Source: Streptomyces sp. NP160 (GTDB lineage: Bacteria; Actinomycetota; Actinomycetes; Actinomycetales; Quadrisphaeraceae). Taken from it: a stretch of 64,000 nt of DNA. Location: the NCBI RefSeq assembly GCF_006335115.1, contig NZ_VDMJ01000030.1, positions 1 to 64,000 on the forward strand. Reading direction: 5' to 3'. Under the pieces are notes generated by a model. That model did not search any database, was not told the origin of the DNA, and was given only the letters and a program-made list of their open reading frames with translations. Shown piece by piece: positions 1-64,000 of the stretch; position 1 is the stretch's first letter, and each line of letters begins with the position of its first letter. The translations under genes were made by a program, and so were the position numbers.

Positions 1-475
1 GCTGGAACCAGTTGCGGCCGGTGGGGTTGGCGGTCTTGACGTCTTCGATGGAGGTGGTGCCCAGGGTGGACAGGGTGAAGGGGATGCCGGCGGCGGCGGC
101 GGCGCTGGCGCCGGCGGTCTCGCCTTCGGTCTGCATGAGGCGGGTGAAGCCGGTGGGGGCGATGCCGAAGGGCATCGCGGAGGGGCCGCCCAACACCGTG
201 CAGGTGGTGTCGACGTGGGCGACGTCCCTGAGCACCCGGGGGTGGAACTCGACGTCGTGGAAGGCTTGGCGGGCGCGGGTGATGGAGATCTCGGCTTCGG
301 CGGAGCCGTCGGTGTAGTCGAAGGCGGCCTTGGGGGTGCGGCGCTTGGCGATGGTGCGCAGGTCCTCGATGGTCAGGGCTGCCTGCAGGCGGCGTTTGCG
401 GCCGTCCAGGGTGGGCTTCTTGAGCCGCACGTGCTCGAGCAGCTCGGCGGGCCTGGGAACCTGTCGCTGGACCAT
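1..475 (-). CDS. lldD: FMN-dependent alpha-hydroxy acid dehydrogenase, probable L-lactate dehydrogenase (partial)
   Basis: Only the N-terminal 158 codons are present; the rest lies beyond the left edge. The family oxidises L-2-hydroxy acids such as L-lactate to 2-oxo acids with FMN. Visible family features are the [11 protein letters not shown] segment (the DYxxGGA-type motif near residue 50), the PFGIAPTGF segment of the barrel start, and [11 protein letters not shown]. The ATG is preceded by AGGAAGG about 11 nt upstream. It follows rhaB by 26 bp, so it is the last gene of the rhamnose operon seen here, and L-lactate is what the preceding lactaldehyde dehydrogenase should make. That context favours lactate over other hydroxy acids; specificity is inferred, not seen. 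Confidence 0.85.
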
Positions 476-501
476 CGTCGGGTGGGCCTTCCTGGGTCGT
501 G

Positions 502-1944
502 TCAGTGCTGGGTGGTGCGGGCGCGCGCGCTGAACGTCTGCGGCGGGGACGAGCGCGCCACGACGGCGCGCAGCGCCTCGAGGTCTCCGCTGATGAGGCG
601 GTGGGTGCGGGCTTGGACCAGCAGGTTCCCCATCGCCGTCGCCTCCACCGGCCCGGCGACGACGGGCAGTCCGGTCAGGTCCGCCGCGAGCTGGCACAGC
701 AGCGCGTTCTGAGCCCCACCGCCGACCAGGTGCACCGTGCGCGTGGTGCGCCCGGTGAGCCTGTCGACGTCGCGGACGGTGGCCGCGTAGGCCTGCGCGA
801 GGCTCGCCAGGATGCTGCGGACCAGCTCGGGCGCCGATGCCGGCACCGGCTGTCCCTGCTCGGTGAGCAGGGCGGCGATGCGGGCGGGCACGTCGCCCGG
901 GGCCATCAGCCGCGGGTCGTTCGCGTCGAAGGTGGGGACGTCCGGGCGCACGAGCGCCGCCTGCTCCAGGAGGGTGGCCAGGTCGTGATCCTGCCCGGCC
1001 TTGGCCCAGGTGCGCAGCGACTCCGAGAGCAGCCACAGGCCCATGACGTTCTTGAGGAACCTCACGCGCCCGTCGACGCCCCCCTCGTTGGTGAACCCCG
1101 CCCGGCGCGCCTCGTCAGTGGCGACCGCCGTCTCGAGCTCGGCGCCGACCAGCGACCAGGTGCCGCAGGAGATGTACACGGCGTCCTCGGCGCGCATCGG
1201 CACCGCGGCCACCGCCGAGGCGGTGTCGTGGGAGCCCACCGTGGTGAGGGTGAGCCCGTCGGCGATGCCGAACTCGGCCCTCGCCTGCGCCGAGAGCTCG
1301 CCGACCACCGTGCCCGGCTCGACCACCTCGGGGAACAGCGTCACGGGCAGGTCCAGCCGGCGCAGCAGCTCGGTGTCCCAGCCACCGCCCCCGACCGGTA
1401 CCAGGCCGGTGGTGGAGGCGTTGGTGCGCTCGGCGACCTGGCGTCCTGTGGCCCAGTAGCCGAGCAGGTCGGGGATGAGCAGCAGCCTGTCGGCGAGCTC
1501 CAGCTCACCGCTGGCGCGCGCGGCGGCCAGCTGGAACAGGGTGTTGAACGGCAGGTGCTGCAGCCCGTTGCGCTGGAACAGCTCCTCGGGCCCCACCTGG
1601 GCGTGCACCGCCCGGACGCCGTCGTCGTTGCGCTCGTCGCGGTAGTGGTACGGGTTCCCGAGCAGCCGGCCCTCACGCAGCAGCCCGTGGTCCACCGCCC
1701 AGGAGTCCACCGCCGCTCCCACCAGCCCCGGCTCCTCCCGCGAGGCACGGCCCAGCCCCTGCATCGCGGCGGAGTACAGGGACAGCACGTCCCAGTGCAG
1801 CCCGTCGGGCAGGCGAACGGGGCGGTTCTCGAAGCGCGCGAGGTGACGCAGGTGCAGCTGCTCGCCGCCCCGCCCACCCTCGAGGGTGCCGGTGATGACC
1901 CGGCCGCTGGTGGCGCCGAGGTCGACCGCGGCGACGCTGCTCAT
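502..1944 (-). CDS. rhaB: L-rhamnulokinase
   Basis: FGGY-family carbohydrate kinase of 480 residues, the usual length for RhaB. It phosphorylates L-rhamnulose with ATP to rhamnulose 1-phosphate in the cytosol. The N-terminal phosphate loop DLGATSGRV (Asp8), the sugar-region [10 protein letters not shown], the GSHDTASAV and [11 protein letters not shown] segments of the hinge, and the C-terminal adenosine motif HLVGGGAQN are all present. The SWAVDxGL and CGTWSL signatures separate rhamnulokinases from xylulo- and glycerol kinases. It sits 7 nt after the aldolase/dehydrogenase gene and 26 bp before lldD, so it is in the same transcript as rhaI. No defects seen. Confidence 0.95.
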
Positions 1945-1951
1945 CGCCGGC

Positions 1952-4009
1952 TCACCGCAGGAATGCGGCGGCCACGCCCGCGTCGACCGGGACGTGCAGC
2001 CCGGTGGTGTGGCTGAAGTCCGGTCCGGTGATGGCGGCGACGGCGTTGGCGACGTTCTCGGGCAGCACCTCGCGCTTGAGGATGGTGCGCTGGGCGTAGA
2101 ACTTCCCCAGGTCGCCCTCGTCGATGCCGTAGGTCTTGGCGCGGTTGGCGCCCCACCCGGAGGCGAAGATGCCCGAGCCGCGCACCACCCCGTCGGGGTT
2201 GATGCCGTTGACCTTCACCCCGTGCTCGCCGAGCTCGACGGCCAGCAGGCGCACCTGGTGGGCCTGGTCGGCCTTCGTGGCGGAGTAGGCGATGTTGTTC
2301 GGCCCGGCGAAGACGGAGTTCTTGCTCGAGATGTAGACGACGTCGCCGCCCAGCCCCTGCTCGATGAGCGGGCGCGCGGCGGCCTTGGAGACCAGGAAGG
2401 AGCCCTTGGCCATGACGTCGTGCTGCAGGTCCCAGTCCTTCGCGGTGGTCTCCAGCAGCGGCTTGGACAGGGACAGCCCGGCGTTGTTCACCACCAGGTC
2501 GATCCCCCCGAAGGCCAGCACCGCCGCCTCGACGGCGGTGGCGACGGCGGCCTCGTCGGTGACGTCCGCGGCGACCCCGACGGCGACGTCGCTGCTGACC
2601 CTCGCGCCGGTCTGCGCGGCGATCTCCTCGGCGGCGGCCTGCGCCTTCCCCAGGTCCAGGTCGGCGACGACGACGCAGGCGCCCTCCGCCGCGAGGCGGG
2701 TGGCGATGGCCTTGCCGATGCCGGAGGCGGCTCCGGTGACCAGCGCGATGCGGGTGGCGTGGCTCTTCGGCTTCGGCAGGCGGGCGAGCTTGGCCTCCTC
2801 CAGCGCCCAGTACTCGATGCGGAACTTCTCCGACTCGGCGATGGGGGAGTAGGTGGAGACCGCCTCGGCGCCGCGCATGACGTTGATGGCGTTGAGGTAG
2901 AACTCGCCCGCCACGCGGGCGGTCTGCTTGTCCTTGCCGTAGCTGAGCATGCCCACGCCGGGCACGAGGACGATCGCCGGGTCCGCCCCGCGGATGGCGG
3001 GGCTGTCGGCGTCGGCGTGGCGGTCGTAGTAGGCCTGGTAGTCCTCGCGGTAGGCGGTGTGCAGCTCGCGCAGCCGGGCGGTGGCCTCCTCGACCGTCGC
3101 CGTGGTCGGCAGGTCCAGCACCATCGGCTTGACCTTGGTGCGCAGGAAGTGGTCCGGGCAGGAGGTGCCCAGGGCCGCCAGGCGCGGCAGCGCCTCCCGG
3201 GCGAGGAAGTCGAGCACCCGGGGGTCGTCGGTGAAGTGACCGACCACGGGGTGGTCGTGGCTGGCGAGCCCGCGGACCGCGGGGGCCAGGGCAGCGGCGC
3301 GGGTGCGGCGCTCAGCCTCGGGCAGCGCCTCGAAGCCGGGGCGGACCGGGCCGAAGGGCTCCGCACTGCCCTTCTGGTCGATGTGCGCCTGGGCCGTGGC
3401 GATGATCCACAGGGAGTTGGCCTCGGCCTGCTCGGAGGTCTCGCCCCAGGCGGTGATGCCGTGCCCGCCGAGGATGCAGCCGACGGCGTCGGGGTTGGCC
3501 TCCTTCACCGCGGCGATGTCCAGGCCGAGCTGGAAGCCGGGGCGCCGCCACGGCACCCACACGACCTTCGGTCCGAAGACCTCCTTCGTCAGGGCCTCGC
3601 CGTCGGCGGCGGTGGCGATGGCGATGCCGGCGTCGGGGTGCAGGTGGTCGACGTGGGCGGCGTCGACCAGGGCGTGCATGGCGGTGTCGATGGAGGGGGC
3701 TGCGCCGCCCCTGCCGAACAGGCAGTGGTCGAAGGCGGCGACCATCTCGTCCTCGCGCTCCACCCCGGGGTAGACCTCGCGCAGGGCGCGGACCCGGTCC
3801 AGGTGCAGGACCGCCAGGCCGGACTCGGTCAGGGTGCCCAGGTCACCGCCGGAGCCCTTCACCCACAGCAGGTCGACCTCCTGGCCGGTCACCGGGTCGG
3901 TGGCGGTGCCCTTGGCGGAGGTGTTGCCGCCGGCGTAGTTGGTGTTCGCCGGGTCGGCGCCGAGCCGGTGCGAGCGGGCGATCAGGTCGGCGGCGGTGGG
4001 GTTGGTCAT
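1952..4009 (-). CDS. rhaE: Bifunctional rhamnulose-1-phosphate aldolase / L-lactaldehyde dehydrogenase
   Basis: A 685-residue fusion. Residues about 1-400 are a class II aldolase with metal-binding HLHPDAG and LGGHGI histidines; residues about 420-685 are a short-chain dehydrogenase with TGAASGIG (NAD site), VNNAGLS and the YSATK catalytic motif. The family cleaves rhamnulose 1-phosphate to DHAP and L-lactaldehyde, then oxidises the aldehyde to L-lactate, so the toxic aldehyde stays on one polypeptide. The reading frame is open 79 codons further upstream, but that part has shadow-like Pro/Thr/Ser composition and overlaps rhaI. The ATG after GAGGA was therefore chosen, leaving 49 bp between the genes. 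Such fusions (RhaEW/YuxG type) are established in Bacillus, Chloroflexus and actinobacteria. Confidence 0.93.
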   Translation of the reverse strand: MTNPTAADLIARSHRLGADPANTNYAGGNTSAKGTATDPVTGQEVDLLWVKGSGGDLGTLTESGLAVLHLDRVRALREVYPGVEREDEMVAAFDHCLFGRGGAAPSIDTAMHALVDAAHVDHLHPDAGIAIATAADGEALTKEVFGPKVVWVPWRRPGFQLGLDIAAVKEANPDAVGCILGGHGITAWGETSEQAEANSLWIIATAQAHIDQKGSAEPFGPVRPGFEALPEAERRTRAAALAPAVRGLASHDHPVVGHFTDDPRVLDFLAREALPRLAALGTSCPDHFLRTKVKPMVLDLPTTATVEEATARLRELHTAYREDYQAYYDRHADADSPAIRGADPAIVLVPGVGMLSYGKDKQTARVAGEFYLNAINVMRGAEAVSTYSPIAESEKFRIEYWALEEAKLARLPKPKSHATRIALVTGAASGIGKAIATRLAAEGACVVVADLDLGKAQAAAEEIAAQTGARVSSDVAVGVAADVTDEAAVATAVEAAVLAFGGIDLVVNNAGLSLSKPLLETTAKDWDLQHDVMAKGSFLVSKAAARPLIEQGLGGDVVYISSKNSVFAGPNNIAYSATKADQAHQVRLLAVELGEHGVKVNGINPDGVVRGSGIFASGWGANRAKTYGIDEGDLGKFYAQRTILKREVLPENVANAVAAITGPDFSHTTGLHVPVDAGVAAAFLR

Positions 4010-4058
4010 GGCGTCCTCGGGGGGTGGCGGGTCGTCGCTGGTCGGGGCCGAGCGGTGC

Positions 4059-5228
4059 TCAGGCGCCCCAGGAGGCCTGGGACCCGCCGATGCGCTCGGC
4101 GGCGACGCGGTCGAGGTACCCGGTGGCGGCGAAGGCGGCGTAGGGGTCGCGCGGCAGGCCGCGGCTCTCGCGGAGGTCGGCGAGCAGGTCGCGGACGTCG
4201 GTGTTGTAGGCGTCCATGAGGACGCCGTTCGCGCCGAGCACGTCACCGGCCGCCTGGGCCGCCGCCAGCGCCTCGCGGTCGACCAGGAGCGCCTTGGCGG
4301 TGGCCTCCTGGACGTTGGTCACCGAGCGGATCTGGCCGGGGATCTTCGGCTCGATGTTGTGGCACTGGTCGAGCATGAAGTTGACCCCGGAGCCGGGCAG
4401 GTGGGCGCCGGCGCTCACGATCTCGCTCATGATGCGGAACAGCTGGAACGGGTCGGCGGCGCCGACGATGAGGTCGTCGTCGGCGTAGAAGCGGCTGTTG
4501 AAGTCGAAGGCGCCGAGGCGGCCAGCGCGCAGCAGCTGCGCCACGACGAACTCGATGTTGGTGCCGGGCGCGTGGTGGCCGGTGTCGAGCACCACGGAGG
4601 CCTGCTCGCCCAGGGCCAGGCAGTGCAGCAGCGAGGTGCCCCAGTCCGGCACGTCGGTGGCGTAGAACGCCGGCTCGAAGAACTTGTACTCGAGCAGCAG
4701 GCGCATGTCGTCGTCCAAGGCTGCGTAGACCTGCGCGAGGCCCTCGGCGAGGCGGTCCTGGCGGGCGCGCAGGTCGTCCTGGCCGGGGTAGTTCAGCCCG
4801 TCGGCCAGCCAGACCTTGAGGTCCTTCGACCCGGTCTCGCGCATGACGTCGATGCACGCCAGGTGGTGCTGGACGGCCTTGGCGCGCACGCGGGCGTCGG
4901 GGTTGCACAGCGAGCCGAGGCGGTAGTCGTCGTCCTGGAAGACGTTGGAGTTGATGGCGCCGATGCTCACGCCCTCGTCGGCGGCGTGCGCGGCGAGCTT
5001 GCCGAAGTCGTCCACGAGGTCCCAGGGGATGTGCAGCGAGACGCGCGGGGCGGCTCCGGTGTGGCGGTGCACCTGCGCGGCGTCGCTGATCTTCTCGAAG
5101 GGGTCACGGGGCACACCGGGGGTGGAGAACACCTTGAAGCGGGTGCCGGAGTTGCCGAAGGCCCAGCTCGGCAGCTCGATCGTCTGCTGGGCCAGGGCCG
5201 CCAGCGCTTCGTCGCGCAGGTCTGACAC
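4059..5228 (-). CDS. rhaI: L-rhamnose isomerase (RhaI type)
   Basis: A 389-residue TIM-barrel isomerase converting L-rhamnose to L-rhamnulose, the first step of the pathway. Metal and substrate motifs characteristic of the RhaI (Pseudomonas stutzeri-like) group are visible: LLEYKFFEPAFYAT, VLDTGHHAPGTNIE and GAFDFNSRFYADDDL. These differ from E. coli RhaA. It is the first gene of the minus-strand operon rhaI-rhaE-rhaB-lldD. A LacI-type operator lies 18 bp before its start codon, just after the predicted -10 box. No defects are evident. Confidence 0.94.
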   Translation of the reverse strand: MSDLRDEALAALAQQTIELPSWAFGNSGTRFKVFSTPGVPRDPFEKISDAAQVHRHTGAAPRVSLHIPWDLVDDFGKLAAHAADEGVSIGAINSNVFQDDDYRLGSLCNPDARVRAKAVQHHLACIDVMRETGSKDLKVWLADGLNYPGQDDLRARQDRLAEGLAQVYAALDDDMRLLLEYKFFEPAFYATDVPDWGTSLLHCLALGEQASVVLDTGHHAPGTNIEFVVAQLLRAGRLGAFDFNSRFYADDDLIVGAADPFQLFRIMSEIVSAGAHLPGSGVNFMLDQCHNIEPKIPGQIRSVTNVQEATAKALLVDREALAAAQAAGDVLGANGVLMDAYNTDVRDLLADLRESRGLPRDPYAAFAATGYLDRVAAERIGGSQASWGA

Positions 5229-5246
5229 GGGAGCTCCGTCCGTCGA

Positions 5247-5258
5247 TGAAACGATTCA
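5247..5258. promoter_or_regulatory. LacI-family operator upstream of rhaI
   Basis: TGAAACGATTCA, an imperfect dyad with the central CG typical of LacI-family sites. The identical 12-mer recurs at 6488-6499 before the transporter operon. It lies between the predicted -10 box of rhaI and its start codon, so a bound repressor would block initiation or early elongation. The likely ligand is the divergent LacI protein at 5351-6394. Confidence 0.8.
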
Positions 5259-5261
5259 GAC

Positions 5262-5291
5262 ACGCTAGCCGGGTACGTCGCCCATCGTCAA
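5262..5291 (-). promoter_or_regulatory. Predicted sigma-70-type promoter of rhaI operon
   Basis: On the minus strand, TTGACG (5291-5286) is followed after 18 bp by TAGCGT (5267-5262). The operator begins 3 nt after the -10 box. Predicted from consensus only. Confidence 0.55.
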
Positions 5292-5338
5292 CGCCCCTGC
5301 CGGGCGCACGTCAGGCCCCCAGGGTGCCCGGGGGCGGC

Positions 5339-5344
5339 TAGCGT
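5339..5344 (+). promoter_or_regulatory. -10 box for apparently leaderless lacI-family gene
   Basis: TAGCGT ends 6 nt before the first GTG of the regulator gene, and no Shine-Dalgarno sequence precedes that GTG. This is the usual arrangement of leaderless actinobacterial genes. The operator motif is absent here, so autoregulation through this box is not indicated. Confidence 0.5.
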
Positions 5345-5350
5345 GCCGAC

Positions 5351-6394
5351 GTGGTGGTGGGCATCAAGGACGTCGCGCGCGAGGCCGGGGTGTCCGTCGG
5401 CACCGTCAGCAACGTGCTCAACCGCCCCGACAGCGTCAGCCCCGCCAAGCGCGCCTTGGTCGAGGCCGCCGTCGTGCGCCTGGGGTACGTGCGCAACGAG
5501 TCGGCCCGCCAGCTGCGGGCGGGGTCCTCGCGCACCATCGCCCTGGTGGTGCTCGACGTGGCCAACCCGTTCTTCGCCGACGTCATCGCCGGCGCGGAGG
5601 AGGCTGCCGAGGACGTCGGCGCCCTCGTCGTCGTCTCCAACAGCGCGGGGAACCCCGACCGCGAGGCGCGGCACCTCGCGCGCCTCGAGGCCCAGCGCGT
5701 CATGGGGGTGCTCCTGTCGCCGGTGCGGGAGGGGGAGAACCCCGCAGTCGCGGAGCTCGAGCGGCGCGGCACGCCGGTCGTGCTGGTCGACAGGGTCTCG
5801 GAGTCCGCCGCCGCACCCTCGGTCGCGGTGGACGACGTGCGCGGCGGCCGGCTGGCGGGGGAGCACCTGCTCTCCCTCGGGCACCGCCGCATCGCCTTCG
5901 TCGGGGGGCCGGACCACCTCGGGCAGGTGCGCGACCGCCTCGCCGGGCTCCGCACTGCCGCCGGCGGCGCGGGTGCCCAGGGTGGCGCCGCCGCGGTGGA
6001 GGTCGTGCCCAGCGACGACATGTCGGTGCGCGCCGGCAGCGCCGCGGCAGCGCGCCTGTTCGCCCAGTGGCCCGACCCCGCGGACCGGCCGACGGCGGTC
6101 TTCTGCGCCAACGACCTGCTGGCCCTCGGCGTGCTCAACGAGTGCGTGCGCCGCGGGGTGCGCGTCCCGCACGAGCTGGCGCTGGTGGGGTACGACGACA
6201 TCGGCTACGCCGGCACGGCGGCGGTGCCCCTCACCTCCGTGCGCCAGCCCCGCGAGCTGCTGGGGCGCACGGCGGTCGAGCTGCTGCTGGAGGCTGTCGA
6301 GGGGGCGGCGGGCGAGGACGCCCGCGGTGAGGGGCGCCACGTGCAGTTCGTCCCCGAGCTCGTCGTCCGCGAGTCGACCCGCTCCTCGCGCTGA
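5351..6394 (+). CDS. LacI-family transcriptional regulator of rhamnose genes
   Basis: 347 residues with the LacI N-terminal helix-turn-helix (IKDVAREAGVSVGTVSNVLN) and hinge-helix region (SARQLRAGSSRTIALVV). A periplasmic-binding-protein-like effector domain follows, with the family segment AVFCANDLLALG and the C-terminal VGYDDIGYA. It is divergent from rhaI and precedes the ABC importer. The two identical TGAAACGATTCA sites flanking it point to local repression relieved by rhamnose or a rhamnose metabolite, which is an inference. Three consecutive GTG codons (5351, 5354, 5357) make the exact start uncertain; the first fits leaderless initiation. Confidence 0.88.
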   Translation: MVVGIKDVAREAGVSVGTVSNVLNRPDSVSPAKRALVEAAVVRLGYVRNESARQLRAGSSRTIALVVLDVANPFFADVIAGAEEAAEDVGALVVVSNSAGNPDREARHLARLEAQRVMGVLLSPVREGENPAVAELERRGTPVVLVDRVSESAAAPSVAVDDVRGGRLAGEHLLSLGHRRIAFVGGPDHLGQVRDRLAGLRTAAGGAGAQGGAAAVEVVPSDDMSVRAGSAAAARLFAQWPDPADRPTAVFCANDLLALGVLNECVRRGVRVPHELALVGYDDIGYAGTAAVPLTSVRQPRELLGRTAVELLLEAVEGAAGEDARGEGRHVQFVPELVVRESTRSSR

Positions 6395-6449
6395 GGCCCC
6401 CAGCCCCGCGACCCGTCCGGGGCGCGGAGCCGTCGTCATCACGAAGTGC

Positions 6450-6479
6450 TTGACGGCACTGCGGCCGGACGCGTACGTT
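6450..6479 (+). promoter_or_regulatory. Predicted promoter of sugar importer / rhamnosidase operon
   Basis: TTGACG (6450-6455), 18-bp spacer, TACGTT (6474-6479), followed 8 nt later by the LacI-type operator. The layout mirrors the rhaI promoter. Confidence 0.55.
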
Positions 6480-6487
6480 CCCGCCAC

Positions 6488-6499
6488 TGAAACGATTCA
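6488..6499. promoter_or_regulatory. LacI-family operator upstream of sugar-binding protein gene
   Basis: TGAAACGATTCA, identical to the site before rhaI, placed around the expected transcription start of the importer operon. It couples uptake and rhamnosidase expression to rhamnose catabolism. Confidence 0.8.
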
Positions 6500-6550
6500 T
6501 TGACGGTGGCCGGGACATCCCGCCACCGCCCGTCTCGACGAGGAGACCCC

Positions 6551-7876
6551 GTGAAGGTGCCCCGCTCCCGCCTGCTCGCAGCCCTGGTGGCCGCCCCCCT
6601 CCTGCTCACCGGCTGCAGCGCCGGCTCCCTGGGCTCCTCCTCCGACGACGCCGGTGGCGGCACGACCATCACCTTCCTGGTGGACACCGCCGACTCGAGC
6701 GTGAAGCCCGCCGAGGCCCTCGCCGAGGCGTTCCACGAGCAGAACCCCGACATCACCGTCGAGGTCGAGACGCGCCCGGGCGGCACCGACGGCGACAACC
6801 TCGTCAAGACGCGCCTGTCGACCGGGACGATGGACGACGTCTTCCTCTACAACTCGGGGTCGCTCTTCCAGCAGATCGACCCGGCGAAGAACCTGGTGCC
6901 CATCACCGACCAGCCCTACGCCGCCGACATCGACGAGTCCTTCAAGCCCAACGCCTCTGCGGGCGGAGAGCTGTACGGCGCCCCGATCGGCACGGCCATG
7001 GGCGGCGGCGTGCTCTACAACCGCGACGTCTACTCCCAGCTCGGGCTGTCCGTGCCCACCACGTGGCAGCAGTTCATCGAGAACAGCCAGAAGATCAAGG
7101 ACTCCGGCGGTGGTGTCGCCCCGGTCGTCCAGACCTACGGCGACACCTGGACGTCCCAGCTCTTCGTCCTCGGTGACTTCCACAACGTGGCTGCGGCCGA
7201 ACCGACCTTCGCGGACGACTTCACCGCCAACAAGGCGAAGTTCGCCACCGACCCCGCCGCCCTCAAGGGCTTCGAGCACCTCCAGCAGGTCCACGATGCA
7301 GGCCTGACCAACACCGACTTCGCCTCCGCCACCCTCGCGGACGGCCTGCGGATGGTCGCCGACGGCACCGGCGCCCAGTACCCGATGCTGTCGGCCATCG
7401 CCGCTGGAGGCCTCGCCACCGCTGCCGGGGGGAACACGGACTCGGTCGGCTTCTTCGCGCTGCCCGGGGACGACGCCGCCAGCAACGGCCTCACGGCCTG
7501 GTACCCGGCGGGCGCCTACATCCCCAAGAGCACGAGCGGCGCGGAGCTCGAGGCGGCGAAGGCGTTCCTGGGGTTCATCGCCAGCCCCGCGGGCTGCGAC
7601 GCGCAGACGTCGGCGTCCGCGCCGACCGGCCCGTACCTCGTGTCCGGCTGCGAGCTGCCGAGCGACACCTCGCAGCTCACCAAGGACGTCGTGAAGTACT
7701 TCGACGACGGGAAGCAGAGCCCGGCGCTGGAGTTCCTCTCCCCGGTGAAGGGCCCGAGCCTGGAGCAGATCACCGTGCAGGTGGGCTCCGGGATCAGCAC
7801 CGCCGCGCAGGGCGCCGCCCTCTACGACCAGGACGTCGAGAAGCAGGCGCAGCAGCTCGGCCTCGCCGGCTGGTGA
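6551..7876 (+). CDS. ABC transporter sugar-binding lipoprotein (CUT1 family)
   Basis: 441 residues. The start is a GTG with AGGAG 5 nt upstream; the frame stays open 17 codons further but without a ribosome-binding site. A signal peptide with a hydrophobic stretch ends in the lipobox LLTGC, so the mature protein is membrane-anchored outside the cell. The rest resembles extracellular solute-binding protein family 1, with segments such as MGGGVLYNRDVYSQLGLSVP. It is the first gene of importer - permease - permease - rhamnosidase. Its placement behind the LacI operator suggests it binds rhamnose or rhamnosylated oligosaccharides; the ligand cannot be read from sequence. Confidence 0.88.
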   Translation: MKVPRSRLLAALVAAPLLLTGCSAGSLGSSSDDAGGGTTITFLVDTADSSVKPAEALAEAFHEQNPDITVEVETRPGGTDGDNLVKTRLSTGTMDDVFLYNSGSLFQQIDPAKNLVPITDQPYAADIDESFKPNASAGGELYGAPIGTAMGGGVLYNRDVYSQLGLSVPTTWQQFIENSQKIKDSGGGVAPVVQTYGDTWTSQLFVLGDFHNVAAAEPTFADDFTANKAKFATDPAALKGFEHLQQVHDAGLTNTDFASATLADGLRMVADGTGAQYPMLSAIAAGGLATAAGGNTDSVGFFALPGDDAASNGLTAWYPAGAYIPKSTSGAELEAAKAFLGFIASPAGCDAQTSASAPTGPYLVSGCELPSDTSQLTKDVVKYFDDGKQSPALEFLSPVKGPSLEQITVQVGSGISTAAQGAALYDQDVEKQAQQLGLAGW

Positions 7877-7888
7877 CCTCCCTCCCCA

Positions 7889-7923
7889 CCCGCCCCGGCC
7901 CGCACGCAGCGGGCCGGGGCGGG
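7889..7923 (+). terminator. Strong intercistronic stem-loop (attenuator/mRNA stabiliser)
   Basis: A perfect 15-bp GC inverted repeat (arms 7889-7903 and 7909-7923) with the 5-nt loop ACGCA, lying 12 nt after the binding-protein stop codon and 33 nt before the permease start. There is no T-tract. Hairpins at this place in malE-malF-like operons reduce downstream transcript relative to the abundant binding protein. Confidence 0.7.
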
Positions 7924-7956
7924 GGCCCCCCGACCGCACCCACCCCAGGAGGAGCC

Positions 7957-8889
7957 GTGGCCAGCACCACGACAGCGCTCCCGCCGGTGCCGCCGGCACC
8001 GGCCGGCCAGCCGCGCGCGACGCGCCGCGGGCGCCGAGGCAGCCCCTACCCGAGCTGGTTCTACCTGCCGGCCGCGGTCATCTACGGGGGGATCTTCCTG
8101 CTGCCGACGTTCGCGTCGTTCTACTTCAGCCTCACCCGCTGGAACTTCAACAGCTCGGAGTTCATCGGGCTGGGGAACTTCGTGCAGTTCTTCCGCGAGC
8201 CCGCGCTCGTGAAGGGCTTCGTCAACACGCTCGTCTTCGGTGCGGTGACCTCCGTCCTCAAGGTCGTCCTCGGGATGGCCCTCGGCGTGCTCCTCACCAG
8301 CCAGATCATCGGCCGCGGCTACCTGCGCTCGGTGGTGTTCTTCCCGGTGCTGGTCTCCACCATCGGAGTGGGCATCACCTTCACCGCGCTCATGAACCCC
8401 ACCCGTGGCCTCATCAACCAGGTCATCGGCCTGGTGGGCGTCACCGGCCCCGGCTGGCTCACCGACCCGCAGATCGCGCTGCTGTCCGTGGCCCTCGTCG
8501 ACGTCTGGAAGGGGGTGGGCCTGGCCACCGTCATCTACATCGCGGGCATCGTCTCCATCCCGCAGGAGTACACCGAGGCTGCCGCCGTCGACGGCGCCTC
8601 CGCCTGGCAGCGCTTCCGCAACGTCACGCTGCCGCTGTCGTGGCCGGCCACGTCCACCGTCGTCACCCTCAGCCTCATCGGCGGGCTGCGCTCGTTCGAC
8701 CTCATCTGGGCGATGACGCGCGGTGGTCCCGGCTTCACCTCCGACGTCATCGCCTCGGTCATCTACAAGCAGTACCAGGCCGGCTTCTACGGCCTCTCGA
8801 CCGCCGGCAACGTCGTCCTGTTCCTCGTCGTCACCGCCGTCGTCGTCCCGCTGACGCGCTGGCTGGCCAAGAAGGAGGTGGCCCTGTGA
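7957..8889 (+). CDS. ABC sugar transporter permease 1 (CUT1)
   Basis: 310 residues with six predicted membrane segments and the cytoplasmic EAA loop EYTEAAAVDGASAWQRF, which contacts the ATPase. The reading frame begins at the previous stop codon, but AGGAGGAGCC directly before GTG 7957 fixes this start, after the stem-loop. A basic N-terminal tail (RATRRGRRG) precedes the first membrane helix. It overlaps the next permease gene by 1 nt (TGATG). Partner subunits are the lipoprotein upstream and permease 2 downstream. No ATPase gene is in the cluster, so a shared MsiK-type ATPase encoded elsewhere is expected. Confidence 0.9.
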   Translation: MASTTTALPPVPPAPAGQPRATRRGRRGSPYPSWFYLPAAVIYGGIFLLPTFASFYFSLTRWNFNSSEFIGLGNFVQFFREPALVKGFVNTLVFGAVTSVLKVVLGMALGVLLTSQIIGRGYLRSVVFFPVLVSTIGVGITFTALMNPTRGLINQVIGLVGVTGPGWLTDPQIALLSVALVDVWKGVGLATVIYIAGIVSIPQEYTEAAAVDGASAWQRFRNVTLPLSWPATSTVVTLSLIGGLRSFDLIWAMTRGGPGFTSDVIASVIYKQYQAGFYGLSTAGNVVLFLVVTAVVVPLTRWLAKKEVAL

Positions 8890-9716
8890 TGCGCACCGCC
8901 CAGCGCTGGTGGGTCGGCGCCCTGGCGATCGCCGCCAGCGTCGTCGTCTTCCTCGTGCCGTTCGCCTTCATCGTGCTGCAGGCCGGCAAGGACGCCACCG
9001 ACGCCTCCCGGCTGAGCTTCTCCTGGCCCGAGCGGCCGCAGTTCGTGGAGAACCTCGTGGCGGTGCTCGAGTCGCGCGACTACATCCTCATCATCGCGTT
9101 CATCAACAGCACGATCCTCACGGTCGTCTCGGTGGCGTTCCTCGTGGTCCTCGGCGCGATGGTCGCCTTCGTGCTCCAGCGGCGCACCACCCGCTGGACC
9201 GGCCTCATCAACTTCCTCGTGCTGGCCGGTCTCATCGTGCCGCCGGCCGTGGTGCCCACCATCTGGGTGCTCCAGGGCATCGGCCTGTTCGGCACCATGC
9301 CGGGGCTCGTCCTCGTGGAGGTCGCCTTCGGGCTGTCCTTCTCGGTGCTGCTGTTCCGCGCCTTCATCTCCTCGATCCCGCGCGAGCTGGACGAGGCGGC
9401 GATCATCGACGGCGCTGGCCCGCTGCGCCTGTTCTTCCGCGTGGTCTTCCCGCTGCTGCGCTCGGTGGTGGTCACGGTGGTCGTCGTGCAGTCGGTGGCC
9501 GTCTTCAACGACTTCGCCAACCCGCTGTACTTCCTGCCCGGCGAGCAGAACGCGACGGTGCAGCTGACGCTCTTCAACTTCCAGAGCCAGTACAACACCA
9601 GCTTCAACCTGCTCTTCATGAACATCCTCCTCATCACCATCCCGCCGCTGGTGATGTACGTGTTCTTCAACCGCCAGATCGTGGCCGGCATGACGTCCGG
9701 CGCCGTCAAGGGCTGA
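8889..9716 (+). CDS. ABC sugar transporter permease 2 (CUT1)
   Basis: 275 residues, six membrane segments, with the EAA-loop ELDEAAIIDGAGPLRLFF. The length and loop are typical of MalG-like second permeases. The ATG overlaps the stop of permease 1 (TGATG); a GTG one codon earlier is also possible. It forms a heterodimer with permease 1 in the cytoplasmic membrane. The rhamnosidase gene follows after 14 nt, so transport and hydrolysis are co-transcribed. Confidence 0.9.
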   Translation: MRTAQRWWVGALAIAASVVVFLVPFAFIVLQAGKDATDASRLSFSWPERPQFVENLVAVLESRDYILIIAFINSTILTVVSVAFLVVLGAMVAFVLQRRTTRWTGLINFLVLAGLIVPPAVVPTIWVLQGIGLFGTMPGLVLVEVAFGLSFSVLLFRAFISSIPRELDEAAIIDGAGPLRLFFRVVFPLLRSVVVTVVVVQSVAVFNDFANPLYFLPGEQNATVQLTLFNFQSQYNTSFNLLFMNILLITIPPLVMYVFFNRQIVAGMTSGAVKG

Positions 9717-9730
9717 CAGGAGCTCCTCGC

Positions 9731-12109
9731 GTGACCACCACCTCGCCCGCTGCCGGGCCGACCGCACTCGACGGAACCGCCGTGGACCTCCTCGAGCGCG
9801 CCACCCTCCTCACCGCCGACGGCGCCGCCCGCGGCGAGGTGGTGGTGCTCTCCGGCGAGCTGCAGCTCGAGCGGCCGCGCTCGGCGGTCGTGAGCGCCCG
9901 CGTCGCGGCGACCGCGCAGGGCGTCTACGACCTCGCGCTCGACGGTGCCCCCGTGGGGGAGGACCTCCTGGCGCCCGGCTGGACCGCCTACGAGTGGCGG
10001 CTGCAGGTGCAGGAGCACGACGTCACCGACGCCGTGCGCGCCGGCGCGGGCGGACGGGTGCGCCTCTCCGCCCGCCTGGGCAACGGCTGGTGGCGCGGCG
10101 GTCTGGGGTTCGCCGCGGCGAACGCCGACTACGGCGACGAGACCGGCCTGCTCGCCGTCCTGGAGGTCACCTACGACGACGGCGCGGTGCAGCGCCTGGC
10201 CACCGCCGCCGACGGCTCGTGGACCGCCGCCACCTGCGAGGTCGTGGAGAACTCCCTCTACGGCGGCGAGCGCGTGGACGCCCGCCTGCGCGACCGCCCC
10301 GGTCGTGGCCTCTCCGTGCGCGAGGGGGCGTTCGAGCGCGAGGACGGACGCGGCGGCCGGCGGCTCGTGCCGCAGGTCGCCGCACCCGTGCGCCGCCAGG
10401 AGGTGCTCAGGGCCCAGCGCGTCTGGACCTCGCCCTCCGGCGCGACCCTCGTCGACGTCGGCCAGAACCTCGTCGGGTGGGTCAGGCTCGCGGTGCCCGG
10501 TGCGCCGGACCTCGCGGGCGCCGAGGTGGTGCTGCGCCACGCCGAGGTGCTCGAGGGCGGTGAGCTGGGCACCCGTCCGCTGCGCGGCGCCGCTGCCACG
10601 GACGTCTTCGTGCTCTCCGGCGCGGACGTCGACGTCTTCGAGCCGTCCTTCACCTTCCACGGCTTCCGCTACGTCGAGGTGACCGGCTTCCCCGGTGACC
10701 ACGACGCGCTCGCCGAGGCGCTGGAGGCCGTCGTCGTCGGGTCCCAGCTGCGGCGCACCGGGACCTTCGCCTGTTCCGAGCCCCTGGTCGACCAGCTGGT
10801 CAGCAACTCGGTGTGGGGGCAGAAGGGCAACTTCCTCTCGGTCCCCACCGACTGCCCGCAGCGCGACGAGCGGCTCGGCTGGACCGGCGACATCGCCGTC
10901 TACGCACCGACGGCCGCCTTCCAGTTCGACGTGGCCGACTTCCTGCACTCCTGGCTGCTCGACGTGCCCTGCGAGATGTCCCACCGCCCCGACGGTGCGG
11001 TGCCGGTGACCGTCCCGGACGTGCTCAAGCACGCCCGCTTCGACGGGCCGCCGCCCTTCCCCGAGGTGGGTGCGCAGGCGATCTGGTCCGACGCGGCGGC
11101 GTGGGTGCCGCTGGCGCTGTGGACCGCGTACGGAGACCTCGACAGGCTCGCCGCCCACTACCCGGGGGTGCTGGCGCACATCGCGTCGGTGGAGCCGCTG
11201 CTGTCGCCGTCGGGCCTGTGGGACTCCGGCATGCAGCTGGCCGACTGGCTCGACCCCGACGCTCCGCCGGATGCCCCCTGGCAGGCCAAGGCCCACCCGG
11301 GCGTGGTCGCCACCGCGAGCTTCCACCGGTCGGTGGCGTTCGCCGCGGAGGCGGCGCGGCTGCTGGGCCACGACGACGACGCCGAGCGCCTGACCGTCCT
11401 GGCCGCTCGGCTGCGCACGGCGTTCCGGGCCGCCTACGTGCACCGCGCCGCGGCCGACGCCCCCGACGGCGCCACGGGCCTGCGCGTGGAGTCCGACTGC
11501 GCCACGGTCTACGCCCTGGCGGTGTGCTTCGGGATGCTCGAGGACGACGAGGAGCAGGCGGCCGCGGACCGGCTCGCCCAGCTCGTGGAGTCCGCCGGCC
11601 ACCGGGTGTCCACCGGCTTCGCCGGCACGCCCTACGTCACCTGGGCGCTGTCCGAGCACGGCCATGTCGAGACCGCCTACCGGCTGCTGCTGGAGACGGG
11701 CTGCCCGTCCTGGCTCTACACGGTCTCGATGGGCGCCACCACCGTCTGGGAGCGGTGGGACTCGATGCTGCCCGACGGGTCCATCAACCCCGGGGAGATG
11801 ACCTCGTTCAACCACTACGCGCTCGGCGCCGTGTGCGACTGGGTCTACCAGGTGGTGGGCGGACTGCGGCCCGCGGAACCCGGCTACCGCCGGGTGCGCG
11901 TGCAGCCCGTGCCCGGACCCGGCATCACGTGGGCCAGCACGGCGCTCGACTCGCCCGTCGGCCGCATCGAGGTCGACTGGCGCAGCGAGGGCGGTGAGCT
12001 GTCGGTGCGGGTGTCGCTGCCGGAGGGCGTCCCCGCCGACGTCGTGCTCCCCGACGGCACGGCGCGCGCCGTGGTCGGCGGGGAGCACGAGCTGCGCTGC
12101 TCGGTCTGA
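9731..12109 (+). CDS. GH78 alpha-L-rhamnosidase
   Basis: 792 residues. N-terminal beta-domains (the carbohydrate-binding-like rhamnosidase N region, with GWTAYEWRLQ and LGNGWWRGGLGF) are followed by the (alpha/alpha)6 catalytic barrel. The barrel carries the GH78 signature DCPQRDERLGWTGD around residue 375, which holds the acidic catalytic cluster, and later ATTVWERWDS and a C-terminal beta-domain. There is no signal peptide, so it is cytoplasmic and would act on imported rhamnosides, releasing L-rhamnose by inversion. The start is a GTG with AGGAG 7 nt upstream. As the last gene of the importer operon under the LacI operator, it feeds the rhaI-rhaE-rhaB pathway. Confidence 0.93.
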   Translation: MTTTSPAAGPTALDGTAVDLLERATLLTADGAARGEVVVLSGELQLERPRSAVVSARVAATAQGVYDLALDGAPVGEDLLAPGWTAYEWRLQVQEHDVTDAVRAGAGGRVRLSARLGNGWWRGGLGFAAANADYGDETGLLAVLEVTYDDGAVQRLATAADGSWTAATCEVVENSLYGGERVDARLRDRPGRGLSVREGAFEREDGRGGRRLVPQVAAPVRRQEVLRAQRVWTSPSGATLVDVGQNLVGWVRLAVPGAPDLAGAEVVLRHAEVLEGGELGTRPLRGAAATDVFVLSGADVDVFEPSFTFHGFRYVEVTGFPGDHDALAEALEAVVVGSQLRRTGTFACSEPLVDQLVSNSVWGQKGNFLSVPTDCPQRDERLGWTGDIAVYAPTAAFQFDVADFLHSWLLDVPCEMSHRPDGAVPVTVPDVLKHARFDGPPPFPEVGAQAIWSDAAAWVPLALWTAYGDLDRLAAHYPGVLAHIASVEPLLSPSGLWDSGMQLADWLDPDAPPDAPWQAKAHPGVVATASFHRSVAFAAEAARLLGHDDDAERLTVLAARLRTAFRAAYVHRAAADAPDGATGLRVESDCATVYALAVCFGMLEDDEEQAAADRLAQLVESAGHRVSTGFAGTPYVTWALSEHGHVETAYRLLLETGCPSWLYTVSMGATTVWERWDSMLPDGSINPGEMTSFNHYALGAVCDWVYQVVGGLRPAEPGYRRVRVQPVPGPGITWASTALDSPVGRIEVDWRSEGGELSVRVSLPEGVPADVVLPDGTARAVVGGEHELRCSV

Positions 12110-12121
12110 GCGGCTCGCCCG

Positions 12122-12763
12122 TCAGCCGGTCGTGCGCTCCCGCGAGGGGTGCGCGACCGGCTCCCCGCTGACGTCGAGCGGCTCGACGAGGAGCCCGTCG
12201 AGGTGGCGCTGGACGTCGTCGGCGATGTCGACGTCGACCCCGCTGAGCCACAGCAGCTGGAGGCCCTCCGTGACGGCCAGCAGGCTGTTCGCCGCGCGCC
12301 GCGGCTCGACGCCCGGGCGAAGGCCGCCTTCGGCCCGGACGGCCGCGAAGGCCCCGGCCACGGCGTCGGCGATGCGCGTGAAGCGCTCGGCGAAGTACGC
12401 GTGGGCCGGGTGGTCGGGGTCGGTCGCCTCCGCCGCGAGCACCGCGTAGAGCTGCACGGTGCCGCGCTGCTCGCGCTGGGTCCGGGAGATCTCCACCAGG
12501 CCGGCGAGGAAGTCGCGGCCGGTGCGTCCCGTCAGGAGCCCCTCGGCTGCGGCGTCGCGCTGCTCGAGCACGGCGCGCAGCAGCGCGACCTTGCCGCCGG
12601 CGAAGTGGTGCAGGACCCCGGTCTGCGTCATGCCGACCTCGCGCGCCACCTCCGCCAGGGAGCTGGCGGTGTACCCGCCGCGGGCGAAGACGGCGGCAGC
12701 CGCCTCGAGGATCTGGGCCCGTCGCTCGGCGCTCTTGCGGTACTCGCCACGGGGTCCGGCCAC
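12122..12763 (-). CDS. TetR-family transcriptional regulator
   Basis: 213 residues with an N-terminal TetR helix-turn-helix (ILEAAAAVFARGGYTASSLAEVAREVGMT, spanning roughly residues 18-46) and a divergent ligand-binding domain. It is divergent from the MFS/GH1 operon. A long inverted repeat lies between the two genes, so it probably represses that operon and perhaps itself. A TAGCCT -10 box ends 6 nt before its GTG start, with no ribosome-binding site, suggesting a leaderless transcript. The ligand is unknown; a flavonoid or glucoside would fit the neighbours. It converges on the rhamnosidase gene with only 12 bp between the two. Confidence 0.88.
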   Translation of the reverse strand: MAGPRGEYRKSAERRAQILEAAAAVFARGGYTASSLAEVAREVGMTQTGVLHHFAGGKVALLRAVLEQRDAAAEGLLTGRTGRDFLAGLVEISRTQREQRGTVQLYAVLAAEATDPDHPAHAYFAERFTRIADAVAGAFAAVRAEGGLRPGVEPRRAANSLLAVTEGLQLLWLSGVDVDIADDVQRHLDGLLVEPLDVSGEPVAHPSRERTTG

Positions 12764-12769
12764 TCGGGG

Positions 12770-12775
12770 AGGCTA
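12770..12775 (-). promoter_or_regulatory. -10 box of leaderless tetR-family gene
   Basis: On the minus strand TAGCCT, 6 nt before the GTG start at 12763. Predicted from position and lack of a Shine-Dalgarno sequence. Confidence 0.4.
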
Positions 12776-12785
12776 GCGTCGACCA

Positions 12786-12809
12786 AAAACCTTGACCTAC
12801 CAATGTTTT
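12786..12809. promoter_or_regulatory. Putative TetR operator (inverted repeat)
   Basis: Arms AAAACCTTG (12786-12794) and CAATGTTTT (12801-12809) separated by ACCTAC: 8 of 9 arm positions are complementary. This AT-rich patch stands out in GC-rich DNA and overlaps the probable -35 element of the MFS operon. Confidence 0.6.
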
Positions 12810-12820
12810 CACCCTACCGT
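12792..12820 (+). promoter_or_regulatory. Predicted promoter of MFS / glucosidase / quercetinase operon
   Basis: TTGACC (12792-12797), 17-bp spacer, TACCGT (12815-12820). The -35 lies within the inverted repeat, so a bound TetR protein would exclude polymerase. Confidence 0.4.
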
Positions 12821-12904
12821 CGAGCCACCCCGGACGCGGGGCCGTCACCGTCGACACCGGTCACCGCCGCACCACCGCGGTGTGACCCCGGCAAGGGAGC
12901 CGTC

Positions 12905-14236
12905 ATGACCACGCCCCTGCACGTCCCCCCCACCGACCCGGCACCGGTCGCCAGCCCCGACCCCCTGGCGGCCGCGGTCCTGACGACCGGCTCCGCTCCG
13001 GGCGCGGTCCCACCCGCCGCCCCACCGACCCGCCGCGGCTTCGTCGCGCTGCTGGTCCTCGCGGCCGTCGGAGCGGGCGCTGCGCAGATGGTCGCGGCGC
13101 TGCTGTCCCTCACCCTCAAGGCCACGGCCCTCGACGCCGCGGGCGCCACCACGATCATCAGCCTCTCCAGCGGCATCGCCGGTGTCGTGACGCTGCTGAC
13201 GCTCCCGACCATCGGCGCGCTGTCCGACCGCACCCGCTCGCGGTTCGGGCGCCGCCGCCCCTACCTCGTCGCCTCCGCGGGGTCCTTCGCCCTCGGCGGT
13301 GCCCTGCTGGTCGTGGCGCCGAACGTCCCCCTCTTCGTCGCCGCGCACCTGCTCATCACGCTCGGCTTCGTGGCGGCCAGCGTCACCACCACCGCCCTGC
13401 TCGCCGACCAGGTCCCCGCGGACCGCCGTGGCCCCGCCGCTGCGTTCCTCAGCCTCTCCACCGCCATGGGCGCGCTGGTGGGCCTCACCATCGCCCAGCC
13501 CTTCGGCGCGCAGCTCGCGCTGGTCGTGGGCCTGCCCACCGCCTTCGCCGTCGTCACCCTCGTCCTGCTGGCCGTCTTCCTCCGCGAGGAGCGCCTCACC
13601 GCGCCGCCGGCCCGCTTCGCCCTGCGCCAGGCCGTCGGCGTCTTCTGGGTCGACCCCGTCCGCCACCCCGACTTCGCCCTCGTGTTCGCCAGCCGCATGC
13701 TCGTCTTCTCCGGCGTCGCAGCGCTCAACGGGTACCAGGCCATCTACCTGCTGCAGGAGATCGGGCTGACGCCGGCCGGCCTCGGCGGCGCCATCCTGCT
13801 GACCGTGGTGGTCAACTGCGGCCTGTCGCTGCTCGTCGCGCCGTTCATCGGCAGGCTCAGCGACCGGCTCGGCGTGCGCAGGCCGTTCATCCTCGTCGCC
13901 GCGCTCATCCTCGGCGCCGGGCTCGTGGCTGCCTCGGCCGCCACCGGCTTCCCCTCCTACCTCGTCGCCTGCGGCGTGGTGGCGCTGGGCCAGGGCGTGT
14001 ACTTCGCCGTCGAGCTGGCGCTGGCCACGCGCGTGCTGCCCGACCCGGAGAACCCCGCCAAGGACCTGGCGCTCGTCAAGGTCGCCGACAACCTGCCCGT
14101 CACCCTCGTCGCCGCCGTCGCTCCCGCCCTGCTCGCCATCGGCGGCGGGGGGAACTTCGCAGCGCTGTTCATCGCCGGTGCCGCCAGCGCCGTGCTCGGC
14201 GGTGTGCTCATCCTCTTCGTCCGCGGCTCCCGCTGA
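12905..14236 (+). CDS. MFS transporter (GPH/SLC45-like sugar or glycoside uptake)
   Basis: 443 residues with about 12 membrane segments and the MFS loop-2 motif SDRTRSRFGRRRPYLVAS, which is typical of sugar:cation symporters and SLC45-like carriers. A second copy of the motif (SDRLGVRRPF) follows the central loop. The ATG was chosen because upstream codons lie in the regulatory region. It is the first gene of an operon with GH1 glucosidase, esterase and bicupin dioxygenase, so it probably imports the glycoside or aglycone these enzymes use. Substrate and coupling ion are not determinable here. Confidence 0.85.
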   Translation: MTTPLHVPPTDPAPVASPDPLAAAVLTTGSAPGAVPPAAPPTRRGFVALLVLAAVGAGAAQMVAALLSLTLKATALDAAGATTIISLSSGIAGVVTLLTLPTIGALSDRTRSRFGRRRPYLVASAGSFALGGALLVVAPNVPLFVAAHLLITLGFVAASVTTTALLADQVPADRRGPAAAFLSLSTAMGALVGLTIAQPFGAQLALVVGLPTAFAVVTLVLLAVFLREERLTAPPARFALRQAVGVFWVDPVRHPDFALVFASRMLVFSGVAALNGYQAIYLLQEIGLTPAGLGGAILLTVVVNCGLSLLVAPFIGRLSDRLGVRRPFILVAALILGAGLVAASAATGFPSYLVACGVVALGQGVYFAVELALATRVLPDPENPAKDLALVKVADNLPVTLVAAVAPALLAIGGGGNFAALFIAGAASAVLGGVLILFVRGSR

Positions 14237-14282
14237 GCAGAGCGCGCTGACCCCGCACGACCCGCGACCCCAGGAGACCCCC

Positions 14283-15527
14283 GTGACCCAGCGCTTCCCC
14301 GACGGCTTCCTCTGGGGCGTCGCCACCTCCGGCCACCAGGTCGAGGGCGACGACGTCCACAGCGACACCTGGTTCCTCGAGCACGTCTCGCCGACGCTCT
14401 TCGCAGAGCCCAGCGGTGCCGCCTGCAGGACGCTGGAGCGCTGGCAGGAGGACCTGGACCTCGCCGCCGGCATGGGCCTGGACGCCTTCCGCTTCTCCGT
14501 GGAGTGGGCGCGCGTGGAGCCGGTGCGCGGGCAGGTGGACCCCGCGGCGCTCGACCACTACGAGCGCGTGGTGGACGGCTGCCTCGAGCGGGGGCTCGCC
14601 CCGCTGGTGACGTTCAACCACTTCACCTCGCCGCACTGGTTCGCGGCGTCCGGGTCCTGGCTGGCCCTCGGTGCGGCGGAGCTGTTCGCCGCGCAGTGCG
14701 AGCGCGTGGTGGCGCGCTTCGGCGACCGCATCCGCGCCGCGGTGACGCTCAACGAGCCGAACCTCGAGCAGCTGCTCACCGCCGGCGGCAAGCTGCCGCC
14801 GGTGGCCGAGCAGGTCAAGCGGGACATGCTCGCCGCGGCGGCGCGGGCCGCGGGCAGCGCGACCTACCTCAGCTCCAACGTCGTCCCCTCCGACCTGCAG
14901 CACGAGGTGCAGGCGGCCACCACCGCCGCGCACCGCACCGCACGGGCCGCGGTCAAGGCCCTCCGGCCCGACCTGCCGGTGGGCGTGTCGATCGCCATCT
15001 GCGACGACGCCGCCCTGCCGGGGGGCGAGGCGCGCCGCGACGCGCGGCGCGCCGCCGTCTACGACCACTGGCTCCGGGTGGCGCGCGAGGACGACTTCAT
15101 CGGCGTGCAGAACTACGAGCGCGTCGTGCACGGCCCGCACGGTGAGGTGGTGCCGCCCGGCCCGCGCAACGGGATGGGCACGGCCATCGAGCCGGCGTCG
15201 CTGGCGGGGGCCGTGAGGTACGCCCACGAGGTCTCGGGCGTCCCCGTGCTCGTCACCGAGCACGGGATCCAGACCGACGACGACGGCCAGCGCGCCGCCT
15301 TCATCCCCGCGGCCCTCGACGAGCTGGCGCGCGAGGTGGCCGAGGGCACCCCCGTGCTCGGCTACTGCCACTGGACGCTGCTCGACAACTTCGAGTGGAT
15401 CTTCGGCTACGGGCCCAAGCTCGGCCTGGTGTCGGTGGACCGGGAGACCTTCGAGCGCACGCCCAAGCCCAGCGCCGGCGTCTACGCCGGCGTCGTGGCC
15501 ACCCACCGCCCCGTCCCCGTGGCATGA
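14283..15527 (+). CDS. GH1 beta-glucosidase-like glycoside hydrolase
   Basis: 414 residues, a little short for GH1 (usually about 450). FPDGFLWGVATSGHQVEG is the family N-terminal signature. TLNEPN holds the acid/base Glu and VTEHGIQT the nucleophile Glu (ITENG motif with His instead of Asn). NFEWIFGYGPKLGL is the C-terminal substrate loop. It has no signal peptide and is cytoplasmic. Start: GTG after AGGAG. It overlaps the esterase gene by 4 nt (ATGA). In this operon it would remove glucose from a glucoside, for example after rhamnose has been cut from rutinose; 6-phospho-glucosides are less likely with an MFS carrier. Confidence 0.88.
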   Translation: MTQRFPDGFLWGVATSGHQVEGDDVHSDTWFLEHVSPTLFAEPSGAACRTLERWQEDLDLAAGMGLDAFRFSVEWARVEPVRGQVDPAALDHYERVVDGCLERGLAPLVTFNHFTSPHWFAASGSWLALGAAELFAAQCERVVARFGDRIRAAVTLNEPNLEQLLTAGGKLPPVAEQVKRDMLAAAARAAGSATYLSSNVVPSDLQHEVQAATTAAHRTARAAVKALRPDLPVGVSIAICDDAALPGGEARRDARRAAVYDHWLRVAREDDFIGVQNYERVVHGPHGEVVPPGPRNGMGTAIEPASLAGAVRYAHEVSGVPVLVTEHGIQTDDDGQRAAFIPAALDELAREVAEGTPVLGYCHWTLLDNFEWIFGYGPKLGLVSVDRETFERTPKPSAGVYAGVVATHRPVPVA

Positions 15528-16531
15528 CGGTTCCGGTGCAGGGGAGCGCTCCCCGCCACGAGCTGGTCTACGCCCAGCGGGACAGCGGTCCGCTGGTGCT
15601 CGACCTCGTGCTGCCGGCGCAGCCCGCGGCTCTGCGCCCGACCGCGGCACCTGCTCCCGTGGTGGTGTGGCTGCACGGCGGCGGGTGGTTCACCGGCGAC
15701 CGCCACCTGGCACCTGACCTGACGCGGTGGTTCGCCGCTCGCGGGCTGGCCATGGCCTCGATCGAGTACCGCCTCAGCGGTCAGGCCCTCTTCCCCGCCC
15801 AGCTCCACGACGTGCGCGCCGCGGTGCGGTTCCTGCGGGCGCACGCCGACGAGCTCGGCCTCGACGCCGAGCGCATCGGCCTGTGGGGCTCCTCGGCCGG
15901 TGGGCACCTGGCAGCGCTGGCCGGCCTCACCGGGCACGTGCACGCGCTGCCCGGTGAGGACGTCGGCGCCGACGATCCGAGCGCTGCGGTGCAGGCGGTG
16001 GCCGAGGGGTACGGCCCGGTCGACCTCGAGCGCGTCGTGGCCGAGGCGCCGACCTCGGCGCCGCCGGCGATGAGCGGGGCCAACGCCCCCGAGGCCCGGC
16101 TGCTGGGCGGCCTGCCGTCCGAGCGCCGCGAGCTGGCGCGTGACGCGTGCCTGCTGACGCACGTGACGGACGCCGCACCGCCGTTCCAGATCGCGCACGG
16201 CACCGAGGACGTGCTCGTGCGCGCCAGCCAGAGCGCACTGCTCCACGAGGCCCTCGTGGCGGCCGGGGTCGAGAGCTCCCTGCACCTGGTGGCGGGCTAC
16301 CGGCACGGCTTCCTCAACCCCGCCGGGGCCGTGGAGGTGCCCGGTCCTCCCGTCTTCGACGACGGGCGCCTCGAGCGCGAAGGGGCAGCTCCCTCGGCGT
16401 GCCGGTGGTCCGTGCCCGGTGCCGAGGAGCGCACGGGGCCGAGCAGCTTCAGCTTCGACGTGGTGGGTGACTTCCTCGCCCGCCACCTGGGCGTCTACGA
16501 CGACGGACGAGGAGAGGGGTCACAGCGGTGA
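15524..16531 (+). CDS. Alpha/beta-hydrolase fold esterase (BD-FAE / HSL-like)
   Basis: 335 residues. The oxyanion motif HGGGWF, the nucleophile elbow GSSAGG (Ser about 127), and a C-terminal HGTEDVLV Asp with YRHGF His give a complete catalytic triad. Family members hydrolyse small esters, including phenolic and acetylated carbohydrate esters. Its ATG overlaps the GH1 stop, and its stop overlaps the bicupin GTG, so the four genes are translationally coupled. A suggested role (inference) is hydrolysis of the depside ester formed by quercetin 2,3-dioxygenase to protocatechuate and a phloroglucinol carboxylate; deacylation of acylated flavonoid glycosides is an alternative. Confidence 0.82.
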   Translation: MTVPVQGSAPRHELVYAQRDSGPLVLDLVLPAQPAALRPTAAPAPVVVWLHGGGWFTGDRHLAPDLTRWFAARGLAMASIEYRLSGQALFPAQLHDVRAAVRFLRAHADELGLDAERIGLWGSSAGGHLAALAGLTGHVHALPGEDVGADDPSAAVQAVAEGYGPVDLERVVAEAPTSAPPAMSGANAPEARLLGGLPSERRELARDACLLTHVTDAAPPFQIAHGTEDVLVRASQSALLHEALVAAGVESSLHLVAGYRHGFLNPAGAVEVPGPPVFDDGRLEREGAAPSACRWSVPGAEERTGPSSFSFDVVGDFLARHLGVYDDGRGEGSQR

Positions 16532-17622
16532 GCATCGACCTGGAGGTGGTGCACGGTCTCTCGCCGGTGCGCAACGCGCTCCCGGGGGAGCCGGTGCCCT
16601 ACGCCGTCGCCCACGGCGAGGGGCTGCGCTACGAGCTGGACGGACAGCTCTGGACCGTCTTCGCCCGCGCCTCGGACACCGGGGGGCTGTTCGACGCCGC
16701 GTGGGTCGACGGCCCGCGCGGCTCGGTGGTCGCCCCGCACGCGCACCGCGACCAGCAGCGGTCCTTCGTCGTCGTCAAGGGCAGCGTCCGCGTGCAGCTG
16801 GGTGCGTCGGCGCGCGTGCTCGTGCCGGGGGACTCGTTCACCGTCCCCGCCGGGACGCCCGTCGGCTGGCGCTTCCTCGCGCACACCACCCGGCTGCTCG
16901 TGTGGGCCGCGCCGGGAGGTGCCCTCGACCTGGTGGAGCGCCTGGGCACGCCGGTGGACGTCCACGCGCACCGTGACGCCCCGTCCGGACCGCCCGCGCC
17001 CGGACTGCGCCGCGAGGCCGGGGAGGCCCTGGGCGTGACCTTCCCGTCGGTGGAGGAGGTCCTGACGTCCGACGCGTGGGACGCGGAGCTCCCCGCGGGC
17101 GTGGAGCCGTACTTCCTGCGCGCGGGGGAGGGCGACCGCCTGCGCACGCCCGACGCGCTGTACACCTACCTCTCCCGGGGCAGGAACACCGACCACCGCT
17201 ACTTCGCCATCCACACCGTCGGAGCCCCCGGGCAGTACTTCGGGCGGCACTTCCACCGCCAGCACACCGAGAACTTCGTGTGCCTCGCGGGCCGGGTGTG
17301 GCTGTGGGTCAACGGCACCGAGCTGCTGCTCACCCCGGGCGACTTCGTGCACGCGCCCGCCGGGACCATCCACACGTTCGCCTTCGACGCCCACCGCACC
17401 GAGATGCTCGGGATCCTCAGCCCCGACGTCTTCGAGCCGTTCTTCGGCGTCCTCGGCTCGTCCACGCAGGACCGCTCCTACGCCGAGCCGGGCACGATGA
17501 GCAGCCGGGAGACGGACCTCGTGGGCCCTCCTCCGGTGCACGTGCTGCAGAAGCTGCAGGACGAGCTCGACCTCGTCCTGGTCGGGCCTCCCCCCCAGCG
17601 CCTCGCCGGACGGGACGTCTGA
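16528..17622 (+). CDS. Bicupin dioxygenase, quercetin 2,3-dioxygenase-like
   Basis: 364 residues with two cupin domains (about 35-130 and 215-300), matching the size and layout of bacterial quercetinases, which open the flavonol C ring and release CO. The C-terminal cupin has a complete metal site: His241, His243, Glu248 and His282 (HxHxxxxE, then PAGTIH). The N-terminal cupin keeps His71 and His73, but Arg78 replaces Glu and Val112 stands where the fourth His belongs (PAGTPVGW), so it probably binds no metal. GTGA overlap with the esterase makes it the last gene of the operon. Other aromatic substrates are possible, but rhamnosidase and glucosidase neighbours favour flavonols. Confidence 0.8.
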   Translation: MSIDLEVVHGLSPVRNALPGEPVPYAVAHGEGLRYELDGQLWTVFARASDTGGLFDAAWVDGPRGSVVAPHAHRDQQRSFVVVKGSVRVQLGASARVLVPGDSFTVPAGTPVGWRFLAHTTRLLVWAAPGGALDLVERLGTPVDVHAHRDAPSGPPAPGLRREAGEALGVTFPSVEEVLTSDAWDAELPAGVEPYFLRAGEGDRLRTPDALYTYLSRGRNTDHRYFAIHTVGAPGQYFGRHFHRQHTENFVCLAGRVWLWVNGTELLLTPGDFVHAPAGTIHTFAFDAHRTEMLGILSPDVFEPFFGVLGSSTQDRSYAEPGTMSSRETDLVGPPPVHVLQKLQDELDLVLVGPPPQRLAGRDV

Positions 17623-17688
17623 GCCCAGCGGGTCCCGCGAGGGGGCCTGAGGCCGCCGGCCAGCTCGGCGACCTCTGCCGCGGCGTGC

Positions 17689-18150
17689 TCAGGTGGTGCT
17701 CGTGCCCTGCTGGGACGGCGCGACCGCGGTGCCGCTGCCAGGTGCGGCGCCGAGCTGGCCGCCCTGGCTGCTCTGGTCAGGTGCGGCAGCGCCGCCCGGC
17801 CCGGAGGGCGAGCCCTGGAGCCCGGTGCTGCCCTGGAGCCCGGTGCCGCCCGGTGCGGTGCCCTGCCCGGGCAGGCCCATCCCTCCCGCGCCGCCGGGGC
17901 CGCCCTGCCCGAAACCGGTGGCGCTCGCCCCGGACGTCTGGGCGGCGGGGGCCGTCACGCGGCCGATCCCGACACCGCCGACCAGACCGATGGCGAGTGC
18001 GCCTGACGCCACCAGCGCCGTGACGCGGTGCCCGCGCCGCGCAGGTGCGACGTCGTCGTCGGCCGTCGACGTCACCGGCGGTGCGGGCCAGGAGGGGGAG
18101 GACGACGACGGCGGGACGTCGGGGGAGCGGTGCTGCGCGTCAGCGGACAT
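17689..18150 (-). CDS. Membrane-anchored Gly/Pro/Gln-rich protein of unknown function
   Basis: 153 residues. A polar N-terminus with a Ser/Pro run is followed by one membrane helix (VTALVASGALAIGLVGGVGIG, about residues 43-63). The tail is low-complexity and outside-facing, rich in Gly, Gln, Ser and Pro, with two near-repeats of GLQGS. No domain is recognised. It is divergent from the OmpR-type two-component system, and CCACAG repeats with 11-bp spacing lie before both genes, so it is a likely regulon member. Similar small anchored proteins occur beside envelope-stress systems, but no function can be assigned. It converges on the quercetinase gene 66 bp away. Confidence 0.6.
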   Translation of the reverse strand: MSADAQHRSPDVPPSSSSPSWPAPPVTSTADDDVAPARRGHRVTALVASGALAIGLVGGVGIGRVTAPAAQTSGASATGFGQGGPGGAGGMGLPGQGTAPGGTGLQGSTGLQGSPSGPGGAAAPDQSSQGGQLGAAPGSGTAVAPSQQGTSTT

Positions 18151-18194
18151 GCCAGGACGGTCGGAGCGGGGTCTGCCCCGGCCCTGGGGAGCCC

Positions 18195-18270
18195 CTGTGG
18201 CCGTGCTGTGGAGCGGCCGCCGCCCGCGCACAGGTGCAGCCTCCACAGGTCGGTCACAGCGATCCCACAG
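18195..18270. promoter_or_regulatory. Direct-repeat cluster, probable OmpR-family response regulator binding sites
   Basis: Two CTGTGG hexamers (18195, 18206) in one orientation and, in the other, CACAG at 18229, 18244, 18255 and 18266. All within-set spacings are 11 bp except the first CACAG interval, which is 15. Tandem sites at helical spacing are typical for OmpR/PhoB proteins. One set faces each divergent gene. Confidence 0.6.
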
Positions 18271-18303
18271 GTGCGTGCACCGCTCCAGCCCGAGACTCCT
18301 CCT

Positions 18304-19026
18304 GTGACCACCACCGACACCCTCGTGCGCGCTGACGGCAGCCCCCTGCGCGCGCTCGTCGTCGACGACGAGCCCCAGCTGGCCGACCTGGTCTCCATGG
18401 CGCTGCGCTACGAGGGCTGGCAGGTGCGCTCCGCGGGTGACGGCGCTGCGGCGGTGAAGGCGGCGCACGAGCTGCGCCCCGACGTCGTCGTCCTGGACGT
18501 CATGCTCCCCGACGTCGACGGCCTCACCCTGCTGCGCCGCCTGCGCGAGGAGGCACCGGACGTGCCGGTGCTGTTCCTCACCGCGAAGGACTCGGTCGAG
18601 GACCGCGTGGCCGGTATCCGCGCCGGTGGCGACGACTACGTCACCAAGCCGTTCAGCCTCGAGGAGGTCATCGCGCGCCTGCGGGGCCTGGTCCGACGCA
18701 CGGGCGTGGTCGCCCGGCGAGATGACCCGCGCCTCGTGGTCGGTGACCTGACGATGGACGAGGAGGGCCACGAGGTCTTCCGCGGTGACGACGAGATCAC
18801 CCTCACGGCCACCGAGTTCGAGCTGCTGCGCCTGCTCATGCGCAACCCCCGGAAGGTGCTCAGCAAGGCGCACATCCTGGACCGGGTGTGGAACTACGAC
18901 TTCGGCGGGCAGGCGAACGTGGTGGAGCTGTACATCTCCTACCTGCGCAAGAAGGTCGACGCCGGCCGCCAGCCCATGATCCACACGGTGCGCGGCGTCG
19001 GGTACGTGCTCAAGCCCGCCCGGTGA
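18304..19026 (+). CDS. OmpR/PhoB-family response regulator
   Basis: 240 residues. The receiver domain has acidic pocket Asp21-Asp22, phospho-acceptor Asp65 (VVVLDVMLP) and Lys114 (YVTKPFS). It is joined to a winged-helix DNA-binding domain with LTATEFELLRLLMRNP and the C-terminal VRGVGYVLK. The GTG start puts the receiver at residue 16; the frame is open upstream but crosses the repeat cluster. The kinase gene overlaps its stop by 4 nt. It resembles the MprA/TcrA/CseB group of actinobacterial envelope regulators. The repeats upstream suggest autoregulation and control of the divergent anchored protein. Confidence 0.93.
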   Translation: MTTTDTLVRADGSPLRALVVDDEPQLADLVSMALRYEGWQVRSAGDGAAAVKAAHELRPDVVVLDVMLPDVDGLTLLRRLREEAPDVPVLFLTAKDSVEDRVAGIRAGGDDYVTKPFSLEEVIARLRGLVRRTGVVARRDDPRLVVGDLTMDEEGHEVFRGDDEITLTATEFELLRLLMRNPRKVLSKAHILDRVWNYDFGGQANVVELYISYLRKKVDAGRQPMIHTVRGVGYVLKPAR

Positions 19027-20594
19027 GCGGGCCGGTGACCCCGGTGGGCCGTCTCGTCCCGGTGCGCGCGTGGTCGCTGCGCACCAAGCTCGTCGTCGCC
19101 CTCGTGGTGCTCGTCGCCGTGGTGTGCGCCGTGGTGGGCACCGCGACCGTCGTCGCCCTGCGCCAGCTGCAGCTGGCCCAGCTCGACACCCAGCTGGTCA
19201 CGTCCGCCGAGCGAGCCCCCTTCGCCGGTGATGGCTCCCGGTCGGCGCCCCCGGGCTCGCAGCCGCAGTTCCAGGACCGCTGCCCGTCCTCCACGGCCGA
19301 CGAGGAGGCCGCCGCCAGCGGCATCGGGTTCCTGCTGGCACCTGGTCAGCAGCCGGGCACGCTGGCGGCGCGGGTCTCCGGCGGGCAGGTGGTGGCCGCC
19401 GCCTCCCTCGAGGGGTTCTGCGCGGTCACGGCGAGCAGCGCCGACACCGCCGCGCTGGCGGGCGTCGTCGCTGACGGGACGCCGCGCACCGTCGACGTCG
19501 GCTCCCTCGGCACCTACCGCGTCGTCGGGGTCCCCGCCGACGACGGCGGTGACGTGCTGATCACCGGCGTCCCGCTGTCCGGCCTGCAGGCGACGCAGCG
19601 CCGGCTCGTGGAGGTCGAGCTGGTCGTCGCGCTGCTCGCCATGCTGCTCGCGGGCCTCGCCGCGGCCGTCGTCGTGCGGCGCTCGCTGCGGCCGCTGCGC
19701 CGGGTCGCGGCGACCGCCGCCCAGGTCAGCGCCATGGAGCTGGACCGGGGCGAGGTCGACCTGGCCGTGCGCGTCCCCGAGCGCGACACCGACACCCGCA
19801 CCGAGGTCGGCCAGGTCGGCGCGGCGCTGGACACCCTCCTCACCCGCGTCGGCTCGGCGCTGTCGGCGCGGCACGAGAGCGAGCTGCGGGTCCGGCAGTT
19901 CGTGGCCGACGCCAGCCACGAGCTGCGCACCCCTCTCGCCTCCATCCGCGGCTACGCCGAGCTGGTCAACCGCGATCCGGCCGCCCTGCCGCCGAGCGCC
20001 GCGCACGCCGTCGGCCGGGTGGAGTCCGAGGCCAAGCGCATGACCGGGCTCGTGGAGGACCTCCTGCTGCTGGCGCGCCTGGACGCGGGCCGTCCGCTGG
20101 AGACCGAGCTGGTGGACCTGACGAGGCTGCTGCTGGACGCCGTCAGCGACGCCTCCGCCGTCGGGCGCGACCACGTCTGGCGCCTGGAGCTGCCCGACGA
20201 GCCCGTCGAGGTGGTCGGCGACTCCGCGCGCCTCCACCAGGTGCTGGCCAACCTGCTCGCCAACGCCCGCACCCACACCCCGCCGGGAACCACCGTCACG
20301 GCGGGGCTGGCGACGACGACGCCCGGCCAGGTGGTGCTGTCCGTGCTCGACGACGGTCCGGGCATCGCTCCGGACCTGCTGCCGCACGTCTTCGACAGGT
20401 TCGCGCGTGGCGACGGCTCCCGGTCGCGCGCCGCCGGCAGCAGCGGACTGGGGCTCGCGATCGTGTCCGCCATCGTCGCCTCCACCGGGGGGACCGTCGA
20501 CGTCACCTCCCGACCGGGACAGACCGCCTTCCTGGTCCGGCTCCCCGTCGCACCCCTCGAGGCCGCCGACCCCGACCCCGCAGAGGAGCCATAG
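19023..20594 (+). CDS. Membrane sensor histidine kinase
   Basis: 523 residues. Membrane helices at about 24-46 and 199-218 flank an extracytoplasmic sensor of about 150 residues with two Cys (87 and 133). Then come HAMP (about 219-285), HisKA with phospho-acceptor His299 (FVADASHELRTPL), and an HATPase domain with N-box (ANLLANARTHT), DDGPGI and GSSGLGLAI. It forms a pair with the response regulator whose stop it overlaps (GTGA). The stimulus is unknown; the two sensor Cys could form a disulfide. The adjacent glycosyltransferase suggests envelope control. Confidence 0.93.
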   Translation: MSGPVTPVGRLVPVRAWSLRTKLVVALVVLVAVVCAVVGTATVVALRQLQLAQLDTQLVTSAERAPFAGDGSRSAPPGSQPQFQDRCPSSTADEEAAASGIGFLLAPGQQPGTLAARVSGGQVVAAASLEGFCAVTASSADTAALAGVVADGTPRTVDVGSLGTYRVVGVPADDGGDVLITGVPLSGLQATQRRLVEVELVVALLAMLLAGLAAAVVVRRSLRPLRRVAATAAQVSAMELDRGEVDLAVRVPERDTDTRTEVGQVGAALDTLLTRVGSALSARHESELRVRQFVADASHELRTPLASIRGYAELVNRDPAALPPSAAHAVGRVESEAKRMTGLVEDLLLLARLDAGRPLETELVDLTRLLLDAVSDASAVGRDHVWRLELPDEPVEVVGDSARLHQVLANLLANARTHTPPGTTVTAGLATTTPGQVVLSVLDDGPGIAPDLLPHVFDRFARGDGSRSRAAGSSGLGLAIVSAIVASTGGTVDVTSRPGQTAFLVRLPVAPLEAADPDPAEEP

Positions 20595-20649
20595 CCGGCG
20601 CACAGGGTCGCCCGAGAGCCCGCCCAGCGCCGGTTCCGAGGCTCTCACC

Positions 20650-22761
20650 ATGAGCATGAGCTACACCGCTGCCGGGGCCTCCGAGGCTCCGCCGCTGGAC
20701 GGGACCGTCCGCCCTCGGGAGGCGCGTCCCCGCCGCCGCGGACCGTGGGGCTGGGTGACGGGCCGCCGGGCCGACGGTCCCGCGTGGGAGCGGCCCGCGC
20801 TGGTGGGTCTGCTCGTGGTCGCGGCGGTGACGTACCTCGTGGCGCTGGGCTCCTCGGGCTGGGCGAACTCCTTCTACTCCGCGGCGGTGCAGGCGGGGTC
20901 GGTGAGCTGGAAGGCGTTCCTGTTCGGCAGCTCCGACGCCGGGAACTCGATCACGGTCGACAAGCCGCCGGCGTCGCTGTGGGTGATGGCCCTGTCGGTG
21001 CGGATCTTCGGGCTGTCCAGCTGGTCGATCCTCGTGCCGCAGGCGCTCATGGGCGTCGCGACGACCGGCGTCCTGTACGCCGCGGTCCGCCGCCACTTCT
21101 CCGCGGGCGCTGCACTGCTGTCCGGCGTCGTCCTGCTGCTGACGCCGGTGGCCGCGCTGATGTTCCGCTTCAACAACCCCGACGCACTGCTCGTCCTGCT
21201 CATGACGCTCGCCGCGTACACCGTGCTGCGGGCGCTGGAGAGCGGGCGCACCCGGTGGCTGCTGGCCGCGGGCGCGCTGGTGGGGCTGGGGTTCCTGACC
21301 AAGCAGCTGCAGGTGTTCCTGGTGCTGCCGGCCCTGTCGGTGACGTACCTCTTCTTCGGGCCTCGCCGGGTGGGCACGCGCGTGCTGCAGCTGCTGGCCG
21401 CCGGGGCCGCGCTGCTGGTCTCCGCGGGCTGGTGGGTGGCGCTGGTCGAGCTGTGGCCGGCCTCGTCGCGTCCGTACATCGGTGGCTCGACGGACAACAG
21501 CTTCCTGGGGCTGACGCTCGGCTACAACGGCCTCGGGCGCCTCACCGGTGAGGAGACCGGGTCGGTCGGCGGCGGTGGCGCCGGGGGCACCTCGATGTGG
21601 GGCGAGACCGGCATCACCCGCCTGTTCACCGCGGAGTTCGGCGGGCAGATCGCCTGGCTGGTCCCCGCAGCGCTGGTCATGGCGGTGGTCGCGCTGGTCC
21701 TGCTGCGCCGCCGCCCGCGGGTCGACGGCCAGCGCGCCCAGGTCGTGCTGTGGCTGACCTGGCTGCTGGTCACTGGACTCACCTTCAGCTTCATGAGCGG
21801 GATCATCCACGCGTACTACAGCGTCGCCCTGGCTCCCGCGGTCGCGGCGCTGGTGGGCGTGACCGCCTCGCTGCTGTGGCGCGAGCGGGCCCGTCCGCTG
21901 GCCCTGGCCGGGCTGGCGGTGACGACGGCGGGGACGGCGGTGTGGTCGTTCGTGCTGCTCTCGCGCAGCAGCGACTTCGTGCCGTGGCTGTCGTGGGTGG
22001 TGCTCGTCGCGGGGGTGCTCACGGCCGTGGCGCTGGTGGCGACGGCGGTGCGCCCGTCCCTGGCGAGGGCCGCTGCCGCGGTGGCCCTTGCCGCCTCCCT
22101 GGCAGGACCGCTGGCGTACACCGCCAACACGGTGGCCACCCCGCACACGGGCTCCATCGTCTCGGCGGGCCCGACCGTCGCCGGTGCGATGGGAGGCCCG
22201 GGCGGGATGGGCGGTGGGCGCGGAGGGTTCCCCGGCGCGGTGCCGGGCGCCCGGACCGGAGGTGCGACGGGATTCCCCGGGGCGACGGGCGGCACCGCGG
22301 GCGGCACCGGCGGCGGCACGGCTGGCGGCATGGCTGGCGGCATGGCTGGCGGCATGGCTGGCGGCATGGCTGGCGGCATGGCTGGCGGCATGGCTGGCGG
22401 CATGGGCGGTCTGCTCAACGGCAGCACCCCCAGCGCCGAGCTGGTGGCGCTGCTGGAGGCGGACGCGAGTTCCTACACCTGGGTCGCGGCGACCGTCGGG
22501 GCGAACAACGCCGCCGGGTACCAGCTGGCCACGCAGGAGTCGGTGATGCCGATCGGCGGCTTCAACGGCACCGACGCCTCGCCGACGCTGGAGCAGTTCC
22601 AGGCCTGGGTGGCTGAGGGGGAGGTCCACTACTTCATCCCCGGTCGCACCGGCGGTGAGGACCAGGGCACCGCCGCGCAGATCACCGCGTGGGTGGAGGC
22701 GACCTTCACCGCGCAGACCGTGGGCTCGACCACCGTCTACGACCTGACCACCGGTTCCTGA
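20650..22761 (+). CDS. GT39/ArnT-like polytopic membrane glycosyltransferase with Gly-Met repeat
   Basis: 703 residues. About 11 hydrophobic segments span roughly residues 50-520. The first extracytoplasmic loop contains SVDKPP-like TVDKPPASLW, and FRFNNPDALL follows, both typical of the PMT/ArnT-like family (YkcA/YkcB relatives) that moves sugars from polyprenyl-phosphate donors outside the membrane. After the last helix comes a low-complexity Gly-rich linker with seven perfect AGGM repeats, then a globular C-terminal domain (about 595-703, with SYTWVAATVGANNAAGYQL), the usual C-terminal domain of this family. It is 55 bp after the kinase gene on the same strand. Acceptor and donor are unknown. 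Confidence 0.85.
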   Translation: MSMSYTAAGASEAPPLDGTVRPREARPRRRGPWGWVTGRRADGPAWERPALVGLLVVAAVTYLVALGSSGWANSFYSAAVQAGSVSWKAFLFGSSDAGNSITVDKPPASLWVMALSVRIFGLSSWSILVPQALMGVATTGVLYAAVRRHFSAGAALLSGVVLLLTPVAALMFRFNNPDALLVLLMTLAAYTVLRALESGRTRWLLAAGALVGLGFLTKQLQVFLVLPALSVTYLFFGPRRVGTRVLQLLAAGAALLVSAGWWVALVELWPASSRPYIGGSTDNSFLGLTLGYNGLGRLTGEETGSVGGGGAGGTSMWGETGITRLFTAEFGGQIAWLVPAALVMAVVALVLLRRRPRVDGQRAQVVLWLTWLLVTGLTFSFMSGIIHAYYSVALAPAVAALVGVTASLLWRERARPLALAGLAVTTAGTAVWSFVLLSRSSDFVPWLSWVVLVAGVLTAVALVATAVRPSLARAAAAVALAASLAGPLAYTANTVATPHTGSIVSAGPTVAGAMGGPGGMGGGRGGFPGAVPGARTGGATGFPGATGGTAGGTGGGTAGGMAGGMAGGMAGGMAGGMAGGMAGGMGGLLNGSTPSAELVALLEADASSYTWVAATVGANNAAGYQLATQESVMPIGGFNGTDASPTLEQFQAWVAEGEVHYFIPGRTGGEDQGTAAQITAWVEATFTAQTVGSTTVYDLTTGS
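22321..22404 (+). repeat. 12-bp tandem repeat, seven perfect copies
   Basis: GCTGGCGGCATG repeated seven times without a change, encoding (AGGM)7 within the linker of the glycosyltransferase. The unit is a multiple of three, so slippage changes linker length without shifting the frame. Confidence 0.97.
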
Positions 22762-22774
22762 GCCGCCCCTGCCC

Positions 22775-22825
22775 GCCGTGATCACGGACTTCCCGAGCGC
22801 CCTCCGGCCGTGATCATGGACCTCC
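22775..22825. repeat. Duplicated 19-bp intergenic element
   Basis: GCCGTGATCACGGACTTCC (22775-22793) and GCCGTGATCATGGACCTCC (22807-22825), 17 of 19 identical, 32 bp apart. Each contains a CCGTGATCAYGG dyad. The position, directly after a stop codon, suggests a REP-like or transcript-end element. Confidence 0.65.
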
Positions 22826-23237
22826 GACGCTCAGCAGCGTCAGGTCGACCCGCAGCGTGCGTGCGGCCCACGACCACGGCGGTCCCCGTGCCAGCGTCCA
22901 CGGTCACGGAGGCGGCGGGGGAGCGCCATCGTCCAGAGCTGAGACGACGTCGCCGTGCCGAGCGTCATCGCCAGCGCCGTGTCCACGCTCGCCGTCGACG
23001 GGGCCCACGGACCGTCGACCTCGTGAGCGGTCGGCCGGCTGACGAGCACCGCCTCGGTGAGCTCTGGAACCAGCGCCCGTGACGGCGTCGGCGAGCGCGG
23101 GGTCGAGCCGGTGGCGTCCGGAAGCTCCGGCCCCACGGTGGTGGACGCGGTCGCCAGCACCTGGACGAGGTGCTGGCTCACGGGTGCCGTCGGCAGCGGT
23201 GCGTGCTGCCTGAGCCCCCTGTTCGAGGACCCACGAC

Positions 23238-23262
23238 GACTCCCGAGAGAGCAGCGGGAGTC
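23238..23262 (-). terminator. Putative terminator of CPBP - kinase - regulator operon
   Basis: Perfect 8-bp arms GACTCCCG (23238-23245) and CGGGAGTC (23255-23262) around a 9-nt loop, beginning 36 nt after the regulator stop codon on the minus strand. No T-tract follows, as is common in high-GC actinobacteria. Confidence 0.55.
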
Positions 23263-23298
23263 CCAGCGTCGTGCGGCGCCGGACGGTGACCCGCTGCC

Positions 23299-23937
23299 TC
23301 ACGGCAGCAGGCCGCTCCGGTAGGCCCAGACCACGGTCTGCAGTCGGTCGCGGGTGCCGAGCTTGGTCATGATCCGGGTCAGGTGCGACTTCACGGTGGC
23401 CGTCTCGATGACCAGCCGCGCACCGACCTCCTCGTTGGAGAGCCCCTCGCCGAGCAGCCGCACCACCTCGACCTCCCGCGGGGTGAGGTCGTGCTGGGGC
23501 GGCTCGGGGGCCGCCCTGCGCCGCGCGAACTCGGTGATGACGCGGCGGGTCGTCGCGGAGTCGATGGCCCCTCGGCCGGCGGCGAGCGCGCGGACCGCGG
23601 CCACGACCTCGGCGGGGTCGGCGTCCTTGAGCACGAAGCCGCTCGCGCCGGCCTCCAGCGCGCCGAAGACGTGCTCGTCGAGGTCGAAGGTGGTCATGAC
23701 GAGCACCGGGGGAGCGCCGTCGCGGGCGGCGATGGCCCGCGTCGCCTCCAGACCGTCACCGCCGGGCATCCGCACGTCCATGACGACGACGTCGGGCCGC
23801 TCGCGCTCGACCACCGCCACGGCCTCGCGCCCGCTGGCCGCCTCCCCGACGACGGCGAGGTCGCCCTCCGACTCGAACACCACCGTGAAGCCCGCCCGCA
23901 CGACGGCCTGGTCGTCGGCCACCACCAGCCGGATCAC
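23299..23937 (-). CDS. NarL/LuxR-family response regulator
   Basis: 212 residues. The receiver has Asp8-Asp9, phospho-acceptor Asp54 (VVVMDVRMP) and Lys in GFVLKDADP. The C-terminal LuxR-type helix-turn-helix includes LTPREVEVVRLLGEGLSNEE and TVKSHLTRIMTKLG. The GTG start overlaps the stop of the kinase gene (GTGA), which fixes both pairing and start. It is the last gene of a three-gene minus-strand operon with a CPBP protease. Targets are unknown; in similar actinobacterial clusters, adjacent membrane proteins are common targets. Confidence 0.94.
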   Translation of the reverse strand: MIRLVVADDQAVVRAGFTVVFESEGDLAVVGEAASGREAVAVVERERPDVVVMDVRMPGGDGLEATRAIAARDGAPPVLVMTTFDLDEHVFGALEAGASGFVLKDADPAEVVAAVRALAAGRGAIDSATTRRVITEFARRRAAPEPPQHDLTPREVEVVRLLGEGLSNEEVGARLVIETATVKSHLTRIMTKLGTRDRLQTVVWAYRSGLLP

Positions 23938-25202
23938 GCCTCCACCTCCGGCGTCGGCGCGGCGGGCACGGGCACTTCGAAGACGACCCGCCAGCTGCCG
24001 TGCGCCGTGGGCCCGGTCTGCAGGTGGCCCCGGACGAGGTCGGCGCGCTCGCGCATGCCCGTCAGCCCCAGCCCGGACCCCGGTGGCGCCTGCGCCCCGG
24101 CCGCACTCGTCGGAGGCACCTGGTTCTCGACCTCCAGCCGCACGCGCTCGGGCGCGGTGGTGACCGCCAGGACCACCCTCGCGCCGGGGGCGTGGCGCCG
24201 CGCGTTGGCGAGCGCCTCCTGCGCGGTGCGGTAGACGGCCAGGTCGGCGAGCGGCGGCAGCACCACGCCGGGCCCGCTGCACCGCGCCTGCACCTCGTCG
24301 CCGGCGGCCCTCGCCGCCTCCACGAGCGCGGGCAGCTGGGCCAGGCCGGGCACGGGCGCGCCCTCGTCGTCGTCCTGCTGACCCGCGGGGGAGCTGACGG
24401 CGCTGGCACGGAGGATGCCGACGATCGAGCGCATGTCGTGCAGGGTGGCGCGGGCCTGCTCGCGCAGGTCGCGGATCGCCTGCTTGGCGCGCTCGGGGTC
24501 GGCGTCCACGAGGCGCTCGCTGGCGCTGGCCTGCACGACGATCCCCGAGAGGTGGTGGGCGGCGACGTCGTGCAGCTCGCGCGCCATCCGGGTGCGCTCC
24601 TCGGCGACCGCCGAGCGCGCCAGCGCGGCCTGGTGCTCGACCTCGGCCCGCGCCGCGGCCAGCAGGGACCGCTGGTGCGCGCGCCGCAGGCCCACCCAGG
24701 CCCCCACCGCGGCCGCCGCGCCAGTGGTGGTCGCGGCGCCCGCGGTGGCCAGCAGCACCTCGCCCAGCACCGGCAGCGCGCCGCTGGCGGTGGGCGCCGC
24801 GCGGGTCAGGCCCACCGACCCTGCCGTCAGCCCGACCGTCTGCACGGCCACCGACGCGAGCACCGCGAGCGCCAGGCGTCGGCCCGGCAGCAGCGTCCCC
24901 GCTGTGTACGCGGCCACGAGCAGGCCCGCGCCCTGCAGGCTCGTGTCGGCGGGGACCGCGGACAGCAGCAGCGCCTGCAGGGCCGAGGCCAGCGCGAGGA
25001 CGGCGGCGGGACGCCGGTGCCGCAGCACCAGGAGCAGGCACTGCGCGACCGCCACCGCGACGACGCCCGCGGCCAGCAGGGCCGGGACGTCGACGTCAGC
25101 GCTGCGGGCCACCGGACCCAGCAGCAGCACGAGCACGCCCGCGCTGAGAGCCGCCCAGGCCAGCGCCGTCGCGGCGTCCCGGCGGTCGGCGGGCGTGCTC
25201 AC
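23934..25202 (-). CDS. Sensor histidine kinase (HisKA_3 / NarX-like)
   Basis: 422 residues. The N-terminal half has five or six hydrophobic helices (about 15-165) with short loops, so sensing is probably within the membrane. A HisKA_3 domain follows with ERTRMARELHDVAAHHLSG (phospho-acceptor His in ELHD). The HATPase domain is short, with EALANARRHAP and GSGLGLTGMRERADLV. The GTG start overlaps the stop of the upstream CPBP gene by 4 nt, and its own stop overlaps the regulator. The arrangement suggests kinase activity is linked to the membrane protease-like protein next to it. Confidence 0.92.
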   Translation of the reverse strand: MSTPADRRDAATALAWAALSAGVLVLLLGPVARSADVDVPALLAAGVVAVAVAQCLLLVLRHRRPAAVLALASALQALLLSAVPADTSLQGAGLLVAAYTAGTLLPGRRLALAVLASVAVQTVGLTAGSVGLTRAAPTASGALPVLGEVLLATAGAATTTGAAAAVGAWVGLRRAHQRSLLAAARAEVEHQAALARSAVAEERTRMARELHDVAAHHLSGIVVQASASERLVDADPERAKQAIRDLREQARATLHDMRSIVGILRASAVSSPAGQQDDDEGAPVPGLAQLPALVEAARAAGDEVQARCSGPGVVLPPLADLAVYRTAQEALANARRHAPGARVVLAVTTAPERVRLEVENQVPPTSAAGAQAPPGSGLGLTGMRERADLVRGHLQTGPTAHGSWRVVFEVPVPAAPTPEVEA

Positions 25203-26131
25203 ACCGCCGATCCTGCCGAGGCGCTCGGAGCGCCGCCCAGCAGAGGCGTCTCGCGGGGGAGCCCCAGCCGGCCGCGGGTCGCGACGAGCACGGCTGCCGC
25301 GGCCACCGCGGCCCCGGCGAGCAGCCAGCTCTGCAGCTGGTCCCCGCCGACGGTGGGGAACGCGGCCGACCAGAACACGGTCACGGTGTTGTTGAGGCTG
25401 ACGTGGAAGAGCATGACGATCGGCAGGCTCTGACCGGTCCGGTTGAACAGCCACACGATGACGACGTTGAACAGCGCGCTGAAGGCGACGAACTGCACCA
25501 CGCTCCACCACGTCACGTCCGGCCACGAGCCCCACTCGGTGAGGAACAGCGGCAGGTGCCACGCGCCCCACAGCGGTCCCAGCACCGCCGCGGCGCCGAG
25601 GGGGCCGAAGCGCTGCTGCAGCAGCGGCAGCGCGTAGTCGCGCCAGCCCGGCTCCTCGGCCAGGCCCGTGGTCAGCAGCTGCAGCACGAGGAACGGCAGG
25701 TACGAGGCGACGACGAGCAGGCCGGGGTTGCGCACGTCGCCGCCGGAGGCGACGGCCCCCAGCGCGAGGACGGCGACGGGGACGGCGAGCAGCGCCACCG
25801 CGTACCAGCGCGGGGCGACGCGCCAGCGCAGCAGGCGACCGGCCCACACCCGCAGTCCGGCGCGGCCCGTGGTGAGCGCGGTGACGACGAACGCCGCACC
25901 GAGCGGGCCGAGGTAGGCGCCGGGGAGCATCCCGGTCAGCTGGGTGGTGCCGAGCACGGACGGGAACTGGAGGTCGAGGACGCCGAGCCCGTCGGCGGAG
26001 AGGACCCACGGCGTCCAGGCGACCCAGCTGAGGCCGAACGCGAGGGCGAAGAAGGTGACGAGGGGGTGCTCGCGCACCAGTGCTGCGGCGCGCGACGCAC
26101 GGGTGCGCCGGGGCCTGTCGATGACGGACAT
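25199..26131 (-). CDS. CPBP family intramembrane glutamic endopeptidase
   Basis: 310 residues with about eight membrane segments. The three conserved motifs of the CPBP (Abi) family are present: EEPGWRDYAL (EExxxR), GAWHLPLF, and FHVSLNN. These resemble Rce1-type proteases and some bacteriocin self-immunity proteins. The start at ATG 26131 has GAGGA 10 nt upstream; the frame is open 31 codons further but that part is not protein-like. It heads a translationally coupled operon with a kinase and a regulator. It could process a signal peptide or a sensor, which is inference. Confidence 0.88.
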   Translation of the reverse strand: MSVIDRPRRTRASRAAALVREHPLVTFFALAFGLSWVAWTPWVLSADGLGVLDLQFPSVLGTTQLTGMLPGAYLGPLGAAFVVTALTTGRAGLRVWAGRLLRWRVAPRWYAVALLAVPVAVLALGAVASGGDVRNPGLLVVASYLPFLVLQLLTTGLAEEPGWRDYALPLLQQRFGPLGAAAVLGPLWGAWHLPLFLTEWGSWPDVTWWSVVQFVAFSALFNVVIVWLFNRTGQSLPIVMLFHVSLNNTVTVFWSAAFPTVGGDQLQSWLLAGAAVAAAAVLVATRGRLGLPRETPLLGGAPSASAGSAV

Positions 26132-26662
26132 GACGGGGCCTTCCTCGAGGTGAGCGCCTCCGGTGGGGGCGTCCTCGACGCTAGGAACGCGAGGCCAGGC
26201 GGCTCGACGGCCGTGAGTCGGCACCCGGGCTGCTACCTGAGTCGCAGACGCTCCGCGGGTCTCGCCGTCGACGTGGCGACACCGGCTGGTCGTAGGGGAG
26301 AGGACCGCGACGAGCGGGCGCCCCCGGCTGGATCCGCACCAGCGACGTGGACGCCGGAGCCGAGTCCTGCGCCCTGGTCGTGAGCCTGCCCGAGCTCTAC
26401 CGCGATGAGCACTCGGTGGTCTTCAGCCTCGGTGCCACCGCCGTGAACCTCCTGCGGGCTGACCACGCCCACAGCCCCACCGGGTCGTGGAGCCCGTGTG
26501 CAGGTGCCGATCCCGTGTGCGACTGACGGCGGCCTCCGCCGGCGCCGAGACGAGCACCGCGACGTCCGGTCAACGGTCGTCTCACGAGACGCCCAGCAGG
26601 CGACCCTCCACCGGGAGCGCGACTGCCCTCTCCGACGACGCCTCGCCGCTCGCCGTTCTCGG
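26132..26662. other. Long spacer with tRNA-like scar and a short possible ORF
   Basis: 531 bp between the CPBP start and the TetR-family stop. It contains the first tRNA 3'-end-like repeat (26317-26346). Directly after this, a 59-codon plus-strand frame (GTG 26347 to TGA 26526) has high third-position GC in its first 45 codons (product includes LVVSLPELYRDEHSVVFSLG). It may be the remnant of a gene; no ribosome-binding site or homologue is recognised. Confidence 0.45.
26317..26346 (-). repeat. tRNA 3'-end-like repeat, copy 1 (diverged)
   Basis: 30 bp, 27 identical to the copy at 28700-28729. Read on the minus strand it resembles a tRNA T-arm and acceptor end (GTCGCTGG, then ATCCAGCCGGGGGCG), but the T-loop is altered (TGCGG). 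No 5' half of a tRNA is present. It is a likely att-site scar or pseudo-tRNA end. Confidence 0.55.
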
Positions 26663-27238
26663 CTACGGCGAGGGCGTCAGGGCTCTCCTCACGGTCAGGC
26701 GCAGCGCTTCACGGCGGCGTTCGTGGTCAGCGTCGTCGTCCGCCGAGGATGCGGTGAAGGTACCGCTGACCGGTGACCAGGTGCCCGCCAAGGCGATGAC
26801 CATCGAGTAGACCTCGGCCGGCTGCAGCTCCTGCACGATCCGCCCCTGTTCCTGAGCGGCGGCGATCGCGTCGAGCTTGGGCTGCGCGAGGTGGGCATGA
26901 CCCCGCAGGAGGTCGCCGACGGGTACTCGCTCGAGGCGGTTCCAGCTGGTGAGGCGGATCAGCTCAGGTTCGCGGAGGTAGGAGTCGTACAGGCGCACCG
27001 CGTAGCCGGGCAGGTCGAGCGCGTCGAAGGGGACCGCGTCGACGATGTGCTCCAGCTGGTCGTCGAAGACCGCGTCGAACAGGCCGTCCTTGGAGCCGTG
27101 CCAGGCGTACATCTGCTGCTTGTTCACCCCCGACGCCGCCGCGATGCGGTCGACCCGCGCACCGGCGAAGCCGTGCTCGGCGAACTCCGCAGCGGCCGCG
27201 TCGAGCAGTCGGCGCCTGCTGGCGTCACCGTCTCTCAC
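26663..27238 (-). CDS. TetR-family transcriptional regulator
   Basis: 191 residues with a TetR helix-turn-helix (LLDAAAAEFAEHGFAGARVD, then IAAASGVNKQQMYAWHGSKD) and a C-terminal domain of the TetR_C type (LREPELIRLTSWNRLE). The GTG at 27238 was chosen because the alternative TTG at 27262 lies inside the operator palindrome. It is divergent from an SDR gene with 46 bp between start codons, filled by the palindrome. It therefore almost certainly regulates the SDR and itself. The inducer is unknown. Confidence 0.87.
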   Translation of the reverse strand: MRDGDASRRRLLDAAAAEFAEHGFAGARVDRIAAASGVNKQQMYAWHGSKDGLFDAVFDDQLEHIVDAVPFDALDLPGYAVRLYDSYLREPELIRLTSWNRLERVPVGDLLRGHAHLAQPKLDAIAAAQEQGRIVQELQPAEVYSMVIALAGTWSPVSGTFTASSADDDADHERRREALRLTVRRALTPSP

Positions 27239-27255
27239 CTCGCCAGGGTAGCCGG

Positions 27256-27273
27256 TAACCAACTAGTTGGTTA
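27256..27273. promoter_or_regulatory. Perfect 18-bp palindromic operator between tetR-like gene and SDR gene
   Basis: TAACCAACTAGTTGGTTA is its own reverse complement. It reaches to within 11 bp of the SDR start and covers the region of both promoters. AT-rich, in strong contrast with the surroundings; a classic TetR-family site. Confidence 0.85.
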
Positions 27274-27277
27274 TTGT
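27272..27277 (+). promoter_or_regulatory. -10 box of leaderless SDR gene
   Basis: TATTGT ends 7 nt before the ATG at 27285, with no ribosome-binding site. It overlaps the last two bases of the palindrome, so repressor binding would block it. Confidence 0.5.
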
Positions 27278-27284
27278 CATCCGC

Positions 27285-28301
27285 ATGGTGTCCCCGACGC
27301 GCATCACGAGCCCCTTCTCCAGCCGCAGCACCGCCTTGGAGGTGGTCGACGGCGTCGATCTGTCCGGCCGGCGCGCCATCGTCACCGGAGGCGCTTCGGG
27401 CATCGGCGTCGAGACCGCACGGGCGCTGGCGCACGCCGGTGCCGAGGTGCTGCTCGCCGTCCGCGACACCACCGCCGGCGAGCGCACCTCCGCCAACATC
27501 GCCGCTTCCCTGCAGCGGGCTGGCCGCGCAGGCGTCCCCGCCCCCGCCGTGGAGGCGCTCGACCTGGCCGACCTGGCCTCCGTCGACGCCTTCACCGCTC
27601 GCTGGGGTGCGCGGCCGCTGCACGTGCTGGTCGCCAACGCCGGGGTCATGGACCTGCCCCACCAGACCACCGCCCAGGGCTGGGAGATGCAGCTCGGCAC
27701 CAACCACCTCGGCCACTTCGCGCTGACCACCGGGCTGCACGCCGCGCTTGCCGCGGGCGCGGCGGAGGCCGCTGGCTCGGGTGGGGCGCGGGTCGTCGTG
27801 GTGTCCTCCAGCGGACACGCCGCCTCTCCGGTGGTCTTCGAGGACCTCATGTTCGAGCGCCGCCCCTACCACCCGGGCCTGGCCTACGGGCAGTCGAAGA
27901 CGGCCAACGCCCTGTTCGCCGTGGAGCTGACCCGTCGGTGGTCGGCTGAGGGCATCACCGCCAACGCCCTCATGCCCGGCGGGATCTGGACGCCCCTGCA
28001 ACGCCACTGGTCACCGCAGCAGCGCGCCGCGGCCGAGGCGCAGTCCCGGCAGGCCGAGGCCGCAGGGGCCTTCCACATGAAGACCACCGAGCAGGGCGCG
28101 GCGACCTCGGTCTTCCTGGCCACCTCTCCCTTGGTGGCGGGCGTGGGAGGGCGCTACTTCGAGGACTGCGGTGAGGCCGAGGTGGTCGAGCAGCTCGACG
28201 GCATCCACGGCGTCATGCCGCACGCTCTCGACCCCGACGCCGCCCGTCGCCTGTGGACCACCAGCGAACAGCTGATCGCGACTGCGCGCACGAACCGCTG
28301 A
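27285..28301 (+). CDS. Short-chain dehydrogenase/reductase (retinol dehydrogenase / WW-oxidoreductase-like)
   Basis: 338 residues, on the long side for SDR. Visible are the Rossmann motif TGGASGIGVETARALA (about residues 29-44), NAGVMD, LGTNHLGHFALT, VVVVSSSGH and the catalytic YGQSKTAN (YxxxK). The NHLGHF and long C-terminus resemble light-dependent protochlorophyllide reductase/retinol dehydrogenase-like SDRs. The substrate is unknown. Control by the divergent TetR protein through the palindrome suggests induction by a xenobiotic or metabolite it reduces. A terminator-like hairpin follows. Confidence 0.88.
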   Translation: MVSPTRITSPFSSRSTALEVVDGVDLSGRRAIVTGGASGIGVETARALAHAGAEVLLAVRDTTAGERTSANIAASLQRAGRAGVPAPAVEALDLADLASVDAFTARWGARPLHVLVANAGVMDLPHQTTAQGWEMQLGTNHLGHFALTTGLHAALAAGAAEAAGSGGARVVVVSSSGHAASPVVFEDLMFERRPYHPGLAYGQSKTANALFAVELTRRWSAEGITANALMPGGIWTPLQRHWSPQQRAAAEAQSRQAEAAGAFHMKTTEQGAATSVFLATSPLVAGVGGRYFEDCGEAEVVEQLDGIHGVMPHALDPDAARRLWTTSEQLIATARTNR

Positions 28302-28309
28302 TGACTCAG

Positions 28310-28355
28310 CCCCCACGGGTTGCCTCCGCCCGTGCGGCAGCCGGACGGGGGCTGG
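28310..28355 (+). terminator. Putative terminator of SDR gene
   Basis: AGCCCCC (28310-28316) pairs with GGGGGCT (28349-28355), and inside these GGTTGCC pairs with GGCAGCC apart from one G-T pair. It begins 9 nt after the stop codon. Confidence 0.5.
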
Positions 28356-28388
28356 TGAGATCGTCTTGCAAGCGCGGCGCTCGGGCTT

Positions 28389-28589
28389 GTGAGCAGCCCC
28401 GACGTCCAGCCACCCGCTCCGGCGCGTGTGGCTCTGTCCATGCGCCACGTCGTGCCGGTGGTGGGAGCGAGCGCCGCCGTCGCCTGGTTCGAGTTCGTCG
28501 GGCTGGCGTTGCCGTACCTGCTGCCTGACCCGTTCGCCGTCACCAGCGAAGGGTGGCGTTCCACTTCAGCCCGCTGGGCCTGGCACTGA
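28389..28589 (+). pseudogene. Short ORF, probable truncated gene start
   Basis: 66 codons from a GTG. The first 50 or so have the high third-position GC of real genes and encode a mildly hydrophobic segment (HVVPVVGASAAVAWFEFVGL). The last ten codons lose that bias before the stop. This suggests an N-terminus cut off by a deletion or insertion. No family recognised; it could also be chance. Confidence 0.3.
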
Positions 28590-28699
28590 ACTGCTGGACC
28601 CTGGACTGACGTCTCCACGCGACTTCCGCTGTGGAGGGGCCGTGGAAGGTCCGTAGCCGCCCGCGCGCAGCCGCCACGATCGTTCGTCCTGGTCAGGTC

Positions 28700-28743
28700 G
28701 GCGCCCCCGGCTGGATTCGATCCAGCGACCATCGGGTCAGAAG
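28700..28743 (-). repeat. tRNA 3'-half-like fragment, copy 2
   Basis: On the minus strand it starts with an anticodon-loop-like CTTCTGA, then CCCGA, TGGTC, a 5-bp T-stem GCTGG/CCAGC with loop ATCGAAT (T54 changed to A), and an acceptor-like CGGGGGC. The 5' half of a tRNA is absent: bases before the anticodon loop cannot pair. Fragments from the anticodon loop to the 3' end are typical attachment-site remnants of tRNA-targeting elements. Resembles tRNA-Arg(TCT), not certain. Confidence 0.6.
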
Positions 28744-29460
28744 CTGTCGCTGGTGTCGCTGACGAGCTGGGGACAGGACGTCGACCAGCGCTCTTGGTGG
28801 TGGCCCGTGGTGGCTGAAGGCGGTGGTTCTGGAAGAAGCTGAGGACTGTCGCAGGACTGGGCCACCAGGCCGAGACCTGCGAGGACAGTCGTCAGTCATC
28901 GCGGCGATCCGGACGCCGACTTCGACCGGGCGGAGGAGGCGACCGCGCCCCACAGCCGCGTGGGACCAGGCGGCGAGGGTGCCTCGTCGGGGGAGTGCTG
29001 CTGTTGCACCGAGGCGGTTGCCCGCACGATGCCGATCGCCTCTCCGGTTGCCTCTTCGGTCGCCCGGCGACGCATTCGACAGCGTCGTCGGTCCTCGGCA
29101 GGCCTGTCGGCAATGACGGGCTTGCGGCACGGCCGCCTTCCCGACCGTCGGCCCTGACCGGTCCGGGCGTCCACGCTCACAGGCATGACCAGAGGAGTGG
29201 TGCGCGGTCCGCTCCGCGATCCCAGTGCTCGAGAAGGTGGTCGGGACGGGGACCCGCAGGACCTGTCGAAGGTGCGTGGTCGGTGGTGTCGCGCTGTCTC
29301 GTACGACGCACCCGAGTGAGACGGATCGCCGAACAGGGCAGACGCGACTTGAGCACGTGGTGTGACGAGGACCGGAGCGACGACGTCTGGCCCGTCCGCC
29401 CTGCGGTCGGCGACCGGGCGCCCCGCTTCGCCCGTTGGCCGCCGAGCACCTTCTGCCGAT

Positions 29461-29769
29461 GACCTGCGTGAGCTCGAAGAAGACGGTCTGGTCCTGCGCA
29501 CCGTCTACCCCGTGGTGCCTCCCAAGGTGGAGTACTCCCTGACCGACGAAGCCGTCACCCTGACCCCGCTGCTCAGGCAGCTCAGCGACTGGGGTGACGG
29601 CTGGCTGAACCGCCGTGGCATCACCCTGCGCCAGGACTGCGACGTCATCAGCGCCGCCTCCGCGAACGACGAGAACGCTGAGGGAACCCGCGACGAGACC
29701 CTCATCGACCAGACGCCCGTGGCTGGGCCGGCGCCGGACGGGAACACCGCTGCGCGTGCCGCACGCTGA
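29461..29769 (+). pseudogene. 5'-truncated HxlR-family regulator
   Basis: The reading frame from about 29461 encodes DLRELEEDGLVLRTVYPVVPP and KVEYSLTDEAVTLTPLL, followed by LSDWGD. This is the second half of the HxlR winged-helix domain: recognition region, wing and final helix. The first half, including the conserved Cys and the first helices, is missing; upstream codons in the same frame are not HxlR-like. About 45 extra residues follow the domain. The gene therefore lost its start by a rearrangement near 29455, and no functional protein is expected. Confidence 0.7.
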
Positions 29770-30098
29770 AGCGCACCACCCGCTCACCCTTCCGTCGTAC
29801 CTCAGCGCACAGCGCTGATCTTGCCGCGCCGCGGGAGCCAGCGCGGGGTGCCCGCTCAAGGACCCCTTCTGCGACGGAAAGCGACCCCTGCCGACCGTCA
29901 GGGCGACATGCGCCGAGGGCGTGCGGTCGGCGGTCGACAGCGAGACGCTGACCGCAGGCACGTCGCGACCGGGCGGCTGTCTCGCTCCCGGCACGGGCTC
30001 GCACGGATGCGTAGCGGTCGTCTGCAGCCGGTTGTAGGTGGGCAGGGCCCGCTCGTGCCGGGCGCTGCTGAGCAGGTGCTTGGCGGCGGCGCCGCACG

Positions 30099-30288
30099 GG
30101 GTTGGATGCCGCAGCACGTGCAAGAGCAGGCATTGCGCTTCTTCTCCCTGCTGCGCCAGGGCGTGGAGGCGATGGTGCGCGAGCACCCTGAGGAGGAGCT
30201 CCGCGCAGTGGTGGCCTTGTCTGAGCAGCGCCACGAGACCACCGATGACGGGCTGAGCAACCTGCAGGTCGAGTCGCTGCGGCAATGA
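30099..30288 (+). pseudogene. Remnant of an unidentified regulator-like gene (3' end)
   Basis: The last 60 or so codons of the frame that ends at 30288 encode an amphipathic helical segment (QHVQEQALRFFSLLRQGVEA, then EHPEEELRAVVALSEQ) with plausible protein composition. Upstream in the same frame the sequence becomes Arg/Gly-rich and non-coding in character. It looks like the C-terminal end of a MarR- or TetR-like regulator, but the family is not certain. Confidence 0.35.
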
Positions 30289-30302
30289 CCCTGCGCCGTC
30301 TA

Positions 30303-30336
30303 GGTCGCCGTCCGCCCCGAGGGCGAGACGGCGACC
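30303..30336 (-). terminator. Putative terminator of APC - GMC - SIS - ROK operon
   Basis: GGTCGCCGTC (30303-30312) pairs with GACGGCGACC (30327-30336), extended inside by CGCCC/GGGCG around a 3-nt loop with one bulged A. It starts 25 nt after the kinase stop on the minus strand. Confidence 0.65.
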
Positions 30337-30360
30337 CAGCTCGCGACGATCGCGCCTCTG

Positions 30361-31296
30361 TCAGGCGCAGGCCAGTGATCCTGCGGGGGCAGCGAGTCGT
30401 GCAGCGCCGATGGCTCCTGCGAGGTCTCCCAGCGAGGTGACCCTGACATCAGGCGCGTCCGCGGACGTCATGGCTGCCAGCTGCCCTTGCAGAGCAGCCC
30501 CGAAGTGCGCGAAGCACTGCGCTGCACTCCCAGCCAGCACCACCACGTCGGGCCGGTGCTGGGTCGACAGCTCCACAAGACCATCACCGACTCGTCGGCC
30601 GTACTCGGTCAACACCTCCAGGGCCACCGCCTCACCTTCGGTGGCTGCGGCGTTGAGTTCGCGGAGATCGGTCGAACCGCGAGCCTGCTCGGCCAGGTTC
30701 TGCAGGGAGGCGCGGGAAGCGGTCTGCTCCAGGCAGGTCTGCCGGCCGCAGTAGCACAGGGCGGGTGCACCGGGAACGGTGAGGTGGCCTGCTTCGGGGT
30801 GTAGCCCGTCCCCGCCGCGGAAGGGACGTCCCTGTCGTACGACCGCTACGCCGACACCGGTGCCCAACGTGAGCACGAGCAGGGCTGATGCTCCGCGTCC
30901 GGCGCCCTTCCAGTGCTCACCGATGGCTGCGGCGGCCGCGTCGTTGTCGATGACGACGGGTACCCCGAAGGTGTTGGTGAGCGAGCCGACCACGTCGAGA
31001 CCGGTCAGCCCGGGAAGGGTGTCGGGGTTGCGGATGACGCCGCCGGCATCGACCGGCCCGCTGGCTCCGATGCCGATCGCCCCCAGCTCACCGAGCTCGA
31101 GCCCCGCTCGCTCGACGACGTGCTCCACCCAGCCAGCCACAGCGTCCAGCGCGAGCGAGGGCGAGGCCGGGGTGGAGTCGATGTGCGAGGCGACGACCTC
31201 ATCGCCCCGCACCACGACCGTCCGGGACGCCGTGCCTCCGATGTCGATCCCGACGACGGGGACCCCCGTGGTGGGAGGCAGGAGCGGACCGGTCAT
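30361..31296 (-). CDS. ROK-family sugar kinase
   Basis: 311 residues. The ATP-binding motif GIDIGGTASR is at the N-terminus. VIDNDAAAAAIGEH, LTLGTGVGVAVV and EAGHLTV lead to the zinc motif CYCGRQTCLE, which defines ROK (glucokinase/N-acylhexosamine kinase) proteins. The catalytic Asp is in the IDNDA segment. It lacks a helix-turn-helix, so it is an enzyme and not a repressor. Its ATG overlaps the SIS gene stop (TGATG); a GTG one codon earlier is an alternative. It is the last gene of the operon. It probably phosphorylates the sugar moiety handled by the SIS protein; substrate unknown. Confidence 0.88.
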   Translation of the reverse strand: MTGPLLPPTTGVPVVGIDIGGTASRTVVVRGDEVVASHIDSTPASPSLALDAVAGWVEHVVERAGLELGELGAIGIGASGPVDAGGVIRNPDTLPGLTGLDVVGSLTNTFGVPVVIDNDAAAAAIGEHWKGAGRGASALLVLTLGTGVGVAVVRQGRPFRGGDGLHPEAGHLTVPGAPALCYCGRQTCLEQTASRASLQNLAEQARGSTDLRELNAAATEGEAVALEVLTEYGRRVGDGLVELSTQHRPDVVVLAGSAAQCFAHFGAALQGQLAAMTSADAPDVRVTSLGDLAGAIGAARLAAPAGSLACA

Positions 31297-32333
31297 CACA
31301 GTGACGTGGTGATCTTGCTGCCGAAGGCGAAGGCCCCCGGCACCACGCCGTTCTCCCGAGCGAGGTCGACGGCGAGCAGCTGAGCGATGACGGCTCCCGT
31401 TGCCAGTCCCTCCAGGCTGGTGCGGCTCGGCGCGGCGATGGTCTCCGCCCCCGCGACCTGCAGGTCGCCGATGAGGTTCACCGAGGCTCCAGTGGCCAGC
31501 ACGTCGCGCGCGAGGGTAGCCAGGGGACCATCACTCTCGATGGAGTGGGCGCCGTAGAGGTAGACGGTCAGGCCGGGGCCGGCAAGCTCCAGCGGACCGT
31601 GGCGGAACTGCCCCCCGACGAAGCCTTCGATGGCGAGCTTGGTCGACTCCTTGGTGATGAGACCGGCGAACTGGGAGGTGGCGGCTGCGTCCTCCCAGCC
31701 GACAGCGGCCAGGCGCGGCCGGTCGTGCGACAGCGCGCCCTTGGCCAGTGCCGTGGAGACCCCCACCTGGATGAGGTCTTCCACGGTGTCGGCGATGCGG
31801 ACCGCGTCCTCGCCCACGGCCGCGATGTCCTCACCGACCAACGCTGCGGTCAGCTGGGCGTGCACGACCAAGGTGTTCAGGTAGCTCTTGGTGCTGACGG
31901 TGGCCTCCGGACCGCAGTGCAGCAGCCCCACGCCGTGGGCGGCTTGCGCCAGGGGGCTGTCGGGGTCAGCGGTGATGCCGATGAGTCCCCCAGCACGGGC
32001 GTGACCATCCTGCATGCGGCTGATCAGTTCGACGACCTCGCCGCTGGCGCCGGACTGCGAGGTCGCGATGACCAGGGTGTCGGAAGTGATCAGCTCGGGG
32101 GTGTCCAGGAGCTGTCCGGTGTCCACCGCCCACACGGCCCGTCCCCGGGCAGCCAGCGAGCGCCAGGTGGGGACCGAGGCGAAGTGAGAGCTGCCCATGC
32201 CGGTCAGGACGATGCGCTGCCAGGGCTTGCGCGCCAGCGTCGAGAGCTCGGTGGGGACCGGCTGGGAGGCCAGCGCGCGCAGGGCCTCGGGCTGGGCGAG
32301 GACGTCCTGCTCGAAGGGGGTGGTGGTGATCAC
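31296..32333 (-). CDS. SIS-domain sugar isomerase / deglycase
   Basis: 345 residues with two SIS domains, like the isomerase half of GlmS and like AgaS and the deglycase FrlB. Typical features are GMGSSHFAS, ATSQSGASGEVVELI and the C-terminal KESTKLAIEGFVGGQFRHGP, close to the conserved E-F-HGP segment in which the catalytic Glu and His sit. It lacks a glutaminase domain. It overlaps the GMC oxidoreductase stop by 4 nt (ATGA) and the ROK kinase start. The combination points to isomerisation or cleavage of an amino-sugar phosphate or a fructosamine phosphate; which one cannot be read here. Confidence 0.85.
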   Translation of the reverse strand: MITTTPFEQDVLAQPEALRALASQPVPTELSTLARKPWQRIVLTGMGSSHFASVPTWRSLAARGRAVWAVDTGQLLDTPELITSDTLVIATSQSGASGEVVELISRMQDGHARAGGLIGITADPDSPLAQAAHGVGLLHCGPEATVSTKSYLNTLVVHAQLTAALVGEDIAAVGEDAVRIADTVEDLIQVGVSTALAKGALSHDRPRLAAVGWEDAAATSQFAGLITKESTKLAIEGFVGGQFRHGPLELAGPGLTVYLYGAHSIESDGPLATLARDVLATGASVNLIGDLQVAGAETIAAPSRTSLEGLATGAVIAQLLAVDLARENGVVPGAFAFGSKITTSL

Positions 32334-34006
32334 TTGCTGGTCTCCAGGATCGAGGCGGTGGCGGGTTCGGTGAGGGGGAGCGCCGCGATGATGTCGGCGG
32401 GGCTGCGCCCGAGCAGACCGAGGGCGACCTTCGCCCCGATCATGGCCGTGGGCAGGTTGATGTTGCCGCGGGTGATGGCGGGCATGATCGAGGCGTCCGC
32501 GACGAACAGGCCTTCGACAGCGTGGACCGCGCCGCGGGCATCGACCACCGCCATGGGATCGCTGGCGGGGCCCATCTTGCAGCTGCCGGCGGGGTGGCAG
32601 TAGTTGACGATGTTGTCCAGCGGGTCGTGCTCGCGCGGCGCGGGCTCGCCCAGCACTGCCGCCAGTTCGGGCACGGCGGTCATGGACCGCAACAGGTCGA
32701 GGGCTTCGCTGAGGACCTGACGGTCATAGCCCTCGGGGTCGGTGCCGTAGCGGTGGTGGACCACGGGCCGGCTGGCGTCCAGGTCGGCGGGCAGGGTGAC
32801 GGTGCCCTCCGAGCGGGCCCTCATCGCTCCGCCGTACAGGGTGATGGGCGGCAGACCCGGGTGGCCGCTGTTGGCGCCGGCGACCATGAAGACGTGCAGG
32901 TCGTAGGGGCCCTCGTCGCAGCGGCTGGAACGCTGGCGGCCCACGGTCTGCTCATCAGGGTTCCAGCTCAGCGCGGCGAGGTCCTCGACCAGGCCCGAGC
33001 GCCCGTGGAAGTCCAGCTGCACGCAGGAGTGGTCCAGCAGGTGCTTGCCCACACCGGGGGCGTGGGCGACCACGTCGACCCCGAGCCCTTCCAGCTCCTC
33101 CGCCGGGCCGATGCCAGAACGCAGCAGCAGTGCCGGGGAGTGATAGGCGCCCGCAGCGAGCACGATCCGCTCGGCGCGGACGTAGTGGCGGTCCTCGCCT
33201 TGCATCAGCCAGGCCCCGGTGGCCCGCCCGTCCTGGACCTCGATGCGCTCCAGGGCGGTGGAGCCGGCGATGGTGAGGTTGGCGTGGTCGCGCACGGCGT
33301 CCAGGAAGGCGAAGGCGGCGTTGTAGCGGTAGCCGTCGACGATGTTCACCGGCATCGGGCCGATGCCTTCGGCGGCGCCGATGTCGTCCAGGTCGTCGGC
33401 GAAGGGCAGGCCGACGGCGGTTCCGGCCGCGACGAAGGCGCGCTGGGGTTCGGTGAGCTCGTCCACGGAGTAGCGCCGCACCCGGAACCGGTCCCGGACC
33501 CACTCCAGCAGCGGTAGCACCGAGTGCGCATCCCAGCCCGGGTTGCCGAGCGCGGCCCACTCGTCGTAGTCCTGCGCGGCTCCGATGGAGGCGGTGCAGC
33601 CGTTGTGGGAGGAACAGCCTCCGAGGACGCGTGCGCGGGGCAGGTCCAGAATCCCCTTGCCGGAGGTGGCCGGCTGGGCGATGGCGTAGTCGTGGGACAG
33701 GGGGATGGAGCGTGCGTCCAGGACGTCCGCGGGCCAGTTCCCGTCCTGAGCGGGTCCGTAGTCCGGTCCGGCCTCGACCAGGAGCACCGTCTGCTCGCTC
33801 AGGGCGCTCAGGACCGCAGTCAGGGTGGCGCCTCCGGTGCCGCCTCCGATGACGAGGGTGTCGACGGCGTCCGGCAGCGCCGGCGCGGGCAGCGCCTGCG
33901 TGCGCTCGCTGATAGGGGGCTGAGGGTGGGAGGAGTGCTCGGTGGGCGCGGTCGCCGGTGAGGTGTAGGGCGTCGTGTGCTTGTCGGCGCCAGGAGTGTG
34001 GGTCAT
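32330..34006 (-). CDS. GMC-family FAD oxidoreductase
   Basis: 558 residues. The FAD-binding motif VIGGGTGGATLT is near residue 52, then ARVLGGCSSHNG (GMC signature 1), AGAYHSPALLLRSGIGP (signature 2), and the C-terminal NYCHPAGSCKMG His pair region and GNINLPTAMIG. GMC enzymes oxidise alcohol groups of sugars, choline or polyols. The protein has a 45-residue Thr/Pro/Ser-rich N-terminal extension, not an obvious Tat signal (no twin Arg). The gene is 83 bp after the permease and overlaps the SIS gene. It may oxidise a hydroxyl of the imported compound before or after phosphorylation. Confidence 0.88.
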   Translation of the reverse strand: MTHTPGADKHTTPYTSPATAPTEHSSHPQPPISERTQALPAPALPDAVDTLVIGGGTGGATLTAVLSALSEQTVLLVEAGPDYGPAQDGNWPADVLDARSIPLSHDYAIAQPATSGKGILDLPRARVLGGCSSHNGCTASIGAAQDYDEWAALGNPGWDAHSVLPLLEWVRDRFRVRRYSVDELTEPQRAFVAAGTAVGLPFADDLDDIGAAEGIGPMPVNIVDGYRYNAAFAFLDAVRDHANLTIAGSTALERIEVQDGRATGAWLMQGEDRHYVRAERIVLAAGAYHSPALLLRSGIGPAEELEGLGVDVVAHAPGVGKHLLDHSCVQLDFHGRSGLVEDLAALSWNPDEQTVGRQRSSRCDEGPYDLHVFMVAGANSGHPGLPPITLYGGAMRARSEGTVTLPADLDASRPVVHHRYGTDPEGYDRQVLSEALDLLRSMTAVPELAAVLGEPAPREHDPLDNIVNYCHPAGSCKMGPASDPMAVVDARGAVHAVEGLFVADASIMPAITRGNINLPTAMIGAKVALGLLGRSPADIIAALPLTEPATASILETSK

Positions 34007-34089
34007 CGTCCAGCCGTTCGCTAGGCATTGGGTGAGTGGCGGTGGTGGGCGGCCGCTGAGCTGGAGGGGCTCAGCGGCCGCGGGTCACA

Positions 34090-35553
34090 TCACTCGACGT
34101 CGGGCAGCTCACCGGCCCTCGTCATCCAGGCCCTCTTGCCGGGGCGCAGGTTGCGCAGGAAGAGGACGGCGACCCCGGTCAGTGCGTAGAGCGCTGCGAT
34201 GAAGGGAGCCAGCAGCACCGGGAAGGCGGGTAGCGGGCTGAGGCTGAAGTAGCCGATGGTCAGCAGCGCGACCGTGGAGACGACGGGGGCGACCACGTGG
34301 GCCCAGATGCTGAACTCCTGGGGGAAGCGGCTGCGGAAGAAGCGGAAGGCGGCGACGTTCATCAGCACGAAGATCGGGATGTAGACGAACGTCCCCGTCG
34401 TCCCGAGCATGTTGAACAGGTTGTACGGACCCAGCACGCCGCCCAGTCCCACGCAGACCACCAGGGCCACCGCGGACTGCAGGACGACGGCGGTGACCGG
34501 GGTCCGAAGCCGGGGGTGGACCTTGACCAGGGCCTGCGGCAGGGCTCCGGTGCGGGCGATGCCGTACAGGGTGCGCGTGGCACTGGTGGTGCAGGCGATG
34601 CAGACGCCGAGGCCGGAGTTGACCAGCGCGATGAGCACGACTAGGGAGGCGCCGTTCCACAGGCGGTCGGCCAGGACGAACGCCGGTGCGGTCGGTGAGG
34701 CAGCCAGGGCGGGCAGGTCGCTGGTGCCCCAGCCGACCTGCAGGCCCCAGGCGGTGACGACGTAGAACAGGCCGATGAGGACCAGCGAGCCCGTGATCGC
34801 GCGGGGGATGATGCGTCGGGGGTCGCGAGACTCCTCGCCCACGGCTGCGGCGCTCTCAAAGCCGGTGAAGGCGAAGATCGAGAGCACCACGGCGAGGAAG
34901 AAGCCAGAGGAGCTGGAGATGTTGGCGGGGTTGAAGCCGTCGACGTTGACGCCGCCCGGGCCCGGGGAGAACAGGCCGGTCAGGGCCAGGCCGAGGCCGA
35001 CGGCCATCTCGAAGCAGGTCATGACGACGAGGAACTTGATGGAGATGCCGATGCCTCGGTAGGCGCACAGGAAGCAGACGGCCAGGATGACGGCTGCGTA
35101 GACCCACCACGGGACGGAGACGCCGTAGGCGCTGGACAGCTCGTCCTGGAGCACCGCGCCGGTGAAGGCCGCCAGGGCCGCCGGGACGATGGAGACCGAC
35201 ACGCCGTAGAGCCACCCCGTCATGAAGCCCGCTCGGGGGCCGATCCCGGCTGAGACGTAGGTGTACAGACCGCCTGCTGAGGGGAGGTGGCGGGCCAAGC
35301 CCGCCATCGGCGCGGCCAGCAGCAGGCAGACCAGGAACGCCGCCAGGTAGGCCAGCGGGGCCGAGGGTCCGGCCTGGGACGTGGTGAAGGCGATCGTGTA
35401 GAAGATGCCCAGCGTGGGCGAGATCTGGGCGATCGCCTGCATGAGTGCGCCGCCGAGGCCGATGGTGCCGGTGGCCAGTCCCGACGGTGAGGTGGGCGTG
35501 GCCGGCGCTGTGCCGCCTGGGGTCAGAACTGGTCGCGCGTCACTGGTCGCCAT
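34090..35553 (-). CDS. APC-superfamily amino acid/polyamine permease
   Basis: 487 residues, about 12 membrane segments. Family landmarks are IGLGGALMQAIAQISPTLG in helix 1, PSAGGLYTYVSAGIGP, and FTGFESAAAVGEESRDPRR. The start ATG has GGAGAA 6 nt upstream; the frame is open 62 codons further but runs through the operator region. It is the first gene of the operon. APC carriers move amino acids and also fructoselysine (FrlA of E. coli), so an amino acid conjugate with a sugar is possible here. Regulation is probably by the DeoR protein encoded upstream, whose putative sites lie in the 212-bp gap. Confidence 0.87.
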   Translation of the reverse strand: MATSDARPVLTPGGTAPATPTSPSGLATGTIGLGGALMQAIAQISPTLGIFYTIAFTTSQAGPSAPLAYLAAFLVCLLLAAPMAGLARHLPSAGGLYTYVSAGIGPRAGFMTGWLYGVSVSIVPAALAAFTGAVLQDELSSAYGVSVPWWVYAAVILAVCFLCAYRGIGISIKFLVVMTCFEMAVGLGLALTGLFSPGPGGVNVDGFNPANISSSSGFFLAVVLSIFAFTGFESAAAVGEESRDPRRIIPRAITGSLVLIGLFYVVTAWGLQVGWGTSDLPALAASPTAPAFVLADRLWNGASLVVLIALVNSGLGVCIACTTSATRTLYGIARTGALPQALVKVHPRLRTPVTAVVLQSAVALVVCVGLGGVLGPYNLFNMLGTTGTFVYIPIFVLMNVAAFRFFRSRFPQEFSIWAHVVAPVVSTVALLTIGYFSLSPLPAFPVLLAPFIAALYALTGVAVLFLRNLRPGKRAWMTRAGELPDVE

Positions 35554-35605
35554 GGGGTTCTCCGTCTGCGAGGGCGTCACTGCCAACCACAAGGTAGCCC
35601 GGCAG

Positions 35606-35655
35606 TGTGCGTATGAACAAGAGCAATGTTCATCTTGGTGACGGATGTGCGTATG
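35606..35655. promoter_or_regulatory. Putative DeoR-family operator repeats upstream of permease operon
   Basis: TGTGCGTATG occurs at 35606-35615 and again at 35646-35655, 40 bp apart (about four helical turns). Between them TGAACA and TGTTCA (35614-35619, 35627-35632) form an inverted repeat with a 7-bp spacer. The AT-rich patch lies between the DeoR gene and the permease start. Confidence 0.55.
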
Positions 35656-35765
35656 CATGTTTCGCTCAGGTGACAAGTGCATGTCGCCGCCGCGGGCAGG
35701 CGACCGCCCGGCGAGGCCGGGTGATGCCCCCTCCCTCACTGGCGGGGCGCATCCAGCTCCAGGGG

Positions 35766-36527
35766 TCAGGAGGCCAAGGCGATCCGACGAGCGGCCGATC
35801 GCAGCGAGCTGACGGCATCGGGTGCCAGCCCGTCGTCGACCACGACCACGTCAGGGCCGTCGGCTGCACAGATCTGCGCGAAGGCCGTGCGCCCGTACTT
35901 GCTGGAGTCGACTGCGGCAAGGGTCACCGCGGCGTTGCGCATCGCGGCTCGCTTCACGGCCGCGTCCTCGACGTTCCACTCGGTAAAGCCGTCAGCAGCC
36001 GAGAACGCGCTAGCGGTCATGACGAAGCGGTCGAAGTGCAGACCCATCAGGTGGGCGACGGTGTCGGCCCCACTGATGCTCAGCTCTCCCGAGCGCACCG
36101 CCCCCGGGGGCAGGAGCAGCTGTACCGAGGTGGACCTGGCGAAGACCCAGGCCACGCGCAGCGAGAGCGGGCAGACGGTCAGGCGCCGCGTGACGAGAGC
36201 CTCCGCGACCGCGATGCCGGTGGACCCACCGTCGATGACCACGGTGCTTCCGTCGTCGAGGGAGTTGGCGACCTCGTTGGCGATGGCTCGCTTCTGGTCG
36301 GCGTTCTGCGCCTGACGAACGGCCAAGGGCGGCTCGTAGCTGCTGCCGGCTGTGATCTTTGCGCCGCCATGGAAGCGCTTGAGGACCCCTTCGCCCTCCA
36401 GCGCTTCCAGGTCCCGACGGATGGTCATCTCCGTCACGGACAGCTGAGCGCCCAGCTCGGCCACGCTCGCACTCTCGCGGGCGCGCAGGAACTCCAGGAT
36501 GGCCGCGCGACGTTCGCTCTGGCTCAC
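35766..36527 (-). CDS. DeoR-family transcriptional regulator
   Basis: 253 residues. An N-terminal DeoR helix-turn-helix (ERRAAILEFLRARESASVAE, then LSVTEMTIRRDLEALEGEGV) is followed by GGA and the sugar-phosphate-sensing domain with DGGSTGIAVAEAL, GADTV and the VDSSKYGRTAFAQI signature. These proteins respond to phosphorylated sugars. The GTG at 36527 gives the usual length. It lies upstream of, and on the same strand as, the permease operon, with operator-like repeats between. Its expected effector would be the phosphorylated product of the ROK kinase. Confidence 0.9.
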   Translation of the reverse strand: MSQSERRAAILEFLRARESASVAELGAQLSVTEMTIRRDLEALEGEGVLKRFHGGAKITAGSSYEPPLAVRQAQNADQKRAIANEVANSLDDGSTVVIDGGSTGIAVAEALVTRRLTVCPLSLRVAWVFARSTSVQLLLPPGAVRSGELSISGADTVAHLMGLHFDRFVMTASAFSAADGFTEWNVEDAAVKRAAMRNAAVTLAAVDSSKYGRTAFAQICAADGPDVVVVDDGLAPDAVSSLRSAARRIALAS

Positions 36528-36729
36528 GACAGTCGACCGATCGACGTCAACCCCGTTCCGCGCGTCAGCACGGATCGACACTAACTGGCACGCCCGACGC
36601 TGTGAGTGACTGACCGGCCCCAAACTTACCGGGTGCGGCGCTACCGGCGCTGCACCCGCTGCCCGGATAGCAATGGTCCATCGCGATACCAACACGTCCC
36701 CCGAGAGCGGGGTGAGATGCAAAGAAGGA

Positions 36730-37254
36730 TCATGACACGGGGACGGCGAGCTTGAACCCGAGGTGCGAGCCGACGAAGCCGAGTCGCTCGTAGAAGCGGT
36801 GCGCGTCGGTCCGAGCCTTGTCCGATGTCAGCTGTACTAGCGAGGCGCCGACTGCGGGGGCGGCGGAGTCGGTGACCCACCGCATCATGGCGCTGCCGAT
36901 TCCGTTGGAGCGCTGAGTGCTGCGCACCCGGACCGCCTCGATCAGCAGACGTGCAGATCCCCGTCGCGCCATTCCGGGGATCCGGGTCAGCTGCATCGTG
37001 CCCACCGCTTCACCCGAGGCCGCGATCACGACGAGCAGGTCGTTGGCAGGGTCATCGATCACTTCGATCAGGGCCGCTCGAAGTGCCGGCTCGTCGGTGT
37101 CGACCGCTCGGTCTACGCGGCTAGCGCTGATTGGGTCATCCGAGAGCAGCGACATGAGGGTGCTGAGGTCTTCTACGACGGCTCGTCGCAGGAGGACGCC
37201 CTCTGTCTTGGTGGGCAACGTGGCGGGGAGGGGGAGGGCAGCGATCACTGCCAC
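36730..37254 (-). CDS. GNAT-family N-acetyltransferase
   Basis: 174 residues with the GNAT fold: LLRRAVVEDLSTL at the start, VIAASGEAVGTMQLT, the acetyl-CoA motif EAVRVRSTQRSNGIGSAMM (R/Q-x-x-G-x-G/A version) and C-terminal AHRFYERLGFVGSHLGFK. The C-terminal FYERLGF resembles acetyltransferases acting on small molecules or antibiotics; the substrate is unknown. It starts with GTG, no strong ribosome-binding site. It stands alone, 202 bp upstream of the deoR-like gene on the same strand. The lower third-position bias (for example ACT, GAT codons) suggests recent acquisition, but this was not measured. Confidence 0.82.
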   Translation of the reverse strand: MAVIAALPLPATLPTKTEGVLLRRAVVEDLSTLMSLLSDDPISASRVDRAVDTDEPALRAALIEVIDDPANDLLVVIAASGEAVGTMQLTRIPGMARRGSARLLIEAVRVRSTQRSNGIGSAMMRWVTDSAAPAVGASLVQLTSDKARTDAHRFYERLGFVGSHLGFKLAVPVS

Positions 37255-37567
37255 ATTCTCTGACCGAGGCAGCGACGTGCCCAGGTGACTCGATCACCCC
37301 AGCACCGGCTGACCGCGTAGAACCATGGGCAGCGAGACGCTGACCATGCAGCGATCCCATCTGTGACTGCCTGCATCGGCGATCGGCGTAGCGATCAGGC
37401 GGCTTCGCGGCGTGCGGAGCATGTCCAACGGGCGCACCCACACCACAGCACAGGAACCGGGTGAGTCAGTCCTTGGCAGTGCTTTGATCAGCGGACGAGC
37501 AGGACGTCGGCTGCGCCGGGGTGGGGGCCCCTCAGTGCAGCCGACGCCCGGCGCGGGAGGGGCGACG
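37255..37567. other. Intergenic region
   Basis: 313 bp between the GNAT start and the ABC permease stop. It holds the terminator of the ABC operon (37505-37546) on its right side and the GNAT promoter region on its left. No gene is seen. Confidence 0.6.
37505..37546 (-). terminator. Putative terminator of CUT2 sugar ABC operon
   Basis: Perfect 10-bp arms CGTCGGCTGC (37505-37514) and GCAGCCGACG (37537-37546), with a GC-rich loop including GGGGCCCC. It begins 21 nt after the permease stop on the minus strand. Confidence 0.6.
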
Positions 37568-38581
37568 TCAGGTGGTACCCGAGGTGCGCCGCGTCAGCAG
37601 CACATTGACCAGCACCGCCAGGACGATGAGGCCGCCGCGCACGACGTCCTGGAAGTAGGAGTTCACACCGAGGATCACCAGGCCGTTGCCGATGACCGTG
37701 ATGAACAGGACCCCCAGCAGCGTGCCCAGCATCGAGCCACGACCGCCGGACAGGGAGGTGCCGCCGATCACGATGGCCGCGATGACCGAGAACTCCAGGC
37801 CCTGCGCCGCGCCGCTGTTTCCCGATGCCAAGCGCGCGGCGAAGACGATGCCCAGCAGGGCCGCCATGACGCCGCTGAGAGCGAAGATCACCACGCGGAC
37901 GCGCAGCACGCGGACTCCGGTGAGCATGGCCGCCCGGGCGTTGCCGCCGACGGCGAAGACGGACCTGCCGAAGGTGGTCCGCCGCGCCACGAAGGCGAAG
38001 ACGGCGAAGAGCACGAACATGAGGATTGCCGCGGTGGGCACGGGGCCGACCCGGCCGCCCAGGAGGTCCAGCAGCGAGCTGTCGCCGACGGGGACCGGCA
38101 GTGCGTTGGTCATGAACTGCGCAGCACCGCGCATGGCGCTCCAGAGCCCCAGCGTGACGATGAAGGACGGCACCCCGTAGCGCCCGCGCAGCCAGCCGGC
38201 ACCTGCTCCCACCAGCGCCCCGCCGACCAGGGTGGCGAGGATCGCCGGCACGAGCCCCCACCCCCAGGACGTGTCGAGCTTGGCGAGGATCACGCTCCAG
38301 AAGGCGACGGCAGGCCCCACGCTGAGGTCGATCTCCCCGGCGACGACGACGAGCGTGCCCGCCCAGGCGACGATGCCCACGAGGGCTGCGTCTCCCAGGA
38401 TCGCCCAGAGGTTGGCCTCGCTGGCGAAGCGCGGGTTCGCCACCGACAGCGCCACCACGAGCACCACGAGGGCGACCGCGAGCCCGGCCTCGTTCAGCTG
38501 CTGGGTGGTCAGGGCGAGCCGGCCGCGCCGCTGCGCGGGCGCCTCGGGGGCCCCGGTCGGGGCGGTGCTGACGGTGCTCAT
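37568..38581 (-). CDS. Ribose-type sugar ABC transporter permease (CUT2)
   Basis: 337 residues, about ten membrane segments. Family signatures are VVVAGEIDLSVGP (the RbsC-like GxxDLSVG), GVPSFIVTLG, FGRSVFAVGGNARAA and IGGTSLSGGRGSMLGTLLG. The ATG at 38581 overlaps the ATPase stop by 4 nt (ATGA). It is the last gene of the importer operon, order binding protein - ATPase - permease. The family imports pentoses, galactose, inositol or similar monosaccharides. The substrate is not evident; neighbouring dehydrogenase and DUF5107 genes may act on it. Confidence 0.92.
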   Translation of the reverse strand: MSTVSTAPTGAPEAPAQRRGRLALTTQQLNEAGLAVALVVLVVALSVANPRFASEANLWAILGDAALVGIVAWAGTLVVVAGEIDLSVGPAVAFWSVILAKLDTSWGWGLVPAILATLVGGALVGAGAGWLRGRYGVPSFIVTLGLWSAMRGAAQFMTNALPVPVGDSSLLDLLGGRVGPVPTAAILMFVLFAVFAFVARRTTFGRSVFAVGGNARAAMLTGVRVLRVRVVIFALSGVMAALLGIVFAARLASGNSGAAQGLEFSVIAAIVIGGTSLSGGRGSMLGTLLGVLFITVIGNGLVILGVNSYFQDVVRGGLIVLAVLVNVLLTRRTSGTT

Positions 38582-40095
38582 CGCACTTCCTCTCGGTCCT
38601 GCTCGGCGATGGCCGCGAGCAGCAGCTTGTCCGTCTCGATGTGCGGCGCGAGGTGCTCGGCGACGATGCGCCCCCCGGCCAGGACGAGCGCCCTGTCGCA
38701 CACCAGGTTGATCTCGTCCATCTCGCTGGAGACGAACACCACGGCACGGCCCTGGGCCGCGAGGTCGCGCAGCAGGGCGTAGATCTGCGCCTTGGCCTGG
38801 ACATCGACGCCGCGCGTCGGTTCGTCCAGGAGCAGCACGCGGCTGCCAGCGTGCAGCCAGCGGCCGATCACGACCTTCTGCTGGTTCCCGCCGCTCAGCG
38901 TCCCGATGGGCGTCGCCGGGCTGTGGGTCTTCACCGACATGCTGTCGATGCCCCGACGGGCAGCGGCCGCCAGACGGCGCCCGTTGATGACGCCGCCGGC
39001 GGCCACCGGCTTCCAATCGGTGATGACGAGGTTCTCGTCGACGCCGAGGTCGGGGATGATCCCGTCGTTCTTGCGGTCCTCCGGCGTCAGCCCGATCCCA
39101 AGGCGAAGTGCGGCGGCCAGCCCGCGCCCGTCCACCCGGACGCCGTCGACCTCAACGCGGCCGGCGTCGGGCTTGCGGAGGCCGGCGATGACCTGCAGCA
39201 GCTCGGTGCGGCCCGAGCCCAGGACCCCCGCGAGGCCGAGGACCTCGCCCTCGCGCACGTCGAAGGACACGTCGTGGACCTTCGGCTCGACGGCCAGGTC
39301 GCGCACGCTCACCAGCACCCGGCCCGCGGACGTAGAGGCCTGCACCGGGAAGGTGCTGGCCTGCGCCTCCCCGAGCATCATCTGCACGACGTCGGCGTTG
39401 GAGGTGCCGGCGAGGTCGACGGTGTCGATGACCCGCCCGTCGCGCATGACCGTCGCCGTGTCGGCGACCCGGCGGATCTCGGAGACGCGGTGGCTGACGT
39501 AGACCACCGCCACGCCTGCCGCGCGGATCGTCTGGACGGTGGCGAGGACCCTCTCGACCTCCGCGGCGGCCAGGGAGCTGGTCGGCTCGTCGAGGATGAG
39601 CAGCCCCGGGTCATCGGCGACGGCCCGCGCGATCTCCACCATCTGCTGGTCGGCGATGCTGAGCTGGCCGACCGGGCGCCGAGGGTCGAGGTCCACGCCG
39701 ATGCGGTGCAGCGCCTCCTCGGCGCCGGCGAGCATCCGCCGGCGGTCGATGCCGGCGCGCCCGTGGGGCCAGGAACCCATGAAGAGGTTCTCCGCCACCG
39801 TCATGTCGGGGATGACCGTGAGCTCCTGGAAGACCGTCCGCACGCCCAGCGCGTGGGCTCCCTGCACGGTCGCCCGCTCCAGCACCGTGCCGGACAGGGT
39901 GACGGTGCCGGTGTCGGGCGCTTCGGCGCCGGCGAGCATGCGGATCACCGTCGACTTGCCGGCGCCGTTCTTGCCGAGCAGCGCCCGGACCTCGCCACGG
40001 CGGATCTGCAGGTCGACCCCGGAGAGGGCCTGCACGCCGGAGTAGCGCTTGCTGACCCCCTCCAGGACGGCGATCGGCTCACCGGCGCCGATCAC
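38578..40095 (-). CDS. Sugar ABC transporter ATP-binding protein (CUT2, RbsA/XylG-like)
   Basis: 505 residues with two ABC ATPase domains. The first has Walker A GKNGAGKST, Q-loop and LSIADQQMVEIARA signature, with Walker B LLILDEPTSS. The second has the degenerate Walker A GVLGSGRTE, typical of this family, signature LSGGNQQKV and Walker B LLLDEPTRGVD. The GTG start overlaps the binding-protein stop (GTGA). It energises uptake through the permease next to it. Complete and undamaged. Confidence 0.93.
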   Translation of the reverse strand: MIGAGEPIAVLEGVSKRYSGVQALSGVDLQIRRGEVRALLGKNGAGKSTVIRMLAGAEAPDTGTVTLSGTVLERATVQGAHALGVRTVFQELTVIPDMTVAENLFMGSWPHGRAGIDRRRMLAGAEEALHRIGVDLDPRRPVGQLSIADQQMVEIARAVADDPGLLILDEPTSSLAAAEVERVLATVQTIRAAGVAVVYVSHRVSEIRRVADTATVMRDGRVIDTVDLAGTSNADVVQMMLGEAQASTFPVQASTSAGRVLVSVRDLAVEPKVHDVSFDVREGEVLGLAGVLGSGRTELLQVIAGLRKPDAGRVEVDGVRVDGRGLAAALRLGIGLTPEDRKNDGIIPDLGVDENLVITDWKPVAAGGVINGRRLAAAARRGIDSMSVKTHSPATPIGTLSGGNQQKVVIGRWLHAGSRVLLLDEPTRGVDVQAKAQIYALLRDLAAQGRAVVFVSSEMDEINLVCDRALVLAGGRIVAEHLAPHIETDKLLLAAIAEQDREEVR

Positions 40096-41111
40096 GGGAT
40101 GCCGTCGGCGTGGGTGGTCAGCCACTGCTCCGCGGAGGCGGCGTCCGGGTAGATGTCGACGGCCACCGGCACGACCGTGCCGGCCGGCTCCGCGCCGCTG
40201 CCGATGGCCTTGATGGCGGCGTCGACGGCGGTCTTGCCCATCGTCTGGCCGCTGATGTCGACCTGAGCCTTGAGGACGCTGTTGTCCTTCAGCGCATTGG
40301 CGATGTCTGTGGTCATGTCTCCGCCGAAGACCACCGTCTTGCCGGTCATGCCGGCGTTCTGGACGGCCTTGACGGCGCCGATGGTGGCGTCCCCGTACTC
40401 GCCGAAGAAGGCGTCGACGTCGGGCTGGGCGGTGAGGATGTTCTGGGCCGCGGTCAGGGACGCCGAGGCGTCGCCGCCCTTCTGGTTGGCGACGATGCTG
40501 TAGCCGGGCACCTTCTCCTTGAGCGCCTTCTCGAAACCCTCGCGGCGCTGGACGCAGACCTCGACGAACTCGCAGTTCACCACGCCGATCTTGGGGGCGG
40601 TGATCCCGGCCTTCACGAAGTAGTCGGCGGCGGCGCTGCCCAGCTTGTACCCGAACTCCACCGGGTCACCGAGCGCGTAGGCGGAGACGTACTTGGACAG
40701 GTCGGGGTCCGCGATGCAGGTGTTGTAGCAGACCACAGGGATGCCGGCGTTTGACGCGGCCTTGATCGCGGGCACGGAAGCAGTGCCCGACGCGGCCGAC
40801 AGCAGGATCGCGTCGACCTGCTGTGCCACGAGGTTGTTCATGAAGGTCGACTCCTTGCTGGCGTCGTCCTGGGCGTTGGTCTCCACGATGGAGACGGTGC
40901 GGCCCTGCTCCTTCGCTCCGTCGTCGATGCCCTTCTTGACACCGCCGTAGAAGCCCTGGGTGTCGAGGTAGATGACACCGAGGCGCAGATCGCCTCCGCT
41001 GGAGGCGGCGCCGGAGGCTCCGGCGTCGCCACCTCCGCAGGCGGCCAGGACTGGCACGAGGGCCGCGAGGGAGACCGCAGCCGCGGCGAAGCGGCTTCTT
41101 GCAGACAGCAC
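40092..41111 (-). CDS. Sugar ABC transporter substrate-binding lipoprotein (RbsB-like)
   Basis: 339 residues. Start: GTG with GGAGG 5 nt upstream; the further open frame is not signal-like. The N-terminal signal peptide ends in LAACGGG (lipobox), so it is a surface lipoprotein. It has the Peripla_BP_4 fold with GVIYLDTQGFYGGVKKGIDD, AQQVDAILLSAAS and FGGDMTTDIANALKD. Family members bind one monosaccharide or autoinducer-like molecule. It heads the ABC operon, and the AraC-type regulator encoded 185 bp upstream on the same strand is the probable controller. Confidence 0.92.
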   Translation of the reverse strand: MLSARSRFAAAAVSLAALVPVLAACGGGDAGASGAASSGGDLRLGVIYLDTQGFYGGVKKGIDDGAKEQGRTVSIVETNAQDDASKESTFMNNLVAQQVDAILLSAASGTASVPAIKAASNAGIPVVCYNTCIADPDLSKYVSAYALGDPVEFGYKLGSAAADYFVKAGITAPKIGVVNCEFVEVCVQRREGFEKALKEKVPGYSIVANQKGGDASASLTAAQNILTAQPDVDAFFGEYGDATIGAVKAVQNAGMTGKTVVFGGDMTTDIANALKDNSVLKAQVDISGQTMGKTAVDAAIKAIGSGAEPAGTVVPVAVDIYPDAASAEQWLTTHADGIP

Positions 41112-41296
41112 AGGAGACCTCCGTTGGTCGTGTGGGTGGAGCTGCGTGGCCGCGACGTCGTCGGCCCGATGCAACGTCGGCGCAGAAGTCCGCTGACGGC
41201 GGCTCCGGTCTGCACCGGCACACCAGGAGATTACGAGCGGCCCACTACCGCCCTGAATGGCCGATCCACCGGTCTGCCTGGACGAATCGCCGACCC

Positions 41297-42166
41297 TCAG
41301 CCCTTGGCTCGGTCGCGGTACTCGGAGGCGGTGGTGCCGTGCACCTTGCGGAACTGGCGCGAGAAGTAGAACGGGTCCTCGTAGCCCACAGCTCGTGCCA
41401 CTGCTGCCACGGACAGGTCAGTGGTGTCGAGGAGCTCGCGGCTGCGGTTCATCCTCAGGCGGGTCTGGTACTCCCTAGGGCCGCATCCCGCGGCCTTGCG
41501 GAAGAGGGTGGAGAAGTGTGAGACCGACAGGCCCACCCGTGCGGCCATGCGGCTGACGCTCTCGTCGCTCGCGTAGGCGTCCTGCAGGTGCGCGATCGCC
41601 ACCTGGACCGGGTCCACCCGTCCAGCGGCCCGCGCGTGCCGCCCGGCGGCGAGTCGAGCGAGGAGGTGCCACGCCGCACCTGAGGCGAGCTGGAGGCTCG
41701 AGGGGGAGTCGTCGCGCTCCAGGGCGCTCAGGGCCTCGTTGACGAGGGCGACAGCGCGACTGACGTCGCTGACGACCAGCACCGCGCCGTCGGCACCCAC
41801 GTCCGCAGCAGACAGCAGGTCTGGCACGGCGGTGCCTGTCAGGTGCAACCACCAGACCGTCCAGGGGTCATGCGTGTCGGCGCCGTATCGGTGTGGTGTC
41901 CCCGCGGGCAGGACCAGGGCGTGGCCCGGTTGCAGCACCACCTCTCCTCCAGGCAGCTCGCACCACCCGGTGCCTGAGGTGCAGACGATGATGATGGCCT
42001 GCTCGCTGCCTCGCGGTCGTACGCGCAGGTGTGAGGCGGCCCGCGGGAAGTAGCCGGCGTCGCTCACCAGTAGCTGGGCCGTGAGGGGGTCGGTCTTGGC
42101 CGCCCGCAGCCGAGGCCGGGGGAGGACGCTGATGCGCTCGCCGGGGAAGCCCGACTCCAGTGTCAC
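41297..42166 (-). CDS. AraC-family transcriptional regulator
   Basis: 289 residues. The N-terminal cupin sensor domain (AraC_binding, with SGTGWCELPGGEVVLQPGHAL and PAGTPHRYG) is joined to two C-terminal helix-turn-helix motifs. The second carries the family signature AVARAVGYEDPFYFSRQFRK. It starts with GTG. It is divergent from the DUF5107 operon (88 bp) and upstream of the sugar ABC operon, so it could control both. It would sense the imported sugar. Confidence 0.9.
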   Translation of the reverse strand: MTLESGFPGERISVLPRPRLRAAKTDPLTAQLLVSDAGYFPRAASHLRVRPRGSEQAIIIVCTSGTGWCELPGGEVVLQPGHALVLPAGTPHRYGADTHDPWTVWWLHLTGTAVPDLLSAADVGADGAVLVVSDVSRAVALVNEALSALERDDSPSSLQLASGAAWHLLARLAAGRHARAAGRVDPVQVAIAHLQDAYASDESVSRMAARVGLSVSHFSTLFRKAAGCGPREYQTRLRMNRSRELLDTTDLSVAAVARAVGYEDPFYFSRQFRKVHGTTASEYRDRAKG

Positions 42167-42241
42167 GTCGAAAATACTAGAACCGATGATTCATCCAGGT
42201 CACCAGTCGATGCGCCCATGTCGCACAGGCGGCGCTGTTCC

Positions 42242-42247
42242 TAGCGT
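42242..42247 (+). promoter_or_regulatory. -10 box of leaderless DUF5107 gene
   Basis: TAGCGT ends 7 nt before the ATG at 42255, with no ribosome-binding site between. Same arrangement as at the lacI-like gene. Confidence 0.45.
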
Positions 42248-42254
42248 CATCGTC

Positions 42255-45200
42255 ATGTCGACGACGACTGGTGACCCCTCGCAGCTGGTGCTGCCCCCTG
42301 TCCCTGACCACCTGCGCGACCGGGCGGTGGCGGTGTGGCGAGAGCCGCTCGAGATCGACACCTACGAACCCCTGGACCCCGACCGGTACCCCATGTTCCT
42401 GGAGTCGCGGGTCTACCAGGGCTCCTCCGGGAGGGTGTACCCGCTCCCCTTCCACGACCGCATCAGCTCGGAGAAGCGCTCCCGCCCCTGGGACGCGATC
42501 CACATCGAGAACGAGTGGATCCGGCTCGTGGTGCTCCCCGAGCTCGGCGGGCGCATCCACATCGGGTACGACAAGGCCAGCGGCTACGACTTCTTCTACC
42601 GCAACAACGTCATCAAGCCCGCCCTCGTCGGCCTCGCAGGCCCCTGGATCTCTGGCGGGGTGGAGTTCAACTGGCCCCAGCACCACCGTCCGGGCACCTT
42701 CATGCCCGTCGACGTCGAGGTGGAGGAGCGCGAGGACGGCTCCGTGACGGTGTGGTGCTCTGACCACGAGCCCTTCCACCGCATGAAGGGCATGCACGGC
42801 GTGACGGTGCACCCCGACCGCGCTGTCGTCCAGGTCGACGTGCGCCTGCACAACCGCACCGAGGACACCAGGACGTTCCTGTGGTGGGCCAATGTCGCCG
42901 CCCGCGTCCACGACGACTTCCAGTCGTTCTTCCCGCCGGACGTGTCGGTGGTCGCCGACCACGCCAAGCGCGCCACGACCGGCTTCCCCCGCGCGACTAC
43001 GCCCTACTACGGCATCGACTACCCCTCCCGGGTCAGCCAGGACGCGCCGGACGCGGACCGGCTGGACTGGTACCGCAACATCCCTGTGCCCACCTCGTAC
43101 ATGGTGGTCGGCAGCCGCGGCGACTTCTTCGGCGGCTACGACCACGCGGCGCAGGCGGGCTTCGTCCACTGGGCCGATCACCACGTCTCTCCGGGCAAGA
43201 AGCAGTGGACGTGGGGCAACGCGCCCTTCGGCTGGGCGTGGGACGAGCAGCTGACCGACGGCGACGGCCCCTACGTGGAGCTGATGGCTGGTGTCTACAC
43301 CGACAACCAGCCGGACTTCTCCTTCCTCGCGCCTGGCGAGACCAAGACCTTCACGCAGTACTGGTACCCGGTGCAGAAGGTCGGCGTGGTGCACCAGGCG
43401 ACGCCGGAGGCGGCCGTCTCGCTCGTCGTCGAGGGCGCTGACCAGGGCGGTACCCCTGTAGCTCGCTTCGGCGTGGCGGTGACCAGCACCCGCCCGGGCT
43501 TGCGGCTGCGGCTCGAGCGCAGCTCCGGCGAGGAGCTCTGGGAGGAGGACGCCGACCTAGCACCCGACCGCCCGTTCGAGGGCTCGGTGTCCTTGCCCGC
43601 CGGGGCCGATGCGGACCAGCTCGTCCTACGGGTGCTGGAGGGCGACCGTGAGCTGCTGCGCCTGGACCCGTCCTCGGCGGCCGGAGCACAGGAGCCGGTG
43701 GAACCGGCCACCGAGCCCCCGTCGCCGGAGGACGTGGACACCGTGGAGGAGCTCTACCTGACCGGCCTGCACCTGGCCCAGTACCGCCACGCAACCCGCT
43801 CGCCCGAGCCCTACTGGCGCGAGGCGCTGCGGCGCGACCCCGGTGACTCCCGCTCGGCGACTGCGCTCGCCACTCGCGCCTACGAGCGTGGTGAGCTCGA
43901 GCAGGCCGAGGAGCTGCTGAGGACCGCGCTCACCCGCCTCGTGGCGCGCAACCCGAACCCCTACGACGGTGAGCCGCTGTACCGCCTCGGGCTGGTGCTG
44001 GTGCGCCAGGGGAGGGAGACGGAGGCCTACGACGCCTTCGCCAAGTCCGCCTGGAACGCCGCCTGGGCCGCCCCGGCTGCGGTGGCGATGGCGAGGTCGC
44101 TGGCGCGCCGACAGAAGTACGAGCCCGCGGTGGTCCTGCTCGACCAGGCACTGGCCAAGGAGGGTGGGCACCTCGCTGCGCGCGACCTCCAGGTGGCGCT
44201 GCTGCGGCGCCTCGGCCAGGACCAGCGGGCCCAGCAGCTGCTGGCCAGCACGCTGGAGTTGGACCCGCTCGACTGGTGGGCGCGCCACCTCGATGGGCAG
44301 CCACTGCACTGCGACGCCCGCACCTGCCTGGACCTCGTGGTCGAGTGCACCGGCAGCGGACTCCTCGACGACGCCCTGCAGCTGGTCGACGCCGCGGTCG
44401 AGCGCAGCCACCACGAGCGCTGGCGAGGGGTGGAGCCGCTGGCGCACTACTACCGGGCCGACGTCCTCACCCGCCTCGGTCGCCACGACGACGCCGCGGC
44501 GGCGCGCGCCGACGCCCGAGCCGCCGACCCGACCTACTGCTTTCCGCACACCCTCGACGATGCCGCCGTGCTGCGCCTGGCGCTGGAGGCCGAGCCCGCG
44601 GACCCCCGCGCCGCCGCGCTGCTCGGGCACTGGTCCTACGACCGGCGCCGCTACGACGACGCCATCGCCCTGTGGCGGCGCGCTGTGGAGGGAGACCCCG
44701 GTGACGCCGTCTGCTGGCGCAACCTCGGGGTGGCCGCCCACAACGTCCAGCACGACGCCGACCTAGCAGTGGGGTGCTTCGAGCGTGCCGTGGCCGCGGC
44801 TCCGGACGACGCGCGCCTGCGCTACGAGGCCGACCAGCTCGCCAAGCGCACAGACCACCCGCCGGCGCAGCGCCTCAAGGCGCTGGAGGACCGCCTCGAC
44901 CTCGTGGCCGAACGCGACGACCTGAGCCTGGAGCACGCCGACCTGCTGCTGGCCGTCGGGCGCACCACAGAGGCCCGCGAATCGCTGCTGGCCCGCCACT
45001 TCCAGCCCTGGGAGGGCGGCGAGGGCCAGGTGCTCGGCACCTGGGAGCGCACGCACCTGCACCTCGCGCGCACGGCACTCGCTGAGGGCCGCCCGCAGGA
45101 GGCGCAGCAGATGCTGGAGGCGGCCCTGGAGCCGCCGCGCCACCTGGGTGAGGGCCCGCACCTGCTCGCCAACCGCTCCGAGCTGCACCTGGCGCTCGGT

Positions 45201-45653
45201 GACGCCCTCGCGGCGCAGGGGCAGCCGGAGCAGGCGGCCGCCGCGTGGCGCACCGCTGCCGAGGCCCGCGGCGACTTCCAGGCGATGGCGCCCCAGCCCT
45301 ACAGCGACAAGACCTGGTGGTCGGCGCAGGCGTGGCGCCGTCTGGGTCACCCGGAGCGCGCTGAGGAGCTGCTGGCCGGCTTGGAGGCCTACGCCGATGA
45401 GCTGCAGCGCACCCCTGCCGTCGTCGACTACTTCGCCACGTCGCTGCCGACGCTGCTGCTCTTCGGCGACGACCTCGGCCGTCGGCGTCAGCAGTCGGTG
45501 GACCTGCTGCGGGCGCAGGCTGCCGCAGCACGAGGCCACCGCGACCAGGCGGCCCGGCGCGCGCTGCGCATCCTGGACGCCGACCCCAACCACCAGGGCG
45601 CGCAGGACCTGCTTGCTCTGACCGCCACCCCGTCATCGGTCGAGGAGGACTGA
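42255..45653 (+). CDS. DUF5107 and tetratricopeptide repeat protein
   Basis: 1132 residues. Residues about 20-400 form a DUF5107-type beta-rich domain (ESRVYQGSSGRVYPLPF, VLPELGGRIHIGYDK and GGVEFNWPQHHRP), which looks like a galactose-mutarotase or glycoside-processing fold. After a linker (about 400-490), the remaining 640 residues are TPR-like helical repeats (for example GHWSYDRRRYDDAIALWRRA). There is no signal peptide, so it is cytoplasmic. It is the first gene of an operon with a zinc dehydrogenase and a DUF4380-like protein, beside a sugar importer. Function is unknown; a role in sugar binding or hydrolysis is inferred. Confidence 0.82.
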   Translation: MSTTTGDPSQLVLPPVPDHLRDRAVAVWREPLEIDTYEPLDPDRYPMFLESRVYQGSSGRVYPLPFHDRISSEKRSRPWDAIHIENEWIRLVVLPELGGRIHIGYDKASGYDFFYRNNVIKPALVGLAGPWISGGVEFNWPQHHRPGTFMPVDVEVEEREDGSVTVWCSDHEPFHRMKGMHGVTVHPDRAVVQVDVRLHNRTEDTRTFLWWANVAARVHDDFQSFFPPDVSVVADHAKRATTGFPRATTPYYGIDYPSRVSQDAPDADRLDWYRNIPVPTSYMVVGSRGDFFGGYDHAAQAGFVHWADHHVSPGKKQWTWGNAPFGWAWDEQLTDGDGPYVELMAGVYTDNQPDFSFLAPGETKTFTQYWYPVQKVGVVHQATPEAAVSLVVEGADQGGTPVARFGVAVTSTRPGLRLRLERSSGEELWEEDADLAPDRPFEGSVSLPAGADADQLVLRVLEGDRELLRLDPSSAAGAQEPVEPATEPPSPEDVDTVEELYLTGLHLAQYRHATRSPEPYWREALRRDPGDSRSATALATRAYERGELEQAEELLRTALTRLVARNPNPYDGEPLYRLGLVLVRQGRETEAYDAFAKSAWNAAWAAPAAVAMARSLARRQKYEPAVVLLDQALAKEGGHLAARDLQVALLRRLGQDQRAQQLLASTLELDPLDWWARHLDGQPLHCDARTCLDLVVECTGSGLLDDALQLVDAAVERSHHERWRGVEPLAHYYRADVLTRLGRHDDAAAARADARAADPTYCFPHTLDDAAVLRLALEAEPADPRAAALLGHWSYDRRRYDDAIALWRRAVEGDPGDAVCWRNLGVAAHNVQHDADLAVGCFERAVAAAPDDARLRYEADQLAKRTDHPPAQRLKALEDRLDLVAERDDLSLEHADLLLAVGRTTEARESLLARHFQPWEGGEGQVLGTWERTHLHLARTALAEGRPQEAQQMLEAALEPPRHLGEGPHLLANRSELHLALGDALAAQGQPEQAAAAWRTAAEARGDFQAMAPQPYSDKTWWSAQAWRRLGHPERAEELLAGLEAYADELQRTPAVVDYFATSLPTLLLFGDDLGRRRQQSVDLLRAQAAAARGHRDQAARRALRILDADPNHQGAQDLLALTATPSSVEED

Positions 45654-45654
45654 G

Positions 45655-46755
45655 ATGAGCGCCCAGACGAAGACTGAGACGGGCACGACCAGCACCATGC
45701 AGGGCGTCTTGCTCCCCGGAGACTCCACCGCGCAGCTGCGCCCACACCCGGTGCCCCGGCCGAGGCCCGGCCAGGTGCTGCTGCGCGTGGGCGCCTCCGG
45801 CATCTGCGGTAGCGACATCGGCTACATCTACCGCGGGTACAAGAGCCACAAGGGCCTCGACGGAGCGCCGGCCTACCACGGCGTCATCGCAGGTCACGAG
45901 CCCAGCGGCACCGTCCTCGCCGTCGGCGAGGGCGTCACCCGCGTGGCCGAGGGCGACCGCGTGATCGTCTACCACATCGTCGGGTGCGGGGTGTGCCGCA
46001 ACTGCCGGGCGGGCTACTTCATCAGCTGCAGCGACGAGCAGCGCCGCGAGTCGTACGGCTGGCAGCGCGACGGCGGGCACGCGCCATACCTGCTCGCTGA
46101 GGAGTCCACCTGCATCCCGCTGCCCGACGAGCTGTCGCTGGTCGATGGGAGCCTCATCGCCTGCGGCTTCGGCACCGCCTACGAGGGGATGCTGCGCACC
46201 GGCATCGGCGGCGCTGACGAGCTCCTGGTGGTGGGACTGGGCCCGGTGGGCCTGGCGGCCGCCATGATCGCGCGCTGCCTCGGCGTGCGCCGCGTCATCG
46301 GCGTGGAGCGGACTCCGGAGCGCATCGCTTTCGTAGAGGGCACGGGCCTGGTCGACGACGTCGTCCTCGCGGACGGCTCCGCGGTCGAGAACGTGCTCGC
46401 GCTGACCGGCGGTCAGGGGTGCTCGGTGGCCGTCGACGCCTCGGGCAGCGCTCCGGGCCGCTCGGTGGCGCTCGAGGGCGTGGCCGAGTGGGGGCGGGTC
46501 TCGCTGCTCGGCGAAGGGGGCCGCCTGGAGACGGAGGTCTCCGACACGCTGTTGCACAAGCACGTGACTGTCCACGCCTCCTGGGTGACGTCCCTGCAGG
46601 GCATGGAGGACCTCAGCCTTCTGCTCGCCCGCAGCGGCGTGCACCCGGAGGTGGTGGTCAGCCACCGGTTCGGGTTGGACCAGGCCGACGAGGCCTACCG
46701 CCTGGCGGCTTCGGGGGCGGCCGGCAAGGTCGTCATCGTTCCCGAGGTCTCGTGA
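45655..46755 (+). CDS. Zinc-dependent alcohol/polyol dehydrogenase (MDR family)
   Basis: 366 residues. The catalytic zinc site is given by CGSDIGY (Cys) and GHEPSG (His, Glu), the structural zinc by GCGVCRNCRAGYFISC (four Cys), and the NAD site by GLGPVGLAAA. This is the sorbitol/threonine dehydrogenase type. It starts 1 nt after the DUF5107 stop and overlaps the next gene by 4 nt. It probably oxidises a hydroxyl of the imported sugar, perhaps to a keto-sugar, but specificity is not readable. The DUF5107 and DUF4380-like neighbours recall gene sets in which keto-sugar glycosides are processed. Confidence 0.9.
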   Translation: MSAQTKTETGTTSTMQGVLLPGDSTAQLRPHPVPRPRPGQVLLRVGASGICGSDIGYIYRGYKSHKGLDGAPAYHGVIAGHEPSGTVLAVGEGVTRVAEGDRVIVYHIVGCGVCRNCRAGYFISCSDEQRRESYGWQRDGGHAPYLLAEESTCIPLPDELSLVDGSLIACGFGTAYEGMLRTGIGGADELLVVGLGPVGLAAAMIARCLGVRRVIGVERTPERIAFVEGTGLVDDVVLADGSAVENVLALTGGQGCSVAVDASGSAPGRSVALEGVAEWGRVSLLGEGGRLETEVSDTLLHKHVTVHASWVTSLQGMEDLSLLLARSGVHPEVVVSHRFGLDQADEAYRLAASGAAGKVVIVPEVS

Positions 46756-47747
46756 CCAGCGGTCACCAGGACGCCGTCTGCCGGCTGGAGCGCCAGCTCC
46801 TCGACGACCTCGAGGTGCTGCACGTCGACACCGGACCGCTCCAGGTGGCGTTCCTGCCGCAGGTCGGTGGCCGGCTCATCTCGCTGCGGGTCGGTGGTGT
46901 CGAGGTGGTCTGGCGCAATCCGACGTGGCTGGGCGGGGACCTGGCCCCGGTGCGCCCGCACGCCTCCTGGCCTGAGCCCGACGGCACCATGGGCAGCTGG
47001 GTCAACGTCGGCGGCGGCAAGACGTGGCCGGCGCCGCAGGGGTGGTCCGGGCCGGAGGAGTGGGCCGGCCCGCCTGACGCGGTCCTCGATGCCGGGGCGT
47101 ACGCGCTCGAGGTGGACGAGCGTCCGAGCGGTGCTGTCGCGGTGGACCTCACGAGCGAGACCGACCCCGTCACGGGACTGCAGTGCCGTCGGCGCTTCAC
47201 CTTCACCCCCGGCGCAGCGCACTTCCACCAGACGGCCAGCCTCACCAACCGCAGCGACCGTCCCGTGCGGTGGGCGGTGTGGGAGGTGGTCCAGGTGGAC
47301 ACACGGCCGACGGCCGCGGGAGCCCGCGGCACCTTCTGGGTGCCGACCTCGGGCGAACCGGAGGTCCATGAGCTGATGGCGGTCGCCGGGCGGCCCCGCA
47401 CCGAGCCCCTGCGCGGGGGCGTCGTCGTCCCCGCTCAAGACGCCGTCGCCAAGCTGGGCTTTCCGACGGCGAGCGGGGAGGTCCGTTGGGACCGGCCTGA
47501 TGGTGCGTGGCTGTCGCTCACCACGGAGGTGGCCGACCCAGCGGTCCACCCCGACGGAGGCTGCCCCGTGGAACTGTGGCTGCAGCACCCCCTCCCGGAG
47601 CCTCTCGCCGAGCTCAGCGGGCTCCACCCCGACGCCCACCTCGTCGAGATGGAGGTGCTCGGCCCGCTGGTCGACCTCGGACCGGGTGAGACCACCACAC
47701 TGCACATCAGCTGGCAGGTCGGGCAGCGCCGCAGCGAAGGGGAGTAG
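46752..47747 (+). CDS. DUF4380-like / aldose-epimerase-fold protein
   Basis: 331 residues of beta-sandwich character. LPQVGGRLISLRVGGVEVVWRNP near the N-terminus is the sequence hallmark of DUF4380 and related galactose-mutarotase-like proteins. RRRFTFTPGAAHFHQTASLTNRSDRPVRWAVWEVVQ resembles the central part. There is no signal peptide. The GTG overlaps the dehydrogenase stop (GTGA). Function unknown; it could be an epimerase, a lyase or a carbohydrate-binding protein for the same substrate as its two operon partners. Confidence 0.75.
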   Translation: MTSGHQDAVCRLERQLLDDLEVLHVDTGPLQVAFLPQVGGRLISLRVGGVEVVWRNPTWLGGDLAPVRPHASWPEPDGTMGSWVNVGGGKTWPAPQGWSGPEEWAGPPDAVLDAGAYALEVDERPSGAVAVDLTSETDPVTGLQCRRRFTFTPGAAHFHQTASLTNRSDRPVRWAVWEVVQVDTRPTAAGARGTFWVPTSGEPEVHELMAVAGRPRTEPLRGGVVVPAQDAVAKLGFPTASGEVRWDRPDGAWLSLTTEVADPAVHPDGGCPVELWLQHPLPEPLAELSGLHPDAHLVEMEVLGPLVDLGPGETTTLHISWQVGQRRSEGE

Positions 47748-47750
47748 CCG

Positions 47751-47767
47751 CGAGGCTTCCCGCCTCG
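47751..47767 (+). terminator. Hairpin after DUF4380-like gene
   Basis: CGAGGC (47751-47756) pairs with GCCTCG (47762-47767), loop TTCCC, 3 nt after the stop. Weak terminator candidate between convergent operons. Confidence 0.4.
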
Positions 47768-47831
47768 TCTCCAGCGACTCGCCCTGAGGTTCTGATGGGC
47801 GAAAGCGGGTCACCGTCCAGGCAGCCGGCTC

Positions 47832-47845
47832 CCCTGTGAACAGGG
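47832..47845. terminator. Second hairpin in convergent intergenic region
   Basis: CCCTGT (47832-47837) and ACAGGG (47840-47845): a 5-bp stem with a TGAA tetraloop. It could serve either convergent transcript. The rest of 47748-47975 shows no gene. Confidence 0.35.
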
Positions 47846-47975
47846 TGTCGATCCAGAGCCGGGGCTGCCGACATCGGTCTGTAGTCGGGGGACGCGACGG
47901 CAAGGACCCTGGGTGCCGTGTCCCGACCGCTTCGCGGCGCCAGCCCACCCCGGCTGTCGGACTCCACCAGGACGC

Positions 47976-48809
47976 TCAGCGGCTCCTGCCGAGCGCATCG
48001 ACATCGCGCATCTCGTCAGCGCTCAACTCGAAGTCGAAGATGTCGAAGTTGCTCGCGATCCGCTCGCGCTGCGAAGACTTCGGGATGACGACGACGCCGT
48101 GCTGGACGTGCCAGCGGATGATCACCTGCTGGACCGTGACGCCGTGCCGGCGGGCAGCCGCGGTCAGCGACAGGGCAGCGAGGTCAGTGCTCTTGAAGGG
48201 ACTCCATCCTTCAAGCGCCACTCCCCGCTCCGCGTGGGCCGCGACCAGGGACGCATCGAAGAGCCCAGGCCCCCACTTGATCTGGTTGACCGCTGGTGTG
48301 ACGCCAGTGGCAGCGGTGAGCTCGTCGATCTGGGCGATGCTGTAGTTGCTGACGCCGATAGCCCGCACGAGTCCGTCGGTCCGCGCCTTGATGAACTCCT
48401 CCCAGACGTCGGGACGCGCCTGCCCGCCGGGGGGCCAGTGGATGAGCCACAGGTCGAGATGCTCCAGGCCGGCCGCGCGCAGGCTCTCCTCGAGCGTCTT
48501 CCGCTCCCGGCCGGCGTTGCCCTGCGGCATCTTCGTGGTGACGAAGACGTCCTCCCGTGCCAGGCCGCTGTCACGGACGGCAGCGCCGACCTGGTCCTCG
48601 TTGGCGTAGTAGGTGGCGGTGTCCACGTGCCGGTAGCCGATGTCGAGGGCGTCGCGGACGGCTCGGTAGGCCTGGCCGCCGCTCGACTCCCAGGTCCCCA
48701 GCCCGATCAGGGGCATGTCGAGCTGCGTCCCGTCGGTGCCGCTGATGGAGACCACCGGTTGGGACATCGTCGGCTGCCCGTCGTTGCGGTCGTCAGTGCT
48801 GCTGGTCAT
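47976..48809 (-). CDS. Aldo/keto reductase
   Basis: 277 residues from the ATG at 48809, which overlaps the SnoaL gene by 17 bp; an ATG at 48767 is an alternative. The AKR TIM barrel shows GLGTWESSGGQAYRAVRDAL, the catalytic DTATYYANE (Asp, Tyr), HWPPGG, IGVSNYS and the NADPH-binding IPKSSQRERIASN. The family reduces aldehydes and ketones with NADPH. It is in an apparent minus-strand run with a SnoaL-like protein, a second AKR and an MFS exporter under a divergent TetR regulator, a layout common in detoxification gene sets. Confidence 0.9.
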   Translation of the reverse strand: MTSSTDDRNDGQPTMSQPVVSISGTDGTQLDMPLIGLGTWESSGGQAYRAVRDALDIGYRHVDTATYYANEDQVGAAVRDSGLAREDVFVTTKMPQGNAGRERKTLEESLRAAGLEHLDLWLIHWPPGGQARPDVWEEFIKARTDGLVRAIGVSNYSIAQIDELTAATGVTPAVNQIKWGPGLFDASLVAAHAERGVALEGWSPFKSTDLAALSLTAAARRHGVTVQQVIIRWHVQHGVVVIPKSSQRERIASNFDIFDFELSADEMRDVDALGRSR

Positions 48810-49254
48810 CGTCGTCCGCCCTAGTCGTCTCATCTGTCGTGTTGGTGGCCTCGCCCGAGAGCTGTCGCTGGAGGTCATCTGCGTCGAAGACCGCCCAGAA
48901 CCGCTCGATGAGCCCGCCGTCGTCGAGCAGGTACAGGTTCATCCCCGACCAGCTGATCTCTCGTCCCGACAGCGACTGTCCGCTGCCGGTCCAGCGAACA
49001 GCGGTCGCCGGCCCCGCAGCGAAGACCTCGTCCTCGCGGATCCCGTCGAACCGTCCCCACGTGGGGAGGAAGTCCGTGAGCATCTGCTGGAACGCCGCAC
49101 GTCCGCGCAGGGCGGGGGCACCCGCCGGGTCCTCGCCGACGGCGTCCGGCGCGAAGCACGCCGCCCACGCCGCGGGGTCGTTGGCGCGCAGAGCCGCGAA
49201 GTACCCCTCCACCGACGGTGGTGTCTTCACCGGCTCTCGTCTCGTGCTGCTCAT
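48793..49254 (-). CDS. SnoaL/NTF2-like protein
   Basis: 153 residues with the cone-shaped NTF2 fold pattern: VEGYFAALRANDPAAWAACF at the start, then FAPDAVGEDPAGAP, and WSGMNLYLLDDGGLIERFWAVFDA at the end. Such proteins are polyketide cyclases, isomerases or ligand-binding proteins. The C-terminal tail is acidic (TRADDDDQQH). It lies 37 bp after the second aldo/keto reductase gene and overlaps the first. Function unknown; probably acts on the same small molecule as the reductases. Confidence 0.78.
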   Translation of the reverse strand: MSSTRREPVKTPPSVEGYFAALRANDPAAWAACFAPDAVGEDPAGAPALRGRAAFQQMLTDFLPTWGRFDGIREDEVFAAGPATAVRWTGSGQSLSGREISWSGMNLYLLDDGGLIERFWAVFDADDLQRQLSGEATNTTDETTRADDDDQQH

Positions 49255-49291
49255 CTGATTCCTCCTCGCAGGGGCTGCTCGGTCGGGTGGC

Positions 49292-50272
49292 TCAGGCCGC
49301 TGACTCAGACGCGCGCTCGGCGGCCGTCCGGGTCACCTCGTCTGAGAAGGCGTCCAGCGCAGCCACCTCGTCCACGGCCAGGTCCACGGTCGCCGAGGCG
49401 AGCAGGTCCGCGAGCTGCTCGGGGTTCCTGGCGCTGGCGATCGGCGCGACGACGGTGGGCTTGCTCTGGAGCCAGGCCAGCGCGACCGTCGACAGCGCCA
49501 CGCCGTGCGCCTGCGCGGTGCGGTCGAGCTGTTCCACCACGCGCAGGCCCTCGTCGGTGAAGTACTTCGCGGTGAACGACTCGCGGTCGCTCCCCGCGAG
49601 GTCCTCGCGGGTGCGATACTTGCCGGTGAGGAAACCGCTGGCGAGGGAGAAGTACGGCACGACGCCGAGCTGGTGCTGTGCGGCCACCGGTGCCAGCTGC
49701 CCCTCGAACGGCTCCCGGCTGACCAGGTTGTAGTGCGGCTGGAGCGCCACCGGCGCGGCGTAGCCGCTGCCCTGCGCGATGGACACCCACTGCTGGACCC
49801 GCTCGGCGCTGTAGTTCGAGAGGCCCACGTATCGGACCTTGCCGGTGTTCACCAGCCCGTCAAAGGCCGCGACCGTCTCGGCGAGGTCGACTTCGGGGTC
49901 GTCGAAGTGGGCGTAGTACAGGTCGATGTGGTCGGTCTGCAGCCGGCGCAGCGACGCCTCGGCAGCGGCCCGGACGTTGGTGGCTGACAGGCCGCGGAAC
50001 TGCGGATGCTGGCTGACCTTGGTGCCGATGACGACGTCGTCGCGCCGGCCACGGGACTTGAGCCAGGAGCCGATGACCGTCTCAGACTCCCCGCCGGAGT
50101 GGCCTGGCGCCCAGGCGGAGTACCCGTCGGCGGTGTCGATGAAGTCGCCGCCGCCGGCGACGAAGGCGTCCAGGACCTGGTGGGAGGTCGCCTCGTCGCT
50201 GGTCCAGCCGAAGGTGTTACCGCCCAGGGCGAGGGGGAAGACGTCCAGCGCGGATGTTCCGATCGTCGCCAT
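49292..50272 (-). CDS. Aldo/keto reductase (AKR, YhdN/general stress protein 69-like)
   Basis: 326 residues. LALGGNTFGWTSDEAT at the start, FIDTADGYSAW (catalytic Asp and Tyr), YYAHFDDPE, VGLSNYSAERV, and the C-terminal cofactor segment VVAPIASARNPEQLADLL. The ATG start gives a full-length family member. It lies 83 bp after the MFS gene on the same strand. It differs in subfamily from the AKR at 47976. A role in carbonyl detoxification is inferred from the cluster. Confidence 0.9.
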   Translation of the reverse strand: MATIGTSALDVFPLALGGNTFGWTSDEATSHQVLDAFVAGGGDFIDTADGYSAWAPGHSGGESETVIGSWLKSRGRRDDVVIGTKVSQHPQFRGLSATNVRAAAEASLRRLQTDHIDLYYAHFDDPEVDLAETVAAFDGLVNTGKVRYVGLSNYSAERVQQWVSIAQGSGYAAPVALQPHYNLVSREPFEGQLAPVAAQHQLGVVPYFSLASGFLTGKYRTREDLAGSDRESFTAKYFTDEGLRVVEQLDRTAQAHGVALSTVALAWLQSKPTVVAPIASARNPEQLADLLASATVDLAVDEVAALDAFSDEVTRTAAERASESAA

Positions 50273-50355
50273 GACGTAGCTCCTGTTCGTAAGGTTGTTG
50301 ATGTGACGTCGTGAAGGAGGCCGCCAGCTGCGGTCTCGTCGCGGCCTGCGAGTCG

Positions 50356-51573
50356 TCAGACCGGTGAGGGCGTGGTGCTGCGGCTGGGGCCGTGTCGTCG
50401 GTCGTGGCGCGTGGCGGTCAGCCAGCCCACCGCGGAGACAGCCAGGAAGAGCAGGCCTAACCCGGCCACGGCGGGCATCCCACCCCAGCCGAAGGCCGCC
50501 GAACCGGCCGCCGCACCCAGGGAGCCGCCGGCGAAGACGGCGACCATGAAGACGGTGTTGGCCTGGGCGCCGCCGTCGGCGTTGGCCTCCAGCACCCGTC
50601 CCTGGTTCGCCGACTGCATGCTCTGGCTGGCCAGCGTGAGGGCGAAGGTCGAGAGGGCGAAACCCCAGAGGACGTGGGAGTCCACCACCAGGGTGGCCAT
50701 GGCCAGTGCCAGGACCAGCAGGCTGAGGCCCACCACTGGCACTGCGCCGAGCCGGGGGACCAGCCGTCCGGCCAGCGGGGTGACGAGGCCCGCTGCCAGG
50801 CCCACGAGGCCGAAGAGGCCGGCTTGCGCCACCGACCACCGGTAGGGGGCTGCTTCCAGGTGCAGCACCATCACGGTCCACACCGCGTTGAACGCCGCGA
50901 AGGCGAAGAGCTGCATGAGTGCTGACTGGCGCAGCGCGGCAGAGGTTCGCAGACGGCCGACGGTCGCAGCGAGGAGGCGCCCGTAGCCGACGTCGCTGAC
51001 CAGCTCGACGTGGCTCGGGAGCACTCGGCGGACCAGAGGCACGAGGACCAGGACCAGTACGGCGAAGACCACCGCGACCCACCGCCAGCCCAGCGGGCCC
51101 CCCAGGACGCTGGCCAGCACACGTCCACCGAAGATCCCGACCACGAGGGCTCCGACCAGAGCGCTGGTCGTGCGGGCTCGAGCTTCCGGCGGGGACAGTC
51201 GACCAGCCGTGGGGATGATGAGCTGGGCGATGTTGGCGACCAGTCCCACAACCAGGAAGCCGACTGCGACGGCCGTCACCCCTGGCAGGGCTGCCGTGAG
51301 CAGCATGGCCAGCGCGAGCACGGTCAGCTGGATGCTGATCTGGCGGCGGGGCTGCACGCGGTCAGCCAGTGGCACCAGGAAGAAGATGCCCACCGCGTAG
51401 CCCGCCTGGACAGTGGTGGCGATCACGCTGGCCGCAGCTTCGCTCGTGCCGAGTGACCGAGCCAGATCGGTCAGCAGCGGCTGCGGCAGGTAGATGACGC
51501 TGACGGCCACTGCGGCGACGACGCACAGGACGAGCAACCGTCGGGACCACGGCAGTTGCTGTGGATCATGCAT
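50356..51573 (-). CDS. MFS transporter (DHA-type exporter)
   Basis: 405 residues with 12 membrane segments. Early IYLPQPLLTDLARSLGTSEAA and VPLADRVQPRRQI (loop 2-3 motif) suggest the YnfM/DHA drug-efflux group. The ATG has a good GGAGG site 6 nt upstream; the open frame upstream covers the divergent promoter. The TetR gene is divergent with 105 bp between, a typical repressor-pump pair. A patch with ACTG-GT-CAGT (51597-51606) and TAATAT lies between them and could hold the operator. Confidence 0.88.
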   Translation of the reverse strand: MHDPQQLPWSRRLLVLCVVAAVAVSVIYLPQPLLTDLARSLGTSEAAASVIATTVQAGYAVGIFFLVPLADRVQPRRQISIQLTVLALAMLLTAALPGVTAVAVGFLVVGLVANIAQLIIPTAGRLSPPEARARTTSALVGALVVGIFGGRVLASVLGGPLGWRWVAVVFAVLVLVLVPLVRRVLPSHVELVSDVGYGRLLAATVGRLRTSAALRQSALMQLFAFAAFNAVWTVMVLHLEAAPYRWSVAQAGLFGLVGLAAGLVTPLAGRLVPRLGAVPVVGLSLLVLALAMATLVVDSHVLWGFALSTFALTLASQSMQSANQGRVLEANADGGAQANTVFMVAVFAGGSLGAAAGSAAFGWGGMPAVAGLGLLFLAVSAVGWLTATRHDRRHGPSRSTTPSPV

Positions 51574-51678
51574 CTCAGCCTCCGGAGAGATTTCCGACTG
51601 GTCAGTAATATTGAAGCACGGGTCAGGGTCGCCCGCGCGAGCGAGCGATACGGCGACCTGCCCCTGAGAGGATGAGGT

Positions 51679-52272
51679 GTGTCCCCGTACGACCGCGCCG
51701 GCACCACTCAGCGCATCCACGCCGCGGCCGAGCGCGAGTTCGCGCTCTACGGGGTCGCCGGGGCGCGGATGGACCGCATTGCTGAGGCGGCGGACGCCGG
51801 GAAGGCGCTGATCTACAGCTACTTCGGCAACAAGGAGCAGCTGTTCGCGCAGGTCATCTCCACCCGCCTGACGCAGCTGGCTGAGGCGGTCGAGCTGCAG
51901 CCCCGGCGCGTCCCGGAGTACGTCGGCGACCTGTTCGACTTCATGACGTCGCACCCGGACGTGCTGCGCCTGGTCCTCCACGAAGCTGTGCAGTTCGATC
52001 CCCGCGAGGCACCTCACCAGGCCCCGCGACGCGAGCACTACGGCAGCAAGGCCGCCGCGGTGGCCGAGGGGCAGCAGCTCGGTCTGGTGGACCCTGCGCT
52101 TGAGCCCCGCTTCGTCGTCATGTCACTGATCAGCCTGGTCAGCTGGTACGTCGCTGCGCCTCAGATCACGCAGATGGTCCTCGGTGAGGACACGGCGGAG
52201 AGCAGAAGCCGGTACCGCGCTCACCTGGTGGAGCTGGCTCGTCGAGCTGTCGCGCCCCCTCAGTTCAGCTGA
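51679..52272 (+). CDS. TetR-family transcriptional regulator
   Basis: 197 residues from a GTG, with GAGG about 8 nt upstream. The helix-turn-helix is in RIHAAAEREFALYGVAGARM and IAEAADAGKALIYSYFGNKE; the C-terminal domain is of the TetR_C type with HEAVQFDPREAPHQAPRREHY. It is divergent from the MFS exporter and probably represses it and the following aldo/keto reductase genes. The ligand is unknown. 190 bp without a gene separate it from the small membrane protein gene. Confidence 0.87.
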   Translation: MSPYDRAGTTQRIHAAAEREFALYGVAGARMDRIAEAADAGKALIYSYFGNKEQLFAQVISTRLTQLAEAVELQPRRVPEYVGDLFDFMTSHPDVLRLVLHEAVQFDPREAPHQAPRREHYGSKAAAVAEGQQLGLVDPALEPRFVVMSLISLVSWYVAAPQITQMVLGEDTAESRSRYRAHLVELARRAVAPPQFS

Positions 52273-52462
52273 CCGCGCACGAGAAGGACCGTGTCCGCCG
52301 TCGCAGGCGTCGATCGGACGCGGCGCCGATGTTCGCGCTGCCCGTCGACGGCGTGGTGAGACGGATCCCCTCGGACGACGACGAGCTCTGGCCGGTCGTC
52401 TTTGCGGCCACCACTGGTCTCCCGTGACCGTCGTCGCCATCTGATCGTCTCGGGAGCCGCCA

Positions 52463-52657
52463 TCAACCAGCAGAGGTTGGAGGGCCGGGTGGGCTGAGCC
52501 GGCGGTCGATGAACCACGTCATGAACCCGCAGAGGACGCCACCGATCAGTCCCTGAACCAGGGACCACGGCCATGGTTGGCTGGTGGTCACCGCGATCAC
52601 GGCCCAGGCCAGCAATGAGCTCACCAGCGTGACGGCGGCGAGGGTGCGCCAGGACAT
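52463..52657 (-). CDS. Small two-helix membrane protein
   Basis: 64 residues with two hydrophobic stretches (about 5-26 and 31-50) and a basic FIDRRLSPP tail. No family is recognised. Its ATG overlaps the XdhC stop in TGATG, so it is translationally coupled to a molybdenum-enzyme maturation factor, which argues that it is real and related to this cluster. Confidence 0.55.
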   Translation of the reverse strand: MSWRTLAAVTLVSSLLAWAVIAVTTSQPWPWSLVQGLIGGVLCGFMTWFIDRRLSPPGPPTSAG

Positions 52658-53751
52658 CAGGCGGCGCCGCTGTGGATGCGGCCTGCGGTGAAGACCAGCG
52701 GTCGGCCCGCCCGGCCCGCCCCTTCGGCGATGACCTCGGCGATGATCGAGATCGCTGTCTCCTGGGGGGTGCGTGCCCCGATGTCGAGCCCGATGGGGGA
52801 GCGCAGGCGTCGCAGGTCGTCCTCCTGCAGGCCGGCCTCGCGCAGCCGGGCCAGTCGGTCGTCGTGAGTCCGCCGTGAGCCCATGGCCCCGATGTAGGCC
52901 AGCTGGGGCAGACGTGCAGCCACCTGCAGCACGGGGACGTCGAAGCGCGGGTCGTGCGTGAGGACCGCGATGGCCGTACGAGCGTCCACTCGTCCGGCAT
53001 CGGCTTCGCGCTGCAGGTAGCGGTGCGGCCAGTCGACGACGACGTCGTGCGCTGCTGGGAAGCGAGTCCGAGAGGTGAAGACGTCACGGGCGTCGCAGAC
53101 GGTGACGTGGAAGCCCACGAAGCGCCCCGCCTCAGCCAGTGCGGTGGTGAAGTCGACCGCGCCGAAGACGATCAGGCGCGGGGGAGGGCTGGTGGCTTCG
53201 ATGAAGACCGTCACCTCCTGGTCCAGCGCCTGGCCGTGCGCGCCGCGATGGATCAGCTGGGTGCCGCCCAGCTCCGCCAGGCGGAGTGCCTCGGCGACGA
53301 CGGCGCGGTCCAGCCCGTCGTCACCCAGCGTGCCGGCTGCGGTGTCGCCGTCGAGCACCAGCTGAGCACCGGCTCCAGGACCGTCGACCACGGTGGCGGT
53401 GGCGGTGGCGGTCGAGGTGAGGCGCTCGTGCCACACGGAGGTGCGCGGGTCGACCCGCTGCATGAAGACGGTCAGGCTCCCGCCGCACGACAGTCCCACC
53501 TGCATGGCATCGTCGTCGCTGACGCCGTAGGTCGTCGTGGCCGGTCGACCGGTCGCGATGACCTCCTGGCAGCGCATGAAGACGTCGGACTCCACGCAGC
53601 CACCGGAGACCGACCCGTAGACCTGTCCGGCAGCGCTGACGGCCATCGCTGCCCCCGCGGGCCGGGGGGCGGAGTTCCACGTGCGGATGACCGTGGCCAG
53701 CGCGTAGGGCTGTGCCCATGCGCTGACGTCTTGGCGCCCCTCGGTCAACAC
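52657..53751 (-). CDS. XdhC/CoxI-family molybdenum cofactor maturation protein
   Basis: 364 residues. The N-terminal XdhC domain (WNSAPRPAGAAMAV, GSVSGGCVESDV) binds Mo cofactor, and the Rossmann-like C-terminal domain (LIVFGAVDFTTALAE, LTHDPRFDVPVL, YIGAMGSRRTHDDRLARL) resembles XdhC_C. It loads sulfurated Mo cofactor into xanthine-dehydrogenase-type enzymes. Start is a GTG with AGG upstream. A molybdenum hydroxylase is encoded on the other strand (62054 onwards), which is the obvious client. Order on this strand: metallo-beta-lactamase - XdhC - small membrane protein. Confidence 0.9.
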   Translation of the reverse strand: MLTEGRQDVSAWAQPYALATVIRTWNSAPRPAGAAMAVSAAGQVYGSVSGGCVESDVFMRCQEVIATGRPATTTYGVSDDDAMQVGLSCGGSLTVFMQRVDPRTSVWHERLTSTATATATVVDGPGAGAQLVLDGDTAAGTLGDDGLDRAVVAEALRLAELGGTQLIHRGAHGQALDQEVTVFIEATSPPPRLIVFGAVDFTTALAEAGRFVGFHVTVCDARDVFTSRTRFPAAHDVVVDWPHRYLQREADAGRVDARTAIAVLTHDPRFDVPVLQVAARLPQLAYIGAMGSRRTHDDRLARLREAGLQEDDLRRLRSPIGLDIGARTPQETAISIIAEVIAEGAGRAGRPLVFTAGRIHSGAA

Positions 53752-53775
53752 GGTGGTCTGGGCCTCACCGCTGGC

Positions 53776-54642
53776 TCAGTGCGCCCGGGCGGGCACGGCG
53801 GTGAGCTTGTCGAAGAGGGAGCCGGCGTTGAGCGTCTGGATGTAATCCATCATGTAGCCCTGGCCGATGTCGACGGGGTAGCGGTCGGCGAAGTTGACCT
53901 TCGCGACGACCTCGTCCCTCGTCCAGCCTCGGGCGATGGCGTCGGCCACCGCCGACTTCCACTCGATCAGCACGGCGCGCTGCACGTTGACGTACTCGAG
54001 CGTGGTGACCGGTCCGTGGCCCGGGATGACGTGGTCGACGTCCAGAGCCCGCACGCGGTCCAGGGAAGCGATCCACTGGTCGACGTCGGAGGTCATCAGC
54101 CAGGTCTGGCAGTCGTTGAAGATCGTGTCTCCGGTGAAGACAACACGCTCCTCGGGGACGTGCACCGCGATCTGGCCGGGGGTGTGGCCGGGGGTGTGAA
54201 GCAGGTGGAAGGTGTGGTCACCGACGCGCAGCGTCAGATCGCCGGTGAAGACGAGGTGACCCTTGTTGGGGTCGGCGTAGTACTCCTCCCGCTCGGGGAA
54301 GAGGAGCTCGCCGCCGGGGTCGTCCGGGAGGGCTTCGCGGGCGTACTCGAAGGGGTCGAGCTCGGGGTAGACGGTCATGAAGTTGTCGTAGACGCCCTGG
54401 TGGTGGACCACCTGGCCGGCGCCCTTGAAGTAGTAGTTGCCGAAGATGTGGTCGACGTGGTGCTCGGTGTTGATGACGTAGCGGATGGGGCCGTGGCCCT
54501 CGACCTCCCGCCGCATGGCGACCGCCTTGGTGGGCAGCTGCGGGGTGTCGATGACGACGGTGCCGCTGTTGGTGACGACGAACCCGGGATTGCAGCCGCG
54601 CACCTTCGTCTCGGCGAAGGTGCGGGGGGTGATCTGCTCCAT
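53776..54642 (-). CDS. Metallo-beta-lactamase fold hydrolase
   Basis: 288 residues. The usual first metal motif HxHxDH reads Glu60-His61-His62-Val63-Asp64-His65, so the first His is replaced by Glu. Later ligands are intact: HTPGHTPG (His), TGDTIFND (Asp) and IPGHGP (His). ATG after AGAGAGG. Subgroups with such changes act on lactones, thioesters or phosphorylated compounds; the substrate here is unknown. It is the first gene of the minus-strand operon under the GntR regulator, and XdhC follows after 24 bp. Confidence 0.87.
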   Translation of the reverse strand: MEQITPRTFAETKVRGCNPGFVVTNSGTVVIDTPQLPTKAVAMRREVEGHGPIRYVINTEHHVDHIFGNYYFKGAGQVVHHQGVYDNFMTVYPELDPFEYAREALPDDPGGELLFPEREEYYADPNKGHLVFTGDLTLRVGDHTFHLLHTPGHTPGQIAVHVPEERVVFTGDTIFNDCQTWLMTSDVDQWIASLDRVRALDVDHVIPGHGPVTTLEYVNVQRAVLIEWKSAVADAIARGWTRDEVVAKVNFADRYPVDIGQGYMMDYIQTLNAGSLFDKLTAVPARAH

Positions 54643-54770
54643 CGACGTACCTCTCTGTGCGTCTGGTCCGGTGCGCCTGCTCGGTGGCGACCGGTGTGGT
54701 GGTGAGAGCTCAGTACCTGGCCAGCGCAAGGCAGCGGTGCCTCGTCGCAGCTCCGGTGCTGCGCGGGCCG

Positions 54771-54800
54771 GGTGGATCAGAAGGCTCGGTGTGATCCACC
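54771..54800 (-). terminator. Putative terminator of gntR-like gene
   Basis: Perfect 9-bp arms GGTGGATCA (54771-54779) and TGATCCACC (54792-54800), 12-nt loop, 19 nt after the regulator stop on the minus strand. It separates the regulator transcript from the metallo-beta-lactamase operon. Confidence 0.6.
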
Positions 54801-54819
54801 GAGGGTGGGGGAGTGGGGA

Positions 54820-55473
54820 TCAGACGGGCTGGGCGCTGCGCATCACGAGGCCGCCGAAGAACTCGATGTGGGCCCGCATCTCCGAGGAGGCCAGTGCCGG
54901 GTCGCGCTGACGCAGGGCGTTGAGGATCGGGCGGTGCATCTCGGCGATCATGTGCAGGTCCCACTCGGCGCGGATGACGCTGATGAGGGTGCCCGTCTCC
55001 ACGCGCAGCGAGTGCCACTGGTCGAGCAGCACCTCGTTGCCGGCAACTTCGACGATGATCTCGTGGAAGCGGGTGTCGTGGCGCATCTGCGCCCGGGGGT
55101 CGCGTTCCACGGCGGCGATGCGCATGCCCTCGACCTCGTCGGCCAGGGCGAGGAGCACGTCGTCGGTGATCCGAGTGGCGGCCTCGCGGCCGGCGAGCTC
55201 CTCCAGGCAGGCGCGCACCGGGTACACCTGGCCGAGGCGCTCGGGAGTGATCTCGCGCACCCTGGCGCCCTTGTGGGGCTGGCTCTCGATGAGGTGCATG
55301 CCTTCCAGGTCGCGCAGCGCCTCTCGGACGGGGGCCTGGGAGGTGCCGAACTCCTTGGCGATGGCGCTCTCCACGATGCGGTCACCGGGGGCGTAGGTGC
55401 CGTCGATGATCCGCTCGAGGATGCGACCTTTGATCTCTTCGCGCAGCACGGTGCGGACGATCTGAGACTCCAT
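54820..55473 (-). CDS. GntR-family transcriptional regulator (FadR/VanR-like)
   Basis: 217 residues. The N-terminal winged helix has GDRIVESAIAKEFGTSQAPV and LEGMHLIESQPHKGARV. The C-terminal FCD domain of six helices has DTRFHEIIVEVAGNEVLLDQW, with metal-binding His and Asp residues. FCD regulators bind organic acids. Start is an ATG with AGGAGG 3 nt upstream. Palindromic CATCGAT-type sites lie directly upstream and at the divergent promoter, suggesting control of the whole catabolic cluster. Confidence 0.9.
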   Translation of the reverse strand: MESQIVRTVLREEIKGRILERIIDGTYAPGDRIVESAIAKEFGTSQAPVREALRDLEGMHLIESQPHKGARVREITPERLGQVYPVRACLEELAGREAATRITDDVLLALADEVEGMRIAAVERDPRAQMRHDTRFHEIIVEVAGNEVLLDQWHSLRVETGTLISVIRAEWDLHMIAEMHRPILNALRQRDPALASSEMRAHIEFFGGLVMRSAQPV

Positions 55474-55493
55474 GCGCCCTCCTGGTGCCGTTC

Positions 55494-55508
55494 CATCGAT
55501 CATCGATG
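55494..55508. promoter_or_regulatory. GntR-type palindromic operator
   Basis: CATCGAT-C-ATCGATG is a perfect 15-bp dyad 20 bp upstream of the gntR-like start. A related half-site TATCGAT lies at the divergent promoter (about 55794-55800). Confidence 0.7.
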
Positions 55509-55766
55509 ACCGATGCGCGTGGTGTCAATGGTGCACCCTCGAGTGCTGATCTGGGACCAGTGAACCCCACCTGCCTCTGCCGCGCGGCATGGATGCCGCT
55601 GGCTCGCGTGGGTCTCGAGCTGCGTAATAGCAGATCAGAGCCCAGTTGACCCCTGATGGGGCATTGGTCAGCGGTCGAACTGTAGCCAGGGGACGGTCAG
55701 GAGGGTGCCCGTTCGACGGCTCCCCCCTGGCCGCCTGCAGGGTGCCGAGCTCGCGAGATCCACCCC

Positions 55767-55796
55767 TTGACAGCCGTACAGCGCCCTGGTGATTAT
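55767..55796 (+). promoter_or_regulatory. Predicted promoter of PEP-synthase-like operon
   Basis: Consensus TTGACA (55767-55772), 18-bp spacer, GATTAT (55791-55796). The ATCGAT half-site overlaps the end of the -10 box, so the GntR protein could block it. Confidence 0.55.
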
Positions 55797-55854
55797 CGAT
55801 ACTCGGCTATCGGTGAACCCGGCTCGCAGCCGGCCCGACCACGATGGAGTGGGT

Positions 55855-57654
55855 ATGAGCGACACCAGCACGCCCCGAGCGACCTTCTTCGGTGACGAGT
55901 CCTTCCCCATCACGTGGGAGGACGGGCAGGAGGAGCTGTTCTGGGTCCACGACGACCTGCACATCCCCAACCCGGTCTCCCCGATGTACGCGGACATCGG
56001 CGGGTGGTGGCTCAAGTGCGACTACATGTTCCGGCGCTTCGGAACGCCCTTCGCCAGCGACTGGCTGGTCAAGGTCATCAACGGCTACGTCTACACCGCC
56101 GCCATCCCGGCGAAGGCGGGCTTGACCGCTGAGGGCTTCGAGTACGGCGCCCGCTACACACCTCGTGTGCCGGTCGACCCGGAGTACGCCAACCAGATCG
56201 GCTCCTACCTCGGCTGGACGCTGCCGTACTACGCCGACAACTTCCTCGAGTGGTGGCGCGGCCGACTGCGCCCGGAGATCGAGCGCAACTTCGAGCGCCT
56301 CGACGGCTACGACTACGACGGCGCCAGCCTGCTGGAGCTGGCGATCCTGCTCGAGGACGCCATCGACGTCCACGACCGCCACTGGCAGATCCACTGGGTG
56401 CTGAACTTCGCCCAGTTCTCCTCCACGACCGCGCTCAACGCCGCCATCACCAAGGCCCGCGGCGAAGGAGACCACTCCGCTCTCATGGGCCGGCTCCAGA
56501 GCTCCACGGAGAACCGCAACTGGGACTCCCTGCGCGAGCTGTGGCAGATCAAGGAGAAGGTCAAGAACGACGGCGGCGAGGTCGCAGACGCCTTCGGCAA
56601 GGCGACGGCCACCGACGTGCTGGTCGCTCTGCGCGAGACCGAGGCCGGCCGCGCCTTCATCGCCGAGCAGCTGGAGCCCTACCAGGCCGTCTACGGCTAC
56701 AAGTCCATGTGGGCCCACGAGTTCTCCTTCAAGACCTGGCGCGAGGAGCCCGCCCCGATCGTGGAGGCGGTGCGCGGGTACCTGGAGACCGACTACGACT
56801 TCCCCGCCGAGCTCGCCGCCGTCACCGCCGACCTCGAGGCCGCCAAGGCCGAGGTGCTCGAAGGTGTGGCCGAGGGCCCGGCGCGCGAGGAGCTGAGCGC
56901 GGCCCTGGCGCTGAGCCTGAAGATGAACCCGCTGACCCCGGACCACCACTTCTACATCGACCAGGGCACCAACGCCCGGGTCCGCCTGGTCCTCATCGCC
57001 ATCGGGCGCAAGCTCGTCGAGGCCGGCGTGCTGTCCGACCCCGAGGACGTCATGTACCTGCGCTACAACGAGCTGCGGGTGGTCATGGCCGGCGGCTACC
57101 CCGGCGACGTCGCCGACCTGGTCTCCGACCGTCGCGACGAGCGCGAGGACGCCTACGAGGTGCGCCCCCGCGACTGGGTCGGCACCGCCACCGAGGAGGC
57201 GCTCGCCTTCCCCTACTGGGCGCTGTGGGCCTTCCCGGAGAAGATCGACCGCAAGCCGTCGGAGTCCGACGACATCGTCGTCGGGCTGCCCGCCTCCAGC
57301 GGCGTGGTCGAGGGCACCGCACGCGTCGTGCTCTCGCCGGAGCAGTTCGACCAGGTCCAGCGCCGCGACATCATCGTGTGCCGCATGACCTCGCCGGCCT
57401 GGGTGGTCCTCTTCACCAAGATCAGCGGCCTGGTCACCGACGCCGGCGGCATGGCCTCCCACCCCGCCGTCGTCTCCCGCGAGTTCTCGCTGCCCGCCGT
57501 GGTCGGCACCTCTGACGCCACCCGGCGCATCCAGACCGGCGACCGCATCCGCGTCAACGGCTCCACCGGACAGGTCGAGGTCCTCAGCCGAGCAGGGGAG
57601 GACCCCCAGGCCTCCTCGGCCACCAACGCCACCCTCGCGGCGGCCTCGCTGTGA
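55855..57654 (+). CDS. PEP-utilising phosphotransferase subunit with phosphohistidine domain
   Basis: 599 residues. The C-terminal phosphohistidine domain of PEP synthases is clear: DAGGMASHPAVVSREFSLPA with the catalytic His536, followed by QTGDRIRVNGSTG. The N-terminal 450 residues, rich in aromatic residues (WWLKCDYMFRRFG, TLPYYADNFLEWWRG), match the substrate-specific part of this family. It lacks the ATP-grasp domain, which is a separate gene directly downstream (4-nt overlap). The split is known for phenylphosphate synthase and for the CreH/CreI 4-methylbenzyl phosphate synthase of Corynebacterium. I infer that the pair phosphorylates a hydroxyl of the catabolic substrate. Confidence 0.85.
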   Translation: MSDTSTPRATFFGDESFPITWEDGQEELFWVHDDLHIPNPVSPMYADIGGWWLKCDYMFRRFGTPFASDWLVKVINGYVYTAAIPAKAGLTAEGFEYGARYTPRVPVDPEYANQIGSYLGWTLPYYADNFLEWWRGRLRPEIERNFERLDGYDYDGASLLELAILLEDAIDVHDRHWQIHWVLNFAQFSSTTALNAAITKARGEGDHSALMGRLQSSTENRNWDSLRELWQIKEKVKNDGGEVADAFGKATATDVLVALRETEAGRAFIAEQLEPYQAVYGYKSMWAHEFSFKTWREEPAPIVEAVRGYLETDYDFPAELAAVTADLEAAKAEVLEGVAEGPAREELSAALALSLKMNPLTPDHHFYIDQGTNARVRLVLIAIGRKLVEAGVLSDPEDVMYLRYNELRVVMAGGYPGDVADLVSDRRDEREDAYEVRPRDWVGTATEEALAFPYWALWAFPEKIDRKPSESDDIVVGLPASSGVVEGTARVVLSPEQFDQVQRRDIIVCRMTSPAWVVLFTKISGLVTDAGGMASHPAVVSREFSLPAVVGTSDATRRIQTGDRIRVNGSTGQVEVLSRAGEDPQASSATNATLAAASL

Positions 57655-58565
57655 CCACCTCGCCCACGACCTCCCCGACGACCGAGAGGAGCGAGCTGGT
57701 GGTCTCCACCTCCCAGCCGGACCCCGGGGTCCAGGTCGTCCACCAAGACCTGCCGCTCGTCCTGCCCTTCGACCACGCACGCGCCATCGAGGTGCCTCTC
57801 AGCGGAGGCAAGGGGGCCTCGCTCGCCACCATGACCGCGCAGGGCCTGCCCGTCCCGGCCGGGTTCGTCATCACTTCCGCGGCCTTCGCCGCGGCGGTGG
57901 ACGAAGAGGCGCTGCGCCGGTGCAGCAGGGCCTCGGACATGGCCGGCGCACGAGAGATCGTGGCCGCCGCCCACCCGCCGAGGGAGCTCATCGAGCAGGC
58001 CTTCGCCGCGCTCACCGGACCGGTGGCCGTCCGCTCCTCGGCGTGCGCCGAGGACTCCGAGGGTGCGAGCTACGCCGGCCAGCAGGAGACCTACCTCAAC
58101 GTCACCGGGCTCCCGGACGTGCTGGAGAAGGTCGTGGAGTGCTGGCTGTCCTTCTTCACCGACCGGGCGATCTTCTACCGCACCCAGAAGGGCTCCCTGG
58201 ACGACGTCGCCATGGCCGTCGTCGTGCAGGAGATGGTGCAGTCGCACAAGTCCGGGGTGATGTTCACGGTCGACCCGGTCCACCAGCGCCGCGACCGGAT
58301 GGTCGTGGAGGCCGCGTGGGGACTGGGGGAGAACGTCGTCAACGGTGAGATGACGCCTGACCACTTCGCCCTGGACCGCAAGGGCGCCATCAAGCGCACC
58401 AAGGCCGTGGCCGAGCCCGTGCTCGTCGAGGAGGAGACCAGGCAGCTGGCTGCACTGGGCAACCAGCTGGCCGACCTGCACGGCTGCCCCCAGGACATCG
58501 AGTGGGCCTTCGACGAGGACGGGAAGCTGTACCTGCTGCAGTCCCGCCCCATCACCACGGTCTGA
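57651..58565 (+). CDS. PEP/pyruvate-binding ATP-grasp subunit of split phosphotransferase
   Basis: 304 residues. The PPDK_N-type ATP-binding domain alone: GGKGASLATMTAQGLPVPAGF, VAVRSSACAEDSEGASYAGQ, KSGVMFTVDPV, EAAWGLGENVVNG and the final IEWAFDEDGKLYLLQSRPI. In normal PEP synthases this is N-terminal and fused to the phosphohistidine domain; here it is a separate protein encoded second. Its GTG overlaps the stop of the larger subunit. It would phosphorylate His536 of the partner with ATP, releasing AMP and phosphate. Confidence 0.88.
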   Translation: MTTSPTTSPTTERSELVVSTSQPDPGVQVVHQDLPLVLPFDHARAIEVPLSGGKGASLATMTAQGLPVPAGFVITSAAFAAAVDEEALRRCSRASDMAGAREIVAAAHPPRELIEQAFAALTGPVAVRSSACAEDSEGASYAGQQETYLNVTGLPDVLEKVVECWLSFFTDRAIFYRTQKGSLDDVAMAVVVQEMVQSHKSGVMFTVDPVHQRRDRMVVEAAWGLGENVVNGEMTPDHFALDRKGAIKRTKAVAEPVLVEEETRQLAALGNQLADLHGCPQDIEWAFDEDGKLYLLQSRPITTV

Positions 58566-58573
58566 GGCCCGGC

Positions 58574-59416
58574 GTGCGGTACGTCACCTACACCACCGAG
58601 GAGCTCGGGGACGCCTCGCGCGTCGGCTTCCTGGACGGCCAGTCCGTCGTGGACGCCGGCTTCGAGGGCGACATGGTCGCCTTCATCGAGGCCGGTGCGC
58701 CGCAGGGCGACACCCGGGAGGTGCCCGGGGCCACGCTGCTGGCACCGCTGCGTCCCCGCAGCCTGCGCGACTTCCTCGCCTTCGAGGGCCACCTCAAGAA
58801 CGCCTACAGCCGCTTGAACCGGGAGATCCCCGCTGAGTGGTACGAGGTGCCGGCTTGCTACAAGGGCCTGCCAGACACGGTCATCGGGCCCGACGCGCAG
58901 ATCCCCTGGCCCAGCTACAGCGACCAGCTCGACCACGAGCTGGAGCTCGCCGCCGTCATCGGACGCCCCGGCAAGGACATCAGCGCCCAGGACGCCGAGG
59001 CGCACATCTTCGGCTACACGATCTGGAACGACCTGTCCGCCCGCGACACCCAGCGCCGCGAGCTGCCGGTCGGCATGGGCCCGGGCAAGGCCAAGGACTG
59101 GGACGGGGCGAACATCCTCGGCCCGTGCCTGGCCACCCCCGACGAGCTCGACCCCAGCGGCGTGCAGCTCACGGTCCGCGTCAACGGGGAGGTGTGGGGG
59201 TCCGACACCACCGCCCACATGCACCACACCTTCGCGGCCATGATCGCGTACACGTCCAGAGACCTGACGCTGCGCGCCGGGGAGGTCTTCGGCTCCGGCA
59301 CCGCCGCCGGGGGCTCCGGCCTGGAGCTGGACCGCTGGGTGCAGCCCGGGGACGTCATCGAGATGGAGGCCGAGGGCATCGGCGTCCTGCGCAACACGGT
59401 CGGCCCTCGGCCCTGA
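58574..59416 (+). CDS. Fumarylacetoacetate hydrolase family protein
   Basis: 280 residues. The C-terminal FAH domain has the metal site DHELELAAVIG (Glu-x-Glu), FGYTIWNDLSARDTQ (Asp) and GSGTAAGGSG. The N-terminal 65 residues resemble the cap region of actinobacterial FAH proteins. The family includes C-C hydrolases, hydratases and decarboxylases of aromatic catabolism. Start is a GTG 8 nt after the ATP-grasp stop. It would process a 1,3-dicarbonyl or 2-hydroxydienoate from ring cleavage, so the pathway probably passes through an acyclic dicarbonyl. Confidence 0.87.
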   Translation: MRYVTYTTEELGDASRVGFLDGQSVVDAGFEGDMVAFIEAGAPQGDTREVPGATLLAPLRPRSLRDFLAFEGHLKNAYSRLNREIPAEWYEVPACYKGLPDTVIGPDAQIPWPSYSDQLDHELELAAVIGRPGKDISAQDAEAHIFGYTIWNDLSARDTQRRELPVGMGPGKAKDWDGANILGPCLATPDELDPSGVQLTVRVNGEVWGSDTTAHMHHTFAAMIAYTSRDLTLRAGEVFGSGTAAGGSGLELDRWVQPGDVIEMEAEGIGVLRNTVGPRP

Positions 59417-59440
59417 GACCTGACGGCACCAGCCGTCGCG

Positions 59441-59457
59441 CCCGGCACACGGCCGGG
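59441..59457 (+). other. Intercistronic hairpin
   Basis: CCCGGC-ACACG-GCCGGG between the FAH and ABM-domain genes, 24 nt after the former. It may modulate downstream expression. No T-tract. Confidence 0.35.
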
Positions 59458-59494
59458 AGGAACACCACGAACACCGATCGAGAGGACCCGCACC

Positions 59495-59788
59495 ATGGCA
59501 TTCGTCGTCGCAGCCATCTGGAAGGCCAAGCCCGGCGAGGAGGGGCGCATCCAGGAGGTCATCAAGACCATGACCCCGCTCTCGCGCGAGGAACCGGGCA
59601 ACCTGTACTACCAGGCGCAGGTCTCCCCGGAGGACCCCACGAAGTTCTTCCTTTACGAGCAGTACACCTCCGCGCAGGCCTACGACGACCACAAGGCCAC
59701 CGAGCACTTCCAGAAGCACGTCTTCGGCTACGCCATCGAGTACCTCGAGGCCCGCGAGGTAGCCACCTACGAGACGATCGATGTCTGA
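59495..59788 (+). CDS. ABM-domain protein (antibiotic biosynthesis monooxygenase family)
   Basis: 97 residues with the ferredoxin-like dimeric fold: VVAAIWKAKPGEEGRIQEVI, SREEPGNLYYQAQ and FFLYEQYTSAQAYDDHKATEH. These proteins include cofactor-free quinol monooxygenases (YgiN-like) and heme-degrading enzymes. It precedes the histidine phosphatase gene with 8-nt overlap. In this set it may oxidise a quinol- or catechol-like intermediate. Confidence 0.87.
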   Translation: MAFVVAAIWKAKPGEEGRIQEVIKTMTPLSREEPGNLYYQAQVSPEDPTKFFLYEQYTSAQAYDDHKATEHFQKHVFGYAIEYLEAREVATYETIDV

Positions 59789-60476
59789 GAAGCCCTCGGC
59801 CGTGCCGCAGCAGCTCCTGCTGCTGCGGCACGGCCAGGTCGCGTCCCACCGAGGTGACGTCCCCGTCACCGACGAGGGCCTGGTGACCGCCCGCGAGGTC
59901 GGGCGGCACCTGGCCGAGCGCGGACTGCCGCTGAACCTGCTGTGCGGCAGCACCCGGCGCACCCGCGAGACCGCGGAGGCGATCGCGCAGGGCGCCCGCT
60001 CCGCCGGAGCGCGGGTCCTGGGACCTCAGGTGGCTGCTGGCCTGCGCAACCCCGACCTGTACCTGGCAGGCGCCCGGGTCGACATGGTCTCCAGCGCTGA
60101 GGCCTTCACGGCCCAGGTGCCGGACCTGGATGTCGAGACCGTCACCAACAGCGCCTTCTACGAGAAGTGGCTGGTCTCCGGTGACCGGGTTGGCTGGTGG
60201 CTGGACCACCCGTCACCGCCCGGGGACGACGGTCACGACGTGGTCCGACGCGTGCGCCGCTTCGCCGCGAGCCTGGCCGACCTGCCGGCCGAGGTCCTGA
60301 CCGTCGGCGTCACCCACTCACCCGTGCTGCGCGCCTGCCTGCGGGACGTCACCGGCGAGGACGCCGGCGAGCCCGCCTGGGTGGCCGGGCTGGAGGGGCG
60401 CGTCGAAGTCGACCGCACCGTCCACCTGCGGCCGCTCCTGCAGGCGCCCACCGGCTCTGCCGCAACCCCCGGGTGA
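59781..60476 (+). CDS. Histidine phosphatase superfamily protein
   Basis: 231 residues with LLRHGQ at residues 14-19 (phosphorylated His17, Arg16), the second catalytic His179 (GVTHSPV), and the supporting STRRTRETAE. It removes phosphate from small molecules or proteins. In the cluster its likely function is dephosphorylation of a phosphorylated intermediate made by the PEP-synthase-like pair, as CreD does in the Corynebacterium cresol pathway. This is an inference. It overlaps the ABM gene; 113 bp separate it from the aldehyde dehydrogenase gene. Confidence 0.85.
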   Translation: MSEKPSAVPQQLLLLRHGQVASHRGDVPVTDEGLVTAREVGRHLAERGLPLNLLCGSTRRTRETAEAIAQGARSAGARVLGPQVAAGLRNPDLYLAGARVDMVSSAEAFTAQVPDLDVETVTNSAFYEKWLVSGDRVGWWLDHPSPPGDDGHDVVRRVRRFAASLADLPAEVLTVGVTHSPVLRACLRDVTGEDAGEPAWVAGLEGRVEVDRTVHLRPLLQAPTGSAATPG

Positions 60477-60589
60477 GTCGCCGTCCTTCCACCGAGCGCG
60501 TGCACCCGCAGCGCTGAGCACTCCGAAGACCACAGCCCGCGGCCGAGTGAGCAATCCCCTCGCACCGCGCCGAGCACCCGGGAGAAGCG

Positions 60590-62044
60590 ATGACCACCAC
60601 GACCACCACCAGCAGCACCGGCCGGAACGACAGCCTGAGCCTGACCACGGTCAACCCCGCCACGGGGGAGGCGCTGCAGACGTACCCCACGCACTCCAGC
60701 GCCGACGTGGAGGATGTGCTGGCCGCTGTCCACGCCACCCAGCCCGCCTGGGCCGCCCGTCCGCTGGCTGAGCGCGCCGAGGTGCTGGCCCGGGCCGCTG
60801 TGCTCCTGCGCGAGCAACGCCAACCCCTTGCCGAGCTCATGGTCGCCGAGATGGGCAAGCCGGTCGGGGAGGCGCTGGCCGAGGTGGACAAGTGCGCCTG
60901 GGTCTGCGAGTACTACGCCGAGACCGGGCCCGAGGTGCTCGCCGACCAGGAGGTCAGCACGGGCGCGCGCCGCAGCTGGGTCAGCTACGAGCCGCTCGGC
61001 GTGGTCCTGGCGGTGATGCCGTGGAACTTCCCCTACTGGCAGGTCTTCCGCTTCGCGGCCCCCACGCTGCTGGCGGGGAACACCGCGCTGCTGAAGCACT
61101 CCCCGAACGTCACGGGCTGCGCGCTCGCCGTCGAGCGGCTCCTGCGCGAGGCTGGCGCCCCTGAGCAGGCCTTCCGCACCCTCGTCATCGCCGAGCCGGA
61201 GGTCCCGGCGGCCACCGAGGCCCTGCTGGCTGACGACCGTGTCGCGGCCGTCAGCCTCACCGGCAGCGAGCGCGCTGGTGCAGCGGTGGCCGCCGCCGCG
61301 GGACGCAGCATCAAGAAGAGCCTGCTGGAGCTGGGCGGCTCGGACCCCTTCGTCGTGCGCGCGGACGCCGACCTCGACGTCGTCGTCGCCTCCGCGGTCA
61401 AGGCCCGCTTCATCAACTCCGGGCAGAGCTGCCTGGCGGCCAAGCGCTTCATCGTCCACCGCGACGTTGCGGAGGACTTCATCGAGCGCTTCACCGCCGC
61501 CGTCGCCGACCTCACCGTGGGTGACCCGTCCGACCCCGCGACCGCGGTGGGACCGATGGCCCGCGCGGACCTGCTGGACGCCCTGGACCGCCAGGTGGCG
61601 GAGTCCGTGGCCAAGGGCGCCGAGGTCCGGACCGGCGGGCACCGCCTGGACCGGCCCGGCTCGTTCTACGCCCCCACCGTCGTCGTCGGTGTGAGCCCGG
61701 ACGTGCCGGTGATGGCTGAGGAGACCTTCGGCCCGGTGGCGGCTGTCGCGGTCGTCGAGGACGACGACGAGGCCGTCGCCGTTGCCCAGGCCACCCGGTA
61801 CGGCCTAGCCGCCAGCGTCTGGAGCCGCGACGAGCAGGCTGCGCTGGCCGTGGGCAAGCGCATCACCTCCGGGGCCCTGTTCGTCAACGCCGTCGTCGCC
61901 TCCGACCCCCGGTTGCCCTTCGGCGGCACCAAGCGCAGCGGGTACGGACGCGAACTTGGGTCTGCCGGTGCCGTGGAGTTCACCAACGCCCGGACCTACT
62001 ACGTCGGGGCCGGCGCTGCACCGACCGGCCCCGCCACGGAGTGA
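60590..62044 (+). CDS. NAD(P)-dependent aldehyde dehydrogenase (succinate-semialdehyde dehydrogenase-like)
   Basis: 484 residues. Catalytic Cys281 (NSGQSCLAAKRF) and Glu247 (LLELGGSDPF); PWNFPYWQVFRFAAP and LTGSERAG for cofactor binding. The PYWQVFRF and SDPRLPFGG segments are typical of GabD/Sad-like enzymes. Start: ATG with GGGAGAA upstream. It oxidises an aldehyde intermediate to the acid; succinate semialdehyde is possible if the substrate is a heterocycle. Confidence 0.91.
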   Translation: MTTTTTTSSTGRNDSLSLTTVNPATGEALQTYPTHSSADVEDVLAAVHATQPAWAARPLAERAEVLARAAVLLREQRQPLAELMVAEMGKPVGEALAEVDKCAWVCEYYAETGPEVLADQEVSTGARRSWVSYEPLGVVLAVMPWNFPYWQVFRFAAPTLLAGNTALLKHSPNVTGCALAVERLLREAGAPEQAFRTLVIAEPEVPAATEALLADDRVAAVSLTGSERAGAAVAAAAGRSIKKSLLELGGSDPFVVRADADLDVVVASAVKARFINSGQSCLAAKRFIVHRDVAEDFIERFTAAVADLTVGDPSDPATAVGPMARADLLDALDRQVAESVAKGAEVRTGGHRLDRPGSFYAPTVVVGVSPDVPVMAEETFGPVAAVAVVEDDDEAVAVAQATRYGLAASVWSRDEQAALAVGKRITSGALFVNAVVASDPRLPFGGTKRSGYGRELGSAGAVEFTNARTYYVGAGAAPTGPATE

Positions 62045-62053
62045 CGGACGACC

Positions 62054-62917
62054 GTGCTGCCCTTCCGCTACGCGCGCCCCGGCTCAGTGGCCGAGGCGCT
62101 CCAGCTGCGCCAGGACCACCCCGACTCCCGCTACCTGGCCGGGGGCACCGACCTGACGGTGGGGCTGCGCGACGGCAAGGTGCGACCTGACCTGCTCATC
62201 GACATCAAGCGCCTCGACGACCTCGCCCCGGGCATCACCGAGACCGACGACGGCGGGCTGCACATCAGCGCCACGACCCGGATGACCGAGGTCGGCGCCC
62301 ACCCCCGGGTGCGCGCCCACTACCCGGCTCTGGTGGAGGCCGCCAACATCGTGGGGTCCATCCAGATCCGCAACCGCGCCACCATCGCCGGCAACAGCTG
62401 CACCGCGTCCCCGGCGGCCGACACGGTTCCCCCGTTGTCGGTCTACGGGGCCTCGGTCGTCATGCAGGGACCTGCGGGACGTCGCGAGCTGGAGCTGGTG
62501 GACTACATCACTGGGCCCCGGCGCACAGAGCTCGCCGCTGACGAGATGGTCGTCGGGATGCGACTGCCGGCTCCGCGCCACCCCCGCGGCAGCGCCTTCG
62601 CCCGCCTCACCCGACGCCGCGGGGTGGACCTCGCGACCATCAACCTCGCGTGCAGCGCCAGCGAGGACGGCGAGGTCGTCTTCGCCTACGGCGCCGTCGC
62701 GCCGCGCCCGCTGCTGGTGCGCGACACCAGCGGCACGCTCATCGACCCCGAATCCTCACCGAGCGCCAAGGACGCTGTGCTGGCCGAGATGGCCGCCCAC
62801 GCCTCACCCATCACCGACGTGCGCGCCACCGCCGAGTACCGCGCGGCGATGCTGCTCGTCCTCAGCCGGCGCGCACTGGCCTCAGCCACCACCCGACTCA
62901 GGGAGTCACCGCAGTGA
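62054..62917 (+). CDS. Molybdenum hydroxylase FAD-binding subunit (CoxM/XdhB-like)
   Basis: 287 residues. FAD motifs LAGGTDLTVGLRDG (about residues 31-44) and IRNRATIAGN plus SPAADTVPPL are present, and CO_deh_flav_C is at the end. It starts with GTG 9 nt after the ALDH stop and overlaps the next gene by 4 nt. It passes electrons from the Fe-S subunit to its acceptor. Confidence 0.93.
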   Translation: MLPFRYARPGSVAEALQLRQDHPDSRYLAGGTDLTVGLRDGKVRPDLLIDIKRLDDLAPGITETDDGGLHISATTRMTEVGAHPRVRAHYPALVEAANIVGSIQIRNRATIAGNSCTASPAADTVPPLSVYGASVVMQGPAGRRELELVDYITGPRRTELAADEMVVGMRLPAPRHPRGSAFARLTRRRGVDLATINLACSASEDGEVVFAYGAVAPRPLLVRDTSGTLIDPESSPSAKDAVLAEMAAHASPITDVRATAEYRAAMLLVLSRRALASATTRLRESPQ

Positions 62918-63591
62918 ACCCCACCACCGCGCCGCCCACCGCCACGCCGACTGGTGAGGACCACCAGGTGCAGCTGCGCGTCAACGGCACTCCCCACACC
63001 ATCCGCGTGCCCGCCCACACCGCGCTGCTGGACGCGCTGCGCGACAGCTGCGGCCTGACCGGGTCCAAGCAGTGCTGCGCGGTGGGGGAGTGCGGTGCGT
63101 GCACCGTCAGCGTCGACGGGCGGACCGTCAACTCCTGCCTGGTCCTGGCCGTCGAGGTCGACGGCTCCGACGTCATCACCGCCGAAGGCCTCGCGCCCTC
63201 CGGGGAGCTGAACCACGTCCAGCAGGCCTTCCTCGACCACGGCGCCGTCCAGTGCGGCTTCTGCATCCCCGGCATGGTCGTCTCGGCCCAGGCGATCATC
63301 GAGCGCAACCCCGACCCGGACATCGAGGACATCCGCAACGGGCTGTCGGGCAACCTGTGCCGCTGTGCCGGCTACAACCGCATGTTCGCCGCTGTGCTGG
63401 ACGCGGCCGAGCGCACCCGGCGCCAGTGCGGCACCGGCGCCGGTGGCTGCTCAGGTGCCGCAGCGCCGGCCGTCGCGGCGGCCGAGGCCGCCGAGCAACC
63501 GGCCCACGGCGACCTCGATGACGACCTGGACAAGCACCCGTCCTCCGCGTCGCGGACCGCCGCGGCCGAGGGCGGGCCGGTGCGGTCATGA
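62914..63591 (+). CDS. Molybdenum hydroxylase [2Fe-2S] subunit (CoxS/XdhC-type small subunit)
   Basis: 225 residues. Plant-type cluster ligands Cys55, Cys60, Cys63 and Cys75 (ECGACTV region), and the second cluster ligands Cys114, Cys117, Cys149 and Cys151 (VQCGFCIPG, NLCRCAGY). An extra Cys54 replaces the usual Gly. The C-terminal 60 residues form an Ala/Asp/Gly-rich tail with two more Cys. GTG overlaps the FAD subunit stop. The large Mo subunit follows with 4-nt overlap. Confidence 0.93.
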   Translation: MNPTTAPPTATPTGEDHQVQLRVNGTPHTIRVPAHTALLDALRDSCGLTGSKQCCAVGECGACTVSVDGRTVNSCLVLAVEVDGSDVITAEGLAPSGELNHVQQAFLDHGAVQCGFCIPGMVVSAQAIIERNPDPDIEDIRNGLSGNLCRCAGYNRMFAAVLDAAERTRRQCGTGAGGCSGAAAPAVAAAEAAEQPAHGDLDDDLDKHPSSASRTAAAEGGPVRS

Positions 63592-64000
63592 GCACGCGAG
63601 AGGGAGGCGCCGGCGTCACCACCGGGGCGGGGTCAGCGGTCAGCGACGGCCCCTCGGTGGGCACCCACGCCCGCCGCATCGGGGGACGTGAGCGGGTCAC
63701 CGGCACCCAGCAGTTCGTGGCCGACATCCGGCTGGAGGGGATGCTGCACGTCAAGCTCGTCACCCTCGACGTCGGACGGGCGCGCATCACCAGCATCGAC
63801 GCCAGCGCCGCGCTCGCCCTGCCGGGAGTGGTCGACGTCCTGACCCCTGCCGACCTGCCGCAGCCGGTGCCGCGCTTCGGGCCGGCCTACCAGGACCGAC
63901 CGGTCCTCGCCGACGGTGAGACCAGCTACCACGGCGAACCCGTCGCCGCCGTGGCCGCGGAGACCGAGGCGATCGCCGAGCAGGCGGTCGCGCTCGTCCG
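63588..64000 (+). CDS. Molybdenum hydroxylase large subunit (CoxL/XdhA-like), partial
   Basis: 137 codons of an ATG-started gene that runs off the right edge. The N-terminal Ald_Xan_dh_C domain is visible: RIGGRERVTGTQQFVADI, MLHVKLVTLDVGRARITSID, and HGEPVAAVAAET. It would carry the molybdopterin cofactor and the substrate pocket, which lie beyond the window, so substrate type (CO, xanthine, aldehyde, N-heterocycle) cannot be read. XdhC at 52657 fits its maturation. Confidence 0.92.
   Translation, partial: MSTREGGAGVTTGAGSAVSDGPSVGTHARRIGGRERVTGTQQFVADIRLEGMLHVKLVTLDVGRARITSIDASAALALPGVVDVLTPADLPQPVPRFGPAYQDRPVLADGETSYHGEPVAAVAAETEAIAEQAVALV

Follow-up and report, generated by a model that had tools for sequence, protein, structure and literature searches.

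A yph-type operon in Actinomycetota with DUF5107-TPR and DUF4380 proteins, probably for a galactose-type sugar

Introduction

The closest described counterpart of the locus analysed here is the yphGFEDCB operon of Escherichia coli K-12. In the E. coli annotation yphG is designated by a DUF alone, and yphC, yphF, yphE, yphD and yphB are listed as putative; the accessible portions of the open-licence PMC papers retrieved for the yph gene names contain no function. One table entry reads "Sugar, putative ABC transporter" (PMC10305011), and an excerpt of another paper reports raised expression of yphEF in glucose-transporter mutants (PMC6786474). A second point of reference is provided by the 3-keto-glycoside pathways, for which the available part of one report describes two characterised eliminases, AtOGE and PuCGE, as Mn-dependent TIM barrels (PMC10628242).

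The DUF5107-TPR protein at the head of our locus comprises about 1100 residues and is strongly conserved, and a literature search limited to open-licence PMC papers returned no function for it. In the same literature nothing was found for DUF4380, and nothing relevant by title among the matches listed for PF17128, PF14315 and the structure codes. Titles and abstracts of such papers on galactose oxidation in actinobacteria contained nothing on this operon.

Results

Organization and conservation of the locus

The window, i.e. the whole stretch of 64,000 nucleotides from Streptomyces sp. NP160 that was analysed, harbors three tightly coupled genes on the + strand at positions 42255-47747. The first (42255..45653, +) encodes the DUF5107-TPR protein of 1132 aa, recognized by its Pfam match, YphG homology and predicted fold. 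The second (45655..46755, +) starts 1 bp past the end of the first and encodes a zinc MDR dehydrogenase of 366 aa with ADH_N and ADH_zinc_N domains that falls into the YphC clade. The GTG start of the third gene (46752..47747, +) overlaps the MDR stop in a GTGA; its product of 331 aa is a DUF4380 protein according to PF14315 and its predicted mutarotase fold. Upstream, an intergenic region (42167..42254, strandless) with a candidate operator separates the operon from the gene of an AraC-family regulator of 289 aa (41297..42166, -), which was assigned by its domain match and its linkage to DUF5107. The - strand continues from 41111 to 37568 with a CUT2 importer, confirmed by its domains, whose genes overlap by 4 bp at each junction and encode the sugar-binding protein (40092..41111, -; Peripla_BP_4), the ATPase (38578..40095, -; double ABC ATPase) and the permease (37568..38581, -; BPD_transp_2).

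The E. coli homologues YphG, YphC, YphF, YphE and YphD align over nearly their full length with 36, 50, 52, 50 and 60% identity, respectively; the value for YphG extends over 1088 aa, and that of the MDR to YphC is 49.6% before rounding. Because five yph homologues are present and YphB is replaced by DUF4380, the locus is, judged by sequence, an actinobacterial yph locus and not a new system. Another genome of the order (L099) has the identical arrangement, including the divergent importer, and the gene set is also kept in Frigoribacterium, Agromyces and Curtobacterium (L024, L031, L033), where the importer lies within the + strand operon. Genes of these relatives were predicted with a codon-model caller for high-GC DNA. 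This conservation in four further loci documents that the gene set is not a chance association.

In 36 of the 80 DUF5107 loci an AraC relative is found no more than two genes away from DUF5107. The candidate operator TCATCCAG at 42191-42198 is a conserved element of the AraC/DUF5107 intergenic region: 20 of the 27 divergent AraC/DUF5107 regions contain the pattern TC[ACG]TC[CT]A[GT], versus 15 of 556 control genes, a contrast that is somewhat inflated since the pattern was picked after viewing the sequences. When a tighter 9-base form was used and no more than one mismatch was allowed, it was detected in 10 of the 27 regions versus 1.1 expected, and in 34 of 550 controls. Seven of the 27 regions do not contain the pattern, among them that of L031, which is of the yph type, and the best match to the 9-base form in L099 is weak.

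Two proteins with predicted mutarotase-like folds

The preliminary description of this DNA had ascribed mutarotase-like folds to both DUF proteins and had coupled them with the MDR, the AraC gene and the CUT2 importer. The coupling holds, given that the set is kept in other genomes, and structure prediction (AF2, with VIA-align comparison to GalM) bears out the folds. The DUF5107 domain (PF17128, E 6.8e-55, 186.6 bits vs the Pfam cut-off of 24.4) spans residues 60-373 and is followed by TPRs. Its model has a pLDDT of 91.8 and matches GalM with Z 24.7 and an rmsd of 2.6 over 260 aligned residues. Residues of the sandwich and the TPRs are invariant across phyla, including H143, E342 and an EGGEG loop at residues 920-924. 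Two short DUF5107 forms (L015, L016) retain R100, E137, N139, H144, N213, K316, Y340, E342 and Q352, and they possess neither H143 nor the EGGEG loop.

The DUF4380 protein of the window scores 30.2 bits with PF14315, just above the cut-off of 29.4; the equivalents in L031 and L121 reach 48.6 and 48.8 bits, and those in L024 (26.8) and L033 (25.2) stay below it. The predicted structure (pLDDT 79.9) matches GalM with Z 22.0 and an rmsd of 2.9 over 254 aligned residues. It has the same fold as YphB (VIA Z 20.7, rmsd 3.4, 249 aligned), and blastp at E 0.01 gives no match between the two. H83, H148, D187 and E253 (YphB numbering) are presumably the catalytic residues of canonical aldose mutarotases. 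YphB has the residues that are conserved in the canonical enzymes, whereas DUF4380 does not show the His, His, Asp, Glu set. Among 14 DUF4380 sequences no histidine is invariant, in contrast to the canonical mutarotases compared, and invariant Lys, Asp and Glu residues are kept. The protein is therefore, on its residue pattern, not a canonical mutarotase, and a non-mutarotase chemistry on the MDR product is possible.

Phylogeny of the MDR dehydrogenase

In the phylogenetic tree the MDR belongs to a supported clade (97/98) together with YphC and relatives, some of which come from polyol loci. C51, H81-E82, C111, C114, C117 and C125 are invariant in 11 sequences; we take C51 and H81-E82 to be candidate catalytic and the remaining four cysteines candidate structural zinc ligands. 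One relative with 53% identity is located near an alpha-L-rhamnosidase. Identity as a 3-dehydrogenase like YcjQ, which acts on D-gulosides, was considered as well and is unsupported: the clade is that of YphC, the match to YcjQ is limited to 31% over 90 aa, and YcjQ itself forms a long branch of unsure place.

Galactosidases in the neighborhood of DUF5107

Four recurring glycoside hydrolase (GH) clusters account for 34 of the 147 immediate neighbors of DUF5107, for one of 82 genes at distance 6 and for none of 149 at a distance of at least 7. A recurring GH gene lies within five genes of DUF5107 in 48 of the 80 loci. The families, identified on representatives, are largely those of galactosidases (GH35, GH36, GH27, GH59, GH2), and the GH2 matches the GH2_20 structure 8u01, of a subfamily with beta-galactosidase activity. 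GH95, GH97, GH3, GH30 and a cellulase-like family are also present. A weak Pfam match to a 3-keto-disaccharide hydrolase was located at the lectin end of the GH59 protein adjoining DUF5107 in L027.

A replacement of galactokinase by DUF5107 was ruled out, as 33 of the 34 genomes of the order with DUF5107 have a galK match, which exceeds the cut-off in 31; galT is present in the window's own genome.

Galactonate genes in the neighborhood of the importer

Of 374 genomes of the class, 11 contain the importer, and precisely these 11 contain the MDR. Nine of these genomes have no full-length DUF5107 match, and in their loci (L117-L125, eight of the nine from one family) DUF4380 comes after importer and MDR. 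All nine loci harbor alongside this block an SDR, a GntR/FCD gene, a galactonate dehydratase (NF010624, 577 bits vs a cut-off of 311, scored on L121), a KDGal-type kinase and a KDPGal-type aldolase; eight of them also have an SMP-30 lactonase. A Chloroflexota locus (L084) contains dehydratase-, KDG-kinase- and aldolase-like genes, with 30-33% identity to those of L121, near DUF5107 itself.

By tblastn the window contains no galactonate-pathway gene except an SDR-like match far off at about 2-2.8 kb. Use of the galactonate route by the genome of the window was rejected, as no galactonate dehydratase exceeds the cut-off (best E 1.2e-24). In G103 the importer and the MDR are separated from DUF5107; their neighbors there, arabinose/sulfoquinovose-isomerase-like and rhamnose-mutarotase-like genes, suggest that they serve another sugar in this genome.

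Discussion

Two independent contexts, galactosidases near DUF5107 and galactonate genes with the importer-MDR-DUF4380 block, point to a galactose-type substrate. We thus regard the locus, with a probability of roughly 55%, as an actinobacterial yph-type operon that serves to import and degrade a galactose-type sugar or a small galactoside. The CUT2 transporter would take up the compound, and the AraC regulator would respond either to the compound itself or to a product. DUF5107-TPR may be a cytosolic enzyme that binds the galactosyl unit in its mutarotase-like sandwich, in a pocket which the TPR arch closes off, and would most likely free or convert galactose for the Leloir pathway of the host, which has both galK and galT. 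The MDR would oxidise one of the hydroxyls of this sugar, with the cyclic substrate or product being processed by DUF4380. Where a full-length DUF5107 match is missing, the importer-MDR-DUF4380 block of the relatives is joined to a galactonate pathway instead.

A more specific proposal is tentative: DUF5107-TPR proteins, including YphG, might form a new galactoside-active family with an active site in the mutarotase sandwich that is completed by the TPR superhelix with its invariant EGGEG loop, and DUF4380 might be a histidine-free enzyme of mutarotase fold, possibly a lyase, acting on the MDR-oxidised galactose unit.

It is rather doubtful that DUF5107 cleaves nothing and converts or equilibrates free galactose as a TPR-bearing mutarotase or isomerase. 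Its fold would fit, as would an E-x-M...PD...L.PGE-like C-terminal motif around the invariant E342, which resembles by eye the YphB motif with E253, and monosaccharide-type transporters are often near (within five genes, an MFS cluster with a XylE-matching representative in 26 of the 80 loci and CUT2-type ABC genes in nine). However, an aldose epimerase is already found within five genes in 10 of the 80 loci, and hhalign gave no reliable alignment of the sandwich with aldose epimerases.

The preliminary description had suggested a sugar-processing set that oxidises a glycoside to a keto-sugar and then eliminates. The sugar part stands, with relatives of these genes located among sugar genes; the mechanism finds no support, and we consider it unlikely that the MDR makes a keto-galactoside which DUF4380 and/or DUF5107 cleaves by beta-elimination or hydrolysis. 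Consistent with it are the adjacency of MDR and DUF4380 in the window, L099, L024, L031, L033 and all nine galactonate loci, the residue pattern of DUF4380 with its invariant Lys, Asp and Glu, and the SDR of the galactonate loci, a second dehydrogenase that could be a reductase. Against it, the partner slot in E. coli is occupied by YphB with its canonical mutarotase residues, and the MDR groups with YphC rather than being close to YcjQ. Moreover, 77 of the 80 loci contain no MDR of this type within five genes of DUF5107; five genes are available on each side in no more than 35 loci, and 32 of those are likewise devoid of it. Relatives of YcjS (two of 80 loci) and YcjR (one of 80), which would represent the Gfo/Idh dehydrogenase and the TIM-barrel epimerase/eliminase of a 3-keto-glycoside pathway, are rare and never nearer than four genes, in a blastp search that detects fairly close relatives only and covers many truncated loci. 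Two characterised eliminases, AtOGE and PuCGE, are Mn-dependent TIM barrels in the account cited above.

Least probable is a polyol or deoxy-sugar operon with the MDR as polyol dehydrogenase and incidental galactose links: MDR relatives (54 and 58%) do occur in two polyol loci, next to enzymes of the mannitol dehydrogenase type and to FGGY kinases, of which one is xylulokinase-like by score, and G103 includes a rhamnose-mutarotase-like gene, but the polyol-locus MDRs form a separate supported subclade and the importer-MDR-DUF4380 block accompanies galactonate genes in nine of nine loci without full-length DUF5107.

Compared with known systems, the YcjQRS and Agrobacterium/Microbacterium-type 3-keto-glycoside pathways likewise pair a dehydrogenase with sugar-processing enzymes, but they use another dehydrogenase subfamily (YcjQ, YcjS), and the operon of the window has no TIM-barrel eliminase or epimerase. 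The Parabacteroides protein BDI_1685 (PDB 5cd6) shares the DUF5107 sandwich and TPRs (VIA Z 37.1, rmsd 3.9, 555 aligned), but it has about half the length and its title names no function. The De Ley-Doudoroff-type galactose operons (L117-L125) have the importer, MDR and DUF4380 block in common with the window; they add the SDR, galactonate dehydratase, kinase, aldolase and, in eight of nine, the lactonase, and contain no full-length DUF5107 match. The strongest likeness is that to yphGFEDCB of E. coli K-12, where DUF5107-TPR, MDR and CUT2 importer are homologous and a partner of mutarotase fold stands beside the MDR, whereas the window has DUF4380 for YphB, AraC for YphH and the importer on the opposite strand. 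This comparison yields a testable substrate class, namely, galactose or small galactosides, for the yph genes of E. coli as well as for two DUF families.

Gene content and the importer-linked operon

The preliminary description proposed an operon of three genes, and coordinates and Pfam assignments show them to be genuine and tightly coupled on the forward strand: the DUF5107–TPR gene (42255-45653; DUF5107, E 6.8e-55, plus TPRs) stops at 45653, the zinc MDR dehydrogenase gene (45655-46755) starts at 45655, and the DUF4380 gene (46752-47747; Pfam match barely above the cut-off) starts within the MDR stop. The AraC regulator and CUT2 importer described alongside are likewise recovered by Pfam, both on the reverse strand. 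The GC content of the window is about 69-75% (4-kb steps). Outside the conserved set, a reverse-strand aldo-keto reductase gene (47976-48878; Pfam) converges with the DUF4380 gene, and a second reverse-strand ORF (49292-50272) also reads as a putative aldo-keto reductase. At 30361-32333 (reverse strand) lie genes for a SIS-like protein, recognized by eye, and a protein of ROK type (30% to YphH); some 5 kb and other genes separate them from the importer, to which they are therefore probably unrelated.

The importer and the MDR were followed through 374 genomes of the class (binding protein E <= 1e-70, MDR E <= 1e-130, full-length DUF5107 E <= 1e-150; the first look scored at most five or two candidates per genome). 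The binding protein is present in 11 genomes, and the same 11 harbor the MDR a few kb away on the same contig. Full-length DUF5107 also occurs in 11, just two of which (the window genome G000 and G103) carry importer and MDR. The nine importer–MDR genomes without a full-length DUF5107 match (loci L117-L125) all exhibit the operon order binding protein, ATPase, permease, MDR, DUF4380, and in all nine it is adjoined by or divergent from genes for an SDR, a GntR/FCD regulator, a galactonate dehydratase, a KDGal-type kinase and a KDPGal-type aldolase; a SMP-30 lactonase is found in eight. The galactonate dehydratase of L121 scores 577.5 bits (cut-off 311), and its counterparts are 69-88% identical. 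We take this gene set to be a De Ley–Doudoroff-type galactose pathway, and together with the importer–MDR–DUF4380 block it apparently constitutes an actinobacterial galactose oxidation operon. Eight of the nine loci stem from a single family (f35) and therefore do not represent nine independent cases.

Genomic context of DUF5107

Neighbors of DUF5107 in 80 loci were clustered by blastp and named via Pfam scans of representatives; the counts are lower bounds, since five genes on both sides exist in only 35 loci. Within five genes we found AraC relatives (40 loci), sugar MFS transporters (26), GH2 (23), GH35 (14), a cellulase-like family (12) and GH36 (10), and 48 of the 80 loci have a member of one or more of the four GH clusters in this range. 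GH-cluster genes make up 34 of 147 immediate neighbors, 1 of 82 genes at distance 6 and none of 149 beyond. Among 20 large proteins scanned out of 83 unassigned plus-strand neighbors, Melibiase_2/GH27 domains were detected in L030, L059 and one domain of L037, GLAA-B barrels, presumably GH110-like, in L037 and L083, a melibiase-like protein in L077, and GH59 in L027, whose lectin end has a weak 3-keto-disaccharide-hydrolase match. Others belong to GH30 (L039, L051), GH95 (L086, L092), GH97 (L087) and GH3 (L095); the remainder are transporters, regulators, other proteins, and one with no family assigned (L048). The GH2 protein of L063, the one member compared, matches 8u01 (E 5.9e-272), which PMC12243196 assigns to the beta-galactosidase-active subfamily GH2_20.

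Dehydratase-like genes, about 30-32% identical to the L121 galactonate dehydratase, lie within six genes of DUF5107 in L084 and partly in L074; L053 and L094 have one each. In L084 (Anaerolineae), several acid-sugar-dehydratase-like genes are found near DUF5107, together with KDG-kinase- and aldolase-like genes, also within six genes, a possible second link to an oxidative sugar pathway.

Of 27 divergent AraC/DUF5107 regions, 20, including that of the window, carry a candidate operator, TC[ACG]TC[CT]A[GT], upstream of DUF5107 (0.67 expected; 15 of 556 control genes). Thus, one regulator–target unit seems to be employed in differing gene sets.

Predicted folds and conserved residues

The mutarotase-like fold anticipated for both DUF proteins is corroborated by predicted structures. 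The DUF5107 model (57 of 72 available rows; pLDDT 91.8) matches best 5cd6 (VIA Z 37.1, rmsd 3.9, 555 aligned), followed by GalM (Z 24.7, rmsd 2.6, 260 aligned) and, ranked lower, YphB (Z 21.4, rmsd 2.8, 245 aligned). The DUF4380 model (four rows; pLDDT 79.9, residues 76-106 below 50) resembles GalM (Z 22.0, rmsd 2.9, 254 aligned) and YphB (Z 20.7, rmsd 3.4, 249 aligned). This predicted common fold does not reveal a function.

Invariant residues among 73 DUF5107 sequences (nine of the 80 loci excluded as too short) include R100, K121, E137, N139, H143, R145, D235, H236, K315, K316, E342, Q352 and D354 in the sandwich and H512, R822, E858, R887, D889, E920-G-G-E923-G and D1058 in the TPR part, a pattern more like that of an enzyme than of a scaffold. 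A short subfamily (L015, L016; open frames of about 660-690 aa, similar in length to 5cd6) retains the sandwich core residues and is missing the EGGEG loop.

Thirteen canonical mutarotases from the compared loci, YphB included, share H83, H148, D187 and E253 at >=90% (YphB numbering); no invariant histidine was found across 14 DUF4380 sequences. The DUF4380–YphB profile alignment is global with four sequences (E 2.6e-4); when 14 are used, it loses strength and covers only part of the length (E 0.006). The N-termini of DUF5107, YphG, MDR and DUF4380 are all less hydrophobic than those of two binding proteins (best 15-residue means 0.12-1.23 versus 1.83 and 2.35).

Proposed pathway and alternatives

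What the data show are the gene set and its homologies, the folds as predicted, the linkage and the upstream motif. A galactose-type substrate (probability roughly 0.55) and the following reactions are our inference. The importer would take up the sugar under AraC control of the operon, DUF5107 would act on a galactosyl unit, the MDR would oxidize the same sugar, and DUF4380 would process the cyclic form. Several observations speak against a simple galactose reading. The window genome carries galK and galT, and no galactonate dehydratase above the cut-off was found in it. MDR relatives are found in polyol loci (54 and 58%) and, in one case (53%), close to an alpha-L-rhamnosidase; in G103 importer and MDR lie apart from DUF5107, near isomerase-like, rhamnose-mutarotase-like and iolC genes. 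The genes beside the importer and MDR homologues in the G103 loci L100 and L107 encode a pair of arabinose/sulfoquinovose-isomerase-like proteins, one L-rhamnose-mutarotase-like protein, an iolC-type kinase and, read by eye, an MFS-like protein. As a separate observation, the window genome has a second YphC-clade MDR (C132; L104, 9337-10389, reverse strand) near a mannitol-dehydrogenase-type enzyme.

The oxidise-then-eliminate mechanism previously suggested, acting on a glycoside via a keto-sugar, requires both an oxidized sugar and a lyase. The MDR clusters with YphC and its relatives (support 97/98), and its alignment with YcjQ reaches 31% over just 90 aa; relatives of YcjS and YcjR, likewise 3-keto-glycoside pathway proteins, occur in two and one of the 80 DUF5107 loci, respectively, at least four genes away; and both AtOGE and PuCGE are TIM barrels dependent on Mn (PMC10628242). 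Support for the mechanism is thus lacking in the case of DUF5107: in 77 of the 80 loci (32 of 35 with full flanks) no window-type MDR lies within five genes of it. It remains a candidate for the MDR–DUF4380 pair, given that the histidines of mutarotases are absent from DUF4380.

Comparison with the yph operon

The closest known system is yphGFEDCB of E. coli K-12, annotated there as putative or DUF. DUF5107 corresponds to YphG (36% over 1088 aa), the MDR to YphC (49.6%), and the importer subunits to YphF (binding protein, 52%), YphE (ATPase, 50%) and YphD (permease, 60%). Given these homologies and the E. coli gene order, we regard the window as holding an actinobacterial yph locus, with DUF4380 in place of YphB and AraC as regulator instead. 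An identical layout exists in G073 (L099); L024, L031 and L033, the only three of the 80 loci with a window-type MDR assigned within five genes, share this gene set, the importer being placed within the operon.

A supported group of 25 rows in the DUF5107 tree contains the window protein, 22 rows from Actinomycetota, and G073 and G103 from the window's order. YphG occupies a long branch in a distant clade (quick tree), so two widely separated lineages have the combination, through either repeated assembly or many losses. The slot filled by DUF4380 in the window holds the ordinary-looking YphB in E. coli, an argument for a mutarotase-like step being enough in that organism.
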